Source: Candidatus Bathyarchaeota archaeon (GTDB lineage Archaea; Thermoproteota; Bathyarchaeia; 40CM-2-53-6). From it: a stretch of DNA of 64,000 nucleotides. The notes under the pieces were generated by a model, which worked only from the letters and a program-made list of their open reading frames with translations, did not search any database and had not been told where the DNA came from. Position numbers and translations under genes: made by a program. Below are positions 1 through 64,000 of the stretch, piece by piece; the first letter of the stretch is position 1; each line of letters starts with the position of its first letter. Location: contig VBBQ01000028.1 of assembly GCA_005888755.1 (NCBI GenBank), forward strand, positions 63,706-127,705, in the 5' to 3' direction.

Positions 1-651
1 TCTATCGACGAATCCGAGACCACGTTTAGGATTCCGGCCCCCCAAAAGCTTGACCCTGCGTCTCATCAAGTTCCAGGAGACTTTTCGTCAGCGGCCTTCC
101 TCATTGCTGCGACCGGAGTTGCTGGAGCCGAGATTAGGATATCTGGCCTTGGCTCCTACGAGCTTGAGCCTGATTCTGCCATGATGAAAGTCGCTCCTGA
201 AATCGGGCTTGAAGTTCAGCAGGATGGGGATAGTCTGACGATCGGTAAGGGAGAGCTGAATGGGTTCGATTTTGACGCGAGTAATAACCCGGATCTCGTC
301 CCGCCCCTTGAGATCTTAGGATGTTTCGCGGACGGCTCAACGGAGATCCGAGGGGTGAAGAGGCTGGTTTACAAGGAGTCGAACCGGTTACAAACTCTCC
401 CAACGGAGCTGGGGAAGATGGGCGCCAAGATTCATGTCGGAAACGACATGATCAAGATTGAGGGAAACAGAGAATTGGTAGGGAGCACGTTCGATTCACA
501 CGGCGACCATCGTGTCGCAATGGCGTGCGCCGCCGCATCTCTTGGAGCCAAAGGAGAATCAGTGATACAAGATTCGAAAGCCGTTTCGAAATCCTACCCG
601 GAATTCTTCCAGGACCTCACAAAACTGGGGGCACAACTAATTGTGGAGTAA
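1..651 (+). CDS. aroA: 3-phosphoshikimate 1-carboxyvinyltransferase (EPSP synthase), 3' part only
   Basis: This is the C-terminal half of EPSP synthase, which joins shikimate-3-phosphate and phosphoenolpyruvate in the shikimate pathway. The frame is open from the first base of the window, so the start lies outside. Visible family motifs are PGDFSSAAFLIAA near residue 25, the RLVYKESNRL stretch (Lys-Glu-Ser-Asn-Arg of the substrate site) near residue 120, HGDHRVAMA near residue 165 and SKSYPEFF near the end. The gene overlaps the aroC start by 11 bp, so the two are probably cotranscribed and translationally coupled. The identification is firm; only the missing 5' part is unknown. Confidence 0.95.
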   Translation, partial: SIDESETTFRIPAPQKLDPASHQVPGDFSSAAFLIAATGVAGAEIRISGLGSYELEPDSAMMKVAPEIGLEVQQDGDSLTIGKGELNGFDFDASNNPDLVPPLEILGCFADGSTEIRGVKRLVYKESNRLQTLPTELGKMGAKIHVGNDMIKIEGNRELVGSTFDSHGDHRVAMACAAASLGAKGESVIQDSKAVSKSYPEFFQDLTKLGAQLIVE

Positions 652-1741
652 TTCGATCGGTAAAGCGTTCGTCGTCTCCTGTTTCGGAGAAAGCCACGGC
701 CCAGTAGTAGGTGTTACAGTGGATGGCTGCCCCGCTGGATTACCATTGAAAGTCGATGATATTCAACGGGCACTGGACCTGAGGATCCCGCAAGAAAAAG
801 AGGTCGTTTCTGCGCGACGAGAACCTGACGTTGTGGAATTATTGTCTGGAGTATTCCAGGACTATACAACAGGCGCTCCGGTGACTTTGCATATCAGAAA
901 CAAAGATGTGAAATCATCAGATTACGAGTCTCTCAAAGACCTTGTTCGGCCTGGACATGCGGATTATCCAGCGAAGGTGAAGTATGGTGGTTTCAGCGAC
1001 TACCGAGGGGGAGGAAGATTATCAGGAAGAATGACTGCAGCATTCGTAGCTGCAGGAGCGATCGCTCAGAAACTTCTCTCAACGTTTGGCGTCGAAGTCC
1101 TAGCCTATACATTCGCTATCGACGGAGCCCAATTGGAGAATCCTCCCAGTGTTGAAGCTGTGAAGAAAATCACATACGAGAACTCGATGAGATGCCCTGA
1201 TCCGGCAACGGCGGAGAAAATGCGCCAGCTCGTGTTTAGCGCAAAGGCTGATGGGGACAGCGTTGGAGGAGTCGTCGAGTGTACCGCGTTGAATCTTCCG
1301 GTGGGTGTTGGCGAACCGCTCTTTGATGCAATTGACTCTGAACTCGCCAAGATACTTTTCGGAATCCCTGCTGTCAAAGGGGTCGAATTTGGAGCCGGAT
1401 TCCAGGCAACCCGTCTCAAGGGGTCTGAAAACAATGATCAGTATGTGATCAAAGAAGGAAAAGTCGTCACATTGACCAATAACTCTGGAGGAGTCTTAGG
1501 GGGAATGTCGACCGGAATGCCGTTGCTACTTAGAGTAGCGTTCAAGCCGCCATCATCTATCGCGAAAGAGCAAAACACCGTGAACATGTCTCAGATGGAA
1601 GAGGCGAAGCTTGGGGTGAAAGGGCGACATGACCCGTGCGTAGTACCCAAAGCCGTCTCGGTAGTCCAAGGAATGGTCGCAATTGGATTGGTAGACTTGA
1701 TGACCCGCGGCGGAATGATTCCTCGAGTCCTGAAGAGTTAA
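641..1741 (+). CDS. aroC: Chorismate synthase
   Basis: Chorismate synthase converts EPSP to chorismate using reduced flavin, the last step of the shikimate pathway. The 366-residue product is the normal family length and carries the N-terminal signature SIGKAFVVSCFGESHGP, the Arg-rich motif around RPGHADYPAKVKYG and the conserved GGRLSGRMTA segment. The only start that keeps the N-terminal GNSFGK-like motif is TTG at 641, inside the last codons of aroA. It lies in the aromatic cluster and supplies chorismate to the TyrA fusion and TrpE downstream. No anomaly is seen. Confidence 0.97.
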   Translation: MWSNSIGKAFVVSCFGESHGPVVGVTVDGCPAGLPLKVDDIQRALDLRIPQEKEVVSARREPDVVELLSGVFQDYTTGAPVTLHIRNKDVKSSDYESLKDLVRPGHADYPAKVKYGGFSDYRGGGRLSGRMTAAFVAAGAIAQKLLSTFGVEVLAYTFAIDGAQLENPPSVEAVKKITYENSMRCPDPATAEKMRQLVFSAKADGDSVGGVVECTALNLPVGVGEPLFDAIDSELAKILFGIPAVKGVEFGAGFQATRLKGSENNDQYVIKEGKVVTLTNNSGGVLGGMSTGMPLLLRVAFKPPSSIAKEQNTVNMSQMEEAKLGVKGRHDPCVVPKAVSVVQGMVAIGLVDLMTRGGMIPRVLKS

Positions 1742-1747
1742 CCCCTC

Positions 1748-2833
1748 ATGGACGACGTCGATAGAATTCGTGATAGAATCGATGAGTTAGACCAAGAGAT
1801 TGTTCGGCTTCTCAAGAACAGATACGAGAACGCAAGGCTCCTAGGCAGAATCAAACAGAAGAGAGGCCTCGACTATCGCGATCCTGAGAGAGAGAAAATC
1901 ATCCTCAGAAAGATGGAACGCACCGCCACGTCACTCGACATTGACTCAAAATTCATCAGGCCAATATTCGAGCAGATTCTTGCCCTAAGCGTTGAGGCGC
2001 AGCAAGACCACCTTGGAAAATCAGGCAAGAAACTTGACCAGACAAGAATCCTGATCGTGGGCGGGACCGGAGGAATGGGACGGTTCTTCGCAAAATTCGC
2101 CAGCCTCCAAGGAGCAAAGGTCAGGCTAGCGGGCAGAGAGATCAACAAAACGCGGACAGCGGCCAAAGAAATAGAGGTCGAACCGGGAACAATCCTGGAC
2201 GCAGCCTCCTCGGACACTGTGATCCTGGCCGTTCCGACGGAGGAAACTGTCAGAGTTGCCACAGAAACCGCGTCCCTGATGACAAACGGCAGCCTTCTAA
2301 CCGATCTATCCTCGGTCAAGACAGGAATATCGGACAGGATCGCCGAAAAAATCCCGAAAGGACTGGAGTACGTGAGTTTGCACCCTCTCTTCGGACCCAA
2401 CATAGACCATCTTCACGATCAAACCATCATCGCCGTGTCTTACAATGCTGGCCAGAAATGGTCGAAGCTAGCCCGTGCATTGCAGAGTGCCGGAGCGAAG
2501 GTCCAAACAATGTCGGCGGCCCAGCACGACCGGACCATGGCCTACGTACAAGGACTCCATCATTTTGCCCTGATTTCTCTCGGAATAGGCCTCGACGGGA
2601 TGGGAGGAGAGCCTAAAACTCAGTCCCTTAGAGAGACTGAAGGCAAGATTGCCAACATGCTGGACAATTGGGACACAATTGTTGGAATCCAACAGTTGAA
2701 CCCGTTCCTCCCGGCTATCAGACAGAAATTCCTCGAAGTTGCAACCACCCTTGCCCAGACTCGACCGAAGCCGGCAAGCGGGGTGAAAAAGCGACTCGCG
2801 TCTAATGTACAGAAGTGGACACACAAGCTATAA
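1748..2833 (+). CDS. tyrA: Chorismate mutase-prephenate dehydrogenase fusion (TyrA)
   Basis: This is a two-domain enzyme for tyrosine synthesis. Residues 1-90 are an AroQ-type chorismate mutase, with the helix pattern IRDRIDELDQEIVRLLKNR and a conserved Arg/Lys-rich start of helix 2. Residues from about 95 form the prephenate dehydrogenase NAD-binding domain with ILIVGGTGGMGRFF (GxGxxG) and a later LHPLFGP motif containing the catalytic-type His. The arrangement resembles the enterobacterial T-protein, but here it sits in an archaeal aro-trp cluster. The ATG at 1748 follows aroC by 6 bp. No separate prephenate dehydratase gene is present in this window. Confidence 0.93.
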   Translation: MDDVDRIRDRIDELDQEIVRLLKNRYENARLLGRIKQKRGLDYRDPEREKIILRKMERTATSLDIDSKFIRPIFEQILALSVEAQQDHLGKSGKKLDQTRILIVGGTGGMGRFFAKFASLQGAKVRLAGREINKTRTAAKEIEVEPGTILDAASSDTVILAVPTEETVRVATETASLMTNGSLLTDLSSVKTGISDRIAEKIPKGLEYVSLHPLFGPNIDHLHDQTIIAVSYNAGQKWSKLARALQSAGAKVQTMSAAQHDRTMAYVQGLHHFALISLGIGLDGMGGEPKTQSLRETEGKIANMLDNWDTIVGIQQLNPFLPAIRQKFLEVATTLAQTRPKPASGVKKRLASNVQKWTHKL

Positions 2834-2876
2834 AAGCGACATGAGAGAAAGAGACTGACGGCGACATCCATGGGGT

Positions 2877-4277
2877 ATAGTCTTTGGACAGCAGCTGACA
2901 ACGCGCCCCACAAGGCTCAGCTATCTTCCGCTAGGAACTAGAAAACAACCAATCGACGTTTTCGCAACCATCGTAAACAATTACGACACATGCTTCATTC
3001 TAGAGTCAGTGGAAGGACCCCGACGCCTAACCAGGTACACATTCCTAGGGTTCGACCCGCAAAAGACGATTCGGACTTCAAGAAAACAGGCTGAGATCTT
3101 AGATCGGCAGAGATCGGAAAGACGGATCGAAAAGTGCCGGGACCCGCTAACTCTCCTAGCCGATCTCAATAACCCAGTCAAGGAACGAAACCCTGGAGAA
3201 AGATACGCCGGTGGTCTGGTCGGATACGCGTCCTACGACCTAGTACGATCCTTTGAAAGAATCCCAAGACTAGGAAACAAAAGCAAGGGATTCCCCGATG
3301 TAGAATTCGGACTCTTTGAAGATGGAATCGTCTTCGACCACCTCAGCGGCAAAACACACTACTTCTACCGAGAAGAAAACAGAATAGACAAAGCGAAAGA
3401 ACTACTGCAAGATTCTGTCGATATAGATCAGGTTAGTTTTGGGAGACCAAAGTCGAACGTTAGCCAGGCAGATTTCTGCGAACGAGTCGATCGTGCCAAG
3501 GACTACATTGAATCAGGAGACGTTTTCCAGGTAGTTCTGTCGAAGAGGTACAGGATTCCGTTCAAGGGCTCGCTCCTCCGGTTCTACCGGGCGCTGAGGA
3601 GGATCAATCCGTCTCCATACATGTACTACCTCAAGTTTGGCGACAGGGAAATAGTCGGGTCCAGCCCAGAGATGCTGGCCCGGAAGATCGGTCGCAACGC
3701 GGAGAGCTTTCCCATCGCGGGAACGCGACCCTTCACTGGCGACCCGGCGCGAAACAAAGCACTTGCAGCCGAATTGCTTCAGGATGAAAAGGAACGAGCC
3801 GAACACGTGATGCTCGTGGACTTGGCGCGGAACGACCTTGGTAGAGTCTGCGAATATGGGACTGTCAAGGTTCCCGAGTTTATGCGAGTTCAGGGGTACA
3901 GCCATGTCCAACACATCGTTTCGAGGGTCACTGGACAGCTGAGAAAGAACGCAACCAGCTTCGATTTGCTAAGAGCTGTCTTCCCTGCCGGCACAGTTTC
4001 GGGAGCCCCCAAGGTTCGTGCGATGGAGATTATCGAGGAGCTGGAAACCACTGCGAGGGGTCCTTACGCGGGAGCGGTCGGTTACTTCTCTGCAAACGGA
4101 AGCATTGATTTCGCGATAACAATCAGGACTCTTTGCGCCCAAAACGGGTACTGCTATCTCCAGGCCGGAGCAGGGATAGTTGCTGATTCGGTCCCTGACC
4201 GGGAATGGATTGAGTCCGAGAGGAAGACGGCCGCTTTGTTCACTGCGATGGATCAATCCCAGGAGGAAGACCCGTGA
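2877..4277 (+). CDS. trpE: Anthranilate synthase component I, start codon non-canonical or disrupted
   Basis: TrpE makes anthranilate from chorismate with ammonia supplied by TrpG. The C-terminal chorismate-binding domain is clear (IAGTRPFTGDP, DEKERAEHVMLVDLARND, FPAGTVSGAPKVRAMEII). The first ATG/GTG/TTG in frame is GTG at 3009, but homologous sequence continues upstream: PIDVFATIVNNYD followed by FILESVEG, the LLES-type motif of the tryptophan site. Between the in-frame TGA at 2856 and 3009 there is no canonical start. ATA at 2877 is one near-cognate choice and gives a family-typical 466 residues; CTG at 2895 or ACG at 2901 are others. An ATG at 2841, 8 bp after tyrA, is in frame but separated by the TGA at 2856. 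The product is certain and the start is not. Confidence 0.9.
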   Translation: MVFGQQLTTRPTRLSYLPLGTRKQPIDVFATIVNNYDTCFILESVEGPRRLTRYTFLGFDPQKTIRTSRKQAEILDRQRSERRIEKCRDPLTLLADLNNPVKERNPGERYAGGLVGYASYDLVRSFERIPRLGNKSKGFPDVEFGLFEDGIVFDHLSGKTHYFYREENRIDKAKELLQDSVDIDQVSFGRPKSNVSQADFCERVDRAKDYIESGDVFQVVLSKRYRIPFKGSLLRFYRALRRINPSPYMYYLKFGDREIVGSSPEMLARKIGRNAESFPIAGTRPFTGDPARNKALAAELLQDEKERAEHVMLVDLARNDLGRVCEYGTVKVPEFMRVQGYSHVQHIVSRVTGQLRKNATSFDLLRAVFPAGTVSGAPKVRAMEIIEELETTARGPYAGAVGYFSANGSIDFAITIRTLCAQNGYCYLQAGAGIVADSVPDREWIESERKTAALFTAMDQSQEEDP

Positions 4278-4852
4278 AGGTTCTGATTCTCGACAACTAC
4301 GACAGCTTCGTCTACAACCTAGCCCAGTACGTAGGTGATATCGCCGACAATGTTGTCGTGAAACGGAATGATGAGATAGATGTCGCAGGAGTGAAGGGAC
4401 TCTCACCCGACAGGATCATAATCTCCCCGGGCCCGGGCACCCCCAGCAATACCCGGTATTTCGGAACATGCACAGCAATTCTTCGCGAGATCAGCAGGAA
4501 AACCCCAACCCTAGGTGTTTGTTTGGGACACCAGGGCATTGTTCACGCCTTCGGCGGCAAAGTAGTTCGAGCTAGCAGACTCCGCCACGGCAAGACCAGC
4601 CCGATCGGACACGATGGAAAGGGAGTCCTTCGTGGTATCAAGAGCCCGTTCGAGGCTACTAGATATCATTCGCTTGTCGCCGACAGGAAGAGTCTTCCGA
4701 AAAGCCTCGAGGTGACCGCCCAGTCTATCGATGACAATGAGATAATGGGCGTTCGACATAGAGAGTTTCCGATTGAAGGCGTCCAGTTCCATCCAGAGTC
4801 TATCCTTACGATTCCAGGGCATCGGATCATCGCGAACTTCACGGAGGGCTAA
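4274..4852 (+). CDS. trpG: Anthranilate synthase glutamine amidotransferase component
   Basis: TrpG hydrolyses glutamine and channels ammonia to TrpE. The 192-residue class I amidotransferase begins VKVLILDNYDSFVYNL, has the oxyanion motif SPGPGTPSN, the nucleophile elbow GVCLGHQ (Cys near residue 80) and the His-Glu pair in VQFHPESI near the end. GTG at 4274 overlaps the trpE stop by 4 bp, which suggests coupled translation of the two subunits. The short length shows it is not fused to TrpD, unlike in some bacteria. Confidence 0.96.
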   Translation: MKVLILDNYDSFVYNLAQYVGDIADNVVVKRNDEIDVAGVKGLSPDRIIISPGPGTPSNTRYFGTCTAILREISRKTPTLGVCLGHQGIVHAFGGKVVRASRLRHGKTSPIGHDGKGVLRGIKSPFEATRYHSLVADRKSLPKSLEVTAQSIDDNEIMGVRHREFPIEGVQFHPESILTIPGHRIIANFTEG

Positions 4853-4857
4853 CTCGG

Positions 4858-5907
4858 ATGATCAAAGAATGCATCCCGCTACTCCTTGAGAATCACGAGT
4901 TGACGCCTGACCAGGCGAAAACTACGATGACGGAGATAATGTCCGGAGAAGCGACATCATCGCAGGTCGCAGCGTTTCTGATAGGACTGAAGAAGAAGCG
5001 GGAAACAGCTGACGAAGTCACCGCCCTAGCGCAAGTAATGCGGGAGTTCAGCCGGAGAATCCACCCGAAAATAAACGGTTACCTGTTGGATACTTGCGGG
5101 ACAGGCGGAGATAGAACGAAGACGTTCAATGTCAGCACCACCGCTGCTTTCGTAATCGCGGCCGCTGGCGTTCCGGTGGCAAAACATGGCAATCGATCGT
5201 TCACAAGCAAATGCGGAAGCGCAGACGTTCTCGAGCAATTGGGTCTGAATCTGAACATGGAAGCAGGGTTGGTTGAGAGGGCGATCGAAGAGATTGGAAT
5301 CGGGTTCATGTTCGCACCCAACTTCCACCCGGCCATGAAAAATGTGGCCTCGGTGAGACGCGAGATAGGCGTGCGGACCGTATTCAACATCCTCGGTCCC
5401 CTAACGAACCCTGCGGGAGCAAATGCCCAACTCATCGGAGTCTACGATAGTGAGCTCCTAGAACCGATGTGCCTCGCAGCGCACAACCTGGGAGCCAAAT
5501 CTGTGATGACCGTCTATGGGCTAGATGGAGTCGATGAGATTTCCATGACCGGCAAAACAATCATTGTAAGACGTCAAGATGGAAGAGTGTTTCGAGACGA
5601 GGTCGAGCCGGAGGATCTGGGCTTCAAGAGAAGTACAGCTGAGGAAGTTGCTGGCTCTAACCCAGAGGAGAACGCGCGCATCACGGCCAAGATCCTATCA
5701 GGACACCTAGGACATGATGATCCCCGTGTCCAAATGGTGTTGGCGAACGCGGCAGCTGGACTCGTCCTGTGCGAAAAAGCTGAAAATTTCAGAGACGGAG
5801 CAGAGATAGCTTCCAATGCTGTGAGCGATGAAAAGCCGTTCAGAATTCTTCATCAGCTCGTAGAGTTCTCCGGCGGAGACACTCAACGACTGAAGAGAAT
5901 GGCCTGA
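4858..5907 (+). CDS. trpD: Anthranilate phosphoribosyltransferase
   Basis: TrpD transfers the phosphoribosyl group from PRPP to anthranilate. The 349-residue protein has the PRPP-binding DTCGTGGDRTKTFNVST motif near residue 80, the KHGNRSFTSKCGSADVLE segment and RTVFNILGPLTNPA. ATG at 4858 lies 5 bp after trpG, with a GGAGG in the trpG tail as a possible ribosome site. Length and motifs are those of a complete enzyme. Confidence 0.96.
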   Translation: MIKECIPLLLENHELTPDQAKTTMTEIMSGEATSSQVAAFLIGLKKKRETADEVTALAQVMREFSRRIHPKINGYLLDTCGTGGDRTKTFNVSTTAAFVIAAAGVPVAKHGNRSFTSKCGSADVLEQLGLNLNMEAGLVERAIEEIGIGFMFAPNFHPAMKNVASVRREIGVRTVFNILGPLTNPAGANAQLIGVYDSELLEPMCLAAHNLGAKSVMTVYGLDGVDEISMTGKTIIVRRQDGRVFRDEVEPEDLGFKRSTAEEVAGSNPEENARITAKILSGHLGHDDPRVQMVLANAAAGLVLCEKAENFRDGAEIASNAVSDEKPFRILHQLVEFSGGDTQRLKRMA

Positions 5908-5912
5908 GATTC

Positions 5913-6689
5913 TTGATTGATCACTTGCCTGAGTTAGCTGCAAAAGCAACGGCTAGAGTCAAACGAGGCTACTACGACAACGGTAGACCGGCCGACACTT
6001 CTCCGAGAAGCTTGGTCAAAACGATTCAAAAAAGCAGAAGGATACCGGTCATCACAGAGATAAAATACGCTTCTCCATCCGTTGGAAAGATCAGAGAATC
6101 TGGCAATCCTCTTCAGATTGCGAAGGCAATGCTGAGCGGCGGAGCATGTGCGATCTCGGTTCTCACAGACCCCCAGAACTTTGACGGCAATTTGGAAACA
6201 CTGGTTACTATCAGTCAGGATACTGAGGCGCCGACGATAATGAAGGACATCGTTGTGTCACCGAAGCAACTCCAAGCCGGAAAGAGAGCTGGAGCAAGTG
6301 CGGTGGTATTGATTTCTGAAATCTTCAGCAGGAAACTGTCCAATGTTGGGCTCGATAGTATGATTCTCGAAGCTAATCGGCTTCGACTGGAGGTCTTAGT
6401 GGAGGCGAACAGTGCCGGCGAGTTTGAGAACCTGCGGAAGTTCACGCCAGACCTCTATGGTATCAACAACCGAGATCTATCAACATTCCAATTGGACCTC
6501 TCCACCACGGAAAGAATCCTCGCAGAGAACTCTGACCTCGATAGACCGATCGTATCGGAAAGTGGGATAGAGTCTCCCGATGATATCCGACGACTGAAAG
6601 CTGCGGGCGCCGGAGCGTTTCTTGTGGGTACTTCGATAATGAAATCGTCGGACATCGAACGGAAGGTCAGGGAGTTGGTCAACGCTTGA
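5913..6689 (+). CDS. trpC: Indole-3-glycerol phosphate synthase
   Basis: TrpC closes the indole ring from carboxyphenylamino-deoxyribulose phosphate. The 258-residue TIM-barrel protein shows [12 protein letters not shown] (catalytic Lys of strand 1), [21 protein letters not shown] (second catalytic Lys), [10 protein letters not shown] and [19 protein letters not shown], then the phosphate-binding [11 protein letters not shown] at 5913 is the only suitable start, 5 bp after trpD. It is not fused to TrpF, and no trpF gene is visible in the window. Confidence 0.95.
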
Positions 6690-7888
6690 AGAAACACGCC
6701 GAACCAAGGACATATTCCAAGCCGGGAAAGTTCGGAAAATACGGAGGACAGTATGTCCCTGAGACCCTGATGGAGCCGCTGAGAGCGCTTGAGGAGGCAT
6801 ACAATAGGTTCTCGCGTGACCCCTCATTCAAGAAGGAGTTGGCGGGCTGGCTGGACGATTTCGCCGGCAGACCTACGCCGCTATACCTTGCTAGTAATCT
6901 GACTCGCCATGTTGGAGGAGCTAGAATCTACTTGAAGAGAGAGGACCTATTGCATAGCGGCGCGCACAAGATCAACAATACTCTCGGCCAAGCTCTCCTA
7001 GCCAAAAAAATGGGCAAGCGGAGGATCATTGCTGAAACCGGGGCAGGGCAACATGGAGTTGCCACCGCTATGGCCTGCGCGGCTCTAGGACTGCACGCGG
7101 AGGTCTACATGGGAAGCGAGGACATGGACCGACAGAAATTGAACGTGTACAGGATGAAGATGCTCGGTGCCAAAGTGCACCCAGTTGAGTCCGGGTCCAA
7201 GACCTTGAAGGACGCGATCAGTGAAGCGTTGAGAGACTGGGTTACGAATGTTCAGGATACGTACTATCTTCTAGGGTCAGTTGTGGGTCCGCATCCTTAC
7301 CCAACGATGGTCCGAGACTATCAGAGTGTGATAGGGAAAGAGGCGCGTAAGCAGATTCTACGACAAGAGGGAAAGCTTCCGAAAGCTATTGTCGCATGTG
7401 TGGGTGGGGGGAGCAACTCGATCGGAATCTTCCATTCGTTCCTGCACGAGGTCGATGTTGACCTGTACGGAGTCGAAGCGGGGGGAGAAAGCTTGTCGCC
7501 GGGACAAAACGCGGCGCCGTTAGTTGCTGGACGTGAAGGGGTCCTACACGGAATGATGACTTATGTTCTGCAGGACGAAGTGGGACAAGTGCAGACTACC
7601 CGGAGTATTTCCGCCGGGCTTGACTATCCCGGGGTAGGGCCGGAACACGCTTTCCTGATGACTGCGGGGCGAGCCAAATATGTCACAGTGTCCAATGAGG
7701 AGGCTCTGGAGGCGTTCGAGAGCCTCTCACAACTGGAGGGGATCATGCCTGCTTTGGAATCGGCTCACGCTATTAGTTACGCGATGAAGCTGGCGAAGAG
7801 TCTTGGGACAAAGGACTCGATCATCGTCAACCTTTCAGGCAGGGGCGACAAGGATTTGGAGATAATTGCCAAACACCTCCCACGATGA
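6686..7888 (+). CDS. trpB: Tryptophan synthase beta subunit (TrpB1 type)
   Basis: TrpB condenses indole with serine using pyridoxal phosphate. The 400-residue sequence begins with the TrpB1 signature [16 protein letters not shown] and carries the PLP lysine in [12 protein letters not shown] near residue 95, the [13 protein letters not shown] loop and the phosphate-binding glycine run [10 protein letters not shown]. These features place it with the subunit that pairs with TrpA rather than TrpB2. TTG at 6686 overlaps the trpC stop by 4 bp. Confidence 0.96.
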
Positions 7889-8705
7889 TGATAGAATAGA
7901 AGCGAAGTTTGGAGAACTCCGCGGCCTCAGAGAGGGAGCATTGATTGCTTACTTAACAGGGGGCGACCCGGACCCGAAAACATTCTTGGCCAATTCTACT
8001 GCGTTGATAGAGGGCGGAGCGGACATAGTAGAGATCGGGATTCCGTTCTCGGATCCAATCGCTGACGGACCAGTGATCCAGGCGTCTAGCATGCGGGCCT
8101 TGTCCAACGGAACCACCCCCCTAAGAATCCTAGATATGATTAGAGAACTCTCAACCGAATTTCCGGTCCCTTTTGTCGTTCTGAGTTACTACAACCCTAT
8201 TCTTGCGATGGGCCTGGGTCGTTTCCTGCAAAAAGCTCGTGAGAGTGGTGTTGACGGGATCGTCGTTCCGGATTTGCCCGTCGAAGAGAGCGAGGAGTTC
8301 AGGAACCTATCTCTGAAACACAATGTCGATACCATCTACTTGGCGGCGCCAAACACTTCCCGGACTAGACTGCGAACCGTTCTCGACAAGTCGAAGGGTT
8401 TCCTCTATCTCGTCTCACTCTACGGTGTTACGGGTCCTCGGGACTCGCTCAGCCCACAAGCGCTTGAGGCTGTCAGGGCGGTCAAGTCCTTGGCGAGGGG
8501 AAAGATTCCGGTTTCCGTTGGATTTGGGATCTCGCAACCTGAACACGTCTCCGCCGTCATACAATCTGGGGCTGACGGGGCAATCGTTGGAAGCGCTTTG
8601 GTCAGAATCGTCGGAAACCACCTCGATGATCCGAGTGATGCTGAGACTCAACTGAAAAAAACCGTTCAATCTTTGAAGGAAGCCACGCGTCTAAGCTCCA
8701 ACTAG
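7866..8705 (+). CDS. trpA: Tryptophan synthase alpha subunit
   Basis: TrpA cleaves indole glycerol phosphate and passes indole to TrpB. The 279-residue TIM barrel has [13 protein letters not shown], the catalytic Glu in [20 protein letters not shown], the catalytic Asp in [14 protein letters not shown], the flexible [12 protein letters not shown] loop and the phosphate-binding [10 protein letters not shown] and [12 protein letters not shown] at 7866 overlaps trpB by 23 bp and no other start fits. The stop overlaps by three bases the stop of the convergent Lrp-type gene, so no terminator separates them. Confidence 0.95.
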
Positions 8706-9181
8706 AGTAGACGAAAATCTTCCTTTACTGTCGTTAAGACAATGTGAGTGTTAGTCCGTTCAACGAATGGCATCGCTAATAGTGCCTTGGTGAACTTGCT
8801 TAGATCGTCTCGGCTCCTGAACTTCGCAATGACCATCGCATCCGTGAGTCCTGTGACATCATAGACTGCGAGGACTTGCGGCATCTTGGCGACCTCCTTT
8901 TCCAGTTCGAGGAGCTTGCCTTTGGCGACGCTGACCTCTGTGATCGCGGTGAGCTGGAATCCTATCTTGTCATGATCGAACAGTGCCGAGTAGCCTCGAA
9001 TGATTCCCGCTTTTTCCAATTTCGCGGTTCTCGACTGGACAGTGGTTGTGGAGACGCCTAGCTTGTGTGCTAACTCCCTGTAGGAGAGACGAGCGTCGAT
9101 GAGGTACCAGTGCAGTATCTTCCTGTCGAGATCGTCGAGGGCGACCTCGTCGAGCTTCGGCTCGTCCTTGGTACTTGTCAT
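8702..9181 (-). CDS. Lrp/AsnC family transcriptional regulator
   Basis: This 159-residue protein has an N-terminal winged helix-turn-helix (DDLDRKILHWYLIDARLSYRELA, then LGVSTTTVQSRTAKLEKAGII, residues 15-65) and a C-terminal RAM/AsnC effector-binding domain (residues 75-155). Such regulators bind amino acids and control amino acid metabolism. It follows gatE with a 4-bp ATGA overlap, so it belongs to the gatD-gatE operon, and it ends tail to tail with trpA. Control of the adjacent trp or gat genes is possible by position only. Confidence 0.88.
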   Translation of the reverse strand: MTSTKDEPKLDEVALDDLDRKILHWYLIDARLSYRELAHKLGVSTTTVQSRTAKLEKAGIIRGYSALFDHDKIGFQLTAITEVSVAKGKLLELEKEVAKMPQVLAVYDVTGLTDAMVIAKFRSRDDLSKFTKALLAMPFVERTNTHIVLTTVKEDFRLL

Positions 9182-11076
9182 GCTTTGACCTGTTCCAAAC
9201 GCGTCCGCAGTAGTTCGGTGACTTGTCGAGGGTCGGCCCGTCCCCTCACCTCGCCCATCACTAGGTTCATCATTCGTCCGAGAGCTTTGACTCCGTTTTC
9301 TTGAACGAGGGCCTGGTTGGATTCAACAACTTTGCTAATGATATTCTGCAGGTCCGACTCGGTCAACATTCGGAGGTTCAACATGTCCACCGCCTCTTCA
9401 GCGACTCCGTCTGGGTGGAATGCGAGCCATTTGAGAACGTCGAGGACAGACTCTTTTGCGGTTGCACCCTTTGAAACAAGCTCGAACGCTTGTTTGAGCT
9501 GGTCTTCTTGCACGTTTTCCACGGGGACTTGTTCCCTTTGCAGACTTCTCAGAGATTCGGTGAGGATCGTTGCGACAAAGCTGGGCGCGACCCCTCTTGC
9601 TTGAGCGACAATTTCCTCGAAAAGGGGAAGATAATCGGAATCCACGAGCTGAGTGGCCAGCTTGGGGCTGAGACTATGCTTGGTCCCCAGTTCCTTGGCG
9701 AGCTCCTCTGGCATTCGGGGAAGGTTCTCCCAGAGCCGTTCAAGTCGGTCCTGACTGATTTGAACCGGTGGGACATCGGTCTCCGGATACATTCTAGCAG
9801 CCCCAGGCCTTGGGCGCAGATAGACAGTGGTGCCGTCAGGGTTTGCAGCTCGTGTTTCTTCTGGAACCCGCTCCACAGCCTCCCGGGCACGCCCTACGAC
9901 GGCCCTCAAACCGTCTTTCGAATTCTCGAGACTATCTGCTACGATAACGAACCCGTCAAGATCTCCACATCCAAGCTTCTTAGCGACTTCTTCCACGTGG
10001 TTTGAATCGATTCCATAAGCAGGGAGCTCGTCTGAATGAAATATTCCTCCGACTCTACCCCAGAAGACCGCGCGTTTGGCCATTTCTGTTCCGAGCCGGA
10101 CATTGGGGGTTAGTTCGCGTTTGAGCAGGCCTTTGAAACTAGGAAGTTCGAGAGCCAGTGCTACTCCTCCCTGGTTGAGAGCGGATTGAACGATCTTCGA
10201 TTCTGAGTCCGAAAGGATGTCGGTGATGTCAACGAATTCCTCTTTGATATCTGAAGCTTTTACGTTTCTCTGTCGGAGTTCATCTTTGATCTCGAGGAGC
10301 GCAAGCTGCCTTTGAACTTCGTAGCCTACCGCCTTGGAAACGAGTTCGAGTTCCTGGACCCCCTTGACCTCAATGAGGGCGCCGTTCTTGATCGATACGT
10401 TGAGGTCTTGTCGTATGCTTCCTAGTCCTCGTTTTACTTTCTTGGTTGCCCGGAGGATGCGACCTATGGCGAAGGCAACTTTTCCAGCCTGCTCTGGATC
10501 GTGGATTACTGGCCCCGTCGACACTTCGATTAGCGGAACTCCAAGCCGATCTATGCGAAAGATTACCGAGGTCTTTGTGTCGCCTGTCTTTCGTCCAGAA
10601 TCCTCTTCAACCGTCACTTGTTCTATCGGAACTTCAACCCCTTCCACGGTTATTGACCCGTTGAGTGCGATGACCGCAGTTCGCTGGAATCCGGTTGTGT
10701 TTGACCCGTCGATGACCACCTTTCGCATGACGTGAACCTCGTCCATCGGTTTCGCGTGGAGAAGCATACTCATGGTCAGGGCGACATCCAACGCTTCCGG
10801 GTTCAATGGGTGGGGAGGTTCCTCGTCCAGCTCCACTAGGCACGTGGTTTCCGGGTCTGCATCGTAGGTAATCGTCTTGCCCTTGTGAAACTCGAAAAGA
10901 GCAGCGGGATCAATTTGGCCTAGCTCGCTCTGTGTAGGCCTAAGTCGCCGTTCAAAGGCGACTGTGGGCGACTTCGTCGATAGAATGGTTGGACAATAGC
11001 AGAAGAGCTTGTGCTCAGTGTCGAGCTGTCTGTGTATCTCGACACCGACCTTGAGACCAACGGCGCGATAGTCTAT
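9178..11076 (-). CDS. gatE: Glutamyl-tRNA(Gln) amidotransferase subunit E, AUA start
   Basis: GatE is the kinase/transamidase subunit that with GatD turns Glu-tRNA(Gln) into Gln-tRNA(Gln) in archaea. The N-terminus DYRAVGLKVGVEIHRQLDT followed by KLFCYCPT is diagnostic and continues into the body (VVIDGSNTTGFQRT, GSIRQDLNVSI, RMYPETDVPP, then a YqeY-like tail). No ATG, GTG or TTG occurs in frame between the gatD stop (TAG, 11083-11085) and GTG at 10836, which would delete 80 conserved residues. ATA at 11076-11074 sits exactly where the family's initiator Met precedes Asp, giving 632 residues, the usual length. A GGTGGAGG lies 14 nt upstream of the ATA. Product certain; AUA initiation inferred. 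Confidence 0.93.
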   Translation of the reverse strand: MDYRAVGLKVGVEIHRQLDTEHKLFCYCPTILSTKSPTVAFERRLRPTQSELGQIDPAALFEFHKGKTITYDADPETTCLVELDEEPPHPLNPEALDVALTMSMLLHAKPMDEVHVMRKVVIDGSNTTGFQRTAVIALNGSITVEGVEVPIEQVTVEEDSGRKTGDTKTSVIFRIDRLGVPLIEVSTGPVIHDPEQAGKVAFAIGRILRATKKVKRGLGSIRQDLNVSIKNGALIEVKGVQELELVSKAVGYEVQRQLALLEIKDELRQRNVKASDIKEEFVDITDILSDSESKIVQSALNQGGVALALELPSFKGLLKRELTPNVRLGTEMAKRAVFWGRVGGIFHSDELPAYGIDSNHVEEVAKKLGCGDLDGFVIVADSLENSKDGLRAVVGRAREAVERVPEETRAANPDGTTVYLRPRPGAARMYPETDVPPVQISQDRLERLWENLPRMPEELAKELGTKHSLSPKLATQLVDSDYLPLFEEIVAQARGVAPSFVATILTESLRSLQREQVPVENVQEDQLKQAFELVSKGATAKESVLDVLKWLAFHPDGVAEEAVDMLNLRMLTESDLQNIISKVVESNQALVQENGVKALGRMMNLVMGEVRGRADPRQVTELLRTRLEQVKA

Positions 11077-11082
11077 GGACGA

Positions 11083-12417
11083 CTAGGAAGCCTCCACCAA
11101 AGTCCTCGAAGTTATTTCACCCGCGATCGGCTGAAGCATCATCTCTCGAATCTTGCCGGCTGACTTGGTCTGGGCTGCAACCCACATCAGCTTGACGATA
11201 GCCGTTTCTGCAATCATGTCTTCAAGAGGAGTGACTCCTAGATTGAGTAGGTCGCGTCCGGTGTTGTAGACGTTCATATCGACGCGTCCCCAAATCGTCT
11301 GGGAAGTCATGAAGACTGGAACCTCCCGCTTCAACGCTTTTTTCACGGAATCGAATAAGTGTCCGGAAACATGACCTAGCCCCGTTCCTTCGAGGACTAT
11401 TCCTCGAGCCCCAGTGGAAACCGCCGAGTCAATTATGCCGGGGTTCATTCCGGGGTAGAACTTGATCAAGTATGCATGTTGGTCAAAACGAGATTTCAAC
11501 GCCAGTTTCCGGGACTTGTCTCTCTTCGCTATTCCTTTGCTGAGTTCGATCTGCCCAGTCTTGAGATCGTAGCTCGCCAGAGGGTTGGAGTTTATCGACT
11601 TGAACGCGTCTCGGCGACTCGTGTGACACTTTCGGACCCTAGTGCCCTGATGAGCAACGATGATGTGGTCAGAGAGGTCTCGGTGCATGGCAACACCAAC
11701 GGTGGCCATGTCGGCATGAGCGGCCAGGGCAACGGCCCCCGTGAGATTTGAGGCCGCGTCTGAGCTGGGACGATCAGAAGATCGCTGAGCTCCAACAAGT
11801 AGGACTGGAACAGGGATGTTTGCGAGGGCGAAGCTCAAAGCTGCCGCCGTATAGTGTAGGGTGTCTGTTCCATGGCTTATGACAACCCCCTCTGCACCGT
11901 TGGCTATCTTTTTGGCGACTTCTTCGGCCATTCCCTTCCAATGGGTTGGACCTATGTTTTCGCTGTACTCGCTGAAGAGTATGTGAGTGTCAATCTCTGC
12001 AATTGATGAGAGTTCGGGGACGACGCTTGCTAGGTCGGCAGCTGTGAGTGCAGGCTGCACGGCACCAGTGCGGTAATCAACCCTACTGGCGATGGTCCCG
12101 CCAGTGCTGACAATTGCGACCTTGGGCAACCCGGCATGATTCGCTGGTGGAGAAGGCTTGGTGAAATGAGGTTTCTCTCCCTCGCCGATGACCTCTAGCT
12201 TTTCTGTTCTGTCGAGAGAGATGCCTACGTTGTAGCCGTTTTTCATTTTCAAGACTATGTGAGTGGGATCAGAATACTCGGACCGAGGAATCAAGGTCCC
12301 TTCGAACACTTCCCCAGATTTCAAAGTGAGACGAATCATGCTACCGATCTTTGCCCTGGACTTCCTCAGCTTTTGAAGGACTCCTCCGTGGTACCCCTCT
12401 AGGACAAGAACGGTCAT
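11083..12417 (-). CDS. gatD: Glutamyl-tRNA(Gln) amidotransferase subunit D
   Basis: GatD is the asparaginase-like subunit that releases ammonia from glutamine for GatE. The N-terminal 90 residues form the GatD-specific barrel (IRLTLKSGEVFEGTLIPRS), followed by the L-asparaginase fold with VSTGGTIASRVDY (nucleophilic Thr), GVVISHGTDTLHYTA (second catalytic Thr-Asp) and LLVGAQRSSDRPSSDA. The 444-residue length is normal. ATG at 12417 is well supported. It is the first gene of the gatD-gatE-Lrp operon. Confidence 0.95.
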   Translation of the reverse strand: MTVLVLEGYHGGVLQKLRKSRAKIGSMIRLTLKSGEVFEGTLIPRSEYSDPTHIVLKMKNGYNVGISLDRTEKLEVIGEGEKPHFTKPSPPANHAGLPKVAIVSTGGTIASRVDYRTGAVQPALTAADLASVVPELSSIAEIDTHILFSEYSENIGPTHWKGMAEEVAKKIANGAEGVVISHGTDTLHYTAAALSFALANIPVPVLLVGAQRSSDRPSSDAASNLTGAVALAAHADMATVGVAMHRDLSDHIIVAHQGTRVRKCHTSRRDAFKSINSNPLASYDLKTGQIELSKGIAKRDKSRKLALKSRFDQHAYLIKFYPGMNPGIIDSAVSTGARGIVLEGTGLGHVSGHLFDSVKKALKREVPVFMTSQTIWGRVDMNVYNTGRDLLNLGVTPLEDMIAETAIVKLMWVAAQTKSAGKIREMMLQPIAGEITSRTLVEAS

Positions 12418-12472
12418 TCGTGCATCATGCCTTCAGGGTGAACCAGCAACTCACGTATCCGGTTAAGGATTC

Positions 12473-14155
12473 TTACGCTACGCTCTTGGATACGTAAGGT
12501 CCATCGTGCGTGTAGCCGAAGCGCGAGTAATACCCCTTGGTGCCGAGAGCACTAATCACGAGCATTTTTCTGCGATCGTATTCTTCGCGAGAGATCCGTT
12601 CTGCTTCCGCGAGAAGCTTGGACCCGTAGCCCTTGTGTTGAAAGGCGCCAGCTAGCCTGTCCCCAACTGGAACTGTCTGACCGAAGACATGGAGCTCCCT
12701 AATGATTGAGGTGTTCTGTAAGGCAATTTCGGGTCGGTGGGCATTCTCCGTGGGTATCCTGACTCGGACATATCCAACGAGGATGTCATGTTCGGGGTCC
12801 TCGAACGACAGAAAAATGTCTGTTCCCCCGGACCCTTCATAATCTATTCTCTTGAGCTCGACCCGCTCCAAGTCTGGACTCTCGCCATTCTTGAGGTAGG
12901 TAATCCCGACCTCTCGACATCTTATGCAATGACACCTCATACCCCGATTCATGAGCTCTTGCTCGACGAGCTGGCGGAGATTCCCATGCTTCACACCGTC
13001 CGCAATCCCATCGACCGGTATCTCTCGCTGGATCCTCATAATCCTGACCCATCGTGGAACGTATTGTTTGACCTCCGCTATGAGACGGGCTGATTGTTCC
13101 GTGGAGTAGGGCGTGTACTCTCCTCTCTTCCATTCTTCGTGTAGTTGGGTTCCGGGTGTGACTAGACATGGATAGATCTTTAACATGTCTGGCCTGAAGT
13201 CCGAGTCTTCGAAGATTCTCCGGAACGCGTCCAGATCCCGTTTCACGTCGCAGCCTGGGAGTCCGAGCATCATGTGGTATCCAACCTTGATTCCTGAATC
13301 CTTCAGAGTCTGCGTTGCCTCAACAACGTCGGCGACTGTATGATCGCGGTGAATTTTCTCGTATACATCGTCGTACAGGGTCTGCACTCCGATCTCAACG
13401 CGTGTGACCCCCATGGAGAGCATGTGGTCGACATGGCCGATCCGCGACCAGTCGGGCCTGGTCTCGACGGTGATCCCGACGTTCCTGACCTTCGCCGATT
13501 CAGCAAGGGTCTTCGCTTCTTCCAAGGAAGTCGAATCAACGCCATTCATTGCGTCCAGGCACCGTTTTACGAAATCTTCTTGGTACGTTCGGGGCAGGAA
13601 AGGAAAGGTCCCGCCTACAAGGATCAGTTCCACTTTGTCTACCGGGTGTCCCATTGCGCGTAACTGAGTAATCCTGCTCTGAACTTGGAGGTAAGGGTCG
13701 TATTGATTCTCCAGAGCTCGCATGACAGCTGGCTCCTTTCCCGTATAGGCTCTGGGAACGCCAACGTCAGGCCCACCTGGGCAGTATGTGCATTTTCCGT
13801 GCGGACAAGCATACGGCTTGGGCATCACGGCAACAGTGGTTACACCACTAGCACTTCGAACCTGTTTTCCCATCAGGAGAGGCTTGAGCCTGCCCAGTTC
13901 GGAGCCAGAAATGCGCTGGAGAAGATCAGAGTTAGGGGGAACAGTTGGCGACCGGTACAACCGGCAAACTTCGATTTTGATCCGGTTGATGTCTTCACGA
14001 GAAGGATGGTCAAGACTGAGAAGACGCTCGATTATTTCGGTGGAGACGTTTTCTGTTGTCTGGCTCAATCTACCGACAATCCGGTCGTGCTTTCTCAGGG
14101 AACTGAGGGTTTGACTTGGCCAGTTATGGGTTTTCCGTATACTCGTCCCTTCCAC
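12473..14155 (-). CDS. elp3: Elp3-type tRNA uridine(34) acetyltransferase
   Basis: Archaeal Elp3 installs a carboxymethyl group at wobble uridine using S-adenosylmethionine and acetyl-CoA. The radical SAM domain has the iron-sulfur motif CPHGKCTYCPGG near residue 118 and EIGVQTLYDDVY. A cluster of Cys residues (RCHCIRC) lies near residue 395. A GNAT domain fills the last 150 residues with the acetyl-CoA loop HKGYGSKLLAEAE. GTG at 14155 overlaps the upstream glycosyltransferase by 61 bp. TTG at 14068 would start just after that gene and is an equally good choice (531 residues). Confidence 0.93.
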   Translation of the reverse strand: MEGTSIRKTHNWPSQTLSSLRKHDRIVGRLSQTTENVSTEIIERLLSLDHPSREDINRIKIEVCRLYRSPTVPPNSDLLQRISGSELGRLKPLLMGKQVRSASGVTTVAVMPKPYACPHGKCTYCPGGPDVGVPRAYTGKEPAVMRALENQYDPYLQVQSRITQLRAMGHPVDKVELILVGGTFPFLPRTYQEDFVKRCLDAMNGVDSTSLEEAKTLAESAKVRNVGITVETRPDWSRIGHVDHMLSMGVTRVEIGVQTLYDDVYEKIHRDHTVADVVEATQTLKDSGIKVGYHMMLGLPGCDVKRDLDAFRRIFEDSDFRPDMLKIYPCLVTPGTQLHEEWKRGEYTPYSTEQSARLIAEVKQYVPRWVRIMRIQREIPVDGIADGVKHGNLRQLVEQELMNRGMRCHCIRCREVGITYLKNGESPDLERVELKRIDYEGSGGTDIFLSFEDPEHDILVGYVRVRIPTENAHRPEIALQNTSIIRELHVFGQTVPVGDRLAGAFQHKGYGSKLLAEAERISREEYDRRKMLVISALGTKGYYSRFGYTHDGPYVSKSVA

Positions 14156-15276
14156 GAAAATCCCATTCCTAGTGCTCCTCTGACAGTGGAATCGATGCCT
14201 ATTCCGATGTAGACTAGGACAGCGAATGGAAGGAGTAGCGCATAGAGAGGACTGACCCGGACAGACCGGTCAAGAATGATCAGTCCGAGCCATAGGAAGA
14301 AGGCCATGAAAGCACCTGTAATGAGGTAGACGTTCAAGGGCGTTGCTGGCGCAAGGTAAATGCCGTATCCGAGCACGAAAAAGGGCAGAACGAGAAAGGC
14401 GAAGAGGAGTACCAATCGATACGCTGCCCGAAAAAGCGGATGATTTCCTGATACGGAGTAGAAGTTCTTCCTCCATCCTCGCCAGATTTCCGGAAGGCTG
14501 GAGTACATCCGGACACCCAGCGAGTCAGAGGCTGTGACCATTCTGAGTCTGAGACCATTCGCTTTGATCAGCCTGCCTAGTGAGTAATCCTCCGATATTC
14601 TATCACGTACTGCGTAGTGTCCGCCGACTTTGTTGTAGGCCTCACGGCGAAATAGCATGTACTGGCCATTTCCGAGGGCCCAACGAGGTTTGCTATCGTC
14701 GTTAACCCACTTGCCACCAACGAACATCATGATCAGCCAGAAGATAGGGGGTTGGAGAAGCTTCTCCCAGAAAGTTCGAAGTATCGCTGCAGGAGCGAGA
14801 GTTACCAGATCGGCTTTTGTGGTCTCCAGATAATTCACTGACTTCGCCAGACTGTCGGGTGAATGGATAGAGTCGCCATCTGTGAACATGAGAAGAGCAC
14901 CCACCGCCAGCTTGTAGCCTAGGTGGCAACCCCAGTTCTTTCCTACCCAGCCTTGAGGAAGCGGTTCTTCCAGGACAAGCTTGATCTTACCATCGAAGGT
15001 CTTGAGGATGTCCTGGGTCCCATCACTAGAATTGCCATCAACTACGATGATCTCTTTCTGGGGATAGTCTAATCCAACCAGTGAGGCCACGCATTCCGAG
15101 ACTGTGTTTGCTTGATTTCGAACTGGAAGAATAATCGAGACACTGGGACTGTTCAGAGTGGAAATGGAACCTTCTGGCAACGCCGGGAAGTGCATCAGGG
15201 TAAGATACTCGTATCCAGCTAGAAGGAACACTAGGATCGATTGGACGATAAGCAAAGCGTCTATTACTAGAGACAA
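14095..15276 (-). CDS. Membrane family 2 glycosyltransferase
   Basis: The 393-residue protein has an N-terminal membrane helix (residues 4-25), a GT-A domain of family 2 (VSIILPVRNQANTV, EIIVVDGNSSDGT, the DxD motif in MFTDGDSIHS, SEDYSLGRLIKANG) and three or four membrane helices near the C-terminus. The QGWVGKNWGCHLG stretch is shared with carotenoid and hopanoid-associated glycosyltransferases. It probably transfers a sugar to a membrane lipid at the inner face; the acceptor cannot be read from sequence. Start is TTG at 15276. Elp3 follows and overlaps it. Confidence 0.85.
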   Translation of the reverse strand: MSLVIDALLIVQSILVFLLAGYEYLTLMHFPALPEGSISTLNSPSVSIILPVRNQANTVSECVASLVGLDYPQKEIIVVDGNSSDGTQDILKTFDGKIKLVLEEPLPQGWVGKNWGCHLGYKLAVGALLMFTDGDSIHSPDSLAKSVNYLETTKADLVTLAPAAILRTFWEKLLQPPIFWLIMMFVGGKWVNDDSKPRWALGNGQYMLFRREAYNKVGGHYAVRDRISEDYSLGRLIKANGLRLRMVTASDSLGVRMYSSLPEIWRGWRKNFYSVSGNHPLFRAAYRLVLLFAFLVLPFFVLGYGIYLAPATPLNVYLITGAFMAFFLWLGLIILDRSVRVSPLYALLLPFAVLVYIGIGIDSTVRGALGMGFSWKGRVYGKPITGQVKPSVP

Positions 15277-15359
15277 TGCGCAGGGGTCCCGAAAGTAGCT
15301 CGCGGACGCTTGCTGAACGGCATTCTAGATAAGAACTTGGCAGTTCGACTGTTGGCGGG

Positions 15360-15635
15360 CTAGTCTCTCCACCGGCCCATCATCCCTCTGCGACCGGCCC
15401 AGCGACCGGCATAGGTTATCCATAGGATCGCGAGGGCGGCAATTGCAATAATCATGGCAACCAGGACTACAACGATTTTTTGGAAAAGATCGTAGCCCGA
15501 GGTGTAGAAGCCTACAAAGATTAGAGATCCGGCCAGAAAAGCCGCTAGGGTGATTATCGACAGTACGGCTCGTGCCATAAGTCCGCGCGGCATCTGATTG
15601 ACTTCTTTCTCCATCTGGAATCGACGAGAAACCAT
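15360..15635 (-). CDS. Small two-helix membrane protein
   Basis: A 91-residue hydrophobic protein of unknown function. Two membrane helices are visible (about residues 22-45 and 52-75), with a positively charged C-terminal tail RWAGRRGMMGRWRD that should lie in the cytoplasm. An internal ATG at 15614 (MEKEVNQ) may be the real start. No family is recognised. Confidence 0.6.
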   Translation of the reverse strand: MVSRRFQMEKEVNQMPRGLMARAVLSIITLAAFLAGSLIFVGFYTSGYDLFQKIVVVLVAMIIAIAALAILWITYAGRWAGRRGMMGRWRD

Positions 15636-15973
15636 CAGTGCCTGCCGCTAATAAGGTAGCAGCCTACAAAAGACTGGAGTTGTGTTCCGCGAGAATAAGA
15701 TGACAGACTCTAACGAGTCCTCATTTCCCTGATATAGTTCTGTCCTGGTTTTCTGCCGAGGACGAACCTCTTCTCAGAATTCCGCCTAACTCTCTCTCTC
15801 GGCGATAGACCTGGCTTGTTCATTGCCTGAATCTTTGGGGTCTGCTGTCTGACTTTTCCTGCCTTTGTTAGCGAGCCGTGAGTTGGGATTGCCTATTCCT
15901 TCCGAAGGCTTAGGAGGCGCCGTGAGATATTTAATCGTTCCTTGTCCAAGGCTAGGCCACATTGAGGGAATAC
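15636..15973. other. Gene-free stretch with a hairpin at the end of the PyrK-like gene
   Basis: No convincing coding frame or RNA gene is seen here. At 15959-15980, spanning the stop of the minus-strand PyrK-like gene, an 8-bp inverted repeat (ACATTGAG and CTCAATGT, 6-nt loop) is present, and the short palindrome CCTTGTCCAAGG lies just beyond it. These could form the 3' end structure of that transcript. No U-tract follows, so a terminator call would be weak. Confidence 0.4.
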
Positions 15974-16810
15974 TCAATGTCCTGCACCTAGCGGGACTTT
16001 CTTGCCTGATAAGTCTCGTCGAGTCTTTCCGAACTCTGGCATGCCACTGAGCTCTCTTTCGGAGAATACTGGTCCGTCGTGGCACACGAGATATGGGCCG
16101 ATTACGCAGGCGGCGCATATTCCGATTCCACATTTGAATACTCGTTCAAGGCTGACTTGTATGTGGCATCTCTTCTGCATGGCCAGATCGTATACCAGCT
16201 TCATCATGGGTTCAGGTCCGCAGGTGTAGATGGCATCGAAGCTTCCTTCCTTCAGCACGTGTTCGACGACTTTTGGCACCTGGTTCTTCTCCCCATAGGT
16301 TCCATCATCGGTGGCGAAGAAGAGCTTGAAGTGGTGATCCTTGCTTTCCCTGAGCAACCATTCCTTGAACAAGAGCTCGCTCGACGTTCTCGCACCGGTG
16401 ATCAGTGTGACATCTCGTCCTCTCAGATGGACGAGGAAAGAGATCAGGGGAACAAGACCTGTTCCGCCGCCTACAACGAGGAGTTTGTGGTGGTGTCCCA
16501 CGCTGAACGGGTGGCCATATGGGCCTCGGACCCAGAACTTGTCGCCAACTTTCTTCTCCCAGAGGGCAGTGCTAACTGGTCCACCCTTCTTGATTACGAC
16601 CCCCGCCTCGGACCTTCCATGAATCGCTAGTACGCTCATGGGAACTTCATCTACTCCTGGGACCCACACCATGGCAAACTGGCCGGGCTTTGCGCTGTGC
16701 AGAGTAGAATCGCTGAACCAGAAGGAACGGATTGATGGCGTCTCGTCGACAATGCGGTCTATTCGGACGGATCTAGGAGTGTGAAGCTGTTGGGTTGTAA
16801 CGGACTCCAA
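15974..16810 (-). CDS. PyrK-like FAD/2Fe-2S electron transfer subunit
   Basis: This 278-residue protein belongs to the ferredoxin-reductase family of dihydroorotate dehydrogenase electron transfer subunits. It has an FAD-binding barrel (KPGQFAMVWVPG, residues 38-50), an NAD-binding domain (VVGGGTGLVPLISFL near residue 115, TCGPEPMM near residue 205) and a C-terminal 2Fe-2S cluster with four Cys in CGIGICAACVIGPYLVC. No pyrD gene lies next to it, so its partner may be elsewhere, or it may serve another oxidoreductase. Start ATG at 16810. Confidence 0.85.
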   Translation of the reverse strand: MESVTTQQLHTPRSVRIDRIVDETPSIRSFWFSDSTLHSAKPGQFAMVWVPGVDEVPMSVLAIHGRSEAGVVIKKGGPVSTALWEKKVGDKFWVRGPYGHPFSVGHHHKLLVVGGGTGLVPLISFLVHLRGRDVTLITGARTSSELLFKEWLLRESKDHHFKLFFATDDGTYGEKNQVPKVVEHVLKEGSFDAIYTCGPEPMMKLVYDLAMQKRCHIQVSLERVFKCGIGICAACVIGPYLVCHDGPVFSERELSGMPEFGKTRRDLSGKKVPLGAGH

Positions 16811-16895
16811 TTCTGGGAGTCGTGCGGAGAGGGGCGTACTAATGACTTACGAGAAGAGAGGTTTTGGATATATGCTGACCTCACATTTGTCATGA

Positions 16896-17273
16896 TCAGA
16901 CAAGACGAGACGTAGCGGCGTAGACAGGCCGTTCCGGTAGTCTGTCGACCAGCTTCATCATTTCATCGTAGTGGTGCTGTATGATGTCTGCACCCTGTGG
17001 CCCCATCATCTTCTCAGCATTGGTTCTGCACTGGTTCATCGCAGTCAAGATTCCATCTTTTGTCGGGTCCGTGTAGCTAGCGCCACAGTTGACGAAAACT
17101 GATTCTACGAACTGTTTCACTTGTTGTTTAAGCTGTTCGTCGGTGACTGGTTGGTTGAGAAGTGTGGCGAACTCTTTGTTAGCGCTCTCGAAACAGGTCA
17201 ACAGTTGGTCCCTAACGAACTCGGGAGTTACCTGCTCGGTTGGAACATCCGGTGCCTTGTATGTCTGGGTCAT
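16896..17273 (-). CDS. Conserved-looking hypothetical protein
   Basis: A 125-residue soluble protein with no motif I recognise. It is mostly helical in character and holds three Cys (residues about 27, 63 and 82). It is expressed divergently from the PLP-rhodanese gene, and its ATG at 17273 lies 26 bp from the centre of the shared palindromic TATA box. That spacing fits a leaderless transcript and supports it as a real gene. Confidence 0.7.
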   Translation of the reverse strand: MTQTYKAPDVPTEQVTPEFVRDQLLTCFESANKEFATLLNQPVTDEQLKQQVKQFVESVFVNCGASYTDPTKDGILTAMNQCRTNAEKMMGPQGADIIQHHYDEMMKLVDRLPERPVYAATSRLV

Positions 17274-17294
17274 AGAGCGCGTTTATGACATACG

Positions 17295-17302
17295 TTATAT
17301 AA
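17295..17302. promoter_or_regulatory. Palindromic TATA box shared by two divergent genes
   Basis: TTATATAA is its own reverse complement. It lies 26 bp from the ATG of the minus-strand gene (17273) and 33 bp from the TTG of the plus-strand PLP gene (17332), measured from its centre. Both distances match archaeal TATA-to-start spacing, so one box may serve both directions. No strongly purine-rich BRE is seen on either side. Confidence 0.7.
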
Positions 17303-17331
17303 AGCCGTATCCCCTATCGATTGGATAAGGA

Positions 17332-18897
17332 TTGCAAGAAGCCACCGCCAAGCGCCAAGTCGACGAAGCACTCCTCAAGCGGTTCCAGAGCGAGATAAAG
17401 AGCAAAGTCCCTCACATTGTCGAAAGAGATGGACGCAAGGCCTTCGCCAATGCAACGCCGTTGGAAGACCTGACAGCTCCCCTCGTCGAGTGCGCGCGCG
17501 TCGAATATGGCCTCGAAATACCTGCCAAGAACATCAAGATCTTCGGAAAGTTTGATTCGAAGATCATGGGTGGCTCGGTCAAAGTTCGCCCTGCCATCGA
17601 AATAATCGAAGACGCGGTTGCCTCCGGCAAGCTAAGAACTGGTCAAACGGTCTTTGAAGCAACCTCCGGCAACTTTGGTATCGCCCTCGGGATGCTCGAA
17701 AGGATCGGCATCAATGTCGTCTTTCTCGTTTCAAGGAAGCTTCAGAGTGGGGTACTGGATGAGCTGAACAAGAATTCATCGAAGACCGTGAACCTAGACA
17801 TCGATATCTGCCCCGCGCCAGCATTGGCAATGGACCAGAACCTGGTTATTGTGAAGGCGACAGCGAACAATGTCCGCGAACAGCTAGCTGATCTCGGCCT
17901 AAGCAAAGTGCAGTTCGACAAGTCGCGAAACGAGATAGAAGGTCTCCTCGCAAGACAAGACGCGATCAACCTCGCGAAACTATTAGCAAAGATCTACGGA
18001 GGTTTCTGCCCTGAACAATACGATAACGAGCTGAACGTCAAATCGCACGAGGCCGTAACAGCACCAGAGATAGATCAACAGTTAAGAGAGCGTGAGCTTT
18101 CGCTCGCTGATTTCAAATTAATCTCCGCCTTCGGGACAGGAGGCACATCAGCCGGTATCGGCAAGTACGTCCAGACAAAATATGGCAAGAAATCTGTCCA
18201 CGTAGTATTCCCCCTCAACAATCAAGACGTCGCAGGAATCCGGACGAAGGACAAGGCCCTGGGCCTGAGATTCTACAATCCAGCCCTGTATGCAGGACAG
18301 CATGAGGTTGACTTCGAACCAGCGAGGCGCGTCCTTCGCTTCTTCGTCGGGAGAGGCTACGACATTGGAGAAAGCAGCGCGCTAGCCCTCTACGCATGTC
18401 TACAGATGTTGAACTACGGTGTCGGGGACAAGTTCGTGGTGATGCTCGCCGATGGAATCGACAAGTACCGGAGCACCCTTGGAACGGTGGCGCAAGCACC
18501 TCCTCCGCTCGAAGTGACTCTTTCACAGGCCAGCTCCAGCGTTGCAGATTATGGCGAGGTTCTCTGGACTCATGGCATGTTCGTCCCGAAGGAGGATGGC
18601 ATCAAACTCGTTGCGTCGTCCCTTGGCTGTGATGAGAGTAAGATCAAGGTCGCACGAGTATCTGACGTGCAGGAGTTAATCTCGACTGAGAAGATACCCG
18701 ATAACATCAGCAACATTCTCCCAAAGGATAATCGGAAGGTCCTATTGGTCTGTATGGCTGGAGGCACGTCGTTGCGCGTTGCACAGATCCTTGCCGCAAA
18801 GGGAATACCGGGTCAAAGCCTCACCGGGGGAATAATGAGTCTGTCCGAGAACAGTAAGAAACAGCCGTCCGACCTAGTGCAGATGGCCCGAGAGTAG
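17332..18897 (+). CDS. Cysteine synthase-like PLP enzyme with C-terminal rhodanese-like domain
   Basis: The first 390 residues are a fold-type II PLP enzyme. The PLP lysine lies in KIMGGSVKVRPA (in place of the usual NPTGSVKDR), the substrate loop is EATSGNFGIALG, and the phosphate loop is AFGTGGTSAGIGKY. The last 110 residues resemble a rhodanese domain, with the candidate sulfur-carrying Cys in VLLVCMAGGTSLRVAQIL followed by the typical LTGG ending. The fusion suggests sulfur delivery to or from a cysteine-type reaction. The exact substrate is unknown. TTG at 17332 fits the TATA box at 17295. Confidence 0.82.
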   Translation: MQEATAKRQVDEALLKRFQSEIKSKVPHIVERDGRKAFANATPLEDLTAPLVECARVEYGLEIPAKNIKIFGKFDSKIMGGSVKVRPAIEIIEDAVASGKLRTGQTVFEATSGNFGIALGMLERIGINVVFLVSRKLQSGVLDELNKNSSKTVNLDIDICPAPALAMDQNLVIVKATANNVREQLADLGLSKVQFDKSRNEIEGLLARQDAINLAKLLAKIYGGFCPEQYDNELNVKSHEAVTAPEIDQQLRERELSLADFKLISAFGTGGTSAGIGKYVQTKYGKKSVHVVFPLNNQDVAGIRTKDKALGLRFYNPALYAGQHEVDFEPARRVLRFFVGRGYDIGESSALALYACLQMLNYGVGDKFVVMLADGIDKYRSTLGTVAQAPPPLEVTLSQASSSVADYGEVLWTHGMFVPKEDGIKLVASSLGCDESKIKVARVSDVQELISTEKIPDNISNILPKDNRKVLLVCMAGGTSLRVAQILAAKGIPGQSLTGGIMSLSENSKKQPSDLVQMARE

Positions 18898-19012
18898 ACG
18901 CAGGTCACAACCAGGGTTCAGGCGCGTTTCGTGCCAGAAAGAAGCGTCTAGAGGGAGCAAAGGTACCGGCTTGATCGATTTCCATCAGATGATTAGTGCA
19001 TTTTTGCTCTTA

Positions 19013-20437
19013 CTAGGAGAAGAAGAGCCGTGTCTCGCCCATCGTTCTAACATCCAACTGCTCGACGTCTACCATTAGCGGCAAGTCTTTGACGACATTC
19101 CCTAGTAGCAAGCATCGTCTGGTTGGTATTCCTCTGACAAGGTAGCGTATCGTATCGCTGTCCGCCTTCGCCACCTTGCCGATAGCTTCAATGTCGTGTT
19201 CGTTTGTGAAGTTGAAGATGAACACGTTGTCCGCCTGGCGGTAGATCGCCTCCTGGACTGTATCCGGTTGGTTCGTGATGAAAGTGGTGAATAGTCCAAT
19301 ATGTCTCATCCGGGTAACAATATCGTCCCAGTAGGTATCCCGTAGGTAGAGGTGCGCTTCCTCGGCGAAGAGAAACACGGCCTTAAGCCAGTTGGAAGAG
19401 AGAATTTTGGTCAGTTCTCCGAGAAAGATCTCGACTAGTATTCTTCGGACGATCTGGCTCTGATTTTTCAGATTAACCACTAAGACTCCGCCTCCCTCGA
19501 TGGTGTGGAGAATCCTCTCTTCGGTCAACGGGTTCGCCTCGTCAAACAATCCAGATTCCATCAAGACCTGCAACCTGGAAGTTAGAGCTTCGCGAACGCT
19601 GTCATGGCAACTCCACGACTGGACCGCCTGGATCACTGTTGGGAGAGTCAGATCTCCTCGAGCTTCAAGATCTTTCCAGATAGTGGTGAAGACCTTGGAT
19701 GAGGTTGCCGGAAGGTCGAGCGCATGACTCAAGACTCCAGCGACTGTTCTCAGCCCTAGTTTGGACATGGAGAAGTTCAGCCCACTCCTAGGGGCTAGGA
19801 CCGTCAGCCTTGCCGATGATTGTCGTCCATCCTTAGACTTGTGGAGGTTGATGTACTCCCCGTTAACGTCCAGGACAATACAAGGCGCACCCCATCCCGC
19901 CATCGACAACAAAAGTAGCTTCGCCAGGTGAGACTTGCCCGAACCTTTTCTTCCCGTGATTATGTTTAGACCGCCATCTAGTCCGCTGGCGTCCACGCTG
20001 ATTGGTTCGCCATCGTTGTGTCCGAGCTTGACTGGCATTTTTCCACCGTTCATTATCAGTCGGTTGACCGGGTAGGGTCGAATCTTTGATGATGTCCGCG
20101 ATGGCAACCAGGAAGAGCTGGGCGAAAGACTCCCGTCCTGCGCGATTGTCCCGCGGATCTTGCAGACAGCCAATCTCGTATCTTTCAAGGCGTCCACTTG
20201 GCTCGAAATGTTCAGCGGGTCGACATCCTGCCCCGACAGCTCCCCGTCCGTCATCACGTCTCTGAGAATGTCCTCAAGGACCCCTGGAACGTTGGCGTAT
20301 TGGAGGTCAATCGCTTGGACAAGCAAGCCTCTTGACTGAGCGGGATCCTCGATGACGAAATAGTCGCCTTTCTGAACATGTTCGTCCGGGAAGGCTATGA
20401 GCTGGACCTCGTCAGCCTCCTTCCGGTAGATTCGCAT
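19013..20437 (-). CDS. herA: HerA-type hexameric DNA translocase ATPase
   Basis: HerA is the ring ATPase that works with the NurA nuclease in DNA end resection. The 474-residue protein has an N-terminal HAS-barrel (residues 1-95), Walker A in ITGRKGSGKSHLAK near residue 170, Walker B in AVFLFAEEAHLYL near residue 370, and the sensor TNQPDTVQEAIYRQADN. Its ATG follows the nurA stop directly, so the two are cotranscribed. No mre11/rad50 lies beside it, unlike in many archaea; instead two winged-helix genes precede the pair. Confidence 0.92.
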   Translation of the reverse strand: MRIYRKEADEVQLIAFPDEHVQKGDYFVIEDPAQSRGLLVQAIDLQYANVPGVLEDILRDVMTDGELSGQDVDPLNISSQVDALKDTRLAVCKIRGTIAQDGSLSPSSSWLPSRTSSKIRPYPVNRLIMNGGKMPVKLGHNDGEPISVDASGLDGGLNIITGRKGSGKSHLAKLLLLSMAGWGAPCIVLDVNGEYINLHKSKDGRQSSARLTVLAPRSGLNFSMSKLGLRTVAGVLSHALDLPATSSKVFTTIWKDLEARGDLTLPTVIQAVQSWSCHDSVREALTSRLQVLMESGLFDEANPLTEERILHTIEGGGVLVVNLKNQSQIVRRILVEIFLGELTKILSSNWLKAVFLFAEEAHLYLRDTYWDDIVTRMRHIGLFTTFITNQPDTVQEAIYRQADNVFIFNFTNEHDIEAIGKVAKADSDTIRYLVRGIPTRRCLLLGNVVKDLPLMVDVEQLDVRTMGETRLFFS

Positions 20438-21544
20438 CTAGGCCACGTACCTGCTCGATCCAAATGGTCCGAACAAAGACCGCCGAAGATTCGGCCGAGC
20501 CTGAAGACTGACATGATGATTGAAGGCAATGAACCGCTGGACTGCGAGGATCTCGTTCGCGGTGAAAGTACTGAAGATGTGGGCAATCCTCAACGTCTCA
20601 GGGTAGCCGTGGAAGATAACATCGGTTCCGGCAATTCGCCCGAGAGCAACCAATGCTTGTTGTTCGTCAGTATCCTTGTCAATATCGGTTCGGAACAGGA
20701 AACCATCTGGTGAGAGCTTCGAGACGCAGACTCGTCCAAGGAATCTGATCGGATAGGCTGGGTACTCGTTCTTGACAACTGATGTTATGTCGATGATATG
20801 CGGGATCTTTTCGGCGTCGAAGAAGCCGAGAATATTCTTCCCTCCAACCGTAAGCTGAGTGGATTTCGAGAGCGCGATGACAATGCTGTTATTGTTGCGA
20901 GCGGTTGAGAGGATTCGTTGAACTCTGCTCGAAGGATTGTCGGGAGTCCCTGCGGTCAACGACCCGTCCAGCAGCACAATACCATCCTTGACCGTGATTG
21001 CTAGTTCTTCCTGGACCCAGCGTTCCACATGATTCCTCAGCTTCGTCAGAACGCGGAGGGTCTTGACTGACAATCCGCCGAAAGCCCGTGACTCATCATC
21101 TCGGTACTTTTCTTGTTGGCCATCAGAGTTTGGAATGTGGAAGAGCAATGGTCCCCAGCGCGTGAAAGCAATTCTCTCGGGCTGTCTCCAGACCGCTACC
21201 GCGCGTATGGCGAAGATCATTCCGGTCTCTGTCTCGCCGATCTTGACGCTGGACGCATCGCATGCGGCTATTGGTACAATGTCTCTCAGTGGATTGATCG
21301 GGCTGCGTTTCAAACCCATTGCGATCGACGATGCGCCGATTTCCAGCTGCTCGTCAGAATCTCCATCATCTAATCCCATATCCACGAGAGACACGGTCCG
21401 CGGGTTGAGGGTGGACCCACGTAGCGATTGCATCGATTTTGTCGAGAGCTGTAGAAGCGCTTCCGGTATTGGATGTTGCAGCTCCTCCGGTATGCTTTTT
21501 AATTGTGCTAGAGGTTCAGTTAGTTCCTGGGTGCGGTGGAGCAA
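20438..21544 (-). CDS. nurA: NurA 5'-3' nuclease
   Basis: NurA digests DNA ends in complex with HerA. The 368-residue protein carries the family's two acidic active-site motifs: PIAACDASS near residue 93 and GIVLLDGSLTAGT near residue 192, with IDITSVVKNEYP and the C-terminal FIAFNHHVSL matching the later conserved parts. TTG at 21544 is the start used here; the region before residue 60 is not well conserved. It is directly followed by herA. Confidence 0.9.
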   Translation of the reverse strand: MLHRTQELTEPLAQLKSIPEELQHPIPEALLQLSTKSMQSLRGSTLNPRTVSLVDMGLDDGDSDEQLEIGASSIAMGLKRSPINPLRDIVPIAACDASSVKIGETETGMIFAIRAVAVWRQPERIAFTRWGPLLFHIPNSDGQQEKYRDDESRAFGGLSVKTLRVLTKLRNHVERWVQEELAITVKDGIVLLDGSLTAGTPDNPSSRVQRILSTARNNNSIVIALSKSTQLTVGGKNILGFFDAEKIPHIIDITSVVKNEYPAYPIRFLGRVCVSKLSPDGFLFRTDIDKDTDEQQALVALGRIAGTDVIFHGYPETLRIAHIFSTFTANEILAVQRFIAFNHHVSLQARPNLRRSLFGPFGSSRYVA

Positions 21545-21611
21545 GGTTAGATTCCCCCAGTATTGGGCGGGAGATCCCCCTCTCCCGCCTGTCCCCGCAC
21601 CCTCTCGATTA

Positions 21612-22148
21612 TCATCCTGGCGCGGTCACCTTTGTTTCATGCTGGGAAGTCGCCGCCCGCGCGGTTACGCCTCTCGCTATCTCGTGCGATTTGCGGATTC
21701 CCTGGATTGATAACCTGTAATTTCCTTCGTGGGTCCGTTCGACGATACCGGTCTTCCCCAACATCGCCAAGGTGTTGCGGACTGTCTTAACAGATTTTCC
21801 GATAGCCTTGCTGATATTCTCAGGGCTCATATCGACGCTAGGTCGAGCACCCACCGCGTGGGCAACCCGAGTCGCTAGAAGGACGAGCGAGATTGAGTTT
21901 TCTGCCGACATTTCCGGCTTCAGAAAGACAGCCTCACCCTCAGGCGTGAGTTTGACCGTCTCCGAAAGGTCGTCTACCATCGACGAATAGTCCGGTGCAA
22001 ACGTCAGTTTCGATGCAAGTGAATAGTTGGGCAGGACCTGTGCTGCGAACCGCATAACCTCCTGCACTACCGTCTCTAGGTCGCCTTCGACTGTGTGTTT
22101 GATGTCTCCCCATTCGATCTGAACCTTGATCTTTGGACGCTCTATCAT
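21612..22148 (-). CDS. Winged-helix protein, paralogue 2 of a tandem pair
   Basis: A 178-residue protein with an N-terminal alpha/beta domain of about 90 residues (IKVQIEWGDIKHTVEGDLETVV, then LASKLTF and LTPEGEAVF) and a C-terminal winged helix (MSPENISKAIGKSVKTVRNTLAMLGKTGIV, then YRLSIQGI). It aligns over its whole length with the next gene upstream, so the two arose by tandem duplication. It lies 6 bp from that gene and about 70 bp from nurA. It may be a DNA-binding partner or regulator of NurA-HerA. No named family is recognised. Confidence 0.75.
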   Translation of the reverse strand: MIERPKIKVQIEWGDIKHTVEGDLETVVQEVMRFAAQVLPNYSLASKLTFAPDYSSMVDDLSETVKLTPEGEAVFLKPEMSAENSISLVLLATRVAHAVGARPSVDMSPENISKAIGKSVKTVRNTLAMLGKTGIVERTHEGNYRLSIQGIRKSHEIARGVTARAATSQHETKVTAPG

Positions 22149-22154
22149 TGCTCT

Positions 22155-22703
22155 CTACCTCTCCGGTAACTGCGCGGCTTTTGGCATCAGGGTTTGGATG
22201 ACGACTCGTTGTCCCATTGTGGTCAATCTGTAGGAGCCTTTTCCGATTCGTTCTATGAGTTGTTCTCGGACTAGTTCGCTGAGCCGACCTGCTATGGTCC
22301 CGGTTACGCGCCCCGTGATCTTGGCCAGTTCTTCCAGTGAGATTGAATCGTTCTCTTTCTTTCCCATTAGGTAGAACATCCGAGCTCCGGCAACGTGAAG
22401 CATCATCAGCTCTCGATCCTTCAAAGTCGTGGTATCTTTCAGGATCACAAGCCCCTCGGGAGAATAGGCGAGGACTCCAGCGCAGCTTTGGAGAAACTCC
22501 GCGCTGTCAATGGAGAGTACGAGCTTTGATGCTAGTTCAAGGGAAGGGTAGGCTTTCGAGAAGAAGATGACAAGTTCGCGAACAACATTCTCGGGATTTC
22601 CTATGACCTTGGTCTCTGCCCCGTTGTGTCTAACCGTGACTTCTATCGTCCCGGTGGGCTGGCCGGGCTGAACTGAGCTCTGAACTGCTTCCAAGTCGGA
22701 CAA
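22155..22703 (-). CDS. Winged-helix protein, paralogue 1 of a tandem pair
   Basis: A 182-residue protein with the same two-domain plan as its neighbour: TIEVTVRHNG and NPENVVRELVIFF, LASKLVL and SPEGLVIL in the N-terminal domain, then a winged helix (SLEELAKITGRVTGTIAGRLSELVREQLIERI, GSYRLTTMG). It is the first gene of a probable four-gene operon ending with nurA and herA. A TATA box (22735-22742) lies 35 bp upstream of its ATG. The upstream control region holds direct and inverted repeats that its own winged helix could bind. Confidence 0.75.
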   Translation of the reverse strand: MSDLEAVQSSVQPGQPTGTIEVTVRHNGAETKVIGNPENVVRELVIFFSKAYPSLELASKLVLSIDSAEFLQSCAGVLAYSPEGLVILKDTTTLKDRELMMLHVAGARMFYLMGKKENDSISLEELAKITGRVTGTIAGRLSELVREQLIERIGKGSYRLTTMGQRVVIQTLMPKAAQLPER

Positions 22704-22734
22704 TTATGCTCAGCCCGAGCGTTCCTCGTTGTAG

Positions 22735-22742
22735 ATATATAA
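22735..22742 (-). promoter_or_regulatory. TATA box of the winged-helix/nurA/herA operon
   Basis: On the minus strand this reads TTATATAT, centred 35 bp before the ATG at 22703, the normal position for an archaeal promoter with a short leader. Confidence 0.6.
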
Positions 22743-22767
22743 CGATTTTCGGTCCCGAACCTCTTCC

Positions 22768-22854
22768 TACAAGGTGTTACTCTGGAAAACGGGAGTGAAA
22801 GTGAAAGTGTTTCGCCGAAACAACGGAATCGGGAAGTCATACAAGGTGTTACTC
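22768..22854. promoter_or_regulatory. Repeat-rich control region between divergent winged-helix genes
   Basis: Two identical 15-bp direct repeats (TACAAGGTGTTACTC) begin at 22768 and 22840, exactly 72 bp apart. Between them, at 22808-22822, is a perfect 7-bp inverted repeat with a single-base centre (TGTTTCG, C, CGAAACA). The block lies upstream of the TATA box of the minus-strand operon and about 90 bp before the plus-strand winged-helix gene, so it probably holds operator sites for one of the three winged-helix proteins. Confidence 0.55.
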
Positions 22855-22945
22855 CCAGCCCTCTCAAGAACACGCTAAGAGAATTCTCACGAATCGAATC
22901 TCCCACTATAGCTTTATCTGATTAGTCCTTCCACGCTTCGCACCA

Positions 22946-23197
22946 ATGCACTATAACGAGCTCAAGATCCGCGTACTCAGCCTATTCGAGTCGGCACAGG
23001 AGTTCGACAGTCTCAAAATCCGCCAGCTCCTGGCCACAGAAAAGACTCTCAAATTGACGGACAAAGCGGTCGAAATGGCTCTCATGCGCTACTGGAGACA
23101 AGGACTCCTGAGCCGTACCCGTAAGTCAGGAATGTTCCATTACTCTCTTACCAAACGAGGCCTCGCTCGAAAGGAGTGGTTGATGAATAGCAGATGA
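22946..23197 (+). CDS. Small winged-helix protein
   Basis: An 83-residue protein that looks like a single winged helix: KIRVLSLFESAQEFDSLKI, then LTDKAVEMALMRYWRQGLLSRTRKSGMFHYSLTKRG as recognition helix and wing. It is probably a transcription factor. It is transcribed away from the winged-helix/nurA/herA operon across a shared repeat-rich region. Target genes are unknown. Confidence 0.65.
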   Translation: MHYNELKIRVLSLFESAQEFDSLKIRQLLATEKTLKLTDKAVEMALMRYWRQGLLSRTRKSGMFHYSLTKRGLARKEWLMNSR

Positions 23198-23625
23198 GTC
23201 CGACCTGAAGAAATCGTCTTGGACTCTAATCTAACTTCAGAGTCATGAAGATCTCATCTACGGATTATTCAAAACCAGCAGCCCTAGAGAGCATCAACAA
23301 ATTGCCTAATTCGTAACACGAATCTGAAGACTGCGGCGGTTATTCTAACACGTCAAGATTTCATTCTAACGGAACCCTGAAACATCCCCCGGAAAAGCAT
23401 CAGGATTCAAGAGTTGACAGGCGCTTGAGAGGGACTAGAGGGCCGATAGAGAGAATGAAAAGGGCTAACACCATGATCCGAAAGGTCCGAAGCGACGCCG
23501 TGGAATGGACGCTCGCCTTCGACTCTGTTGAACGCCATAATCTCGACCTACTTTGCCAGAGATGATGAGGATAGGAGGAGCCAGCTCTTAACGATTAAAT
23601 AACGAGTAAGCGATCTAGGCTCGTC
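23198..23625 (+). other. Gene-free stretch ending in the cupin promoter
   Basis: I see no convincing coding frame or structured RNA in most of this interval. Near its end GATTAAATAAC (about 23592-23602) is a reasonable TATA element 29 bp before the cupin ATG at 23626. Confidence 0.45.
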
Positions 23626-24081
23626 ATGATAACAGCTCAGGATGCTAGTTTTGTCTCACCGGGTGAAGGAAAGAAGTGTAACGTTTTCGCGGATACGATC
23701 ACGATTAAGGTACCGAGTGAAATGACCGGTGGCGCGTATTCAATATCCGAGGATGTCACCCCCGCTGGACAAGGCGCACCACTGCACATACATCGTCGCG
23801 AACTAGAGACGTTCATTGTCCTGGAGGGAGAGTACGAATTCCAATGCGGCGACCGTAAGTTCAAAGCAACTAAAGGGACGATTGTCGTTCTACCAAGAGA
23901 GGCACCGCACGCTTTCAAGAATACCGGGAATACCATAGGCAAGACTCTCGTCGTTCTGGTACCAGGTGGGATGGAGAAAGTGTTCGAGGATATCAGCGCG
24001 ATGCCGCCGGGACCACCGGACATAGGAAAGGTCAACGCGATCACGACGAAATATGGAGTCGAGTTCCTCCCAATCGGCTAG
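23626..24081 (+). CDS. Cupin-domain protein
   Basis: A 151-residue single-domain cupin. Motif 1 is visible as PLHIHRRELETFIVLEGEYEF (metal-type ligands His, His, Glu; residues 53-75) and motif 2 as LPREAPHAFKNTG (His; residues 88-100). It could be a metal-dependent dioxygenase, isomerase or sensor; the sequence does not decide. It stands alone with its own promoter at the left edge of the accessory region. Confidence 0.8.
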   Translation: MITAQDASFVSPGEGKKCNVFADTITIKVPSEMTGGAYSISEDVTPAGQGAPLHIHRRELETFIVLEGEYEFQCGDRKFKATKGTIVVLPREAPHAFKNTGNTIGKTLVVLVPGGMEKVFEDISAMPPGPPDIGKVNAITTKYGVEFLPIG

Positions 24082-24755
24082 CTTGATAGCCCCTTTCACA
24101 CGTCCGATACAGATTGGCCGGTCGACACGTCAGAAGAACCGTTGTCGAGATTTGTAGTCCAATGCATGTCTAGGGCATATTCCCACTACGAGGTAGGACT
24201 CTCTCATCCAGGGATGAGATTACCTATGGGAAAGGGCTCGAAATTTGAGTTTTGACCGAAGCGAACGAACGCAACGCCAGCAGCTGCCTGAGGATGTGGC
24301 GATGACCTAATCTCCCGAAAGAGACGGGATAGTCCGTGAGGTGGGATTCGCGCACCAGCTTACCGCTACATACAAGCTGCCTTACCCTTGGCCCGTAGTC
24401 GAGCCGAGAAAGATCCTTCCTGGCTCACAGTGCCAGACCCAAAGTCCAAGTGATGCGGTGCGCCACCAGCGCACCACCCTTTAGATTCAAATCGCTACCC
24501 GATTTCCAAGAATTTTGTTCGTCTCTGATGAGGTTTGGCTCCTCTCATTCAGATAGTCACAGGCCTGAACTGGATTGTGTTCGAGCGGGACGATTTTCAA
24601 AACATCCCGGCAGGCATTGTCAGATTCCTAAGACTAGTTGAGACCTGTCTCGAACTCAATCGTTTGCAAGGTTCTGAACCCGTTCAACCACAATGACTCG
24701 GTGCTCTCTCCCAATCGTAAGGCAGAAAAGACTATGGCCTAAACGCCTTGGGCCA
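24082..24755. other. Long gene-free region with strong secondary structure
   Basis: No credible protein frame is present. From about 24185 to 24450 the plus strand is dense in hairpins: CTCATC/GATGAG nested inside TAGG/CCTA and TTCCCA/TGGGAA (about 24200-24233), TCCCG/CGGGA near 24315-24331, CAGCTT/AAGCTG near 24357-24380, and GAGCC/GGCTC near 24401-24426. This pattern suggests a non-coding RNA. I tested it by eye for the conserved cores of RNase P RNA, SRP RNA and 5S rRNA and found none. A repeat copy (24453-24541) follows. Confidence 0.4.
24453..24541 (-). repeat. Dispersed repeat, copy R1 (inverted relative to R2)
   Basis: About 88 bp whose reverse complement matches R2 at 24884-24972 at roughly 80 percent by eye, including GCGATTTG, TCTAAAGG and a GC-rich end. 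That end forms a hairpin on the plus strand (GGTGCGC and GCGCACC around CACCA). R1 and R2 flank the tRNA-Gly gene in opposite orientation. Confidence 0.6.
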
Positions 24756-24877
24756 GCGGCCGTAGTCTAGCCTGGTCTAGGACATAGCCCTGAAGGCGTC
24801 CAATGGGCTTCCAACCCAACGACCCGGGAAGCCGTCTAAACAACGGCTCGGGACTTCAAATCCCGGCGGCCGCACCA
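24756..24877 (+). tRNA. tRNA-Gly (UCC) with two non-canonical introns
   Basis: The gene encodes acceptor stem GCGGCCG (24756-24762) pairing with CGGCCGC (24867-24873), discriminator A and a templated CCA. The D-arm is GTCTAGCCTGGTCTAGGAC. A cloverleaf forms only after removal of 18 nt at 24786-24803 (between positions 27 and 28) and 26 nt at 24829-24854 (between 53 and 54). The product then has anticodon stem TTGGG/CCCAA, loop CTTCCAA with anticodon UCC (24810-24812), and T-arm CCGGG-TTCAAAT-CCCGG; 78 nt including CCA. Intron 1 has central helix GGAC/GTCC between bulges AT|A and AA|T. Intron 2 has CCCG/CGGG between GG|A and AC|T. Both fit the archaeal splicing endonuclease. Confidence 0.9.
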
Positions 24878-24883
24878 AACTAG

Positions 24884-24972
24884 GCCAAATCTCACACAAG
24901 CACGAACAAAAAATTTGAAAATCGGGTTGCGATTTGCACCTAAAGGTTGGTGCGCTAGTACCGCACCGCACT
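24884..24972 (+). repeat. Dispersed repeat, copy R2
   Basis: Begins 6 bp after the tRNA CCA end. It shares GCCAAA, ACGAACAAA, GAAAATCGG, GCGATTTG and GGTGCGC with R1 (inverted) and GAAAATCGG plus TGCGATTTGCAC with R3 at 28340-28396. The end folds as GGTGCG/CGCACC. The rest of the interval up to 25242 holds no gene that I can support. Confidence 0.6.
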
Positions 24973-25206
24973 AAGCGGGAAAGACGCCGGTCAGTTCCAG
25001 AGAATGGACTTATCGGTTGACGAAATGCATGACTCAGTGCGACCGACCAACCAGACTTTTGCAGGTGAGGCTCTCCCTCGCATTGTTTACGCCTTCATTG
25101 CCGCAATTGTCTCCATGTCACTGTCGGGTGGGAGCGTCAGGACCGCGAGAGAGGTGTAGTCTCTTTTGGCGTGAAACAACGCTCGAGCTGTAGAAGAGAA
25201 ATTCCC

Positions 25207-25214
25207 AAAAAAAA
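25207..25214 (-). terminator. U-tract terminator of the BNR-repeat gene
   Basis: Eight A on the plus strand give a run of eight T on the minus strand, 29 nt past the stop of the BNR-repeat gene. This matches archaeal poly-U termination. Confidence 0.65.
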
Positions 25215-25242
25215 GAGGGGAGGGTCAGCCCTAACGTTCGGT

Positions 25243-26964
25243 TCACGTACCTAGGATTCGTGTCGCGATGGTTGCCGGGGTTCGCGTTGTCATGTCAGGA
25301 AGCGTAGGCATTACCGTCACGGCAAAGCTGTCTCTTCCTGCCAGAACCGGTCCCGTAAGAGTGGTGGGTGCCACGGCGAGCATGGTGGCGGTCGTCGTGA
25401 TGATGACACCCGGGCCCCCGGTCTGGACTGCAATGTTCGTGTGCTCACAGTCGATATCGTTGGTAGTGTCTCGCGTACAGAATGGGCTTGTAGATGACCG
25501 ACGGGTCGCAGGCTCTGCGGTACTGTCCACGAACTGGTCAGACGTGTAGATAATTGCAGCGAGGCCGGTAGTCGGACTCGCAGCTACACCGAAGTCGTCG
25601 AGCAGGTCCCTGTTTCCGGTGCAGGTAACACCGGATTCGCACACGCCGCCGTAGTGTATTATTCCTGATGCCGCGATTTGGCTCCAGGTGCTTCCCGGGG
25701 TAGTTGCCTTGAGGTTCTGGCTGAAGTAGACCTTCCATGCGGCTGTCATCGGGTAGTTGTCCGGTGGGTTTACGCCGTCGAAGTAGTTTGTCCCGTACCA
25801 TACTACATCCAGCGCGCCATCGCTTCCCGCGCTGCTCCAGGGGAAGATGGCTGTTTTAGACTGTCCTTTGTTGATTTGGAACGGCCCGGACCAGGTTTGT
25901 CCGAGGGTCTTGGAGAAGCTGTAGAAGATGTTGTGGTTGTCGCTGTAGACGACGTAGATATTTCCAGCGATGTCAACGCTCACGTTGATGAACTGGTGGC
26001 CATAGTCAAGATTGGTGTTCGGGTTGTTGTACACTATGGTGTCGGTGAACGTCAGACCCCCGTCGGTGGATACGGCTATCCAAACTGTGTGAACATGGCA
26101 GAAGATTGTGCACTGGGCCAACTCTGCAGCACTCGCAACGGAGCTGAATACTTGGTAAACCGCATGGTTCCGTGGGTCTATGGCTAGGTTGCCGATAACG
26201 TTGTTGAACCCGGCCAGGAAAGCCACGTGTGCTGGGTCAAACGCGTTTCCCGTCTGGGTGAAAGTGGCCCCACCGTCCAGGCTGCACGTGACGAAAATAT
26301 CGTTGGTGGCCGAAATAGCATGGTAGGACACGCACACTTTGTCAGCCCCATCGGCAGCGATCCACTCCCGGTCATCAACTGGAATGCTAGCTCCGGTTGG
26401 GTTGAGAAGCCACGAGCCGCCTCCGTCTTTGCTCGTAGACACGTAAACATTCGCTAGCGGAGGGGAGGTGGCTAAACTTGCTGCGTAGATGTTGAAGAAG
26501 CCGTTCAGGTTTCGAACAGGCGCGACCGCAATGTCAGTATCACCGCCCGCAGGAGAGAATCCAATCCTCCCCGAGGACGCACTGTTCGGCAAAGGAAGAG
26601 TGGTGAAGTGTTGGCCGCCGTCGGTTGACTTGTAGGCGAAGGTCCCACCGCACTGCCCACCGATGACGCAGAACACGTTCTCCGACGAACCGTAGAAGCT
26701 GCCATCAGGGGCTGCCCGAATTGATGGTTCTCCCTCCGTGTTCATACAGGTCCGAAGAGAGTTGGGGCAGGTCGTACCTACACTGGCACCGGTTGTGAAC
26801 GGGTTCCCGGCGAGCTCATAGTTGCTGAAGGTCGGGGTCTTCGTGGAGCCTCCGTCCGCGGAGGCTGGCTGAAGGGCGCCCGGGGCTAGAAACATTAAGC
26901 CTGCAAGGGACAGAATTGAGAGAAGAGTTGTCTTGGCTATTCGTGAAGTGTTCGGAATTTTCAT
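25243..26964 (-). CDS. Secreted BNR/sialidase-like repeat protein
   Basis: A 573-residue protein with an N-terminal signal peptide (basic start, then TTLLSILSLAGLMFLAPGAL, cleavage near ASA at residue 35). It has at least four Asp-box (BNR) repeats of the SxDGGxxF/W type: STDGGQHFTT, SKDGGGSWLL, SLDGGATFTQ and STDGGLTFTD. This implies a six-bladed beta-propeller exported from the cell. The sialidase catalytic Arg triad cannot be assigned, so enzymatic activity is open. The C-terminus is rich in Thr, Val and Pro. TTATAGGG on the minus strand about 25 bp before the ATG is a likely TATA element. Confidence 0.78.
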   Translation of the reverse strand: MKIPNTSRIAKTTLLSILSLAGLMFLAPGALQPASADGGSTKTPTFSNYELAGNPFTTGASVGTTCPNSLRTCMNTEGEPSIRAAPDGSFYGSSENVFCVIGGQCGGTFAYKSTDGGQHFTTLPLPNSASSGRIGFSPAGGDTDIAVAPVRNLNGFFNIYAASLATSPPLANVYVSTSKDGGGSWLLNPTGASIPVDDREWIAADGADKVCVSYHAISATNDIFVTCSLDGGATFTQTGNAFDPAHVAFLAGFNNVIGNLAIDPRNHAVYQVFSSVASAAELAQCTIFCHVHTVWIAVSTDGGLTFTDTIVYNNPNTNLDYGHQFINVSVDIAGNIYVVYSDNHNIFYSFSKTLGQTWSGPFQINKGQSKTAIFPWSSAGSDGALDVVWYGTNYFDGVNPPDNYPMTAAWKVYFSQNLKATTPGSTWSQIAASGIIHYGGVCESGVTCTGNRDLLDDFGVAASPTTGLAAIIYTSDQFVDSTAEPATRRSSTSPFCTRDTTNDIDCEHTNIAVQTGGPGVIITTTATMLAVAPTTLTGPVLAGRDSFAVTVMPTLPDMTTRTPATIATRILGT

Positions 26965-27131
26965 AAGGGGGTTCAGCGGACGGGCACCCTATAACCAATA
27001 TTCCGCACGGCAACATTCTCGGAACACGAAATTTTCGGGTTTCGATATATCGGGTGGCGACAGCTTTCTGAGCTATCGGGGTATTATGAACGGCATTTTG
27101 CCCAAGGATATAGTTTATTCTTCTATATGCG

Positions 27132-27149
27132 CGTCTCATGGTTGAGACG
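27132..27149. promoter_or_regulatory. Inverted repeat, probable operator of the AbiE-like pair
   Basis: CGTCTC and GAGACG form a perfect 6-bp inverted repeat with a 6-nt centre, ending 2 bp before the TATA box at 27152. A repressor bound here would block promoter recognition. AbiEi antitoxins are known to autoregulate through inverted repeats, so the first gene product is the likely ligand. Confidence 0.6.
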
Positions 27150-27151
27150 TA

Positions 27152-27159
27152 TTTATATA
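27152..27159 (+). promoter_or_regulatory. TATA box of the AbiE-like operon
   Basis: TTTATATA centred 27.5 bp before ATG 27183 is an ideal archaeal TATA box for a leaderless transcript. It also decides the start: an upstream ATG at 27138 would place the TATA box inside the gene. Confidence 0.75.
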
Positions 27160-27182
27160 TCTACCAACACGCATATCCATGC

Positions 27183-27845
27183 ATGACACTAAGGCCGGAA
27201 CTAACGATAGCACAGACAATCGGAGAAAAACCAGTTTACCACATAAATGAGCTGCGCAAGATAACCGATTCTCGAGCTACAGCGTATAGGATATTGAGCA
27301 AACTCCGGGAAGCTGGATTTGCGGAGCAAATTAAAGAAGGCTATTTCACAATTCGTTCCAGTCTGTTTCAACCATTCAATCTTTGGTCGAATCTCCTTCC
27401 ATCATTGCAAGCCCTAAAGCAAGCGCGGTTTTTTGGCTTGTCCTACAATGAAAACGATGTGAGACTCGCTATACAAATATTGAAAGGCGTCATAACGTTG
27501 GATTATCGCGCATACGAACTTACGAAGCTCCAATCTCCGCGTTTGCTTTTCATTTATGTTGACGATGTTGACCAAGCAGCAAGAACGCTGAGAGAACACA
27601 AGTTCTCGGAAGGCACGCAGGGTAGAGTAGTCATCATCCCGCGGATAGGAGTGTTCAGAAATGAGATCCAGCGGGTCTACCTCGATTGCATTGCTTATGG
27701 AGGAAGAAGTTTACTCGATGCCATCGCGATTGAGATCGTTCACAATGAAAGTCTGGATCCCCATGTACGAGGAATCTTCAAGGCCGAAGATGTACTGAAG
27801 GTCAGAGATGAGCTTGGCGCCCAGTCTGGAACAAGAAGCGATTAA
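27183..27845 (+). CDS. AbiEi-like antitoxin / winged-helix regulator
   Basis: A 220-residue protein with an N-terminal winged helix (PVYHINELRKITDSRATAYRILSKLREAGFAEQI, then YFTIRSSLF) and a C-terminal domain of the AbiEi antitoxin type. It overlaps a nucleotidyltransferase gene by 38 bp, the usual layout of AbiE toxin-antitoxin modules. Codon and base use are more AT-rich than the surroundings, consistent with transfer. The start at 27183 is chosen from the TATA box position. It probably neutralises the toxin and represses its own promoter. Confidence 0.72.
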   Translation: MTLRPELTIAQTIGEKPVYHINELRKITDSRATAYRILSKLREAGFAEQIKEGYFTIRSSLFQPFNLWSNLLPSLQALKQARFFGLSYNENDVRLAIQILKGVITLDYRAYELTKLQSPRLLFIYVDDVDQAARTLREHKFSEGTQGRVVIIPRIGVFRNEIQRVYLDCIAYGGRSLLDAIAIEIVHNESLDPHVRGIFKAEDVLKVRDELGAQSGTRSD

Positions 27846-28311
27846 GATAACCGATGAGCTTGGCAGGGTGGTTTTTGTCGGCGCATTTGCCGTAAACCAT
27901 TATTCCAAGTATCGAACGACAAGAGACATTGATTTAGCGATAGCTGCACCGTTGAATGAACAAAAACTAACCCGTTTGGGATACACAAAATGGCAAGGAT
28001 CTAAGGGATCGTGGCTCACCTCCCGCGGAATTAAGGTCGATTTCTACACGAGAGACGTGGGAGGGATACCTGTGCCTTGGATTTTGAAAAACGCAGTTCA
28101 ACTAAGGCTTGGGGAGAAGGAAGTCAGGGTTATTTGCTTGGAGGGACTAATACTCGCAAAGCACAGAGCAGGACGCACCGCGGATGTAGCTGACCTAAGG
28201 CAACTGATGATTCATCGGGGCGGGACTGTTGTGTGGGACCTTATGGCGGAAATCGCGACGGATCATGAAATAGCTGAGTTGCAGCGAATCTCCAAGGCCT
28301 TTGCGCCCTAG
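27808..28311 (+). CDS. AbiEii-like nucleotidyltransferase, probable toxin
   Basis: A 167-residue minimal nucleotidyltransferase. The core motif is FVGAFAVNHYSKYRTTRDIDLAI (residues 23-45: glycine-containing helix start, then the Asp-x-Asp metal pair), with a further Asp in IKVDFYTRDVGG near residue 70 and ARHRAG/DVADLRQL-like helices after it. AbiEii toxins transfer nucleotides to tRNA acceptor ends. This protein is shorter than the classical AbiEii, so target and toxicity are inferred from family and operon partner. Confidence 0.7.
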   Translation: MSLAPSLEQEAIKITDELGRVVFVGAFAVNHYSKYRTTRDIDLAIAAPLNEQKLTRLGYTKWQGSKGSWLTSRGIKVDFYTRDVGGIPVPWILKNAVQLRLGEKEVRVICLEGLILAKHRAGRTADVADLRQLMIHRGGTVVWDLMAEIATDHEIAELQRISKAFAP

Positions 28312-28640
28312 CGTGTTGTAACCTCTGGGTGGATAACCCGAAAATCGGTCTCCGTATGCGATTTGCACTTATGCTAGGTGTCCGGCGGCCGCACCATGTC
28401 ACCTGCCCTGCTTCGTTGCGGGCTCCATGTCTGGGTCTGGTTTGAAACTTGAGCTTCTAACAGGCTTACCTGGGATTGGAGTTGTTCCGATTCGTGCTAC
28501 GAGGTTGCTGTTTGTTCCGCCGAGTTGTGAGTTGAACGTTTGAATCTGTGAGATCTGAGTGTTTAGTGACGAAATTTGGGCGTTCAAAGAGTCGTGTCGA
28601 CCCTTTTTTCGTCAGACTCATTAGCAAATGTTATTCGATC
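28312..28640. other. Repeat copy R3, tRNA-Gly 3'-end duplicate and a coding remnant
   Basis: R3 (28340-28396, plus) shares GAAAATCGG and TGCGATTTGCAC with R2 and ends in CCGGCGGCCGCACCA (28382-28396), identical over 15 nt to the 3' end of tRNA-Gly (24863-24877). Downstream, the minus strand at 28399-28587 encodes a short coiled-coil-like stretch (LNAQISSLNTQISQIQ, then a Pro/Lys-rich tail to a TGA). It has no clear start or promoter and looks like the tail of a lost gene. Nothing else is seen. Confidence 0.5.
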
Positions 28641-29450
28641 ATGTGGTTCTGGGTGCCCTTGTTCGGGAGAAAACGGGACCGGCCGGAAAACCGAGTGGAG
28701 CAGTTGCTCCTGGCCGGCGCTAACGATGTCACAGCGCGTCAGAGATTCCTCATCGAGTTCATGGATTCAGACATTTTCTGCATCGGGGAGATTAAGGGTC
28801 CAAATGTGCAGGTGGAGGGAGAACACTCTCGAACGGCGGAAAACACCGAGGTTTCGATAGCCGCTTTTGATCACAAGGGCGAAAGGATCACCGCCGCCTA
28901 CACGTCCCTAGCTAGGATGAGGGAAGCACTCGGAGACGGCTTCCGCGGGAAGCCATGGTTTAGCACAAAGGCACGGAACGTGTTGAAGGCGATTCATCCC
29001 CAGTCTGTGATGGTTTTGAACTGAGGATGCACGTTCGGGAAAGAGTTCACGCACCACGAGATTCAACTGCTCCTCGAGGGTCGATCCAAAGAATTGGACA
29101 CTACGGTCCAGGTACAGGCTAGAACCGAATACGAGTCTAGGCCGGCAACAGAACCTCCTCAAGCCTTCCTTGACCAGGCTTGGAAATATTTCACGGAGAG
29201 GGGAGACATTCAGGAGGCCTATCTTGCCGAGGTCAGGGCAGCTTCACTCAACGAGCCTTGGCATCCAATGATCGGGGTTCGTGTAAGAGACCGTAAGAAG
29301 ACCAGATTCGGAGAGATCGTTGCCGATCTAGACAGAATTGGACACACGAGACTAGCACAGGGAGTTATGATGGACATAGTCGAGATCACTCCCGAGGAAA
29401 CTCGCGACCGGCGTTTCGCTGGAATAGAGCCCTTCTACAGACACCGCTGA
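28641..29450 (+). pseudogene. SseB-family protein gene interrupted by an in-frame TGA
   Basis: The frame reads as one SseB-like protein split by a single TGA at 29022-29024. The first part has the SseB N-terminal domain (DSDIFCIGEIKG, AYTSLARMREALG) up to SVMVLN. After the TGA, GCTFGKEFTHHEIQLLLEG continues the motif that reads NPGSxxGKEFTxxEI in the family, followed by the C-terminal domain (AWKYFTERGDIQEAYLAEVRAA, then MDIVEITPEETRDRR and IEPFYRH). No frame change occurs. It may be a recent pseudogene, a sequencing error, or two separate proteins with re-initiation at TTG 29094. Readthrough is possible but unsupported. Confidence 0.75.
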
Positions 29451-29494
29451 CCAGAAATCGTCCAAGAGTTTTTCCGAAAGGTAGGAAATCCGTG

Positions 29495-29932
29495 TCAGAC
29501 GACCGTGACGACGTCAGAACGAAATGCCTGCATCAACTGGACCAGCCTCTCAAAGTCTCCCTTGTCGGCCAGGAGTATTTTGACAGGCTCGCCCGAGATA
29601 GTATTGATCAAGAGGTGTCCGCGGTGGACGAACGAGGGCTTCTTCAACTCGATCCGAGAGATGTTCCCTCTCGGAACCTCGAAGTCCTTCTTCTGCTCCA
29701 GATCGGAAATCACACGAGCACTCTCGTCCCGGGAAAGCCTCGACCCCAAGGCGGCTCCAACCATGCCTCCGAGCGGTGCCCCTGCCAACTGTTTGAGCAG
29801 TGCTCTCCGGCTCTTCACCCCAATTAGCCTCTTCGTGGTCGCGTAGATCCCGTAGCCGGCGATTCCACCCGCTTTGAGCATCCGCCCGCTTGACAGCCCG
29901 CCCAAGTATTCTTCGTCCTGCACTTGTCCCAA
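29495..29932 (-). CDS. Hypothetical protein with a PH-like domain shared with the 49.7-51.0 kb protein
   Basis: A 145-residue protein. The segments DEEYLGGLSSG, GYGIYATTKRLIGVKSRR, ISDLEQKKDFEVPRGNISRIELKKP and RGHLLINTISG match, in the same order, segments of the zinc-finger membrane protein encoded at 49658-50986. They appear to form a small PH-like beta domain interrupted by a Gly-rich, possibly membrane-associated stretch (APLGGMVGAALGS). Function unknown. Confidence 0.65.
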   Translation of the reverse strand: MGQVQDEEYLGGLSSGRMLKAGGIAGYGIYATTKRLIGVKSRRALLKQLAGAPLGGMVGAALGSRLSRDESARVISDLEQKKDFEVPRGNISRIELKKPSFVHRGHLLINTISGEPVKILLADKGDFERLVQLMQAFRSDVVTVV

Positions 29933-30077
29933 AAGGATTCCAGCCCTATGTGTGCCGTACTGCTGAAGTTATTGAGACTTGGACCGACGTTTTATGGGTT
30001 TGCGGGACACTCTAAGTTCCCATAGAAGTTATTCTTGCTAAAACTCTTAACTTGTGTGTGCGCACCATGTCACCAGT

Positions 30078-30419
30078 TTATCGCATCTTTCTAACCGGCC
30101 TGAACGCCACGATTAGCCACCACACGACAGCTTGTCCCGCGATGGTTATGGCAGTGAGCTCTAATCCGCTGATCGCGAATAGCGGAACGAAATAGGTCAG
30201 GATGGACGCCGAAGGAATACTCGCGGTCCTCCTTGGAACCTGAGAATTCTTGTTTAGCACGGTAGGCAGGCTAAAGACTGCCAATCCAGCGCTGCCAATT
30301 GAGATTAGAAGGTCTACCAGACTCAAGAATAATGCCCCGGGTGCATTCCTATCTTTGTCCGACTTGTTAGAAGTCTCTCCAATAGAAAAGTCAAACTTAC
30401 GGCCAGGCCCTTCCACCAA
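30078..30419 (-). CDS. Small membrane protein
   Basis: A 113-residue protein with two or three hydrophobic helices (about residues 30-52, 70-90 and 90-105) and a basic C-terminus (FRPVRKMR). No family is recognised. Its sequence is not constrained by a visible operon. Confidence 0.5.
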   Translation of the reverse strand: MVEGPGRKFDFSIGETSNKSDKDRNAPGALFLSLVDLLISIGSAGLAVFSLPTVLNKNSQVPRRTASIPSASILTYFVPLFAISGLELTAITIAGQAVVWWLIVAFRPVRKMR

Positions 30420-30465
30420 ACCCCCGGTACTGTTGTTGTGTTACCACTGCCGCGGAGACTCGGTG

Positions 30466-31239
30466 TTACTTCTCTCTTAGAGTGAATCGGAGCCCTGACC
30501 ATGTCTTGTCGATCGAACAGATCTTGAAATCAACCATCCCGGCGGCGAGTCCTGCCTCGCGGACTACTGGCTGTCCCAAGTCCGTTTGAAGCCCAGAGCT
30601 CTGCTTGGGCCAGAGAATCCATAAGCCAGCGTTCTTCGAAAAAGGCTTCAGACGTTGTATCCTATCTTCTAGCTCTCTTCGCGACTTCGCAAACCAGAGA
30701 GTAAGGTCAGACTCATTTCTGACGCCGTCTCTTAGCATCACGTCCTTTGGTAGCTCGCCTAAGGTTTCCCGGAATCTCTGAGGCGCCCCGACAAGTGAAA
30801 TTGTGTTTCCTGGTTTGATTCCGAGTTTCTTGTACAGGGGTGAATCTGCGTATCCCTCTAGGCGTGACCGAGAGCGGGGGGGTTCTTCGGGGAGATGCCC
30901 GATGACGTCTTCCAGTCTTTCGACTATTCGCTCCCAGTTTGTGTAGTCTGCGTCGGGAATCTGGGCCTTGATTATTTCTACTTTTTCCAGCTCTCCGTCA
31001 ACAAAGACCAGGGGTATTGTTCTGGTCGTTTTGTAGGACCTTAACGCCATGGCTACGTCCCGTCCCTGAGATGGCAACCGGGACAGATCGATGATGACTG
31101 CTCCGGGAGGATTTTCTCGCTCGCGGAGTAGACTTGGAGTGAACTTGTCGTACTCCACGACATATCCTGCAGATCGCAGACGATCTGCTTTCTCCTTGGC
31201 TTCGGCTTCGTTCCAATGAATGAGCCTCACATGGTACAA
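30466..31239 (-). CDS. Receiver-like plus DUF3052-like two-domain protein
   Basis: The 257-residue protein has an N-terminal domain of about 115 residues with the fold pattern of a response-regulator receiver (VRLIHWNEAEAKEKADRLRSAGY, GAVIIDLSRLP with an Asp at the phosphorylation-like position, TIPLVFVDG). A C-terminal DUF3052-like domain follows (GYADSPLYKKLGIKPGNTIS, LWFAKSRRELEDRI, AGLWILWPKQSS, VDFKICSIDKTWSGLRF). The pairing suggests a signal-linked adaptor, but no kinase is nearby. Role unknown. Confidence 0.72.
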   Translation of the reverse strand: MYHVRLIHWNEAEAKEKADRLRSAGYVVEYDKFTPSLLRERENPPGAVIIDLSRLPSQGRDVAMALRSYKTTRTIPLVFVDGELEKVEIIKAQIPDADYTNWERIVERLEDVIGHLPEEPPRSRSRLEGYADSPLYKKLGIKPGNTISLVGAPQRFRETLGELPKDVMLRDGVRNESDLTLWFAKSRRELEDRIQRLKPFSKNAGLWILWPKQSSGLQTDLGQPVVREAGLAAGMVDFKICSIDKTWSGLRFTLREK

Positions 31240-31273
31240 GTGAGTCTCGTCGCCATCTTGTGGTGGAATCTCG

Positions 31274-31612
31274 TTAGGGGCGTTTGATGTTGGTAACTCT
31301 GAGTTTGAACTGTAGAGTCTTACCTGCCATGGGATGGTTTCCGGCTTTTCCGTATGCTTTCTCGGGAGGAATCACGACTTCTTTTTCCTCGTTGATTTTC
31401 ATGCCGATCAAGGCTTCGTCAAATCCTTGGATGACTTTTCCAGTTCCGAGTGTTACTTGCAAGGGTTTGTAGTCTCGGGCGGGGTTGTAGAGTCCTGCGG
31501 ATTTCGCTTCTTTCTCCATTGAAGTGTCGAAGACCTTCCCCCCTGGGTATCGTCCGAGATAATGTACGGATACGGTGTCTCCTTTCTGGGCCTTGATGTC
31601 TGGGGTGCTCAA
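31274..31612 (-). CDS. FKBP-type peptidyl-prolyl cis-trans isomerase
   Basis: A 112-residue FKBP domain protein that catalyses proline isomerisation during protein folding. Visible motifs are DTVSVHYLGRYPGGKVFDTS at the N-terminus, GTGKVIQGFDEALIGMK (active-site strand and loop, residues 56-72), VVIPPEKAYG and the terminal strand LQFKLRVTNI. A 24-residue loop after FDTS and the absence of the SlyD insert and metal tail make it a compact archaeal form. Confidence 0.92.
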   Translation of the reverse strand: MSTPDIKAQKGDTVSVHYLGRYPGGKVFDTSMEKEAKSAGLYNPARDYKPLQVTLGTGKVIQGFDEALIGMKINEEKEVVIPPEKAYGKAGNHPMAGKTLQFKLRVTNIKRP

Positions 31613-31632
31613 TGTAGATCGCAGGCGTCGTA

Positions 31633-32244
31633 CTACGGGCTCTGTAAATAGCTAACGGTCGTTTCGCCACGCGATGTCTCCGACACTGCTTTGATTGATT
31701 CGAATTCCTGTTTAAGCAGGCCGAGAACCATCAGGTCGTGGTACCCGTTGTCGAAGAATACGGCATCCCGTAATCGGGCTTCTTCTTTGAAGCCTAGCTT
31801 CTTGGCTAGTTGGATACTGAGGTTGTTCTCGGCGTAGGTCCACCATTCGGCTCGATGCAAGTTCAGTTGTCTAAACACTTCGTTCAGTAGTAGCTCAGCG
31901 GCCTCTGTCCCGTATCCCTTGTTCCAGGCGGTCTTTTCCCCTAATGCTAAACCGACATCGGCAGTTGTCACTCTTCGCTGGAATTGGTGGATTCGAATGG
32001 TCGCCCAGCCGATTGGCTTACGTGTGGATTTCTCTTCGATAATGTAGGCTCTTCTTCCTGTGTCTTCTCCTTTCAGCTCTTTCGCGAATTCGGCCTCCAG
32101 TGCATCCTTCGAGATCATATGGTCCGGGAAAGAGCGGGCCAAGCGCATGATTTCCTCGTCATTCTGCCACTTGTGTAGCGCGATCAGATCTTCACGTTCC
32201 AGCGCTCGAAGAACAACAAGCACTCCTGAGAGCAAGACTATCAA
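31633..32244 (-). CDS. RimJ/RimL-like GNAT N-acetyltransferase
   Basis: A 203-residue acetyltransferase of the ribosomal-protein-alanine type. It starts with VVLRALEREDLIALHKWQNDEEIMRL, typical of the RimJ/RimL group, and has the acetyl-CoA loop AWNKGYGTEAAELLLNEVF near residue 115 and NNLSIQLAKKLGFKEEARLRDAVFFDNGYHDLMVLGLL at the end. It could acetylate protein N-termini or small amines. The GTG or ATG choice near residue 1 to 8 is uncertain. Confidence 0.88.
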   Translation of the reverse strand: MIVLLSGVLVVLRALEREDLIALHKWQNDEEIMRLARSFPDHMISKDALEAEFAKELKGEDTGRRAYIIEEKSTRKPIGWATIRIHQFQRRVTTADVGLALGEKTAWNKGYGTEAAELLLNEVFRQLNLHRAEWWTYAENNLSIQLAKKLGFKEEARLRDAVFFDNGYHDLMVLGLLKQEFESIKAVSETSRGETTVSYLQSP

Positions 32245-32346
32245 TCCCTATCCGAGTTTCCACAAGTAATAACTTGAGCCCTTTGAGAGGGATGCTCTTT
32301 CCGTGAGAGATTCATCTTAATACGCCATGGGAGGCACTAGGTCATT

Positions 32347-32631
32347 ATGATGGCTGAGAGACAGAAGTACAAGGCAAGATTCTCGAGCAGACTACCGAAT
32401 GGAGATTTCCTAAGCTTTACGGTTTGGCCGGGAAAGAGCGACCCGAACGCTGAGGTATTGACTATCCAGATCCGCCGCGAAGGCAGTGCTGGATGGGAGA
32501 CAGTTCACAGAATCGCCATCTATCGGACCCCTGATGGCAAATTCTCACTCTTGCCCGAGCGAACCCCAGCCTCGCAACCTGCGAAGACCGAGCCTATTGG
32601 TGGAGACGAGGCGGGCGAGTCTATCGAGTAA
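32347..32631 (+). CDS. Hypothetical protein
   Basis: A 94-residue protein with an antiparallel-strand pattern (KYKARFSSRLPNGDFLSFTVWPG, EVLTIQIRREG, VHRIAIYRTPDGKFSLLPE) and an acidic, Pro/Gly-rich tail. A TATA-like CTTAATACG lies about 30 bp before the start and a GGGAGG precedes the ATG, supporting expression. No family is recognised. Confidence 0.65.
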   Translation: MMAERQKYKARFSSRLPNGDFLSFTVWPGKSDPNAEVLTIQIRREGSAGWETVHRIAIYRTPDGKFSLLPERTPASQPAKTEPIGGDEAGESIE

Positions 32632-32698
32632 CTGACTGCGAGGAGGCTCCAAGTTATAACTCAGGATCAGATAGGCTGATAGGAAGTCGAGAAGTGGA

Positions 32699-33100
32699 TT
32701 GGCTACTAGCGAGATTATTCTGGAAGAGACGCCTTACCTCAACCTGACTACCAAAGGCCGACGTACCGGCTTGTTCCGATCTGTTGAGCTCTGGTTCGCT
32801 TTCGAGGATGGGAAGTTATTCTTCCTAGCTCATGACAATTCTAGTTGGTGGAAAAACCTAGGGAAGACGCCCCGGGTGGAGATCGAGGTTGGAGAGATAC
32901 TTTTCGAGGGAACTGGAAATCTCGTTCAAGAGAGTCTAGAGCATGTTTTCAATCTCTTCCGGCGGAAGTATGGTGACGATCAAGTGAATCGATGGTATGG
33001 TGGTCAGAGGTCCAACCGTAGAGCTGTAGCGGTGGAGCTGAGGAAGGTCTTGGGCAAGAGGCCGTCCGAGAAGATGCGACCTATCGAACTGGCCGCGTGA
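32699..33100 (+). CDS. F420/flavin-dependent nitroreductase-like split-barrel protein
   Basis: A 133-residue protein of the deazaflavin-dependent nitroreductase (DUF385) group. The signature is LNLTTKGRRTGLFRSVELWFAFEDGKLFFLA, followed by SSWWKNLGKTPRVEIEVG (cofactor-binding loop). Family members use coenzyme F420, so the organism may make F420. TTG at 32699 is the start. Substrate unknown. Confidence 0.83.
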   Translation: MATSEIILEETPYLNLTTKGRRTGLFRSVELWFAFEDGKLFFLAHDNSSWWKNLGKTPRVEIEVGEILFEGTGNLVQESLEHVFNLFRRKYGDDQVNRWYGGQRSNRRAVAVELRKVLGKRPSEKMRPIELAA

Positions 33101-33154
33101 CCCGATAGTCATATAGCGGGAGCGCACGGTTTCCAGAGAGAAGTTGGACTTACG

Positions 33155-33418
33155 ATGGCTTACGGTTTAGCTGAGGGTTTCAGAAAGACTGCGATACGGT
33201 TGGGTGGCAAGAAGAAGAACAGGGCGATTATTGTCGCAACATTTGGAAACCATTTCACCCTCAACGATGCCCTAGAGAAGTTTCGCAAAGAAGGTTTGCG
33301 CTTCGAGACTGAAAAGGGTCATATTGTCAAGATCTTCTTGGACAAGAATACAGAAGAGAGAGCTGAGCAGGTGCGCAAGATCATTCGTGAAGGCTTCGGC
33401 TATGTCGAACCTCTTTGA
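33155..33418 (+). CDS. Hypothetical protein
   Basis: An 87-residue basic protein (KTAIRLGGKKKNRAIIVATFGNHFTLNDALEKFRKEG, then EERAEQVRKIIREGFGYVEPL) with an alpha/beta pattern. It follows the nitroreductase-like gene on the same strand by 54 bp. No family is recognised. Confidence 0.6.
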   Translation: MAYGLAEGFRKTAIRLGGKKKNRAIIVATFGNHFTLNDALEKFRKEGLRFETEKGHIVKIFLDKNTEERAEQVRKIIREGFGYVEPL

Positions 33419-33488
33419 CCTTCTCGCAGATTAGGTAGACACTTTCAAACGTCCCCCGATTCCTTGTCAGGATTCCGGTAGTGTCATA

Positions 33489-33959
33489 TTGCCTGTTCGT
33501 TCAGGATTCCGCAATGCAGTCGAGCACTCCGCCAAACCATCAGGCCAGTCAGGCCAGCCATCAGATCTCAGATATGCCCGATTCCTTATCGCGGTTCAGG
33601 TTCTCCGCCTAATCGGCTTGTCTCTGATTCCCCTTCTACAGAATAATACTTTACCAGCCAGCTTCGTTATACCCACTGTCATTGGGGACGCCAGCACCGC
33701 TGTTACGGCTCCGATTGTTGCGTATTCTCTTGGGCGTGGGGGGCCCAAGACATGGGCGGCAAGTCTAGTTTGGAACGGTCTCGGACTGGCAGACTTGTTC
33801 TATGCGCAGACTTTGGCATACGTTACGGGCACGACCACGTACCTCTTTGGGAGTGATCCTCTGATTCTGTTCGGGGCTTATCTCGCCGCGATCTTCCACA
33901 TCGTTACATTCATCCTTTTGTTGCGGAAGAAGACGATCAACCGTTTGTTCAGACAGTGA
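33489..33959 (+). CDS. Four-helix membrane protein
   Basis: A 156-residue protein with a polar N-terminus and about four membrane helices (residues 30-50, 60-80, 85-105 and 125-145), ending in a basic tail (RKKTINRLFRQ). TTG at 33489 is the longest start; an internal one cannot be excluded. Function unknown. Confidence 0.6.
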   Translation: MPVRSGFRNAVEHSAKPSGQSGQPSDLRYARFLIAVQVLRLIGLSLIPLLQNNTLPASFVIPTVIGDASTAVTAPIVAYSLGRGGPKTWAASLVWNGLGLADLFYAQTLAYVTGTTTYLFGSDPLILFGAYLAAIFHIVTFILLLRKKTINRLFRQ

Positions 33960-34333
33960 TTCCCGTACAGACTCTAGTCTGTGTCTCCGTCCCAAGTATA
34001 CAACCTCAATTAGGCTATTTTCCGCGTTTGCGAGCCTAGTTTAGGAACGAAATCGCCCATTATCAGCCCTGATATCGAATTTGGGACGCCTTCCCTTGAC
34101 TGCCCGAGAGATCGTTCGTGACAGGGCGATAAGACCCCTAGTTTCGCCCCAGCATCCAACCCTGAACCACGCCCTGAATCGCGGGACTCGCCCGGAAACC
34201 CTGCCAGACCAGCAAATCCTCTCGCCGGAAAGGGGGGTACTGGACAGGGCACCTCGCGACGCACGAGAGGTTCGCCCGGCCTGCCAAGCTAGGGTTTTAT
34301 CAGAGTCGAACCGATCGACGCTTCGCTCGTGTC
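33960..34333. other. GC-rich gene-free region, possible structured RNA
   Basis: No credible protein frame. CCTAGTTT at 34035-34042 can pair with AAGCTAGG at 34286-34293 (one T-G pair), closing a stretch of about 260 nt. That stretch is rich in further helices, such as GGGCGA/TCGCCC near 34125-34150, the palindrome TATCAGCCCTGATA near 34061-34074 and an ACCTC/GAGGT hairpin near 34252-34271. This could be a non-coding RNA on either strand. Conserved cores of RNase P or SRP RNA were not found by eye. GTTTTAT near 34294-34300 may be the TATA box of the next gene. Confidence 0.35.
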
Positions 34334-34519
34334 ATGTCTCTTCCCAAGCCCGGCGACAACGTCAAAGTGACCTTGTTGAGCGGCGAAACTATTGAAGGCA
34401 TCGTAGACTGGATTGATGGTAATGGTGCCTGGGTCAGAGGCGTACAGAAGAGTAGATGGGTTCCTCTGGAAGCCTTCGAGCCCACACCTCAAGAAGATGA
34501 CCCAAAAGACAGCGAGTAG
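34334..34519 (+). CDS. Small SH3/LSm-like protein
   Basis: A 61-residue protein: PKPGDNVKVTLLSGETIEGIVDWIDGNGAWVRG, then SRWVPLEAFEP and an acidic tail. The pattern of a small beta barrel with TLLSGETIEGIV resembles LSm or SH3-like folds that bind RNA or ligands. A TATA-like element lies about 37 bp upstream. Confidence 0.6.
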   Translation: MSLPKPGDNVKVTLLSGETIEGIVDWIDGNGAWVRGVQKSRWVPLEAFEPTPQEDDPKDSE

Positions 34520-34556
34520 CCAGCTTCTGCTTGTTCCTACCTATGAACCGAAGAGG

Positions 34557-35936
34557 CTACTTTACGAAGACGAGTCCTTTGCCCGAGTCTATCTCGAAAG
34601 TCTCTGTATCAAGCTTTGACGCGGACCCGTTGAGCTTCCTGACCTTTAGCTCTCGCCCGTTCGGGTCAGAATCGTCCTTGTCCAAGTCGATAACGCACGA
34701 TGCAGTATCTTCCAGCCACTTGACAACATCCTTCGGCGCCTTCGAAAGATCAACAGTCACAACCAGTGTAACGTTCGAGTCTCTCAACTTGTCCAAAGTC
34801 TCCCCAAGTTTCTTGACAAAATCCTTTGAGGCAACCTTAGCCACAACCGGATCGATCGAGTCGAAGAGGATCTTCGTCTTCTCACCGATAAACATCGAAC
34901 TGTTCTTGACAAGCGCTTCCTGTATCGAATCGAAGTCAAACGCCTTCTCGACATAGTACGGCTCAAAACTGAACGAGTCCGACTGAGCCGAAAACCCATC
35001 GACAAGAAGGAATCTATACTGCGACTCGGCCTCCGACGGATCCGCGCCTATCTTCTTCATCTGCTCCCTAAGCGCACCAGGCGCCTTATCGTAGGTTACG
35101 AACACGCATGGGCTTCCCTGCTTCAGAAAACTGCTCGCAAGACCAGAGCACAAGGTCGTCTTCCCAGACCCCTGAACACCATTCACAACCACCAGTCCCG
35201 GAGAGTCTAGATTACCTTGCGTAATCTCGAAAATATGGTCGAAGCTCTGCGAGACCTTTGGTGGACTGGGACGTTTTGGAGCTTCGTTCCGGATAGGCTT
35301 CTCCGACTTGTCCGTGGAAGGTGGCGGAAAGAACTTCGGCTGAAGGGCGTCCTTTGGAGTCTGCTCCACCGGCTCAGGAGGTCTCACGGACCGAACTGGA
35401 GGTGCTGGAGGCGGAGGGGGCGCGGTGGTCGCTGGCGGTGAGGGAGCTGTAGCAGGATTATCTGGCTCAGCGCCTTTCTTCCCCCCCGGGACTATCACCA
35501 TCGGCCGGCTCGTAGGTGTCGCTCTCGGCGGGACCCATTCCGAAATACCCTCGGTCGTAAACGCTCTCGGCGGATCGCCGCTAATCGAGTTCGCATCAGA
35601 TGGCATATCTTTGAGAAGAGACTGTAGTAGTCTACTCAACGAGCTGTCCTCATCTCCCTGCGGAGGAGCAGACCAGGTTCTTTGCAGTTGATACGAGCTG
35701 GGAGCGTTCAATGGTGAAGGGTTTGGAGGAGTAGGCGAAGTCGCCTGAGCGGGAGGAGGTTGGATTAGAGTAGATGTTGTTGGAGAGTTGGGCGTCGATG
35801 CGGCCATGGTTGTCGAGGCCTCTCCGTTTTGTCCGTCTTCTTTCTCGTCTTTCTTCTTCTTCCCGAACAGGGTGAGTATTCCTATGACGGTAAAAAGGGT
35901 CCAGATGGGATCCAAACCGGTAAGTTGGACTAGCAT
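34557..35936 (-). CDS. Membrane-anchored, proline-rich RecA/KaiC-like ATPase
   Basis: The 459-residue protein has three parts. Residues 8-25 form one membrane anchor (LDPIWTLFTVIGILTLFG) followed by a Lys-rich stop. Residues 30-230 are a low-complexity Pro/Ser/Thr/Ala linker. Residues 235-459 form a RecA-fold ATPase with Walker A in VVNGVQGSGKTTLCSG and Walker B in TKILFDSIDPVV, of the KaiC/RadA-like type. The second KaiC domain and DNA-binding loops are missing. It may be a membrane-tethered signalling or motor-related ATPase; no partner gene is adjacent. Confidence 0.75.
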   Translation of the reverse strand: MLVQLTGLDPIWTLFTVIGILTLFGKKKKDEKEDGQNGEASTTMAASTPNSPTTSTLIQPPPAQATSPTPPNPSPLNAPSSYQLQRTWSAPPQGDEDSSLSRLLQSLLKDMPSDANSISGDPPRAFTTEGISEWVPPRATPTSRPMVIVPGGKKGAEPDNPATAPSPPATTAPPPPPAPPVRSVRPPEPVEQTPKDALQPKFFPPPSTDKSEKPIRNEAPKRPSPPKVSQSFDHIFEITQGNLDSPGLVVVNGVQGSGKTTLCSGLASSFLKQGSPCVFVTYDKAPGALREQMKKIGADPSEAESQYRFLLVDGFSAQSDSFSFEPYYVEKAFDFDSIQEALVKNSSMFIGEKTKILFDSIDPVVAKVASKDFVKKLGETLDKLRDSNVTLVVTVDLSKAPKDVVKWLEDTASCVIDLDKDDSDPNGRELKVRKLNGSASKLDTETFEIDSGKGLVFVK

Positions 35937-36124
35937 TCGTTCAACTCATTTCTGTTGATCATTCAGGTTCATCCAAGGATACTTGTCTCAGCAGTATTTC
36001 GAACAGGAGAACACAGCATGAGTTGTTCTTGGATAGGAATGATGTTACCCTAGTGAATAGTCAACGGAAACAACACGGGACACTTCACTCGGGAGCCGGA
36101 CTGCACATACCCGGATTACCGAAA

Positions 36125-36694
36125 TTACCTCTTTGTCTTCAGAATATCCGACTTCGTAAGAATACCAACAATATTCTCGCCCTTCGCAACGAGGACGCCG
36201 TAGTTGCTCTGCAACAACCCTAGGACCAGATCAATGGGAGTATCACTATTAACCACCGGCAACGGCGAATCCATAATCTCCCGAACCTTGAGACCAAGCA
36301 CCGACTCTAGGGACTCGCCCCGCGCCGCCCGATCCAGAATCGTTTTCTCGGAAACACTTCCCACAGATCTTCCGCCCTCAAAGACCGGGAGCTGCGAATA
36401 GCCCCTACGCCTCATCAAGTCTACAGCATCGCGGACAAGCTGCGTTCTTGCCACAGACACGACAGGACGACTGATCAGCTCATCCACCCGACGCGCAGGA
36501 CTCTCAACACCCGCTCGTTCTAAAGCACTGAAAAGTCTCTGCACCACCGAATAAGATGGATCAACTGAGCCCGCTTCGATCTTCGCGATTATCGACTGAC
36601 TTACTCCAGCAGATACGGCGAGTCTGGACTGCGTTAGCCCGAGCTCTTTCCTCTTCTTTGGAATCTCCCCCAAGGATGGAAGCATGCTTCCCAA
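36125..36694 (-). CDS. HTH-CBS transcriptional regulator, probable repressor of met genes
   Basis: A 189-residue protein with an XRE-type helix-turn-helix (residues 10-60: KRKELGLTQSRLAVSAGVSQSIIAKIEAG) and two CBS domains (residues 68-125 and 130-188: SRPVVSVARTQLVRDAVDLM, GGRSVGSVSEKTIL; VREIMDSPLPVVNSDTPIDLVLGLL, NIVGILTKSDIL). CBS pairs bind adenosyl compounds such as SAM or AMP. Divergent transcription from methionine synthase across two palindromes suggests that it senses SAM and controls methionine synthesis and its own gene. Confidence 0.82.
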   Translation of the reverse strand: MGSMLPSLGEIPKKRKELGLTQSRLAVSAGVSQSIIAKIEAGSVDPSYSVVQRLFSALERAGVESPARRVDELISRPVVSVARTQLVRDAVDLMRRRGYSQLPVFEGGRSVGSVSEKTILDRAARGESLESVLGLKVREIMDSPLPVVNSDTPIDLVLGLLQSNYGVLVAKGENIVGILTKSDILKTKR

Positions 36695-36712
36695 GATATC
36701 GGACGGTGCTCT

Positions 36713-36755
36713 TATTCCTATCGGAATACAGAAAGCCCCTATTCCTAACGGAATA
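36713..36755. promoter_or_regulatory. Two palindromic operators between the HTH-CBS gene and met genes
   Basis: TATTCCTATCGGAATA (36713-36728) and TATTCCTAACGGAATA (36740-36755) are the same 6-bp inverted repeat with a 4-nt centre, 27 bp apart. The first would overlap the promoter region of the minus-strand regulator gene; the second ends 15 bp before the TATA box of the plus-strand met genes. A dimeric HTH protein is the expected ligand. Confidence 0.8.
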
Positions 36756-36770
36756 TGAGTATAACAGAAC

Positions 36771-36778
36771 TTATATAA
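36771..36778 (+). promoter_or_regulatory. TATA box of the methionine operon
   Basis: TTATATAA centred 32 bp before ATG 36807, at normal archaeal promoter spacing. Confidence 0.75.
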
Positions 36779-36806
36779 TTAGAATAACTGGAACGACAAC
36801 GAAAAC

Positions 36807-37784
36807 ATGTCCCCTGAGATCCAGCTTGCGGGGATTCATCCGCGGTCGGAGAAGCTGATTGAGCTTACGCGCTCTTACGAGCGGGCAAAAACCAGCTGGA
36901 GCCAAGTAGAGGTCCAACTTGAGCAGGACACAAAAGAACTCGTCAAACTCCAAAAGAGCCTTGGCATCCGACATATCTCTGACGGAGCCCTAGGATGGCA
37001 AGATCAGCTAAGACCCATCTCGCGATCTCTCAAAGGAATAGAGTCAGGGACACGATACTCAAGATGGTTTGACACCAACACATTCTACCAAAAGCCCATC
37101 GTCGTAGGCAAGATTTCGGCCGGCGAGACCGACCCCAAGAACTTTCTCCAAACAAGACTCTTAGCAGGAGAAAAGAACCGGAAAATCACCCTACCTGGAC
37201 CATATACATTCTCACAGCTCTCAGAAAACAAGTATTACGAAAAGTATCCAGACCTGCTCTTCGACATTGCAGCTGCCGAGCGCGAGATTATCAAGAACCT
37301 CAGGAATGAGGGCGTTTTGCTCTTCCAACTATCGGAACCATGTCTGGTCTATCAACCATACCGAGAGACCTTCAGAGACGAGTCGGAAGTTGAACTCGCC
37401 CTCAGAGCAATTCGATCGGTGGTCGAAAACAATCCCGGAGAATTTGTTATCCAGACCTATTTTGGCGACGCTTCCCCAATATTCTCCAAACTTCTAGACC
37501 TACCCGTTCGCGGTATCGGTATCGATTTGTTCGAAACTGATGTTTCCTCGCTTAGCGATCAGACCTCGAAAACACTCGTATTGGGCGTTGTTGACTCACG
37601 AGAGTCCTACGTCGAGGACCCTCGCTGGATTGCTGACACCGCGAGAAAATTCCGCGAGCAAGTAGACGTTCAAGATCTGGTTTTCGCTTCAAATTCGGAC
37701 CTCAAATTCGTGCCGCAAGGAATCGCGAACCAAAAGCTGGAAGCTTTGTCGAAGGCATCTGAACTGTTCAAGGGGAACCGATAG
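36807..37784 (+). CDS. Methionine synthase-like protein, MetE N-terminal part
   Basis: A 325-residue protein related to the N-terminal domain of cobalamin-independent methionine synthase. Visible family parts are QLAGIHPRSEKLIELTRSYERAK, a GALGWQDQLRP stretch, ITLPGPYTFSQLSENKYYE and LFQLSEPCLVYQ. It lacks the zinc site, which is on the next gene, so the two proteins probably act together. The ATG at 36807 is placed by the TATA box. It is the first gene of a three-gene methionine operon. Confidence 0.82.
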   Translation: MSPEIQLAGIHPRSEKLIELTRSYERAKTSWSQVEVQLEQDTKELVKLQKSLGIRHISDGALGWQDQLRPISRSLKGIESGTRYSRWFDTNTFYQKPIVVGKISAGETDPKNFLQTRLLAGEKNRKITLPGPYTFSQLSENKYYEKYPDLLFDIAAAEREIIKNLRNEGVLLFQLSEPCLVYQPYRETFRDESEVELALRAIRSVVENNPGEFVIQTYFGDASPIFSKLLDLPVRGIGIDLFETDVSSLSDQTSKTLVLGVVDSRESYVEDPRWIADTARKFREQVDVQDLVFASNSDLKFVPQGIANQKLEALSKASELFKGNR

Positions 37785-38990
37785 ATGTCGAAGCTCTTTC
37801 CAGTTCAGGAGATCGGAAGTCTCGCCAAGCCCAAATGGAGAACGAAGGGACTGCGACAACCCCTCTCCGCACAGGACCTTTCCGAGGCCGAAGGATGGGC
37901 TGAGAAGCTCGGGATTGATGACTTTCATGACCGAGCCAAAAGCATTCTCAAGACTAGCGACGACAAGACTCGAACAAAGGAAGTTCTGGAACTCTCCACT
38001 ATGTACGGCCTCCGCCTCTTCGAAACCGCTGGGATAGACAACGACGGCGTTGGGGGAGAGCAGCAGCGAGTCGAAATGTACGAGCATGTAATCAAGGCCG
38101 TACAGGGAATGCACCTCCTTGGCCACGTCCACTCCTTTGACTACAAATACTTCAACAAGGGAGTCGCAGAATCAAAGATTTCGCGGAAGCATCCCATCTA
38201 CGCTCCGGAATTCTCTGATGTCAAGAAATACGCCCATCGAGCCGTGAAGGTTCCGATTACTGGACCGTACACGCTAGTGGATTGGTCCTTCAGCGGATAC
38301 TACGTCCAGAAGCAGCGCGCGTCTTCTCCTAAGACACGAAAGATCGAGGCAAAGCGAGAATTCCTACAAGATATCGTAGAGCAAGTCGTACGGCCTGAAA
38401 TCCGAGACCTAGTCAATGCCGGAGCGTCTTGGATCCAGATAGATGAGCCAGCGGTGACCGCGCATCCAGAACCTCAGGAGATGGAGCTGTTTGTCGAAGC
38501 ATGGAACGAAACAGTTAGGGGATTCAGCTGCAAGTTCAGCGACCACACCTGCTACCCATCCGAGATAGGATACAAAGTTCTCGCAGAGTACGCACCGAAG
38601 CTGGACAAGTGCGACCAGCTCGCGTTAGAGTTTGCCAACCGAGATACTTCCCGTCTCGGAGTCGATGCGAGCTCAAGAGAAGGATACAGCGACCTCAAAC
38701 ACTTCGTCGATGCTGGTTTCAGCGGAGAATTCGGGCTTGGTGTCGCTCACGTGCACGACTTCACAGGAAACGTGTCCTCCGGCGCCGGAGAGGCCGTGGG
38801 TCGAGACCTGATCGAGTCTCCGGAACTAGTGCGGGACCGGCTCCTCTACGCCACGAAAATCGTCGGGAATCCAGCAAAGATCTGGGCGAACCCGGACTGC
38901 GGCCTCAGAACCAGGACATGGGACGTTTCATTTGCGAAGCTTGCAAACATCACGAAGGGTGCTGAACTAGCCAGGGAGGCGTTCGAATGA
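37785..38990 (+). CDS. metE: Methionine synthase, MetE catalytic (zinc) part
   Basis: A 401-residue protein with the catalytic barrel of cobalamin-independent methionine synthase, which moves a methyl group to homocysteine. The zinc ligands are visible: His and Cys in SDHTCYPS near residue 247, a Glu in LALEFANRD near 283, and Cys in NPDCGLRTR near 371. QIDEPAVTAHP is also conserved. Its ATG follows the previous stop directly. Whether the methyl donor is a folate or another carrier is not shown by sequence; MTHFR downstream argues for a folate-type carrier. Confidence 0.87.
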   Translation: MSKLFPVQEIGSLAKPKWRTKGLRQPLSAQDLSEAEGWAEKLGIDDFHDRAKSILKTSDDKTRTKEVLELSTMYGLRLFETAGIDNDGVGGEQQRVEMYEHVIKAVQGMHLLGHVHSFDYKYFNKGVAESKISRKHPIYAPEFSDVKKYAHRAVKVPITGPYTLVDWSFSGYYVQKQRASSPKTRKIEAKREFLQDIVEQVVRPEIRDLVNAGASWIQIDEPAVTAHPEPQEMELFVEAWNETVRGFSCKFSDHTCYPSEIGYKVLAEYAPKLDKCDQLALEFANRDTSRLGVDASSREGYSDLKHFVDAGFSGEFGLGVAHVHDFTGNVSSGAGEAVGRDLIESPELVRDRLLYATKIVGNPAKIWANPDCGLRTRTWDVSFAKLANITKGAELAREAFE

Positions 38991-39892
38991 GACTGAGTGA
39001 TCGTGCTAGGCACCATAACCTCGTTACCATTGAGCTTATTCCGGACAGAGTTGTTCCGAGTGATTTAGCCCTCTTGAAGGGCCGAGTTGACGCTATCACG
39101 GTTCCCGCCCTAAGGAATGGCCACGATGACCCTAGCTATCCAAGGTCTTTCCCGGTGACCCCGCAGCGGAGAAGCCTCGCTTCCGCCACTATCATCAACA
39201 GGGCTGGGATAACCGCTGTTCCTTCGCTAACATGTCGCGATTGCCGCAGGTCAGATCTCTCGATGATCGCGAACCAAGTGGAAGACGGGCTTGGAAACGT
39301 TCTGATCGTATATGGAGACCCTTACCCAGAGCCGCGTCCCGGGACTTACGAGTTCACCAAAACGAACGAGCTAATTCGAGAGATCTCTTCGCTGAGCGGT
39401 GGACGCCATCCGTGCATTGGGGCGGTGACCAACCAGCACGCTAATGACAGGGAAAACGAAATCTCTCGAACAATATCACGTGTCGATGCAGGCGCAGACT
39501 TCATCGTTACAAACGTCGCCTTCGACGCAGACAGGGTACTTGAGCATAGAGACTCTCTGCTCGAAGCAGGGTTAAACGTACCACTCTTCATCCAAGTCTC
39601 CATTCCCCTCAGCCTAGACAATGTATTGTTTGTGAGCCAAAAATTCGACATCCCTGTCCCAGTTCACGTTAAGAACAAACTGTTGAACGATCCTATTGGA
39701 GGAAGTCTAGCTGTTGCAACAGAAGCCTACGAGGCTCTACGCGGAGAGGCGAACGGTATACACTTCTCATATCTATTCAGACAACGAAACCCGATCCCCA
39801 CCTATCGGCATTTGTTGGAGACAATTGGAGTAGGAGGCCCGGAGCTGGCTCCGCTAGCCGCCTCCACCGTGAAAACACTCTCCTCCTCGTAG
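38987..39892 (+). CDS. metF: Methylenetetrahydrofolate reductase family protein
   Basis: A 301-residue TIM-barrel protein of the MTHFR family, which reduces methylene-tetrahydrofolate to the methyl donor for methionine synthase. Typical segments are VTIELIPDRVVPSD at the N-terminus, PSLTCRDCRRSDL (the family's LTCxxxxR-type region), NVLIVYGDPYP and GADFIVTNVAFDADRV. ATG at 38987 overlaps the metE stop by 4 bp. It completes a methyl-transfer operon controlled from 36.7 kb. Confidence 0.87.
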   Translation: MRLSDRARHHNLVTIELIPDRVVPSDLALLKGRVDAITVPALRNGHDDPSYPRSFPVTPQRRSLASATIINRAGITAVPSLTCRDCRRSDLSMIANQVEDGLGNVLIVYGDPYPEPRPGTYEFTKTNELIREISSLSGGRHPCIGAVTNQHANDRENEISRTISRVDAGADFIVTNVAFDADRVLEHRDSLLEAGLNVPLFIQVSIPLSLDNVLFVSQKFDIPVPVHVKNKLLNDPIGGSLAVATEAYEALRGEANGIHFSYLFRQRNPIPTYRHLLETIGVGGPELAPLAASTVKTLSSS

Positions 39893-39925
39893 CCTCTTTC
39901 GAGGTCTAGGGCGAGCTTCGGATAG

Positions 39926-40519
39926 TCAACTAGCAGTCTTTGTTGGTTCGAGAGATAATGCTGCGTCTTCACCGAGCTGAAGAGCTTTTTTCAATTCTTT
40001 CTTCATGAGTGACGGGTCATGGTTGAGGTTGAAGTAGTCCGCGAAAGTGCTTGTGGTCCTTAGCATTCTGGTTCTCCCGATCCTCTCGTCACTAATCAGA
40101 TCCATATCCTTCAGCTGTTTTACATGAACATAGGCCAGTTTTCCTCTGACGCGGACAACATAAGACTGTGTGACAGGCTGCTTGAGGGCTATGAAAGATA
40201 AGGTTCGAAGAGGTCCTGGTGTTAGAAGCGGCCTATTCGCCAGTTTCCTAACGTGTTTGGCAAATTCTGCCTTTAGTTGCATGACAAAGCGTCCATCAGG
40301 AAGTTCTACAACTTGAATCGGGCTTCCAGCCATTCTGTACCGTTCCGAAACTGCCGAGGCGATTCCACGTATTTTGTCCTCGGATCGCGCGCCTATGACA
40401 GACCCGATCATCTTGAGGTCCAGCGGACGTCCGGAGACGTATAGTGCGGCCTCGCAGAGTTGCTGTTGAAGGTCGGCAGTTTTCGGTCGAGCCGTGTTAG
40501 TCGAAACTTGTGCTTCCAT
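39926..40519 (-). CDS. scpB: Segregation and condensation protein B
   Basis: ScpB bridges the kleisin ScpA in the SMC complex that compacts and segregates chromosomes. The 197-residue protein has two winged-helix domains (LCEAALYVSGRPLDLKMIGSVIG, residues 20-45; TPGPLRTLSFIALKQPVTQSYVVRVRGK, residues 98-125) with the conserved KQLKDMDLISDERIGRTRMLRTT. It overlaps scpA by 23 bp at the end of the smc-scpA-scpB cluster. Confidence 0.92.
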   Translation of the reverse strand: MEAQVSTNTARPKTADLQQQLCEAALYVSGRPLDLKMIGSVIGARSEDKIRGIASAVSERYRMAGSPIQVVELPDGRFVMQLKAEFAKHVRKLANRPLLTPGPLRTLSFIALKQPVTQSYVVRVRGKLAYVHVKQLKDMDLISDERIGRTRMLRTTSTFADYFNLNHDPSLMKKELKKALQLGEDAALSLEPTKTAS

Positions 40520-41174
40520 CGTTTTTCAGCTCGATTTCGATATCACCGAATTCGAAGGGCTGGGCGAGACCAACTCGTCCCTCTACCGCCAAGAATAGTA
40601 GCATGATGAACATTCTCACAGCCTCAAGGGGGTCCCCTTTTCCGAGGAGGGTTAGGAATGAGAGTTTCTTCCGTGTGGGGCCGGCTTCTGCGAATAATCT
40701 CTGGAGAAAGGCCTTGATGTTCTCTTCAATCTTGACGAAGAAATCGTCAACCTGTTCGAACACTTCAGGCGTTCTGAGGATCAGTTGTGCGCTGGGCGGA
40801 AGCATCCTCTCTGCCGTCAGAACCTCAAGCAGTCCCTTGATGACCTCTTCGACAGACGTGGTCGTCGATTCATATCTCAGGGGAAAGGCTAGCGGTGGTG
40901 GGACGAAATCCGTGGGCCTCTCAAGCGGTGGCTTCGGAGGTTCTTCCATCTTGAGGATGAGTTCTGATTTCATACGAAGAAGGATTGCTGAGGAGAGGAG
41001 GGCTGTTCCGGAAACGGAGAAGTCTATGAATCCTCGACCTCTCATCTCGTGGAGCAGCTCATCCAGCAGATTCGCGAGGTTTACGTCCCAGGGTTTGACG
41101 CGGTGAAGATGAATTAGGTCGAAGAGGACGGCATAAGGTGCTTTGAGCCAGTAGGCTTCCTCGTGAGCTGTCAG
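40497..41174 (-). CDS. scpA: Segregation and condensation protein A (kleisin), CUG start
   Basis: ScpA is the kleisin that links the SMC heads. The N-terminal motif WLKAPYAVLFDLIHLHRVKP lies upstream of the first in-frame ATG at 41045, and the frame from there back to its TGA near 41223 has no ATG, GTG or TTG. CTG at 41174-41172 overlaps the smc stop as CTGA and has AAGGAG 9 nt upstream, giving TAHEEAYWLKAPY and 225 residues, normal for archaeal ScpA. The middle has FSVSGTALLSSAILLRMKSE and the C-terminal winged helix ends near QPFEFGDIEIE. Product certain; CUG start strongly suggested. Confidence 0.91.
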   Translation of the reverse strand: MTAHEEAYWLKAPYAVLFDLIHLHRVKPWDVNLANLLDELLHEMRGRGFIDFSVSGTALLSSAILLRMKSELILKMEEPPKPPLERPTDFVPPPLAFPLRYESTTTSVEEVIKGLLEVLTAERMLPPSAQLILRTPEVFEQVDDFFVKIEENIKAFLQRLFAEAGPTRKKLSFLTLLGKGDPLEAVRMFIMLLFLAVEGRVGLAQPFEFGDIEIELKNDGSTSFD

Positions 41175-44100
41175 TTGTTCTCGCTCCTTGATGGCAGGGA
41201 CACTACCTGGCTGCTGCCTTTGTCAATGAAGACCCCGAACACTCTCTCTGCTCTGGATATTGTTGTGTCCTTGAGAGAGATTACTATGAACTGGGACATG
41301 GTGCTCCTAGATCTAAGAAGGGTCGCCAGGCGTTTTGCGTTGACCACATCCAAATGTGCGTCGATCTCATCCATTACGTAGAATGGCATCGGATGGATTT
41401 GTTGTAGTGCGAGAAGATAGCAGACCGTTGAGACAGATTTCTCTCCTCCACTGGCGCTGCCGATCGTGAGCTCGGTTTTTCCCGGGAACTGAAGCAAGAC
41501 ATCGAGTCCGCCCTCAAACGGGTTTTCGGGATTGTCCAGGGCCATTCTTCCATTTCCCTCGCCTGTCATCTCGCGGAAGATGCTCTGGAATGTCTCGTTG
41601 ACTTTGTTGTACGCGCTCATGAATGTGTCAAGCTTCTTCCTTTCTAGTTCGTTCATGAATTCGAGGATGGCTAGTTTCTCCCGTTCGAGTTCTCCGATCC
41701 TGACGGAGAGGTGTTTGTATCCTTCTTTTTGCGATTCGTATTGTTGCGCAGCAAGCTGGTTGATAGCGCCTATCTCGTCCCGTTCCTGTTCGAGGACGCG
41801 TTTCATGTCTTCAGCCTCCTTGATCAGGTCGGGATGAGTCTCGAGCGGTTTCTCGAAGCCGAGACCTTTGAGTTGTCCTTTGAAGATTGTTAGTTGAGCG
41901 TCGACTTCCCTAAGGCCCGATTTTAGATCGGTCACGCTTGCGTTGAGCGGGTCCATCATTTGCAGAAGCTTCCGAGTGGCTTTTTCGACTTCTACAAACT
42001 GTTCTTCGTACTTCTTTCTCTCATCTACAACGCTGTCCAGATTCCCGACTAGCCGTTCTTTCTCCTCGTTGAACTGTTTCATCTCTTTCTCTAGTGTTTC
42101 GAGTCGGTCATGCGCTTCGTTTGCGCGGGTCTCTTCGTGATGAATTTCGGAGTCAAGTGAGCGCAGTTGTATGCGGATTTGGTCGATTCCCGGCCGGAGT
42201 GTCTCAAGAGTGGATTGTTGGGAGGATAGATGTGATTCTAGTTCGAGCTTCTCCCGAAGAATGACCTGGTTTTCTGCGGCGGCCTGATCTCGCTCCGTCT
42301 CGAGTTGAGAGAGCGCTGACCTTCTCGAGTCAATCCTAAGCTTCGTCCTCTCTTCTTCGATAACTGCGAGGTGCCTCTTCATTTCTCCCTGCTTTTCCGC
42401 GGTCTCTTCTAGCAGCGCTCGCTCTTTTGTCATGGAGCTTACGAGGCTGTCAATTCGTCGGGTGGTCTGTTGGAGGAAGGTTCTTGTTCTCTCGAAACTT
42501 TTCTTGGCAGTTTCTACGTCTCTTGCCAAGGCTTCTCGGGTCTTGCTCGCGGACACTCGGTCCTCCAAGAGCTCGTCAAGCTCGGTCTCGATCCGATCAA
42601 CGTCGGACCGTGAACGTTGCACAACCGTCTCCAGGGACTTGACGGTTTTCTCAAGAGTTTCAAGAGCGGTAGATCGCGGAACTATGTTCGAAATCTCGAG
42701 TGGGGCTCTGTAGTAACCGCTCTCGAGGCCTCCTCCGGGTTCGTACAAGTCTCCGCTGGTTACAACGCATCTCTGTCCTTTGGCTGCAGTTAGAAACGCT
42801 GCTCTTTGCGTAGTGGCGAGTATAGTATCGCCGAATACGAATTGGACGGCGGGAGCAATGGACCTATCGGATCTTATGACCTTTGAAAGTGGACCGATTA
42901 TCCCTGGTGCCTGGTCAGCGTTGAGCTCGTCGTCTGGTAACTCGAGATCGTCTAGGGGTACCATCTTGACGCGTCCTAGCTTGGTGCGTTTTAGGCTCTC
43001 TATGCACTTGATTGCCACCTCAAGGTTCTTGACGACTAGCGCTTTCATCCAGCCTGCGCTCGCCGCTTGGATTGCCTTGCCGTATTCTTCTGGAAACTTG
43101 ACGAGCTCTTCGAGCCGTCCGTAGACGCCTTTCAGCGCGCCTTCATCGGACATTTCTTCGATCTTCTCGATCGCTCTGTCTTCTGCTCCAAGGCTGTCCG
43201 CTAGGTTCTTTTGGGTGTTGAATTCGACGACTGTGACACGCGCTCTCTTTGCGATTTCAAGGGCTTCGTCGATCTCTTTTCTCCGCTGGTCTTTGAGTTC
43301 GCCGTAGTCCTTTGTTTTCTGCTCGATTGATTCGAGTCGTTTTTCTTCTTCCTTCTGAAGCTTCTCCATTTCGCGGATTCTGCTCTTCAGCTCTTCCGAG
43401 AGCTGGGCGAACTCTTTCTGGCGTGCTTCTAGCGTTTGCAAGTGGCTGGCGGTGAGGTCGAGTTTTGTGGAACTGCCTTTGCTCTGGGCGGTTAGGTTTG
43501 AGAGTTCTTTGCCAAGACCATCGATCTCGTCCTGGACCTCGCTTAGCTTCTTAGCGTCCTGGTCAATTGATGATCTGGCCGCAGTTACTTTTTGGCTTAG
43601 TTTTTCAACGTTGGACGTGGACTCCTCCAGCTTGTCTTCGACGATTTTCCTATGTGACTGGAGGCTTTTGATAGAGCTGGCTAGTGGTTTGCTCGATGTT
43701 TCCATCTCTTCCGCTTGTCTTGTGAATGAGTCGCGTTGTTTTGTCCGGGTTGAAACTAGAATCTTAGCTGTCTCCGCGGTGGATCTTGCTTCGACGATGC
43801 CCTTGCTGGCTGCGGCGATGCGTCGTTCGATGTCAAAGAGTTCCTGATTTCCTTGGGTGACTGTCCTTTCCTCAAAGCTGCGTCTTTCCGCTTCGATCTT
43901 CGCTCTTTGCTGCGTTAGCTCTTCTCTTTCGCGTCTCACTTGATCGAGCTTGATCTGTTCCTGATCGAGCGTCTGTAACATTTCCTGGTGTCGTGTTTCG
44001 AGTGCTAGGATCTGGGCGGAGAGGATGCGGGCTTGTTGGCTGTTTATCTCGGTCTTGAGAAGGTTGGACCGTAGAAGGTCGTTTCTTTCTCTTTCAAGCT

Positions 44101-44707
44101 GTTCTATTCTCTGTCGGACCTCGTCAACTCTCGCGGAGGCGACTTTGAGGTTCAGATCCGCTTCCGATAACTGCACTCTTGCTTCGGCTTTCTTTGTCTC
44201 GAAGGTTCCGATTCCGATTAGGCTCTCCAGAATCCTTCTTCGTTCTTCTGTGCTAATCTCCGCAAGCCGGGTGATGGCGTGTTGGGAGATGAGATTGAAT
44301 CCGGTGACTTGTATGTCAGCGGAGCTCATTATGTCCTGGACTTGTTTTCGGGAGAGGCGTCGTCCGTTGAGCCGGTAGATTCCCTCTCCACCTTTCGAGA
44401 ATTCTCTGGATATTGTTACGAGGTCAGAGTCGACTGGTAGCTTCCGGTCGCTGTTGTCGAACTGGACTGCGACATAGGCTGACCGTGCTCCTTCACCCTG
44501 GGACTTGTGGACTAGGTCGGATAGGCTTCTGCCTCGGAGTTCTCTTGGGCTGAGTTCGCCGAGCGCGAACTTTAGACTGTCAAGGATGTTTGATTTGCCG
44601 GATCCGTTGGGTCCGGTTATGACGGTGAATCCGGTTCCGAGGTTGATAGAGACCTTCTTGTTGAAGGTCTTGAATCCTCGGATGTCGATTCTCTTGATGA
44701 ACACCAA
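41171..44707 (-). CDS. smc: Chromosome segregation ATPase SMC
   Basis: SMC forms a ring-shaped dimer that loops DNA. The 1178-residue protein has Walker A in VITGPNGSGKSNILDSLKF near residue 35, two long coiled coils, a hinge at about residues 500-640 (GALKGVYGRLEELVKFPEE, LEVAIKCIESLK), the signature GSASGGEKSVSTVCYLLALQ and Walker B in MPFYVMDEIDAHLD near residue 1120. Start TTG at 44707. Its stop is embedded in the scpA start region, so the kleisin is translated in step. Confidence 0.97.
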   Translation of the reverse strand: MVFIKRIDIRGFKTFNKKVSINLGTGFTVITGPNGSGKSNILDSLKFALGELSPRELRGRSLSDLVHKSQGEGARSAYVAVQFDNSDRKLPVDSDLVTISREFSKGGEGIYRLNGRRLSRKQVQDIMSSADIQVTGFNLISQHAITRLAEISTEERRRILESLIGIGTFETKKAEARVQLSEADLNLKVASARVDEVRQRIEQLERERNDLLRSNLLKTEINSQQARILSAQILALETRHQEMLQTLDQEQIKLDQVRREREELTQQRAKIEAERRSFEERTVTQGNQELFDIERRIAAASKGIVEARSTAETAKILVSTRTKQRDSFTRQAEEMETSSKPLASSIKSLQSHRKIVEDKLEESTSNVEKLSQKVTAARSSIDQDAKKLSEVQDEIDGLGKELSNLTAQSKGSSTKLDLTASHLQTLEARQKEFAQLSEELKSRIREMEKLQKEEEKRLESIEQKTKDYGELKDQRRKEIDEALEIAKRARVTVVEFNTQKNLADSLGAEDRAIEKIEEMSDEGALKGVYGRLEELVKFPEEYGKAIQAASAGWMKALVVKNLEVAIKCIESLKRTKLGRVKMVPLDDLELPDDELNADQAPGIIGPLSKVIRSDRSIAPAVQFVFGDTILATTQRAAFLTAAKGQRCVVTSGDLYEPGGGLESGYYRAPLEISNIVPRSTALETLEKTVKSLETVVQRSRSDVDRIETELDELLEDRVSASKTREALARDVETAKKSFERTRTFLQQTTRRIDSLVSSMTKERALLEETAEKQGEMKRHLAVIEEERTKLRIDSRRSALSQLETERDQAAAENQVILREKLELESHLSSQQSTLETLRPGIDQIRIQLRSLDSEIHHEETRANEAHDRLETLEKEMKQFNEEKERLVGNLDSVVDERKKYEEQFVEVEKATRKLLQMMDPLNASVTDLKSGLREVDAQLTIFKGQLKGLGFEKPLETHPDLIKEAEDMKRVLEQERDEIGAINQLAAQQYESQKEGYKHLSVRIGELEREKLAILEFMNELERKKLDTFMSAYNKVNETFQSIFREMTGEGNGRMALDNPENPFEGGLDVLLQFPGKTELTIGSASGGEKSVSTVCYLLALQQIHPMPFYVMDEIDAHLDVVNAKRLATLLRSRSTMSQFIVISLKDTTISRAERVFGVFIDKGSSQVVSLPSRSENN

Positions 44708-44746
44708 GGCTGGGGCCCTGGACTCACTCGTAATCGTAGCGTGTTC

Positions 44747-45529
44747 TCATCGGCCGAATCTTCTGTAGCGCCTCTGGTAGAGTCTGATGGCCCTTAAGAA
44801 ATCGATTCTTCGAAACTCCGGCCAGTAAACATCCACGAAGACAAGCTCGCTATAAGCGGCCTGCCACAGAAGGAAGCCGCTCAACCGTTCTTCGCCCGAT
44901 GTCCGTATGACGAGGTCGGGGTTCGGGTTGGGGAGGTGCGCGGTATAGAGGTATTTGTGGAATATTCCCTCGTCGATATCTTGAGGTCTCAGGTGTCCTT
45001 GGTAGACATCGTCGACGATCTTCTTGGTAGCGTCGACGATCTCTGCGCGTCCGGTGTAGGCGATTGCGATGTTCAGGAAGTGTCCGGAGTACTGGCTTGT
45101 CTCATCCTCTAGTTTCTTCAGGGCGTCTTGGAGGCTTTCTGGGAGGAGGTCTGTTCTGCCAAGGGCTTTGACCCTGACTTTCTGTGTGTGGAGGCGCTTG
45201 TCTCTCCCGAGTTTCCGGGCTTCTTCCTCGACGAGTTTGAGGACGGCGTTGACCTCTTCGGCGGGACGATCGAAGTTCTCCGTTGAGAACGTGTAGAGGG
45301 TGAGAGTCTTGATTCCGTATTCAAGGCACCAGTCCAGCACTTCTTCTCCTACTTTGGCGCCGATAATGTGCCCGTCGTTGGGCTGGAGTGCTTTTGCCTC
45401 CGCCCATCTTCTGTTGCCGTCTAGTATGATTCCGATATGTTCGGGCAGAGGTTTTCCCTTGACCTGTTCGGTTAGCCATTTTTCGTAGGCGGTGTATACT
45501 CCCGCGATTCTGAGCAGGCTGTCTAACAT
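44747..45529 (-). CDS. uppS: Cis-prenyltransferase (polyprenyl diphosphate synthase, UppS type)
   Basis: The enzyme elongates isopentenyl chains to the polyprenyl lipid carrier for glycosylation. The 260-residue sequence has the catalytic Asp in HIGIILDGNRRWA, TLYTFSTENFDRP, IAYTGRAEIVDA, the Arg/Ser motif LVIRTSGEERLSGFLLWQ and the metal-binding Glu in VDVYWPEF. ATG at 45529 overlaps the mtnP stop as ATGTTAG and is preferred to longer starts inside mtnP. Confidence 0.94.
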   Translation of the reverse strand: MLDSLLRIAGVYTAYEKWLTEQVKGKPLPEHIGIILDGNRRWAEAKALQPNDGHIIGAKVGEEVLDWCLEYGIKTLTLYTFSTENFDRPAEEVNAVLKLVEEEARKLGRDKRLHTQKVRVKALGRTDLLPESLQDALKKLEDETSQYSGHFLNIAIAYTGRAEIVDATKKIVDDVYQGHLRPQDIDEGIFHKYLYTAHLPNPNPDLVIRTSGEERLSGFLLWQAAYSELVFVDVYWPEFRRIDFLRAIRLYQRRYRRFGR

Positions 45530-46329
45530 GTTTGTTCTTTGACCTCCGGTTTGTTCAGCTGGGCTTGGGCGAGCGCTCTTCCACAAGAGCAGCCCTCTCT
45601 CGAGTCAGGTGTCTTACCTATAGCTTCTATGAGAATCTTGTTCAGGATCTGACCAGTTTCTCTCCCTTTCTCTTCTACCTCTCTGGCTGAAAGTGTTCGC
45701 TGGAGTCCGGCCGCCATGTTGGAGACGAAACTGATGGATGCATAGCAGAGTTCGAGCTCTCTTGCAAGGAAAGCCTCTGGGGCACCCGTCATTCCGACGA
45801 TTCCGCCGCCGAGGGCCTTGAGCATCCGGATCTCTGCCGGCGTCTCGTATCTGGGGCCTTCAGTGCACGCCATCACAATATCATTTCGGAGGTTCTTCTT
45901 ATTGTCGGAGCCGGCGCTGGCTATCGCATTTCTCAGGGTTGGACAGTATGGCTCGGACACGTCAACGTGGGTGACTGGGGAGCCATCGTAGAAGGTTCCT
46001 CGCCGCGATTTTGTAAAATCGATCAAGTCTGAGGGAATAACGATCTCGCCTGGTGCGAGTGAAGCGTCGATTGCACCGACAGCGTTGGTCGCGATTATAC
46101 GCTCGACGCCGAGACTTTTGAGTCCCCAAATGTTAGCTCGATAGTTTACGTTGTGGGGTGGGGCCGTGTGTCCTTCGCCGTGTCGTGGCAGATAGATTGC
46201 ATCGCGTCCTTTGACTTGTCCAATGGTCAGGGATGGGGTTGGACCGTAAGGTGTTCCTATGATCTTTTCTTCGCCTCTGACGATGGATTTGACTCCTGAG
46301 CCGCCGATGACCGCAATTGGAGGTTTCAT
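45523..46329 (-). CDS. mtnP: S-methyl-5'-thioadenosine phosphorylase
   Basis: MtnP cleaves methylthioadenosine with phosphate, feeding methionine and purine salvage. The 268-residue protein has the N-terminal phosphate site IAVIGGSGVKS, the PRHGEGHTAPPHNVNYRANI motif, NAVGAI and the purine/ribose site GIVGMTGAPEAFLARELE. A CSCGRAL motif near the C-terminus holds the Cys-x-Cys typical of thermostable archaeal forms. Its ATG overlaps the stop of the coiled-coil gene by 4 bp. Confidence 0.94.
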   Translation of the reverse strand: MKPPIAVIGGSGVKSIVRGEEKIIGTPYGPTPSLTIGQVKGRDAIYLPRHGEGHTAPPHNVNYRANIWGLKSLGVERIIATNAVGAIDASLAPGEIVIPSDLIDFTKSRRGTFYDGSPVTHVDVSEPYCPTLRNAIASAGSDNKKNLRNDIVMACTEGPRYETPAEIRMLKALGGGIVGMTGAPEAFLARELELCYASISFVSNMAAGLQRTLSAREVEEKGRETGQILNKILIEAIGKTPDSREGCSCGRALAQAQLNKPEVKEQTC

Positions 46330-47090
46330 TCTTCTTCCTCGTAGAGCGCGCCTAGCTCGTGGAGCGAGAGCTTTGCGCCCTGGCTGAGTTTCTTCTTCGC
46401 CGTTTCCTTCAGGTTTTGTTTGTGGGTTTCTTCTTTTTGGCGCTGGCTCATCTTATCAGCTAGATCGATTGATTTTCTGACAACCTGGTATTGCTCGTCT
46501 GTGTCTTTGTATTCTCCGCGGAGCTGGTTTAGGGATTTTCTGACATCTTCCTGTTTTATCTTGAGTGCTTGGAACCGTTCGGAGAATATCACAGTCTCTT
46601 CATGATGTTTCTGGCTTTCTTCTGCGAGTTCCTGGATTTTGGAGTGGAGCTTGTCTGCTTCCTCGTTATCTTTGGCAACCTCGTCTCGTAGTCGTAGGAG
46701 CTTCTTTGACGCTGTTACCTGGATTTCTAGGGCTCGGATCTTTATCATCAAACGCTTCTCTTCCTCTTTGCCTAACGGGACTGCTTGTACCTGCCACTCA
46801 AGCTGTTGCAGCTCGTGTTCGGCTGTTACGGACGCGAGTAGTTTGGGCGCTGTTTTCTGGAGAGTCTTGAGCTTTGTAATGTTCTGTCTTGCTTTGTCTC
46901 TTAGGTTATCGCGGGTTTTCTTGAGGGCTCGGACTGTCTCGTTCAGCTCGTCGCGGATCTTCCTACTTTCTTGTAGTTCACTCCGGGTCTTATCGAGCTT
47001 TCCTCTTATTTCAGAGAATTCTCCTAGAAGTTTTCGTTCGTCGGTTTTGATCCGCTGGCGCTCGTCTGCGAGCGTGTCGAGATTGGTCAT
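46326..47090 (-). CDS. Archaeal coiled-coil protein (COG1340 type)
   Basis: A 254-residue protein that is almost entirely charged coiled coil (about residues 1-105 and 120-225) with a short C-terminal LSLHELGALYEEEE segment. It matches the archaeal coiled-coil family COG1340, of unknown function, often found near translation or chromosome genes. Here it leads the mtnP-uppS-smc-scpA-scpB run on the minus strand and is coupled to mtnP. Confidence 0.82.
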   Translation of the reverse strand: MTNLDTLADERQRIKTDERKLLGEFSEIRGKLDKTRSELQESRKIRDELNETVRALKKTRDNLRDKARQNITKLKTLQKTAPKLLASVTAEHELQQLEWQVQAVPLGKEEEKRLMIKIRALEIQVTASKKLLRLRDEVAKDNEEADKLHSKIQELAEESQKHHEETVIFSERFQALKIKQEDVRKSLNQLRGEYKDTDEQYQVVRKSIDLADKMSQRQKEETHKQNLKETAKKKLSQGAKLSLHELGALYEEEE

Positions 47091-47188
47091 AGCTGGATCC
47101 CCCGTTTGGATGGGCGACGGGTTCTGATCCTTGGCATTGGGGAAGCCGCCTTATAGACGTTCAACTCTCAATATCCACGAGGAGGCTG

Positions 47189-47878
47189 GTGGCGTTGGAG
47201 CGGGTTGGGACTCGCTTGTCCATGTTCGGGACTGTTCACGTGGACCCTGCCAGCGGAGCTGCTGTTAGGGATACTATTGTCGCGTTGAAGCCGGAGGTTG
47301 TGGCCTTGGAGTTGGATGAGGCTCGGATGATGGCTCTTGAGAATCCGAAGGCTCAGAGCGGACGCGGCGCTGGAGTATCGTTTCTTACAATGGCCTTGTT
47401 GGAGAAGTTTGCGGGCCAGATGACCGGGTCGCCGCCGGGAACTGAGATGCTGGAGGCGGCGAAGGCTGCGAAGGCTGTCGGGTCCCGAGTGGAGTTTATC
47501 GATCTGCCAATCACGAGTACTGGTGCGGCGTTGAGGAAGCTGCCGAGGAAGGAGAAGGCGAAGCTGATGGTTGACGCGCTGCTCAGCCTTGTGGTCTTGC
47601 CTTTCAGCAGGATAAACTGGTCGAAGGTGACCGAGGATATGGACTCACAGATCGGGGCTTTCCGGAAGAGGTATCCGGTCTTGAGCAGAATACTGATCGA
47701 CACGCGCGAGGAGTACATGATCAACCGGTTGAAACGGGTATTGGACTCGACGACTGGGCAGGTCTTGGCGGTGGTAGGGTTCGGGCACCGAGCCTCGCTG
47801 GCGCGAGCCTTAACAGGGTATATGGAGGGACCAGGGTTTGCAACGGGCTACTCCTGGCAAGTGTCAACGGGCAGCTGA
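47189..47878 (+). CDS. TraB/PrgY family protein
   Basis: A 229-residue protein with the TraB signature SMFGTVHVDPASGAAV (His of the GTxH motif), EVVALELDEARMMAL (Glu-x-Asp), SRILIDTREEYMINRL and VLAVVGFGHRASL (GxxH). Family members resemble TIKI metalloproteases. The C-terminal membrane part found in longer homologues is absent. GTG at 47189 or TTG 6 bp downstream may start; the GGAGG upstream fits TTG better. Confidence 0.85.
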   Translation: MALERVGTRLSMFGTVHVDPASGAAVRDTIVALKPEVVALELDEARMMALENPKAQSGRGAGVSFLTMALLEKFAGQMTGSPPGTEMLEAAKAAKAVGSRVEFIDLPITSTGAALRKLPRKEKAKLMVDALLSLVVLPFSRINWSKVTEDMDSQIGAFRKRYPVLSRILIDTREEYMINRLKRVLDSTTGQVLAVVGFGHRASLARALTGYMEGPGFATGYSWQVSTGS

Positions 47879-48043
47879 AGGGAAACCTAGGGTTCTGCTG
47901 GCGGCGGTTTTAGGACCATTTCACGAAGGGCCACGGAGGAAGGAAGCATAGGCACAGGGAAGTGAACGTGGATTCCAAGCGTTTTCACGAAGGAAGCGGC
48001 GCGGGAAAAACGACCACCCATGGGGTCACATAATAGTTAGCAG

Positions 48044-48069
48044 AAAAAAATAGTTACAGAAAAAGAAAA
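48044..48069 (-). terminator. U-rich terminator of the CinA-like gene
   Basis: Directly after the CinA-like stop the minus strand has T4, T5 and T7 runs, which fit archaeal poly-U termination. Confidence 0.6.
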
Positions 48070-48070
48070 G

Positions 48071-48901
48071 TTACGACTCAAGCACTGTCTTGTCAGGCTT
48101 TTCTTGACCTTTCGGGTCGTGGTGGGCTGATTTCGATAGCTCCCGAAGGAGGTAGGCTATGGCGTTGTCAAGCCTAGCACTAGAATCGGGGTCCACGCTG
48201 TAAACATGGAGTTGGATTAGGGTTCTGATTCCGCCCTCGCGGCCACGCGGATGGGACTTAAAATAAAGTCCGGGAAACGCCTTGCGCGTACGGTCTAGAG
48301 CGGGCGCAAGCGCTGACTCGATAATTCCCACTAGGTCTACGGACACTTCCTCAGGGGCTTCCCCCTTTGAGGCTCTCAGCATCGGAATGACCGAGCCGGT
48401 GAAGATCGCTTTCATCTCGGAAGGAACGCCTGGAAGGGAGACTAGCCTCGTTGTGCCAACGCTGATCATAACCCCTGGCGCGGTCCCAACAGGATTTGGC
48501 AAGGGCTTAGCTCCCTCTGGGAAAGTGGCCATTTTTCTGCGAAACCGGGTTAGACCCGTGGAAGCTTCCAGCTTACTGTAACGGGCTTTGACCATTGCCA
48601 AGGCTCCCGGGTTCAGTATGAGCCGCTTGTGAAGGGCAAGTGCGACGCCTTTGAGGGTCATGTCATCATGGGTTGGCCCGAGACCCCCAAGTGTGATCAA
48701 GAGATCCGGCTTTCGGCGAAGCGCACCTGTAACCCCATCCTTTATCGCCGCTAGAGAGTCGCGAAGAACTGTGATCCTCAGAAGAGTCCAACCGAACCTT
48801 GTGAAACGTTTCGCCATCCAGTGGGAATTGGTATCCAGCGTATGCCCGATTAGCAACTCGTTGCCAACAGAGATTATCTCCGCCGTCGGCGATTTCTTCA
48901 C
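48071..48901 (-). CDS. CinA N-terminal (molybdopterin-binding-like) domain protein
   Basis: A 276-residue protein of the CinA/COG1058 group. EIISVGNELLIGHTLDTNSHWMA near the start, LLITLGGLGPTHDDMTLKGVA near residue 75 and VSLPGVPSEMKAIF near residue 155 are the family's nucleotide- or cofactor-binding motifs. The C-terminal NMN deamidase domain of bacterial CinA is missing. Archaeal members are thought to act in nucleotide or cofactor hydrolysis. The family call is firm, the reaction is not. Confidence 0.88.
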   Translation of the reverse strand: MKKSPTAEIISVGNELLIGHTLDTNSHWMAKRFTRFGWTLLRITVLRDSLAAIKDGVTGALRRKPDLLITLGGLGPTHDDMTLKGVALALHKRLILNPGALAMVKARYSKLEASTGLTRFRRKMATFPEGAKPLPNPVGTAPGVMISVGTTRLVSLPGVPSEMKAIFTGSVIPMLRASKGEAPEEVSVDLVGIIESALAPALDRTRKAFPGLYFKSHPRGREGGIRTLIQLHVYSVDPDSSARLDNAIAYLLRELSKSAHHDPKGQEKPDKTVLES

Positions 48902-48926
48902 TCAGCCATGCCCTCGAAGAACCGGA

Positions 48927-49622
48927 CTAGTGTTTCTCCAATGAGAGAACAGCGGCCAGTGCCCCAGAGAGAGCGCGGTTCGCGTCCTTCCCGAAACCGA
49001 TAATCACGAGGTCATTTTCAGATGGATGGAAGAATTCTCGAATTCGAGCGTCTTCACGTGGTGATAGCTCGGCAACCTTCTTGTTGTCAGGTGGAATCGA
49101 GAGCTTTCCGTTGACAACAGCTATTGTTAGGGTTCCTTCGGCGCCTACCTTGATAGCTTCGTCCCTTTGTGAGACTCCTGTTATCCCGGGCTTGTACATT
49201 TTCGCCAGGTGGACTCCTACCGAGACTTTGCCAGGGACGAGTTCTGTCTCATCTAGTGTTTTGATCTCGCGCACGGCGATCTGCTTGAGATATTTCTGCA
49301 ATGTCTCTCGTCCTTGCCTGGAAAGCTTGACGCCCGTTCCTTCACCAACTTCAACCAGGCCCTGTTCCGCGAGCCTCTCCAACAAACCACGGGTAACACC
49401 GTCGTTGATCTGAAGCGCCTGGGCAAGAGCGCGGCGTCCAACAGGACCTTGTTCGTCGATGAGAACTAGGGCGTTTAGAAGCTGGACTGTAGTAAGCTGG
49501 GGAAGCGGACCCCTCGCTCCACGACGCCACTTGTCCAGCATTTCCTCTAACATAAGATTCGACAGCCGGAGCGATCCGGCCGATGAAAAGTTAACTCTTC
49601 CCAAGAGACCAGGTGTGTTCAT
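48927..49622 (-). CDS. DUF4443-like winged-helix protein
   Basis: A 231-residue protein with a MarR-like winged helix (residues 30-100: LTTVQLLNALVLIDEQGPVGRRALAQALQINDGVTRGLLERLAEQGLV) and a C-terminal ligand-type domain of about 110 residues (KYLKQIAVREIKTLDETELVPGKVSVGVHLAKM, then VIIGFGKDANRALSGALAAVL). This arrangement fits DUF4443 regulators of archaea. A shorter start at the Met near residue 24 is possible. It lies just upstream of the CinA-like gene. Confidence 0.75.
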   Translation of the reverse strand: MNTPGLLGRVNFSSAGSLRLSNLMLEEMLDKWRRGARGPLPQLTTVQLLNALVLIDEQGPVGRRALAQALQINDGVTRGLLERLAEQGLVEVGEGTGVKLSRQGRETLQKYLKQIAVREIKTLDETELVPGKVSVGVHLAKMYKPGITGVSQRDEAIKVGAEGTLTIAVVNGKLSIPPDNKKVAELSPREDARIREFFHPSENDLVIIGFGKDANRALSGALAAVLSLEKH

Positions 49623-49657
49623 TAAGACTTCATTGTCCGGCGCGTATCATCGAAGCA

Positions 49658-50986
49658 CTAGTTGCTCACTGTTTTCCCGCAGTTAGGGCAGACGAGTGTC
49701 CCACGGGAGACCATTGTGGCGCAATGGGGACACCATTCAAAGTCTCTTTGCTCAACATGTCTCTCATCAAGGACTCCCTGTGCCTTGTCAGACTCGGTCT
49801 GGGCATTATCCACCTTCCCCGCATACGTGTAATCGAGCTTCGGAAAGTTGGTCGTTAGCGGCCTTCCTTTGATCCAAGCGGGAGGTGGTACGAAGCAAAA
49901 TCCTGACACTAATCCCCTCAACCTTTCAAAAACGCCAGCTTCCTGAGTAATCATGACAGTGAGACTCCTCCCCGCCTTGGGTCTGACTATCAGGTGTCCA
50001 CGTCTTATTGTGCCAGGCGTCTTGAGATCTATCTGGGAGATATCCTCCCTCCGAATCTCAAAGTCTCTCTTGCGTTCCAGTTCGTCTATGGACACAGGAT
50101 CTCCGAAACGCAATCTTCTCTGCCCCCAAGCAATGATAACTAGAATGATCGGGAGGGCGATGAAATAGGCGTACGCAGGCGAAACTCCGACAAGGATGCC
50201 AATTGCTGAGACTCCGCCGATTGCCGCCAACGCGGCAAGGACGAGTATTACAACAAACCATCGGCTGGTCCTAACTCCCATGATTCTCTGAGAAGTAAAG
50301 TAGACTCCATACCCTCCCCCAAAGTTGCCCTTTTTCTTCAAGCCCCCGGTCATGAGGCCACCGAAGTATTCTTCTTTCTCGCGAGTGAACTCACGCCAAG
50401 CGGCGACTCCAGCGGACAGCTGTTCTTGTTCGACTAGTAGGGATTCGAGATTTCTACCTTCAGGGTGAAGAAGCAGCCATTTGTTTCTGAACATCTTAGT
50501 AACAAAGTGCAAGTCAGCTAGATCCAAGACCAAAACTACTCCGACTAGGACAAATCCGAGTAGCCACCAATTGGAAAATGCGTCCAGAGAAGGCAGGATG
50601 CCGACTAGTACGCCAACTCCAATTATATAGACGAAAGAGAACATCGCGAAGATGCTACTCCAGCGATTCCAACTGACGTCCCATTTGTAGAAGCCAGGGT
50701 GACTACTCTGGAAATGCGAAGATCGGGAAAGTTTGCCCTCCCGGCCTCCGCCGAACTCAGTCCCACAAAGCTGACAAACATAGTTCCGAGCGTAGATTTT
50801 CCACGGTGCAATTCCGATAATGCCGACAATCAGTCCTACAACGAAAACTGTGGTGCCAGCGGGCGTGAAGTGGCAATCTGGAGTTGGCTGGCCGGGGGCA
50901 GCCAAGCATTGATTAATTCGACCGCTATAATACACCATCCCCAGTCCAAGAAACGCCATAACGGTTTCGATGGTGTTCCTTTTCAT
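49658..50986 (-). CDS. Multi-domain membrane protein with two zinc fingers and a PH-like domain
   Basis: The 442-residue protein has two N-terminal membrane helices (residues 7-25, 44-63), a C2H2-like finger (CQLCGTEFGGGREGKL followed by two His, residues 70-102), two more helices (about 110-160), an EEYFGGLMTGG segment, a helix pair (240-285), a PH-like beta domain (VSIDELERKRDFEIRREDISQIDLKTP, RRGHLIVRP; residues 297-345) and a C-terminal zinc ribbon (CPHCATMVSRGTLVCPNC). Part of it is shared with the small protein at 29495-29932. Function unknown. Confidence 0.72.
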   Translation of the reverse strand: MKRNTIETVMAFLGLGMVYYSGRINQCLAAPGQPTPDCHFTPAGTTVFVVGLIVGIIGIAPWKIYARNYVCQLCGTEFGGGREGKLSRSSHFQSSHPGFYKWDVSWNRWSSIFAMFSFVYIIGVGVLVGILPSLDAFSNWWLLGFVLVGVVLVLDLADLHFVTKMFRNKWLLLHPEGRNLESLLVEQEQLSAGVAAWREFTREKEEYFGGLMTGGLKKKGNFGGGYGVYFTSQRIMGVRTSRWFVVILVLAALAAIGGVSAIGILVGVSPAYAYFIALPIILVIIAWGQRRLRFGDPVSIDELERKRDFEIRREDISQIDLKTPGTIRRGHLIVRPKAGRSLTVMITQEAGVFERLRGLVSGFCFVPPPAWIKGRPLTTNFPKLDYTYAGKVDNAQTESDKAQGVLDERHVEQRDFEWCPHCATMVSRGTLVCPNCGKTVSN

Positions 50987-51072
50987 TTTCTCCTTCCGTC
51001 GCTAGCCTCAATTGGGGTTTCCAGTTTAATAATGGACGATTTCCGTAACTTCGCAACCTACAGGATCTTAGG

Positions 51073-51573
51073 GTGAAGATCAACGTGAGCGAACTTCGGG
51101 TGAGGCCTCTTCAGACATCGGATCGCAATTGGGTCGCGTCCTTCACCAAGTCTCACTGGGGTTCCGAAATTATCGTCGCCAAGGGCCGGATAATTCGCCC
51201 GGCTGAACTTGATGGTTTTGCAGCTTCCAAGGGAAAAGAACCAATCGGTTTGCTGACCTATAGAATCGAGGGTCTTGATTGCGAGATTGTTACGATAGAT
51301 AGCACCGTTGAAGGTGCCGGAGTTGGAACAGCACTGATCAACGCTGTCAGGAAAATAGCGAAGGCGAAGCGCTGTAAGCGGCTCTGGCTCATAACTACGA
51401 ATGACAATCTAAACGCCTTAGGGTTCTATCAGAAAAGAGGTTTCCGAATCATAGCGGTCCGTCCCAATGCTGTGGATGAGGCTAGGAAATTGAAGCCTCA
51501 GATTTCCTTGAAGGCGGCGAACGGGATTCCGATTAGGGATGAGTTGGAACTAGAACTTGAGCTGTCAGAGTAA
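51073..51573 (+). CDS. GNAT family N-acetyltransferase
   Basis: A 166-residue acetyltransferase with the acetyl-CoA loop VEGAGVGTALINAVRKIAKAK (residues 77-97) and the B-motif NDNLNALGFYQKRGFRIIAVRPNAVDEARKLKP. The last part is shared with a subgroup of bacterial GNATs. GTG at 51073 is the start. Substrate unknown. Confidence 0.88.
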   Translation: MKINVSELRVRPLQTSDRNWVASFTKSHWGSEIIVAKGRIIRPAELDGFAASKGKEPIGLLTYRIEGLDCEIVTIDSTVEGAGVGTALINAVRKIAKAKRCKRLWLITTNDNLNALGFYQKRGFRIIAVRPNAVDEARKLKPQISLKAANGIPIRDELELELELSE

Positions 51574-51627
51574 GACGGTTCTTCCAAGATGGGATACTGT
51601 CAGACGGGATTTCTAAGAATACTATCG

Positions 51628-51879
51628 CTACGGTTTCTTCTTATCGCTGAGCCACCATTTCAGATAATCTTTGTGGCGTCGTTTTTTCTCTTCGTCCGCG
51701 GATTCCTCGGTGCGAAGCATCTTCTCTCTTCCTTCGAGAAGGTTTTGCTGGGTGAAGGTTAGGCCGCAACTCTTGCACGCGTACGACTTGATTGCAGGGT
51801 CATAACTTAGGTTTCCACCGCACTCCAAGCAATAGTTCGGCAAACTTCTCCTCAAGAAGAAATTCGGCTCCGGAACCAA
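51628..51879 (-). CDS. Small zinc-ribbon protein
   Basis: An 83-residue protein with one zinc ribbon (YCLECGGNLSYDPAIKSYACKSCGLTF, four Cys, residues 16-42) and a Lys/Glu-rich C-terminal helix. Such proteins bind nucleic acid or act as adaptors. Its partner is unknown. Confidence 0.7.
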   Translation of the reverse strand: MVPEPNFFLRRSLPNYCLECGGNLSYDPAIKSYACKSCGLTFTQQNLLEGREKMLRTEESADEEKKRRHKDYLKWWLSDKKKP

Positions 51880-52156
51880 ATAAAGATTCGGTTACTCAAA
51901 CGGGCCAAGGACGAAAAAATCGGACCTTGCAGCTAGAAAATCGTCTGTCCCCATGTACTTGCCAGACGCATTAGACCGTTGACACCTAGTCGTTCAGTTC
52001 AAGGGACTGAAAGATCGCCTGGGAGGCTTGATATTTGGGAAGGTCGGCTCGCGTCACGGCGAACGAGACCGGGAGCTTTGAAAAGAATCCCGTTTGGGCT
52101 CTGTTCAATTGTTTTGGATTAAATCATGGGTTCCTAGTCCGATGGTCTGAGAGAAA

Positions 52157-52720
52157 ATGGCACAGGACACACACCAACCCATGGCAAAGCGCGGAAAGAG
52201 GACAATACTGCTGGCTCTTGTACTAGTATTGGTGGTCGTTGGAGGGGTCGTGGGATTCCTCTTCTACGCGCCCTCGAACGCGCAGATAAGCATCAGGGAC
52301 CCTCCACAGCAACCCTACGACTCGAGCGTTCAAGCGATCTACGTGAGCTTCACCAGTATCGAGATACACTCTGCTAACGCCGGTGACGCTAGCGGATGGC
52401 ACACAGTAACCACAAGCGCGACAGTAAACCTGTTTACAGTGCTCAACGTATCCAAGGTTCTTGGCAAGGCTTCATTGCCAGCCGGAAGGTACACCGAACT
52501 GAGATTCAACGTCAGCGCGATCATCGTGACCATATCCGGGATTAACGTGACCTTCACTATGCCCAGCGCATCTCCAAAGATACCGATAACCGGCGCAGGA
52601 GCACAAGCTTACGGTGCGCTGACTGTGAACATTGTGCTGGACCTTTCCTTCAAGAATAGCGAGATTCTGAACAATCCGACGCTGAAGCTAAACCCGGTTG
52701 CCACGGCAGAGGTAGCCTAG
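52157..52720 (+). CDS. DUF4382-like extracytoplasmic membrane-anchored protein
   Basis: A 187-residue protein with a single N-terminal membrane anchor (residues 17-38) and an external beta domain of the DUF4382 type (IYVSFTSIEIHSA, SGWHTVTTSATVNLFTVL, SLPAGRYTELRFNVS). Family members are secreted or anchored lipoprotein-like proteins of unknown role. ATG at 52157; a second Met at residue 9 could also start. Confidence 0.78.
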   Translation: MAQDTHQPMAKRGKRTILLALVLVLVVVGGVVGFLFYAPSNAQISIRDPPQQPYDSSVQAIYVSFTSIEIHSANAGDASGWHTVTTSATVNLFTVLNVSKVLGKASLPAGRYTELRFNVSAIIVTISGINVTFTMPSASPKIPITGAGAQAYGALTVNIVLDLSFKNSEILNNPTLKLNPVATAEVA

Positions 52721-52919
52721 CCCAGCTCTGCTGAACAGCAATCCTACCACACCATCGATTCCTGAGAACAGTACTTTAGGCTAATCTCCCTCTTTTTCCA
52801 TGTTGAACAATATTACTGCTAATTGGAAGGTTCATGCTTTCGAGTCCACAAGATCAAAATCGCGCTTGCATAGGAGGAACGGTTAATATGCAGAATACGC
52901 CGGTCAGAATTCGATTCGA

Positions 52920-53318
52920 ATGCCTCGATATCATGGCAACATGCACAAGAAGAAAGCCACCGGCGGGATTAAGCGCCCATGGCGCGGAAAACGCGCCTAC
53001 GAGGCTGGTGGAGAACCAGTCGAGACAACCCTTGGTAAAGTCAAGCAGAGAAGAGTTGGAATTCGAGGCGGGGCTCAAAAGATCAGATTGGCATCGGCTG
53101 ACTGGGCTGTCGTCACCGACAAATCGACAGGAAAGTCGTCGAAGTCGAAGCTTCTACGGGTTGTCAAGAATCCAGCAAATATTGACTATCAGAGGAGAGG
53201 CGTAATTACGAAAGGTGCGATCGTCGATACGGAGCTAGGCCAAGCGCGCGTCACTTCTCGTCCCGGACAAGACGGAGTCATCAACGCGGTCCTCGTATCC
53301 CAAGCCAGCAAATCCTAA
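52920..53318 (+). CDS. rps8e: Ribosomal protein S8e
   Basis: An archaeal/eukaryotic small-subunit ribosomal protein, 132 residues. The conserved basic N-terminus (HGNMHKKKATGGIKRPWRGKRAYE), the GGAQKIRLASADWAVV strand and VKNPANIDYQRRGVITKGAIVDTELGQARVTSRPGQDG identify it. A TTAATAT element about 36 bp upstream is the probable TATA box. srp19 follows 19 bp downstream. Confidence 0.96.
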   Translation: MPRYHGNMHKKKATGGIKRPWRGKRAYEAGGEPVETTLGKVKQRRVGIRGGAQKIRLASADWAVVTDKSTGKSSKSKLLRVVKNPANIDYQRRGVITKGAIVDTELGQARVTSRPGQDGVINAVLVSQASKS

Positions 53319-53337
53319 GAAAGAATGTGAAGCCAGG

Positions 53338-53661
53338 GTGAAAAACCCGGGTCACATTATCATCTGGCCATTCCACATCGACAGCACAAAGACCAGAGGA
53401 CAGGGAAGAAAACTCCCAATAGCGAGAGCGCTCAAGCAACCGAATCTTAGAGAGATCATCCAAGCCGCAACGATACTGGGTTATGTTCCGGAACCGAAGG
53501 AAAAATCGGCAATGCCCAGCCTTCACTGGGAGAAGGCAGGATACGTTACCGTCAAGAAGACAGCTCCGAAGGTTGCAATGCTGAAATCGATCGCCGGAGA
53601 GATCGTGAAGATCCGACAGAAGGAGGCCCAGGCCGCCGAACCGAAAAAAGACCGGCGATAG
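53338..53661 (+). CDS. srp19: Signal recognition particle 19 kDa protein
   Basis: SRP19 binds SRP RNA and helps SRP54 assemble. The 107-residue protein has the family start HIIIWPFHIDSTKTRGQGRKLP and the later PSLHWEKAGYVTVKK. GTG at 53338 follows rps8e, and the pair is probably cotranscribed. A Lys-rich tail ends the protein. Confidence 0.94.
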   Translation: MKNPGHIIIWPFHIDSTKTRGQGRKLPIARALKQPNLREIIQAATILGYVPEPKEKSAMPSLHWEKAGYVTVKKTAPKVAMLKSIAGEIVKIRQKEAQAAEPKKDRR

Positions 53662-53668
53662 ACTCGAC

Positions 53669-54724
53669 CTACGCGTGTTTCTTGTTCGGATACAAGATGA
53701 TCTTTCCCGAACGTCCAGATTTCATCAACGCAAAGGCCTTAGAGAACTCTTCAAGATCGAACCGGTGAGTTATCAGCTTCGAAAGATCAACCTGACCCGC
53801 CTTCAACACCGCAGCTGTCTTGTACCAGGTTCCGAAGAGCCGACGGCCGAAGACGCCTCGGACATGAGCATCCTTGAAAACAATCCAGTTTGCCACGTCA
53901 AGTTCGATTTTCTTCGAAGGAAGACCGAAGAGGATGGCTGTTCCGCCGGGACGAAGAACCTTGAACCCTTCCTCGAACGAGGGCTGCGCGCCTGACATCT
54001 CAAAGAAGGCATCAACTCCACGCCCATCTGTTTGACGCATGATCTCTTTCACGACATCTTGTTGAGACCCGTTGATCAAGACATCTCCACCCATATCCTT
54101 CGCCAGCTTCAGCCGGTAATCGACGATGTCCACTCCGAAGATCTTAGTCGCACCGAACGACTTGCAGAGCCCGATTAGACAAGCTCCGATTGGACCACAG
54201 CCAAAGACTGCGACGGTATTGCCCGAGATCTCTGCCGCGGAGGCTGCGTGAACCGCGTTACCGAGCGGCTCTTGAGCTGATGCCACCTCGATCGGAATCT
54301 TGCGATCGTTGAGCCATGCATGCTGCTCGTTGAGAGCATGGTACTCTGCGAAACAGCCGTCTGTATCTACTCCCCGCAGAAGCATTCGCTCGCAGATGTG
54401 AGCGTTACCGGTTCTGCACTGGAAGCATTTGCCACAGAAGATGTGCGTCTCGCCGGAGACAATATCGCCTTCGCGAAGATCGGAAACCTCCTTGCCTACC
54501 TCGATAATCTTGCCGGCGAACTCGTGTCCCATAACCATGGGAGGCTTGACCTTGTCCCGGATCGATTCATGCCAATCGTAGATGTGCATGTCCGTCCCAC
54601 AGATCGATGTGGCTTCTATCCGGACGAGAATGTCTCGGAGACCGGGTTTAGGTGTGGGCCATTTCTCGAAGACCGCGCCAGGACCCGGAGATGGCTTTAC
54701 GACAGCGTGCATCTTTTCTTTCAC
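53669..54724 (-). CDS. tdh: L-threonine 3-dehydrogenase
   Basis: Tdh oxidises threonine to 2-amino-3-ketobutyrate with NAD. The 351-residue zinc alcohol dehydrogenase-type protein has SICGTDMHIYDW (catalytic zinc Cys, residues 41-52), MGHEFAGKIIEVG, the structural zinc Cys cluster CGKCFQCRTGNAHIC (residues 96-110) and the NAD loop VFGCGPIGACLIG. TDMHIYDWHE is diagnostic for threonine dehydrogenase. It is divergent from kbl, which takes its product. Confidence 0.95.
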   Translation of the reverse strand: MKEKMHAVVKPSPGPGAVFEKWPTPKPGLRDILVRIEATSICGTDMHIYDWHESIRDKVKPPMVMGHEFAGKIIEVGKEVSDLREGDIVSGETHIFCGKCFQCRTGNAHICERMLLRGVDTDGCFAEYHALNEQHAWLNDRKIPIEVASAQEPLGNAVHAASAAEISGNTVAVFGCGPIGACLIGLCKSFGATKIFGVDIVDYRLKLAKDMGGDVLINGSQQDVVKEIMRQTDGRGVDAFFEMSGAQPSFEEGFKVLRPGGTAILFGLPSKKIELDVANWIVFKDAHVRGVFGRRLFGTWYKTAAVLKAGQVDLSKLITHRFDLEEFSKAFALMKSGRSGKIILYPNKKHA

Positions 54725-54767
54725 CTGATTTCCTCGAAGCTGAGGGTTAGCCGCGCGAGATGCGCTG

Positions 54768-54779
54768 TAAAACGTTTTA
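54768..54779. promoter_or_regulatory. Palindrome in the tdh-kbl divergent promoter
   Basis: TAAAACGTTTTA is a perfect 12-bp palindrome in the 85-bp gap between tdh and kbl. It may be an operator shared by both genes. TTTTAGATTA directly after it is a possible TATA box for kbl, about 29 bp before the ATG. Confidence 0.5.
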
Positions 54780-54809
54780 GATTAGGAACGAATTCTCGAT
54801 CTTGAGATT

Positions 54810-56012
54810 ATGAGCCAAGAGTCCGGTTTGCAAAGAGCGCCGCTTCTAGATGCTTTGAGGGAAGAACTTAGAGGACTGGACGAGCAGGATCTGTTGTGGC
54901 GTGTCAGGACTCTTCAAAGTCCGTCCGCGCCGCACGCCAGAGTCGATGGTAAGAGCGTCATAGTTCTCTGCTCGAACAACTATCTTGGACTCGCAAACCA
55001 TCCCAAGCTCAAACAGGCAGCTCTTGCGGCAACAAGAAAGTATGGAGCCGGCAGCGGGTCTGTACGCGTTATCGCTGGAACCATGGACCTTCACGTTAAG
55101 CTCGAAAAAGAACTGGCAGACTACAGGAGATCAGAATCGTCGATTACTTTCCAATCAGGCTACGCTACGAACCTGGGAGTAATCATGTCCCTCGTTGACG
55201 AACGTGATCTGATCATCAGCGACGAACTGAACCATGGCAGCATAATCGATGGTTGTCGCCTGACGAAAGCCGAGAGGCGAGTCTACAAGCACAAGGACAT
55301 GGACGATCTAGAAAAACGGCTGCAGGGAACGGAACGGTTCCGTAGGGTCCTCGTAATTACTGACGGCGTCTTCAGCATGGATGGAGACGTCGCTCCGCTG
55401 AAGGATATTGTCAGACTATCCCAGGAGCATAACGCGGTGACTTATGTTGACGATGCTCACGGAGACGGTGTCTTAGGTGAGAACGGCCGTGGGATTACCA
55501 ATCATTTTCATCTGGAGGGAAAGGTGGACATCGACATGGGAACTTTCTCGAAAGCCTTCGGATGCGTCGGTGGATATGTTGTCGGCTCGAAAGACCTCTG
55601 CAAATACCTCCAGAACAAGGTCCGTAGCTATCTCCTCTCCGGGTCCCACCCGCCCGCCGTCGTAGGCGCGTGCATCGCGGCGTTACAGATCGTCCAGAAA
55701 CAACCATCTTTGGTCAAGAAGCTCTGGGACAACACACGATACTTCAAGAAAGGACTGAAAGACATTGGCTTCGACACTGGGAATAGCGAGACTCCTATCA
55801 CCCCGGTGATAGTTGGAGAAGCGGGTAAGGCTCGTGAACTAGCTGATAGCCTCTTCAAGCTTGGAATATTCGTCCTACCGATCGTCTTCCCAATGGTAGC
55901 AAGAGACAAGGCAAGAGTCAGGACAATTGTGACAAGTGCCCATACGAGGAAGGATCTAGATGTGGCGCTGGCAGCCTTCGAGAAAGCTGGCAAGCAACTA
56001 GCGCTGCTGTAA
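54810..56012 (+). CDS. kbl: 2-amino-3-ketobutyrate coenzyme A ligase
   Basis: Kbl splits 2-amino-3-ketobutyrate with CoA into glycine and acetyl-CoA. The 400-residue PLP enzyme of the alpha-oxoamine synthase family shows CSNNYLGLANHPKLKQAA, GSGSVRVIAGT, SDELNHGSIIDGCRL, ITDGVFSMDGDVAPL, VDDAHGDGVLG and the PLP Lys in GTFSKAFGCVGG near residue 250. With tdh on the other strand it forms the threonine-to-glycine route. Confidence 0.94.
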   Translation: MSQESGLQRAPLLDALREELRGLDEQDLLWRVRTLQSPSAPHARVDGKSVIVLCSNNYLGLANHPKLKQAALAATRKYGAGSGSVRVIAGTMDLHVKLEKELADYRRSESSITFQSGYATNLGVIMSLVDERDLIISDELNHGSIIDGCRLTKAERRVYKHKDMDDLEKRLQGTERFRRVLVITDGVFSMDGDVAPLKDIVRLSQEHNAVTYVDDAHGDGVLGENGRGITNHFHLEGKVDIDMGTFSKAFGCVGGYVVGSKDLCKYLQNKVRSYLLSGSHPPAVVGACIAALQIVQKQPSLVKKLWDNTRYFKKGLKDIGFDTGNSETPITPVIVGEAGKARELADSLFKLGIFVLPIVFPMVARDKARVRTIVTSAHTRKDLDVALAAFEKAGKQLALL

Positions 56013-56025
56013 CGACAATTGTACT

Positions 56026-56562
56026 TTGCTCGGGTTAGAGTTGGCAACAAAGAAAAGGAAACGAGTAAAGAAACCCCGAAGACCAAGATTCATCGTTCGC
56101 AAGGTTACGTTGAAGGATCTTCCGATTCTGGTTCACCAGCGAAGAGCGATGTGGCGTGATCTTGGGGCGAGAGAACAGAGAGAGCTGGATAGGGCGGACA
56201 AGGTCTATGCAGGATGGGCTAGATCAAGGATGAAGAGCGGAACTCTGATGGGCTGGGTAGCCGAGAATGAAGACAAGGTCCTTGGTGGAGGATGCGTATG
56301 GCTGCAGCCCGTTCAACCGAGGCCCGGATACAAGCTCATGATCCAACCGTATTTGCTTTCAATGTACACGGAGCCTCTCTATAGAGGACTTGGCGTGGCC
56401 TCAGGAGTAGTCGAAAAAGCGTTGGAGTGGTGCAGATCGAATGGGTTTCTCCAGCTCCGATTACACGCGAGCAAGATGGGACGCAAGGTCTACCTCAAAC
56501 ATGGTTTCGAGCGCACTTGGGAAATGAGACGCAGAATCAAGAAGCTCAGAGAAGACAGCTAG
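56026..56562 (+). CDS. GNAT family N-acetyltransferase
   Basis: A 178-residue acetyltransferase with a very basic N-terminal 22 residues (TKKRKRVKKPRRPRF), then a GNAT domain (FIVRKVTLKDLPILVHQRRAMW, TEPLYRGLGVASGVVEKALEWC, HASKMGRKVYLKHGFERTWEM). TTG at 56026 or 56041 may start. It follows kbl by 13 bp and may share its transcript. Confidence 0.85.
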   Translation: MLGLELATKKRKRVKKPRRPRFIVRKVTLKDLPILVHQRRAMWRDLGAREQRELDRADKVYAGWARSRMKSGTLMGWVAENEDKVLGGGCVWLQPVQPRPGYKLMIQPYLLSMYTEPLYRGLGVASGVVEKALEWCRSNGFLQLRLHASKMGRKVYLKHGFERTWEMRRRIKKLREDS

Positions 56563-56615
56563 CGGGTTACATGAGGAAAGAAGTTTAGCTATCCAGTCAT
56601 CGTGTAAAACTCATC

Positions 56616-56783
56616 TTGTCGCGAGTGGTTCCGAGATGCTCCTGCGGTGGAGAGCTAGTGATTGTAGGAGAGGATCGTACTTCGGAAGGCTGGCGGACCG
56701 GCTTCAAGCTTCAATGCAAGAAATGCCACAAAAGATGGACATACACAGGTGGAACCTACCGCGCAGACCCGAGTCAGGGCTGA
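56616..56783 (+). CDS. Small zinc-ribbon protein
   Basis: A 55-codon frame that reads SRVVPRCSCGGELVIVG, then GWRTGFKLQCKKCHKRWTYTGGTYRADPSQG. Two Cys pairs (CSC and CKKC) form a clear zinc ribbon. Starts are TTG 56616 or GTG 56625. It ends 7 bp before the preferred start of the SIS gene. The pattern is too specific to be chance, but expression is not proven. Confidence 0.65.
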   Translation: MSRVVPRCSCGGELVIVGEDRTSEGWRTGFKLQCKKCHKRWTYTGGTYRADPSQG

Positions 56784-56790
56784 GAACGAA

Positions 56791-57729
56791 ATGTCTATCC
56801 AAGCAATGGCGGAAGAAATCTCTAATCAGGAGCTAGATCTTCCAAGGTTTGGTTCTCAACTTCGAGAAATACACCTTCCGAGGCTCGACCGCTCCTCATT
56901 CGTATTTGCTGGATCAGGCGACTCATACGCAGCAGCCGTATTCGCCCAAGAACTCTCTCATGGAGAAGCCATTGCTTCGGACCCTTACGAGTTACTCACG
57001 AACATCCAGCGAGTAAGAGGGAAGAACCTCGTCATCGTCTCGGTCAGTGGCAGAACGAGAACGAACATCAAACTTGCCAGGAAGGCAAAGGAAATCGCTG
57101 CCAAGCGAATAGCCATCTCAGCCAATCAAGAGAGCCCACTATCTAGAGAGTGTGATGAGACTCTACAGCTTAGGTACAGAAACGCCGGGACACTAACGTC
57201 TGGCACAGTCAGTTTCACGACCAGCTTATTGGCCTGCGCCTACCTTCTCGGAAGTCTGCCTAGATCCATCAAGGGAAAGACCGCCCTCTTAGGCACCGCA
57301 CTCTCGACTAGAAGTATGACACAAGTTGCGAAAGGATCATTTGTCTTTACGGGATCAGGAGTGAATTATGCTCTTTCGCTTTACGGGGCAGGGAAAATCA
57401 ACGAAGTATTGGGTTCCAAAGCTGAAGCGGTATACCCTGAACAAGTGGGGCATGCGAAGCTGTTCACGATAGACAAGAAACGGGACATTATTGTGTGCAT
57501 ATCATCGGAGCGAGACAAGGCCATGAAAACGCATGAATTGCTCCGCAAAGACGGCTTCCAAAGTTCATTGCTTGCGATCCCAGGAAGAAATGCGGTCATC
57601 CGAAGTTTGGAAAATGCTGCTCATCTACAGCAACTTAGCATCGCCATGGCGAAGAAAAGGCGAATTACAGAATGCGCATTTCTCTCAAACAAGAAGAGTC
57701 TTAGTCTAAGCAGTCGCCTCATCTACTAG
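56791..57729 (+). CDS. SIS-domain sugar isomerase-like protein
   Basis: A 312-residue protein with two SIS domains, as in the isomerase half of GlmS or in AgaS. The first has VFAGSGDSYAAAVFAQELSHG and VSVSGRTRTNIKLARKAKE; the second has FVFTGSGVNYALSLYGAGKINEVLG and YPEQVGHAKLFTID. No glutaminase domain is attached. ATG 56791 is chosen because it follows the zinc-ribbon stop; upstream codons lie inside that gene. Likely substrates are phosphosugars or aminosugars. Confidence 0.83.
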   Translation: MSIQAMAEEISNQELDLPRFGSQLREIHLPRLDRSSFVFAGSGDSYAAAVFAQELSHGEAIASDPYELLTNIQRVRGKNLVIVSVSGRTRTNIKLARKAKEIAAKRIAISANQESPLSRECDETLQLRYRNAGTLTSGTVSFTTSLLACAYLLGSLPRSIKGKTALLGTALSTRSMTQVAKGSFVFTGSGVNYALSLYGAGKINEVLGSKAEAVYPEQVGHAKLFTIDKKRDIIVCISSERDKAMKTHELLRKDGFQSSLLAIPGRNAVIRSLENAAHLQQLSIAMAKKRRITECAFLSNKKSLSLSSRLIY

Positions 57730-57828
57730 ATTCGTAGCGACGAAAAGGTCGAATGCAACGATCGTTCGGGTAAGAATAGGCTTGAGGGGTTATCAAACTG
57801 GGAAGCAGTCAATGACAGGAGGATCCAC

Positions 57829-58131
57829 ATGAAAATCGAGTCGAACCCTAATGATGATAGACCAGTAGCATACCAAGTCGAAATTAGAGGATTTCCAACT
57901 TACTATGCCAAATTATTCGCGGATACGGGCTTCGGCGTGGTTTTCGAAGATGATGGCGAGACAGGATATGTTTACGCCACGAACGATAAAGCAGACAAAA
58001 TATTTGACGCACTTCATCTCTACAATTCGAAAAACCCCAACAAGCCATCATCTGGCGATAAGTTCTTCATCGTTTGGAATCCGAAGATGGAGAAGGCTGG
58101 ATATTCTATAATAACAAGTTTCAAGGGATAA
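57829..58131 (+). CDS. Conserved hypothetical protein, possibly DUF2251-like
   Basis: A 100-residue protein with the phrase DTGFGVVFEDDGETGYVYATN and FIVWNPKMEKAGYSI, which resembles a small bacterial family (possibly DUF2251). It has an unusually strong ribosome site, AGGAGGATC, 6 nt before the ATG, and a lower GC content than its neighbours, so it may have come from a bacterium. Function unknown. Confidence 0.68.
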   Translation: MKIESNPNDDRPVAYQVEIRGFPTYYAKLFADTGFGVVFEDDGETGYVYATNDKADKIFDALHLYNSKNPNKPSSGDKFFIVWNPKMEKAGYSIITSFKG

Positions 58132-58317
58132 TAGATTTCAAGAAATTGCTCGCATGTTGCAGAAGCGGATTTCCACCGAAACTCGGAGAATGGTGCAGAT
58201 CTTCGCACACTTGGAGTGATGAAATGATGAAGGGACTCGAGTGATAGTCGCTTCTCAATTCGGCCGTCTTACAATTAGCTTGGTCCCATATCCAACGCAG
58301 AAGCGAGCCCTAATTCC

Positions 58318-58941
58318 TCAATTTGTCGATTGAAGATGGCGGTATACGTCTAGGAGATCGTCAGTCTCTATGTGGTGTGATGCTGACGCCTTTACCTTCT
58401 CAGTCTGAGCGTTCAAGGCTACGGAATATCGCACTACTCGGAAGACAGGGACGTCGTTTATCCAATCGCCGACGTGTGCACATCTGGACAGGGGGATGCC
58501 CGTCCATGCAGCGTATTTCCGCAACCCTAGTCTTTTGTCAGGCAGCGGTTCTATTTCGCTGGTGATGATTCCGTCTTTGATTCCGACTTTGGATCCGACG
58601 TAGCCTTCGAACCCGAACCTTTCAATCAAGTATCCGCACAGGAAGTCTGGATTGTCTGTCAATAGGACAACGCGGATTCTATGACCTTGAAGTTTCTCGA
58701 CTGTCTCCCTGACGTTCTTGATGACTTCGACCTTCGAGACCGCTTGAAGAATATCGGTGAGCTTCATTCCTTGGAGAAGCTTGTATTGAGAGGTCAGGAG
58801 TTCTCTCTTGTTGATCCTTTGATGAAGGAACATTTCTTCGAGCGAATCCCATTTCTCTCCGATTCCCAAGGAACGGGATGCTTGGGTGAGGGCGGCTTTC
58901 CGAAAGATCGTACCGTCGACATCGAACGATACCATTGACAA
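58318..58941 (-). CDS. HAD-superfamily phosphatase, phosphoserine phosphatase-like
   Basis: A 207-residue HAD hydrolase. Motif I is VSFDVDGTIF (nucleophile Asp and acid Asp), motif II is VVLLTDNPDF, and the motif III/IV region is KRLGLRKYAAWTG and CAHVGDWINDVPVF. The cap-domain size and the GDWINDVPV ending resemble SerB-type phosphatases. Location next to glyA suggests serine synthesis, giving serine for GlyA and TrpB, but that is inference from context. Confidence 0.78.
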   Translation of the reverse strand: MSMVSFDVDGTIFRKAALTQASRSLGIGEKWDSLEEMFLHQRINKRELLTSQYKLLQGMKLTDILQAVSKVEVIKNVRETVEKLQGHRIRVVLLTDNPDFLCGYLIERFGFEGYVGSKVGIKDGIITSEIEPLPDKRLGLRKYAAWTGIPLSRCAHVGDWINDVPVFRVVRYSVALNAQTEKVKASASHHIETDDLLDVYRHLQSTN

Positions 58942-59009
58942 CGATGAGAGCGGCAGGATCCTTCCTCCTCTACCGTCAATAACTGACGGAGCGTTTGAAC
59001 TCTTCGAGG

Positions 59010-60185
59010 TCAGGTATACTCGATAGTCTTGAATTCCTTCCGCAATCTTGTCGCGGCTCTGCGAACGCTACCCGGTTCTTCGCCCTTGTAGACTCTTATG
59101 ATTAGTTCGGCAACTCTCTCCATGTCTCGTACTTTCATTCCACGACGAGTAGACTCGTTTGTTCCAAGCCTGATTCCATGATCGACGATCATGTTTGCGT
59201 CCTCCAACTTCTCTGAGAAACGGTTCACATTCTCCTCGCCGTTAATGTCGAGAAAAACCTGGTGCGACTCGGTAAAACCATAATCCGCGCATTTGACGGG
59301 CAGGCCGCCTTCGTGGAGCGCCTTAGCTAGAGCCTTAGCGTTTGCTACTACCTGAGAGGCGTATTTTGCGCCTCGCCTTCGAATCTCGTCCAATGCCCAA
59401 ATGAGAGCCGCCATCCTGTTCCAGTGAGCATTATCGACCAGTCCAGGAAACTGTCTGTCTTTGACAAGTTCTTTGACCCGACTTGTTCCTAGGATTATCC
59501 CTCCTTGTGGACCGAACAAGGTCTTGTGAGTGGATCCCAACATGACAGCTGCACCTTCCTTCAGTGGACGCTGAAACTCTCCCCCACCGATCAGTCCTAG
59601 AACATGGGACGCATCGTAGGCGACTTGGGACCCTGCTGCTTGACAAGCGTCTGCAAGTTCAGTTATAGGGTGGGGAAATAGAAAGTAGGATTGTCCGAAG
59701 ACGACGAGAGAGGGTTTCTCGTCTTCGATGAGAGCTTTAGCCTTGTTCACGTCGATGTTCATTCTTTCTGAATCAAACGGGAAAAAGAGATTCTTCACAT
59801 TGACAAAGGGTGGATACCCTTTTCCGCCGATGCCGTCATACCCCCCGTTGACAGGGTTAACAGAGAGGATCGATCCACCGGGCTTGGTAAGGGTGGAAAT
59901 CACGATCATATCAGCCATATGTCCTGATAGCGGCCTCAGGCTCGCCCAGTCGGCGCCATATACTTCGCAGGCCAGTTTATCGCCTAGGGCTTCGAGCTCA
60001 TCGATGAAGCGTGTTCCCTTGTAGAACCCGTCGATGGCCGTGTATCGATGGCCCATGTCAATACTGAGAAGTTGGCGAACTGTATGACTGGTTACGTTCT
60101 CGGATGGTATGAGGTTGAGGCATTCTTCTGCGCGCCAGCGTTGATGTTTGTCAACGATTCGTCTGATCTGGGATGCGTAGGACGT
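59010..60185 (-). CDS. glyA: Serine hydroxymethyltransferase, start codon non-canonical
   Basis: GlyA interconverts serine and glycine with a tetrahydro-folate type carrier. The PLP Lys is in GSTHKTLFGPQGG, with SGHMADMIVISTL, YDASHVLGLI and GIRLGTNESTRRGM. Conserved N-terminal sequence RIVDKHQRWRAEECLNLIPSENVTS lies upstream of the first ATG (60056), and between the in-frame TAG at 60198-60200 and 60057 no ATG, GTG or TTG exists. ACG at 60185 gives SYASQIRRIVDKHQRW, a normal-length N-terminus (391 residues); ATC codons at 60167 or 60158 are alternatives. Product certain; start unresolved. Confidence 0.9.
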   Translation of the reverse strand, partial: TSYASQIRRIVDKHQRWRAEECLNLIPSENVTSHTVRQLLSIDMGHRYTAIDGFYKGTRFIDELEALGDKLACEVYGADWASLRPLSGHMADMIVISTLTKPGGSILSVNPVNGGYDGIGGKGYPPFVNVKNLFFPFDSERMNIDVNKAKALIEDEKPSLVVFGQSYFLFPHPITELADACQAAGSQVAYDASHVLGLIGGGEFQRPLKEGAAVMLGSTHKTLFGPQGGIILGTSRVKELVKDRQFPGLVDNAHWNRMAALIWALDEIRRRGAKYASQVVANAKALAKALHEGGLPVKCADYGFTESHQVFLDINGEENVNRFSEKLEDANMIVDHGIRLGTNESTRRGMKVRDMERVAELIIRVYKGEEPGSVRRAATRLRKEFKTIEYT

Positions 60186-60208
60186 TGAAAGTCTACCCTA
60201 GTTGGGAT

Positions 60209-60616
60209 CTAGACTCTGCGACCGCGTCGACCGCCGGGCCGTCGGGTCCCATCATGCGGAACCGGTGTAACGTCTTCTATTCTTCCAATTCTAAACCCGT
60301 GACGGGCAAGCATTCTGATGGCAGCTTGCGCTCCGGGACCAGGGGTCCTAGCACCGTGACCACCAGGAGCTCTTACTCGAATGTGTAGAGAGGTAATTCC
60401 TTTGTCTTTTGCTGTCTTGGCTGCTGCTGCAGCGGCCTGCATCGCAGCGTACGGTGTTCCTTGGAGCCTGTCGGCTTTGACGTGTTGTCCTCCGGCGCTT
60501 CGGGATATTGTCTCGGCGCCTGTGAGGTCTGTTATGTGGACCATGGTGTTGTTGAAGGATGAGTAGATGTGGGCGATTCCCCATCTGTCCGCCGGTGTCT
60601 TAGGCTTCTCTGCCAT
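60209..60616 (-). CDS. rps11: Ribosomal protein S11
   Basis: A 135-residue archaeal S11 of the small subunit. It has [76 protein letters not shown] and the basic tail [11 protein letters not shown]. It is not next to rps4/rps13/rpoD here, unlike in many archaea. glyA follows 23 bp downstream on the same strand. Confidence 0.96.
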
Positions 60617-60792
60617 ACCAGAATTACCTGATAGGTTCGGGTTTGAGCCCTACGCGAATTTAAACTCTCCCCGGCAGATGTTCTGGATAGTACGACTACA
60701 AGGTTGGCGGATTCGCCCGTGCGACGCGTGTAATCACTCAGAAAGGCTTTGAGTTCCAGTTGAGATTCGCAATCCTCTCGGTCAGCGTGGGC

Positions 60793-61434
60793 CTACCGTT
60801 CATAAGCTCCGACGAGAATGGATAACCCCTCCTCGAGGTCTACTAGTCCTAGGGCTTTCATCTTTTCCAGCACTCTCTCCAGAGTTTCTCTCCCGACACG
60901 CTCTGCTGCAAGCCTATCGGCTTCTAGCCTCAGTCGCCTTGAGAACCATTTGGACAGGAACCCACTTAGGAAAAAAGCAGGGAACAACCACGCGATGTCT
61001 AGGATCAGCAAAAGGGCGGGTATGCCTGAGGCTGGAGTCGAAACAGCAAATAGCTCCCACCATCCTAGCGCATCGACAATGATTGGAGTCGAAACTAAGA
61101 TGGTTCCGAGATAGCGTTTGACCCTCAGCTTCGCCTCGTAGATCAGAGAGGAAGCCAGTAGAGGCCGCCACTCTTCAGGATCGAGTTTTCCCCTCATCGC
61201 GGTAGGCAGGAGGACTCTGTCCCAGCTGAAGACGCACCAGCCGATCGGGATATCTCGTTTGATGCTCCCGGCCATCTCCGGGAGGATGTTTTCGGAGTCG
61301 TGCAGCGTCAACTGAACGTACTCGTCCCAAGAAACCGAGACTGGTCTGAAAATAGATATGCTGAGTTGTTCTATGAGTTCCTTTGCGATTCTAAGAATGC
61401 GTTGTTCATCGGCGACGCTGGTCGATGAATCCAA
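60793..61434 (-). CDS. Hypothetical membrane protein
   Basis: A 213-residue protein with a soluble N-terminal half (residues 1-110) containing a WDEYVQLTLHD stretch, two membrane helices (about 115-135 and 140-160) and a charged C-terminal region (RRLRLEADRLAAERVGRETLERVLEKM). The helix pair followed by ADRLAAE is slightly like M48-type peptidase anchors, but no HExxH motif is present. Function unknown. Confidence 0.6.
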   Translation of the reverse strand: MDSSTSVADEQRILRIAKELIEQLSISIFRPVSVSWDEYVQLTLHDSENILPEMAGSIKRDIPIGWCVFSWDRVLLPTAMRGKLDPEEWRPLLASSLIYEAKLRVKRYLGTILVSTPIIVDALGWWELFAVSTPASGIPALLLILDIAWLFPAFFLSGFLSKWFSRRLRLEADRLAAERVGRETLERVLEKMKALGLVDLEEGLSILVGAYER

Positions 61435-61609
61435 ACAGTAATCCAGCAGCTGACAGAATGGTATGGGTTTGAACTAAGCCTTTCGGATTGCCCGACACAA
61501 TATTGTGAGGAAAGAGACCGCCAGCGAGTCGACGCTCCTCCATCATTCTTGTTACACAACTCGCCTTTGCAAGAAACTTTACACAGCCCCAGGCTGACGT
61601 AATCCCAAG

Positions 61610-63946
61610 TTGAGACTTGACTTCTGGCTCTTAGACCTCAACCATGAGGCTCACGAGGGCAGGTCAGCGATCTGGCTTTGGGGAGTCACGCATGACAACA
61701 AGCGAGTCCTAGTTATCGACCCCAACTTTCAGCCCTACTTCTATCTCCTACCCAAGAAAGACCAAGACATTAGTCAACTCAAGAAGAGGATTGAAACCGA
61801 GAAGCCTCATCCGTCGATTGAACGAGCGATCATTGAAAAGAGGAAACGTCTAGCTGAGAAGAGACAAGTTATCGAAATATTCTGCGAAGATCCTGATACA
61901 TTGGAGAAATGCGCCAGAGAATGCGTAAAGCTGCTTGGCGTTGAGAGGAGTTTTGAGGAGAAGCTTCGTTATTCGATAAAGTATCAGAATGAGTTTGAGA
62001 TCAGACCCTGCCAGTGGTACAGCGTCGAGGGATCAGAATCTGACATTGACCCGGGAAAGTATCACGTAGACAAAGTCCTTGACGCAAGCGGACACCCAAC
62101 TTCTATCCCGAGGATAAATGCTCCTGAGCTAAGAGTCCTCTCCTTCGCTATCCTAGCCGTTAGTCCGACGGGCTCTCCAAGCCCGCTTCGGGACCCTCTG
62201 GGACTCGTTGCATGGAAAAATAGCGAAGGCCAATCCGGCACCATCCAGTCAGAAAAGAATTCGGATGAAGAGATAATCGACGGATTATCGGAGATTTATC
62301 GGAAATTTGACCCTGACGTTGTCTTCTCGTTTGGCGGCAACACGTTCGATTGGCCCTATCTAATCAAGCGAGCTGAAAAGACCAAGGCGAAACTTTCCGT
62401 CGGAAGAGACGATGGTCCGGCCCGCCAGAGTCTCTACGGCCACTTCTCGCTAACGGGACGGGCAAACGTGGACCTGCTAGATTTCTCAGGAGACCTCTAC
62501 GATGTGAAGATCAAGACTGTTGAGAATGTTGCGAGGTTTCTCGGAGTTGAAGCTGTGACTCCGACAATTGACGAGACCGAATACTACGATCAGTGGACTG
62601 GTCGTGATCGCCCAGGCTTAGAGGGACAGATGAAAGCCCACGCAGCCTCAATCTTCAATGTTGGAGAGGACGCGCTCGATTATACACTGCAGCTCTCCAA
62701 TCTCTCAGCACTTCCACCAGACCAGGTCCTCGCTGCAGCTGTTGGTTTCAGAGTTGACAGCTACCTGATGATGGAAGCTCACAGACTCGGAGAGCTGATA
62801 CCAGTTAGAGAAGAGCTCAATATCATTCCATACAAAGGGGCAATCGTCCTTGAGCCAAGCGTGGGACTGCACGACAGCGTTGCCGTTCTCGACTTCTCAG
62901 CCATGTATCCTAGCCTCATGGTCAAGTACAACATCTCCCCGGACACGCTTGTCGATAAGGCAGGAGAGGATGTCTTTGAGGTCCCCGAGGTTGGTCATCA
63001 CTTCCGAAAGAATCCTCCGGGACTCTACAAGATCGTTCTATCCCAGCTCATAGCGAGCCGTCAGGCAGCGAAGAGGGAAGCGGCTAGGACGCCGCGGGGA
63101 ACTCCAGAGCACAAGATCCTGAAAGCGCGTGAAAAGGCCACCAAGGTCATCACCAACGCCACCTACGGGTACGCGGGCTGGGCCGGATCCAGATGGTACT
63201 CCAGAGAGGTTGCAGAATCCGCCGCCGCCCTCGGTCGCGACACCATCAACAAATCCATCAATCTCGCCAAGACCCTCGGGCTCAAAGTTCTCTACGGAGA
63301 CACGGACAGCCTCTTCATCGAGTACAAGGAGAAACTCGTCAACCAGTTCATCAAAGATATCGACAAGAACCTAGGACTCGAAATCAACCTAGGACAGTTG
63401 TACAAGAGAATCCTGTTCACAGAAGCCAAGAAGAAATATGCTGGACTAACGGACGATGGCGAACTTGACGTTGTCGGAATGGAGGCTATCAGAGGAGACT
63501 GGTCCAACCTTGCCAGGAATGTCCAGAACGAAGCTCTTAGACTGGTTCTAGAAGACGCGAATCCAACCAGGGCAAAATCCTACGTGACGAACCTGATCAA
63601 AGACCTGGAATCCGCAAAGGTCCCCAAGTCTTCCCTAGTGATATGGAAGACCCTCACCAAACGCCCAGATCAGTACGAAGTCAATGCGCCACATGTGGCA
63701 GTTGCCCGGAAAATGGCGAAAGAGGGATGGCCAGTCTCCGTAGGGGACAAAGTCGGCTTCATCATCACAAAGAGATCAGGCAAACTCTACCAGAAGGCAG
63801 AGCCCCACTTCAAAGTCTCACTTGATCAAGTTGACTACGACTATTATGTACGCAATCAGATTGTGCCTGCCGCAGCTAGAGTTCTAGAAGTCTTTGGAAT
63901 CGCGGAGAAAGACTTGTTCGGGACGAGCGGTCAGGTCAGCTTGTAA
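61610..63946 (+). CDS. polB: Family B DNA polymerase
   Basis: A 778-residue replicative-type archaeal polymerase. The N-terminus FWLLDLNHEAHEGRSAIWLWG is typical. The 3'-5' exonuclease has FSFGGNTFDWPYL and DYTLQLSNLSALPP; the 5' Exo I DIE-like motif (FAILAVSPTG, residues about 175-190) is degenerate. Polymerase motifs are VLDFSAMYPSLMVKYNISPDTLV (region II), the KVITNATYGYAG region III and LYGDTDSLFIEY (region I, catalytic Asp pair). TTG at 61610 is the start, 29 bp after a CTTTACAC element that may be the TATA box. No intein is seen. Confidence 0.95.
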   Translation: MRLDFWLLDLNHEAHEGRSAIWLWGVTHDNKRVLVIDPNFQPYFYLLPKKDQDISQLKKRIETEKPHPSIERAIIEKRKRLAEKRQVIEIFCEDPDTLEKCARECVKLLGVERSFEEKLRYSIKYQNEFEIRPCQWYSVEGSESDIDPGKYHVDKVLDASGHPTSIPRINAPELRVLSFAILAVSPTGSPSPLRDPLGLVAWKNSEGQSGTIQSEKNSDEEIIDGLSEIYRKFDPDVVFSFGGNTFDWPYLIKRAEKTKAKLSVGRDDGPARQSLYGHFSLTGRANVDLLDFSGDLYDVKIKTVENVARFLGVEAVTPTIDETEYYDQWTGRDRPGLEGQMKAHAASIFNVGEDALDYTLQLSNLSALPPDQVLAAAVGFRVDSYLMMEAHRLGELIPVREELNIIPYKGAIVLEPSVGLHDSVAVLDFSAMYPSLMVKYNISPDTLVDKAGEDVFEVPEVGHHFRKNPPGLYKIVLSQLIASRQAAKREAARTPRGTPEHKILKAREKATKVITNATYGYAGWAGSRWYSREVAESAAALGRDTINKSINLAKTLGLKVLYGDTDSLFIEYKEKLVNQFIKDIDKNLGLEINLGQLYKRILFTEAKKKYAGLTDDGELDVVGMEAIRGDWSNLARNVQNEALRLVLEDANPTRAKSYVTNLIKDLESAKVPKSSLVIWKTLTKRPDQYEVNAPHVAVARKMAKEGWPVSVGDKVGFIITKRSGKLYQKAEPHFKVSLDQVDYDYYVRNQIVPAAARVLEVFGIAEKDLFGTSGQVSL

Positions 63947-64000
63947 TCGTAGGACCTGGACTGAACGATGATAGATCGCTCAACGTCATAACGTTCACGT

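Follow-up and report, generated by a model that had tools for sequence, protein, structure and literature searches.

A tRNA-Gly(UCC) gene with two BHB introns in a member of the Bathyarchaeia

The tRNA-Gly(UCC) locus and its splice junctions

The window, meaning the whole 64-kb stretch of DNA that was analysed, contains a tRNA-Gly(UCC) gene with three exons and two introns (Table 1). The coordinates that had been given for the gene and for both introns in a first-pass annotation of the same DNA were all right on re-reading of the sequence. Removal of the two introns leaves a joined exon sequence of 78 nt, GCGGCCGTAGTCTAGCCTGGTCTAGGACATTGGGCTTCCAACCCAACGACCCGGGTTCAAATCCCGGCGGCCGCACCA, in which the canonical positions 27 and 53 correspond to mature nucleotides 30 and 55. 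The annotation had stated that every stem pairs once the introns are gone, and all 21 of the 21 stem pairs are indeed closed in the spliced 78-mer, with a single G-U pair located in the D stem. ARAGORN calls this sequence tRNA-Gly(tcc), with a complete cloverleaf and a valid anticodon.

Table 1. Exons, introns and splice-junction helices of the tRNA-Gly(UCC) gene, in window coordinates
Feature	Position	Strand	Length	Description
Exon 1	24756..24785	+	30 nt	Acceptor 5' strand and D arm; positions 1-27
Intron 1	24786..24803	+	18 nt	At 27/28
Exon 2	24804..24828	+	25 nt	Positions 28-53; anticodon UCC at 24810-24812
Intron 2	24829..24854	+	26 nt	At 53/54
Exon 3	24855..24877	+	23 nt	T loop, T stem 3' strand, acceptor 3' strand, discriminator and encoded CCA
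Intron 1 BHB	24780-24783 with 24798-24801	+		H helix; bulges 24784-24786 and 24802-24804; outer helix none
Intron 1 inner helix	24787-24789 with 24795-24797	+	3 bp	
Intron 2 BHB	24823-24826 with 24849-24852	+		H helix; bulges 24827-24829 and 24853-24855
Intron 2 inner helix	24830-24835 with 24843-24848	+	6 bp	
Intron 2 outer helix	24821-24822 with 24856-24857	+	2 bp	

At both junctions 3-nt bulges flank a 4-bp helix and the cut follows the second bulge base. In junction 1 the 3' strand of the D stem, GGAC, pairs with GTCC and the bulges are ATA and AAT; in junction 2 CCCG pairs with CGGG and the bulges are GGA and ACT. The helix, the bulges and the cut position are thus as had been described, but the accompanying claim that both junctions are strict endonuclease substrates holds for junction 2 only. 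The definition that separates the strict hBHBh' from the relaxed HBh' motif (PMC7714728) requires of the strict form an outer and an inner helix with at least 2 Watson-Crick pairs each. By this definition junction 2 (outer 2, inner 6) is a strict hBHBh' motif and junction 1 (outer 0) is a relaxed HBh' motif. With no outer helix and two conserved inner pairs, junction 1 is weak as a substrate.

Because each motif uses an exon strand that comes wholly or partly from a mature stem, the BHB and the mature stem compete at both junctions. The minimum-energy fold of the unspliced RNA includes a hairpin of intron 1, in which the GGAC-GTCC helix is formed, and a hairpin of intron 2. The CGGG of intron 2 is paired with the 3' strand of the T stem in this fold, and the complete junction 2 BHB is absent from it.

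The prediction that simple tRNA finders miss the gene proved correct. ARAGORN reported 0 tRNAs in the raw 64-kb window and Rfam at gathering thresholds gave 0 matches in it, and in a whole-genome Rfam search the locus reached 26.9 bits, which is under the gathering score of 29. A BHB scan of both strands of the window that permitted up to two introns per tRNA, the kind of search that had been recommended as a check, gave exactly one match, and this was the tRNA-Gly(UCC) locus. The same scan made no call at all in any of 300 dinucleotide shuffles of the window (0/300), and chance BHB matches were therefore rejected as the source of the reading. Since the gene is invisible to ordinary finders, an annotation made with them would omit tRNA-Gly(UCC) and falsely suggest an organism without a tRNA for GGA codons.

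Conservation and distribution of the introns

Glycine tRNA matches were found in 20 of the 21 family genomes that were searched. The UCC gene is complete with both introns in 14 genomes of the genus, representing 13 distinct sequences, and the only exon variation in the alignment of these 13 is at one pair, where G31-C39 is replaced by C31-G39 in a compensatory change. The H helices of both junctions are paired in 13/13 sequences. In intron 1 the loop and the length vary, and the GGAC-GTCC helix (with one G-U) and a 2-bp inner helix are kept; these two inner pairs are invariant and the third is unpaired in 4 of 10 sequences, the inner helix being little informative on compensatory change. In intron 2 the H helix is unchanged and the inner helix has two-sided changes at four of its six pairs, with no pair broken. 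The covariation score for the whole structure was 0.156, compared with 0.077 in shuffles, none of which reached the observed value (0/500), and with at most 0.048 for slid versions of the structure.

In one genome (G013) the UCC gene (L048 1501-1600) stops at the start of intron 2 and is followed by an apparent RHS-repeat coding sequence; the break is either a misassembly or an insertion. About 40 nt upstream of the UCC gene the sequence AATCGTAA is kept in 14 of the 15 genomes of the genus, with CATCGTAA found in G015 (24696-24755 in the window studied here). The GCC gene instead has the TATA-like TTTAAATG at the corresponding upstream place. The conserved block upstream of the UCC gene may be an unusual promoter or an upstream RNA.

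The distribution of the 27/28 intron was obtained with a class-wide pattern that allowed 0-28 inserted nt near this position, required the exact flanking sequence and covered 256 genomes. Every matching genome of family f1 carries the intron (15 in the genus, and G019). With these exact flanks, a UCC intron at 27/28 turned up in family f1 and in a single family f5 genome only, and it was absent from families f2 (G021, G023), f3 (G024, G025) and f4 (G027) of the same order and from many genomes outside it. A full reading of the tRNA-Gly(UCC) genes of G021, G023, G024, G025 and G027 showed that they are also without the 53/54 intron. The G024 gene (L219) has exactly the sequence predicted for the mature form of the gene in G009, and both splice junctions are thereby fixed by comparison. 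In the f5 genome (G028) the 27/28 intron is 14 nt long and has the same GGAC-GTCC helix; a 37/38 intron is also present, and the 53/54 intron is missing. G019 has both introns and in addition a 39-nt insert in the D loop, for which the boundaries were placed by eye and the motif is imperfect. Such related species with and without the introns form exact pairs for asking how tRNA introns arise.

Other Bathyarchaeia and a Njordarchaeum MAG were also found to have 53/54 introns in tRNA-Gly(GCC). The UCC 53/54 intron of G011, AAACCGCCTTAACAGCGGTTCGGGAC, differs by one mismatch from that of the GCC gene in G000 and clearly more from the other UCC introns (genes at L041 1501-1623 and L053 1501-1622). 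The G000 GCC intron, for its part, has the GAC end of the UCC introns. The sequences are short and suggestive only, and what they would suggest is a transfer of the 53/54 intron between UCC and GCC genes, most simply by gene conversion via the shared exons.

Taken as a history, the distribution can tentatively be read as a gain of the 27/28 intron within the order, with introns that are still moving and a 53/54 intron that the UCC and GCC genes exchange through conversion or transposition. It is rather unlikely that the introns are instead ancestral to the class, not gained in this order, and have been lost in most lineages. The 53/54 introns in the GCC genes of other Bathyarchaeia and of the Njordarchaeum MAG speak for an ancestral origin, but the UCC intron at 27/28, as far as the exact-flank pattern goes, is confined to f1 and a single f5 genome, with none in f2, f3, f4 or many other families. 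If the reading as gain and exchange is true, this lineage would allow the gain of tRNA introns to be studied in a non-thermophilic setting.

A second copy of the 15 nt that end exon 3, CCGGCGGCCGCACCA, lies at 28382-28396, and the 3' end of the tRNA gene has the appearance of an attachment site for a small integrated element (24878-28396 in the window). The sequence directly after the CCA is conserved at the UCC gene of G000, G002, G003 and G006 and at the GCC gene of G009 and G019, and not in the other relatives; G009 carries a 1.5-kb version of the element with the same kind of boundaries. No integrase was seen in the element. Two genes of the element overlap (27138-28311). One encodes a helix-turn-helix-like protein and the other a nucleotidyltransferase that matches AbiEii and DUF2204 weakly, a pairing reminiscent of type IV toxin-antitoxin or abortive-infection systems.

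The region 23581-24539, upstream of the tRNA gene, holds an inverted copy of an element end of this kind, which appears to interrupt sequence continuous upstream in relatives. Two 69-nt arms, at 24454-24522 and 24902-24970, are 84% complementary. Between the segment that holds a cupin gene (23626-24081) and the G009 element adjoining its tRNA-Gly(GCC) the identity is 97%, which suggests a recent transfer.

Function and predicted splicing of the gene

The first-pass annotation had regarded another intact tRNA-Gly(UCC) elsewhere, together with a lack of spliced reads from the locus, as a sign that it is a pseudogene. The window belongs to a 2.0-Mb assembly that is 95% complete, and a search of this assembly with the mature sequence found no second tRNA-Gly(UCC). 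The remaining two glycine tRNA genes have the anticodons GCC and CCC, and both are interrupted, the GCC paralogue (C39:35283-35404, L053) by introns at 37/38 and 53/54 and the CCC gene (L030) by a D-loop intron and apparently by another at 37/38. A mechanical decoder of tRNA-like loci gave clean cloverleaves for 11 genes; nine of these are interrupted, seven of them by one or more introns at positions other than 37/38. Calls of the decoder beyond these 11 are not trusted, and for the other genes among the 11 the exact intron boundaries are decoder output. According to the decoder, tRNA-Asn(GUU) (L017 128-230) and tRNA-Ser(UGA) (L029 1501-1571) have three BHB introns each.

The genome encodes two PF01974 proteins, of 189 aa and 176 aa. 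The best match of the 189-aa protein is the EndA alpha subunit of Aeropyrum pernix (E 4e-42), and aligned to A. pernix 3p1z chain B it keeps the active-site Tyr, His and Lys. A further Lys, in 'IPKPKPDQDFE', stands in the alignment, and in the alignment only, opposite Lys44 of A. pernix 'VEKPRG-ADFE' in the Crenarchaea-specific loop (CSL); Lys44 of this specificity loop has been reported as necessary for cleaving relaxed motifs (PMC6379350). The 176-aa protein is a weaker match to EndA family structures and is without the GPGIDHAPF motif (His motif), as expected if it is the structural beta subunit. The heteromeric endonuclease that the annotation had proposed to look for is thus represented by sequence in the form of separate catalytic and structural subunits, and a catalytic alpha and a structural beta would together give an (alpha-beta)2 EndA, a type known to cut relaxed motifs.

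It is extremely improbable that two insertions have turned the locus into a tRNA pseudogene and that GGA is decoded by another gene: the failure of standard finders to detect a gene there would fit such a reading, but across 14 genomes the exons hardly change, whereas the intron loops vary and the intron helices covary, no other UCC gene was found in the genome, and the insert ends fall exactly on BHB cut sites. There is just as little probability that one insertion alone is an intron and the other persists as an enlarged arm of the mature tRNA. Removal of intron 2 alone does produce a poor 96-nt ARAGORN call, but its anticodon is implausible and its anticodon stem is broken; both insertions lie exactly at BHB cut sites, and relatives carry the gene with neither insertion or with introns at 27/28 plus 37/38. 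The locus is almost certainly functional and the only tRNA-Gly(UCC) gene of this member of the Bathyarchaeia, with two introns of the protein-spliced BHB type. The original identification of a tRNA-Gly(UCC) with introns at 27/28 and 53/54 is supported by several independent lines: its uniqueness in the assembly searched, its conservation in 14 genomes, the covariation, the uninterrupted genes of relatives and the EndA subunits.

The gene is presumably transcribed, and cleavage and ligation of the transcript would follow in the order given here. Each intron would supply a 4-nt strand that pairs with the exon directly upstream of the 5' cut, GUCC of intron 1 with the D-stem strand GGAC (positions 22-25) and CGGG of intron 2 with CCCG at the junction of the variable loop and the T stem. 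With these pairings in place, neither the D arm nor the T arm should be able to close before EndA has cut each 3-nt bulge. The exons would then be joined by tRNA ligase and the intron strands would depart, after which the D and T stems could close and give the normal cloverleaf. The relaxed junction 1 would be acceptable because the heteromeric (alpha-beta)2 EndA has the specificity loop.

Comparison with known systems

In a pattern search of named genomes the near relatives were named Bathyarchaeota, Crenarchaeota and other MAGs, and were mostly Bathyarchaeota BA_ isolates with soil-depth scaffold names. The host is a member of the Bathyarchaeia close to soil MAGs and probably lives in soil itself, the environment being read from the scaffold names of the relatives. 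No report of tRNA introns in Bathyarchaeia was found in the open-licence papers searched, which is weak evidence. The introns are of a well-known archaeal kind, and the gene is near certain as a structure and modest as a discovery. It adds, also modestly, an intron at 27/28 that is restricted to a lineage, and indications that two glycine tRNA genes have exchanged introns.

It is established that Thermoproteales and Thaumarchaeota have multiple introns in tRNA genes and introns at non-canonical positions (PMC8450103, PMC4033280). The Thermoproteales (Pyrobaculum and relatives) likewise have several short BHB introns per gene, 53/54 included (PMC4090602, PMC8450103, PMC4033280), and they likewise combine an (alpha-beta)2 EndA with a genome rich in interrupted tRNAs. 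The first-pass annotation had drawn a parallel to this order; the host here, however, belongs to the Bathyarchaeia, with near relatives named Bathyarchaeota, and is close to soil MAGs and not a hyperthermophile. A review (PMC4090602) names 53/54, whereas 27/28 is absent from the positions named in its list, which ends in 'etc.'.

The tRNA-Gly(GCC) paralogue of the same genome likewise has a 53/54 intron of 26 nt, with a similar sequence and the same exon 3, but its other intron is the canonical 37/38. In the soil Asgard archaea Atabeyarchaeia and Freyarchaeia introns are present in 92-95% of the tRNA genes (PMC11291895). They resemble the present case in living in soil, in the non-canonical positions and in often having several introns per gene (PMC11291895), but belong to a different phylum. 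With the gene described here, an intron-heavy style of tRNA that is known chiefly from hyperthermophiles is also seen in a group of soil archaea.
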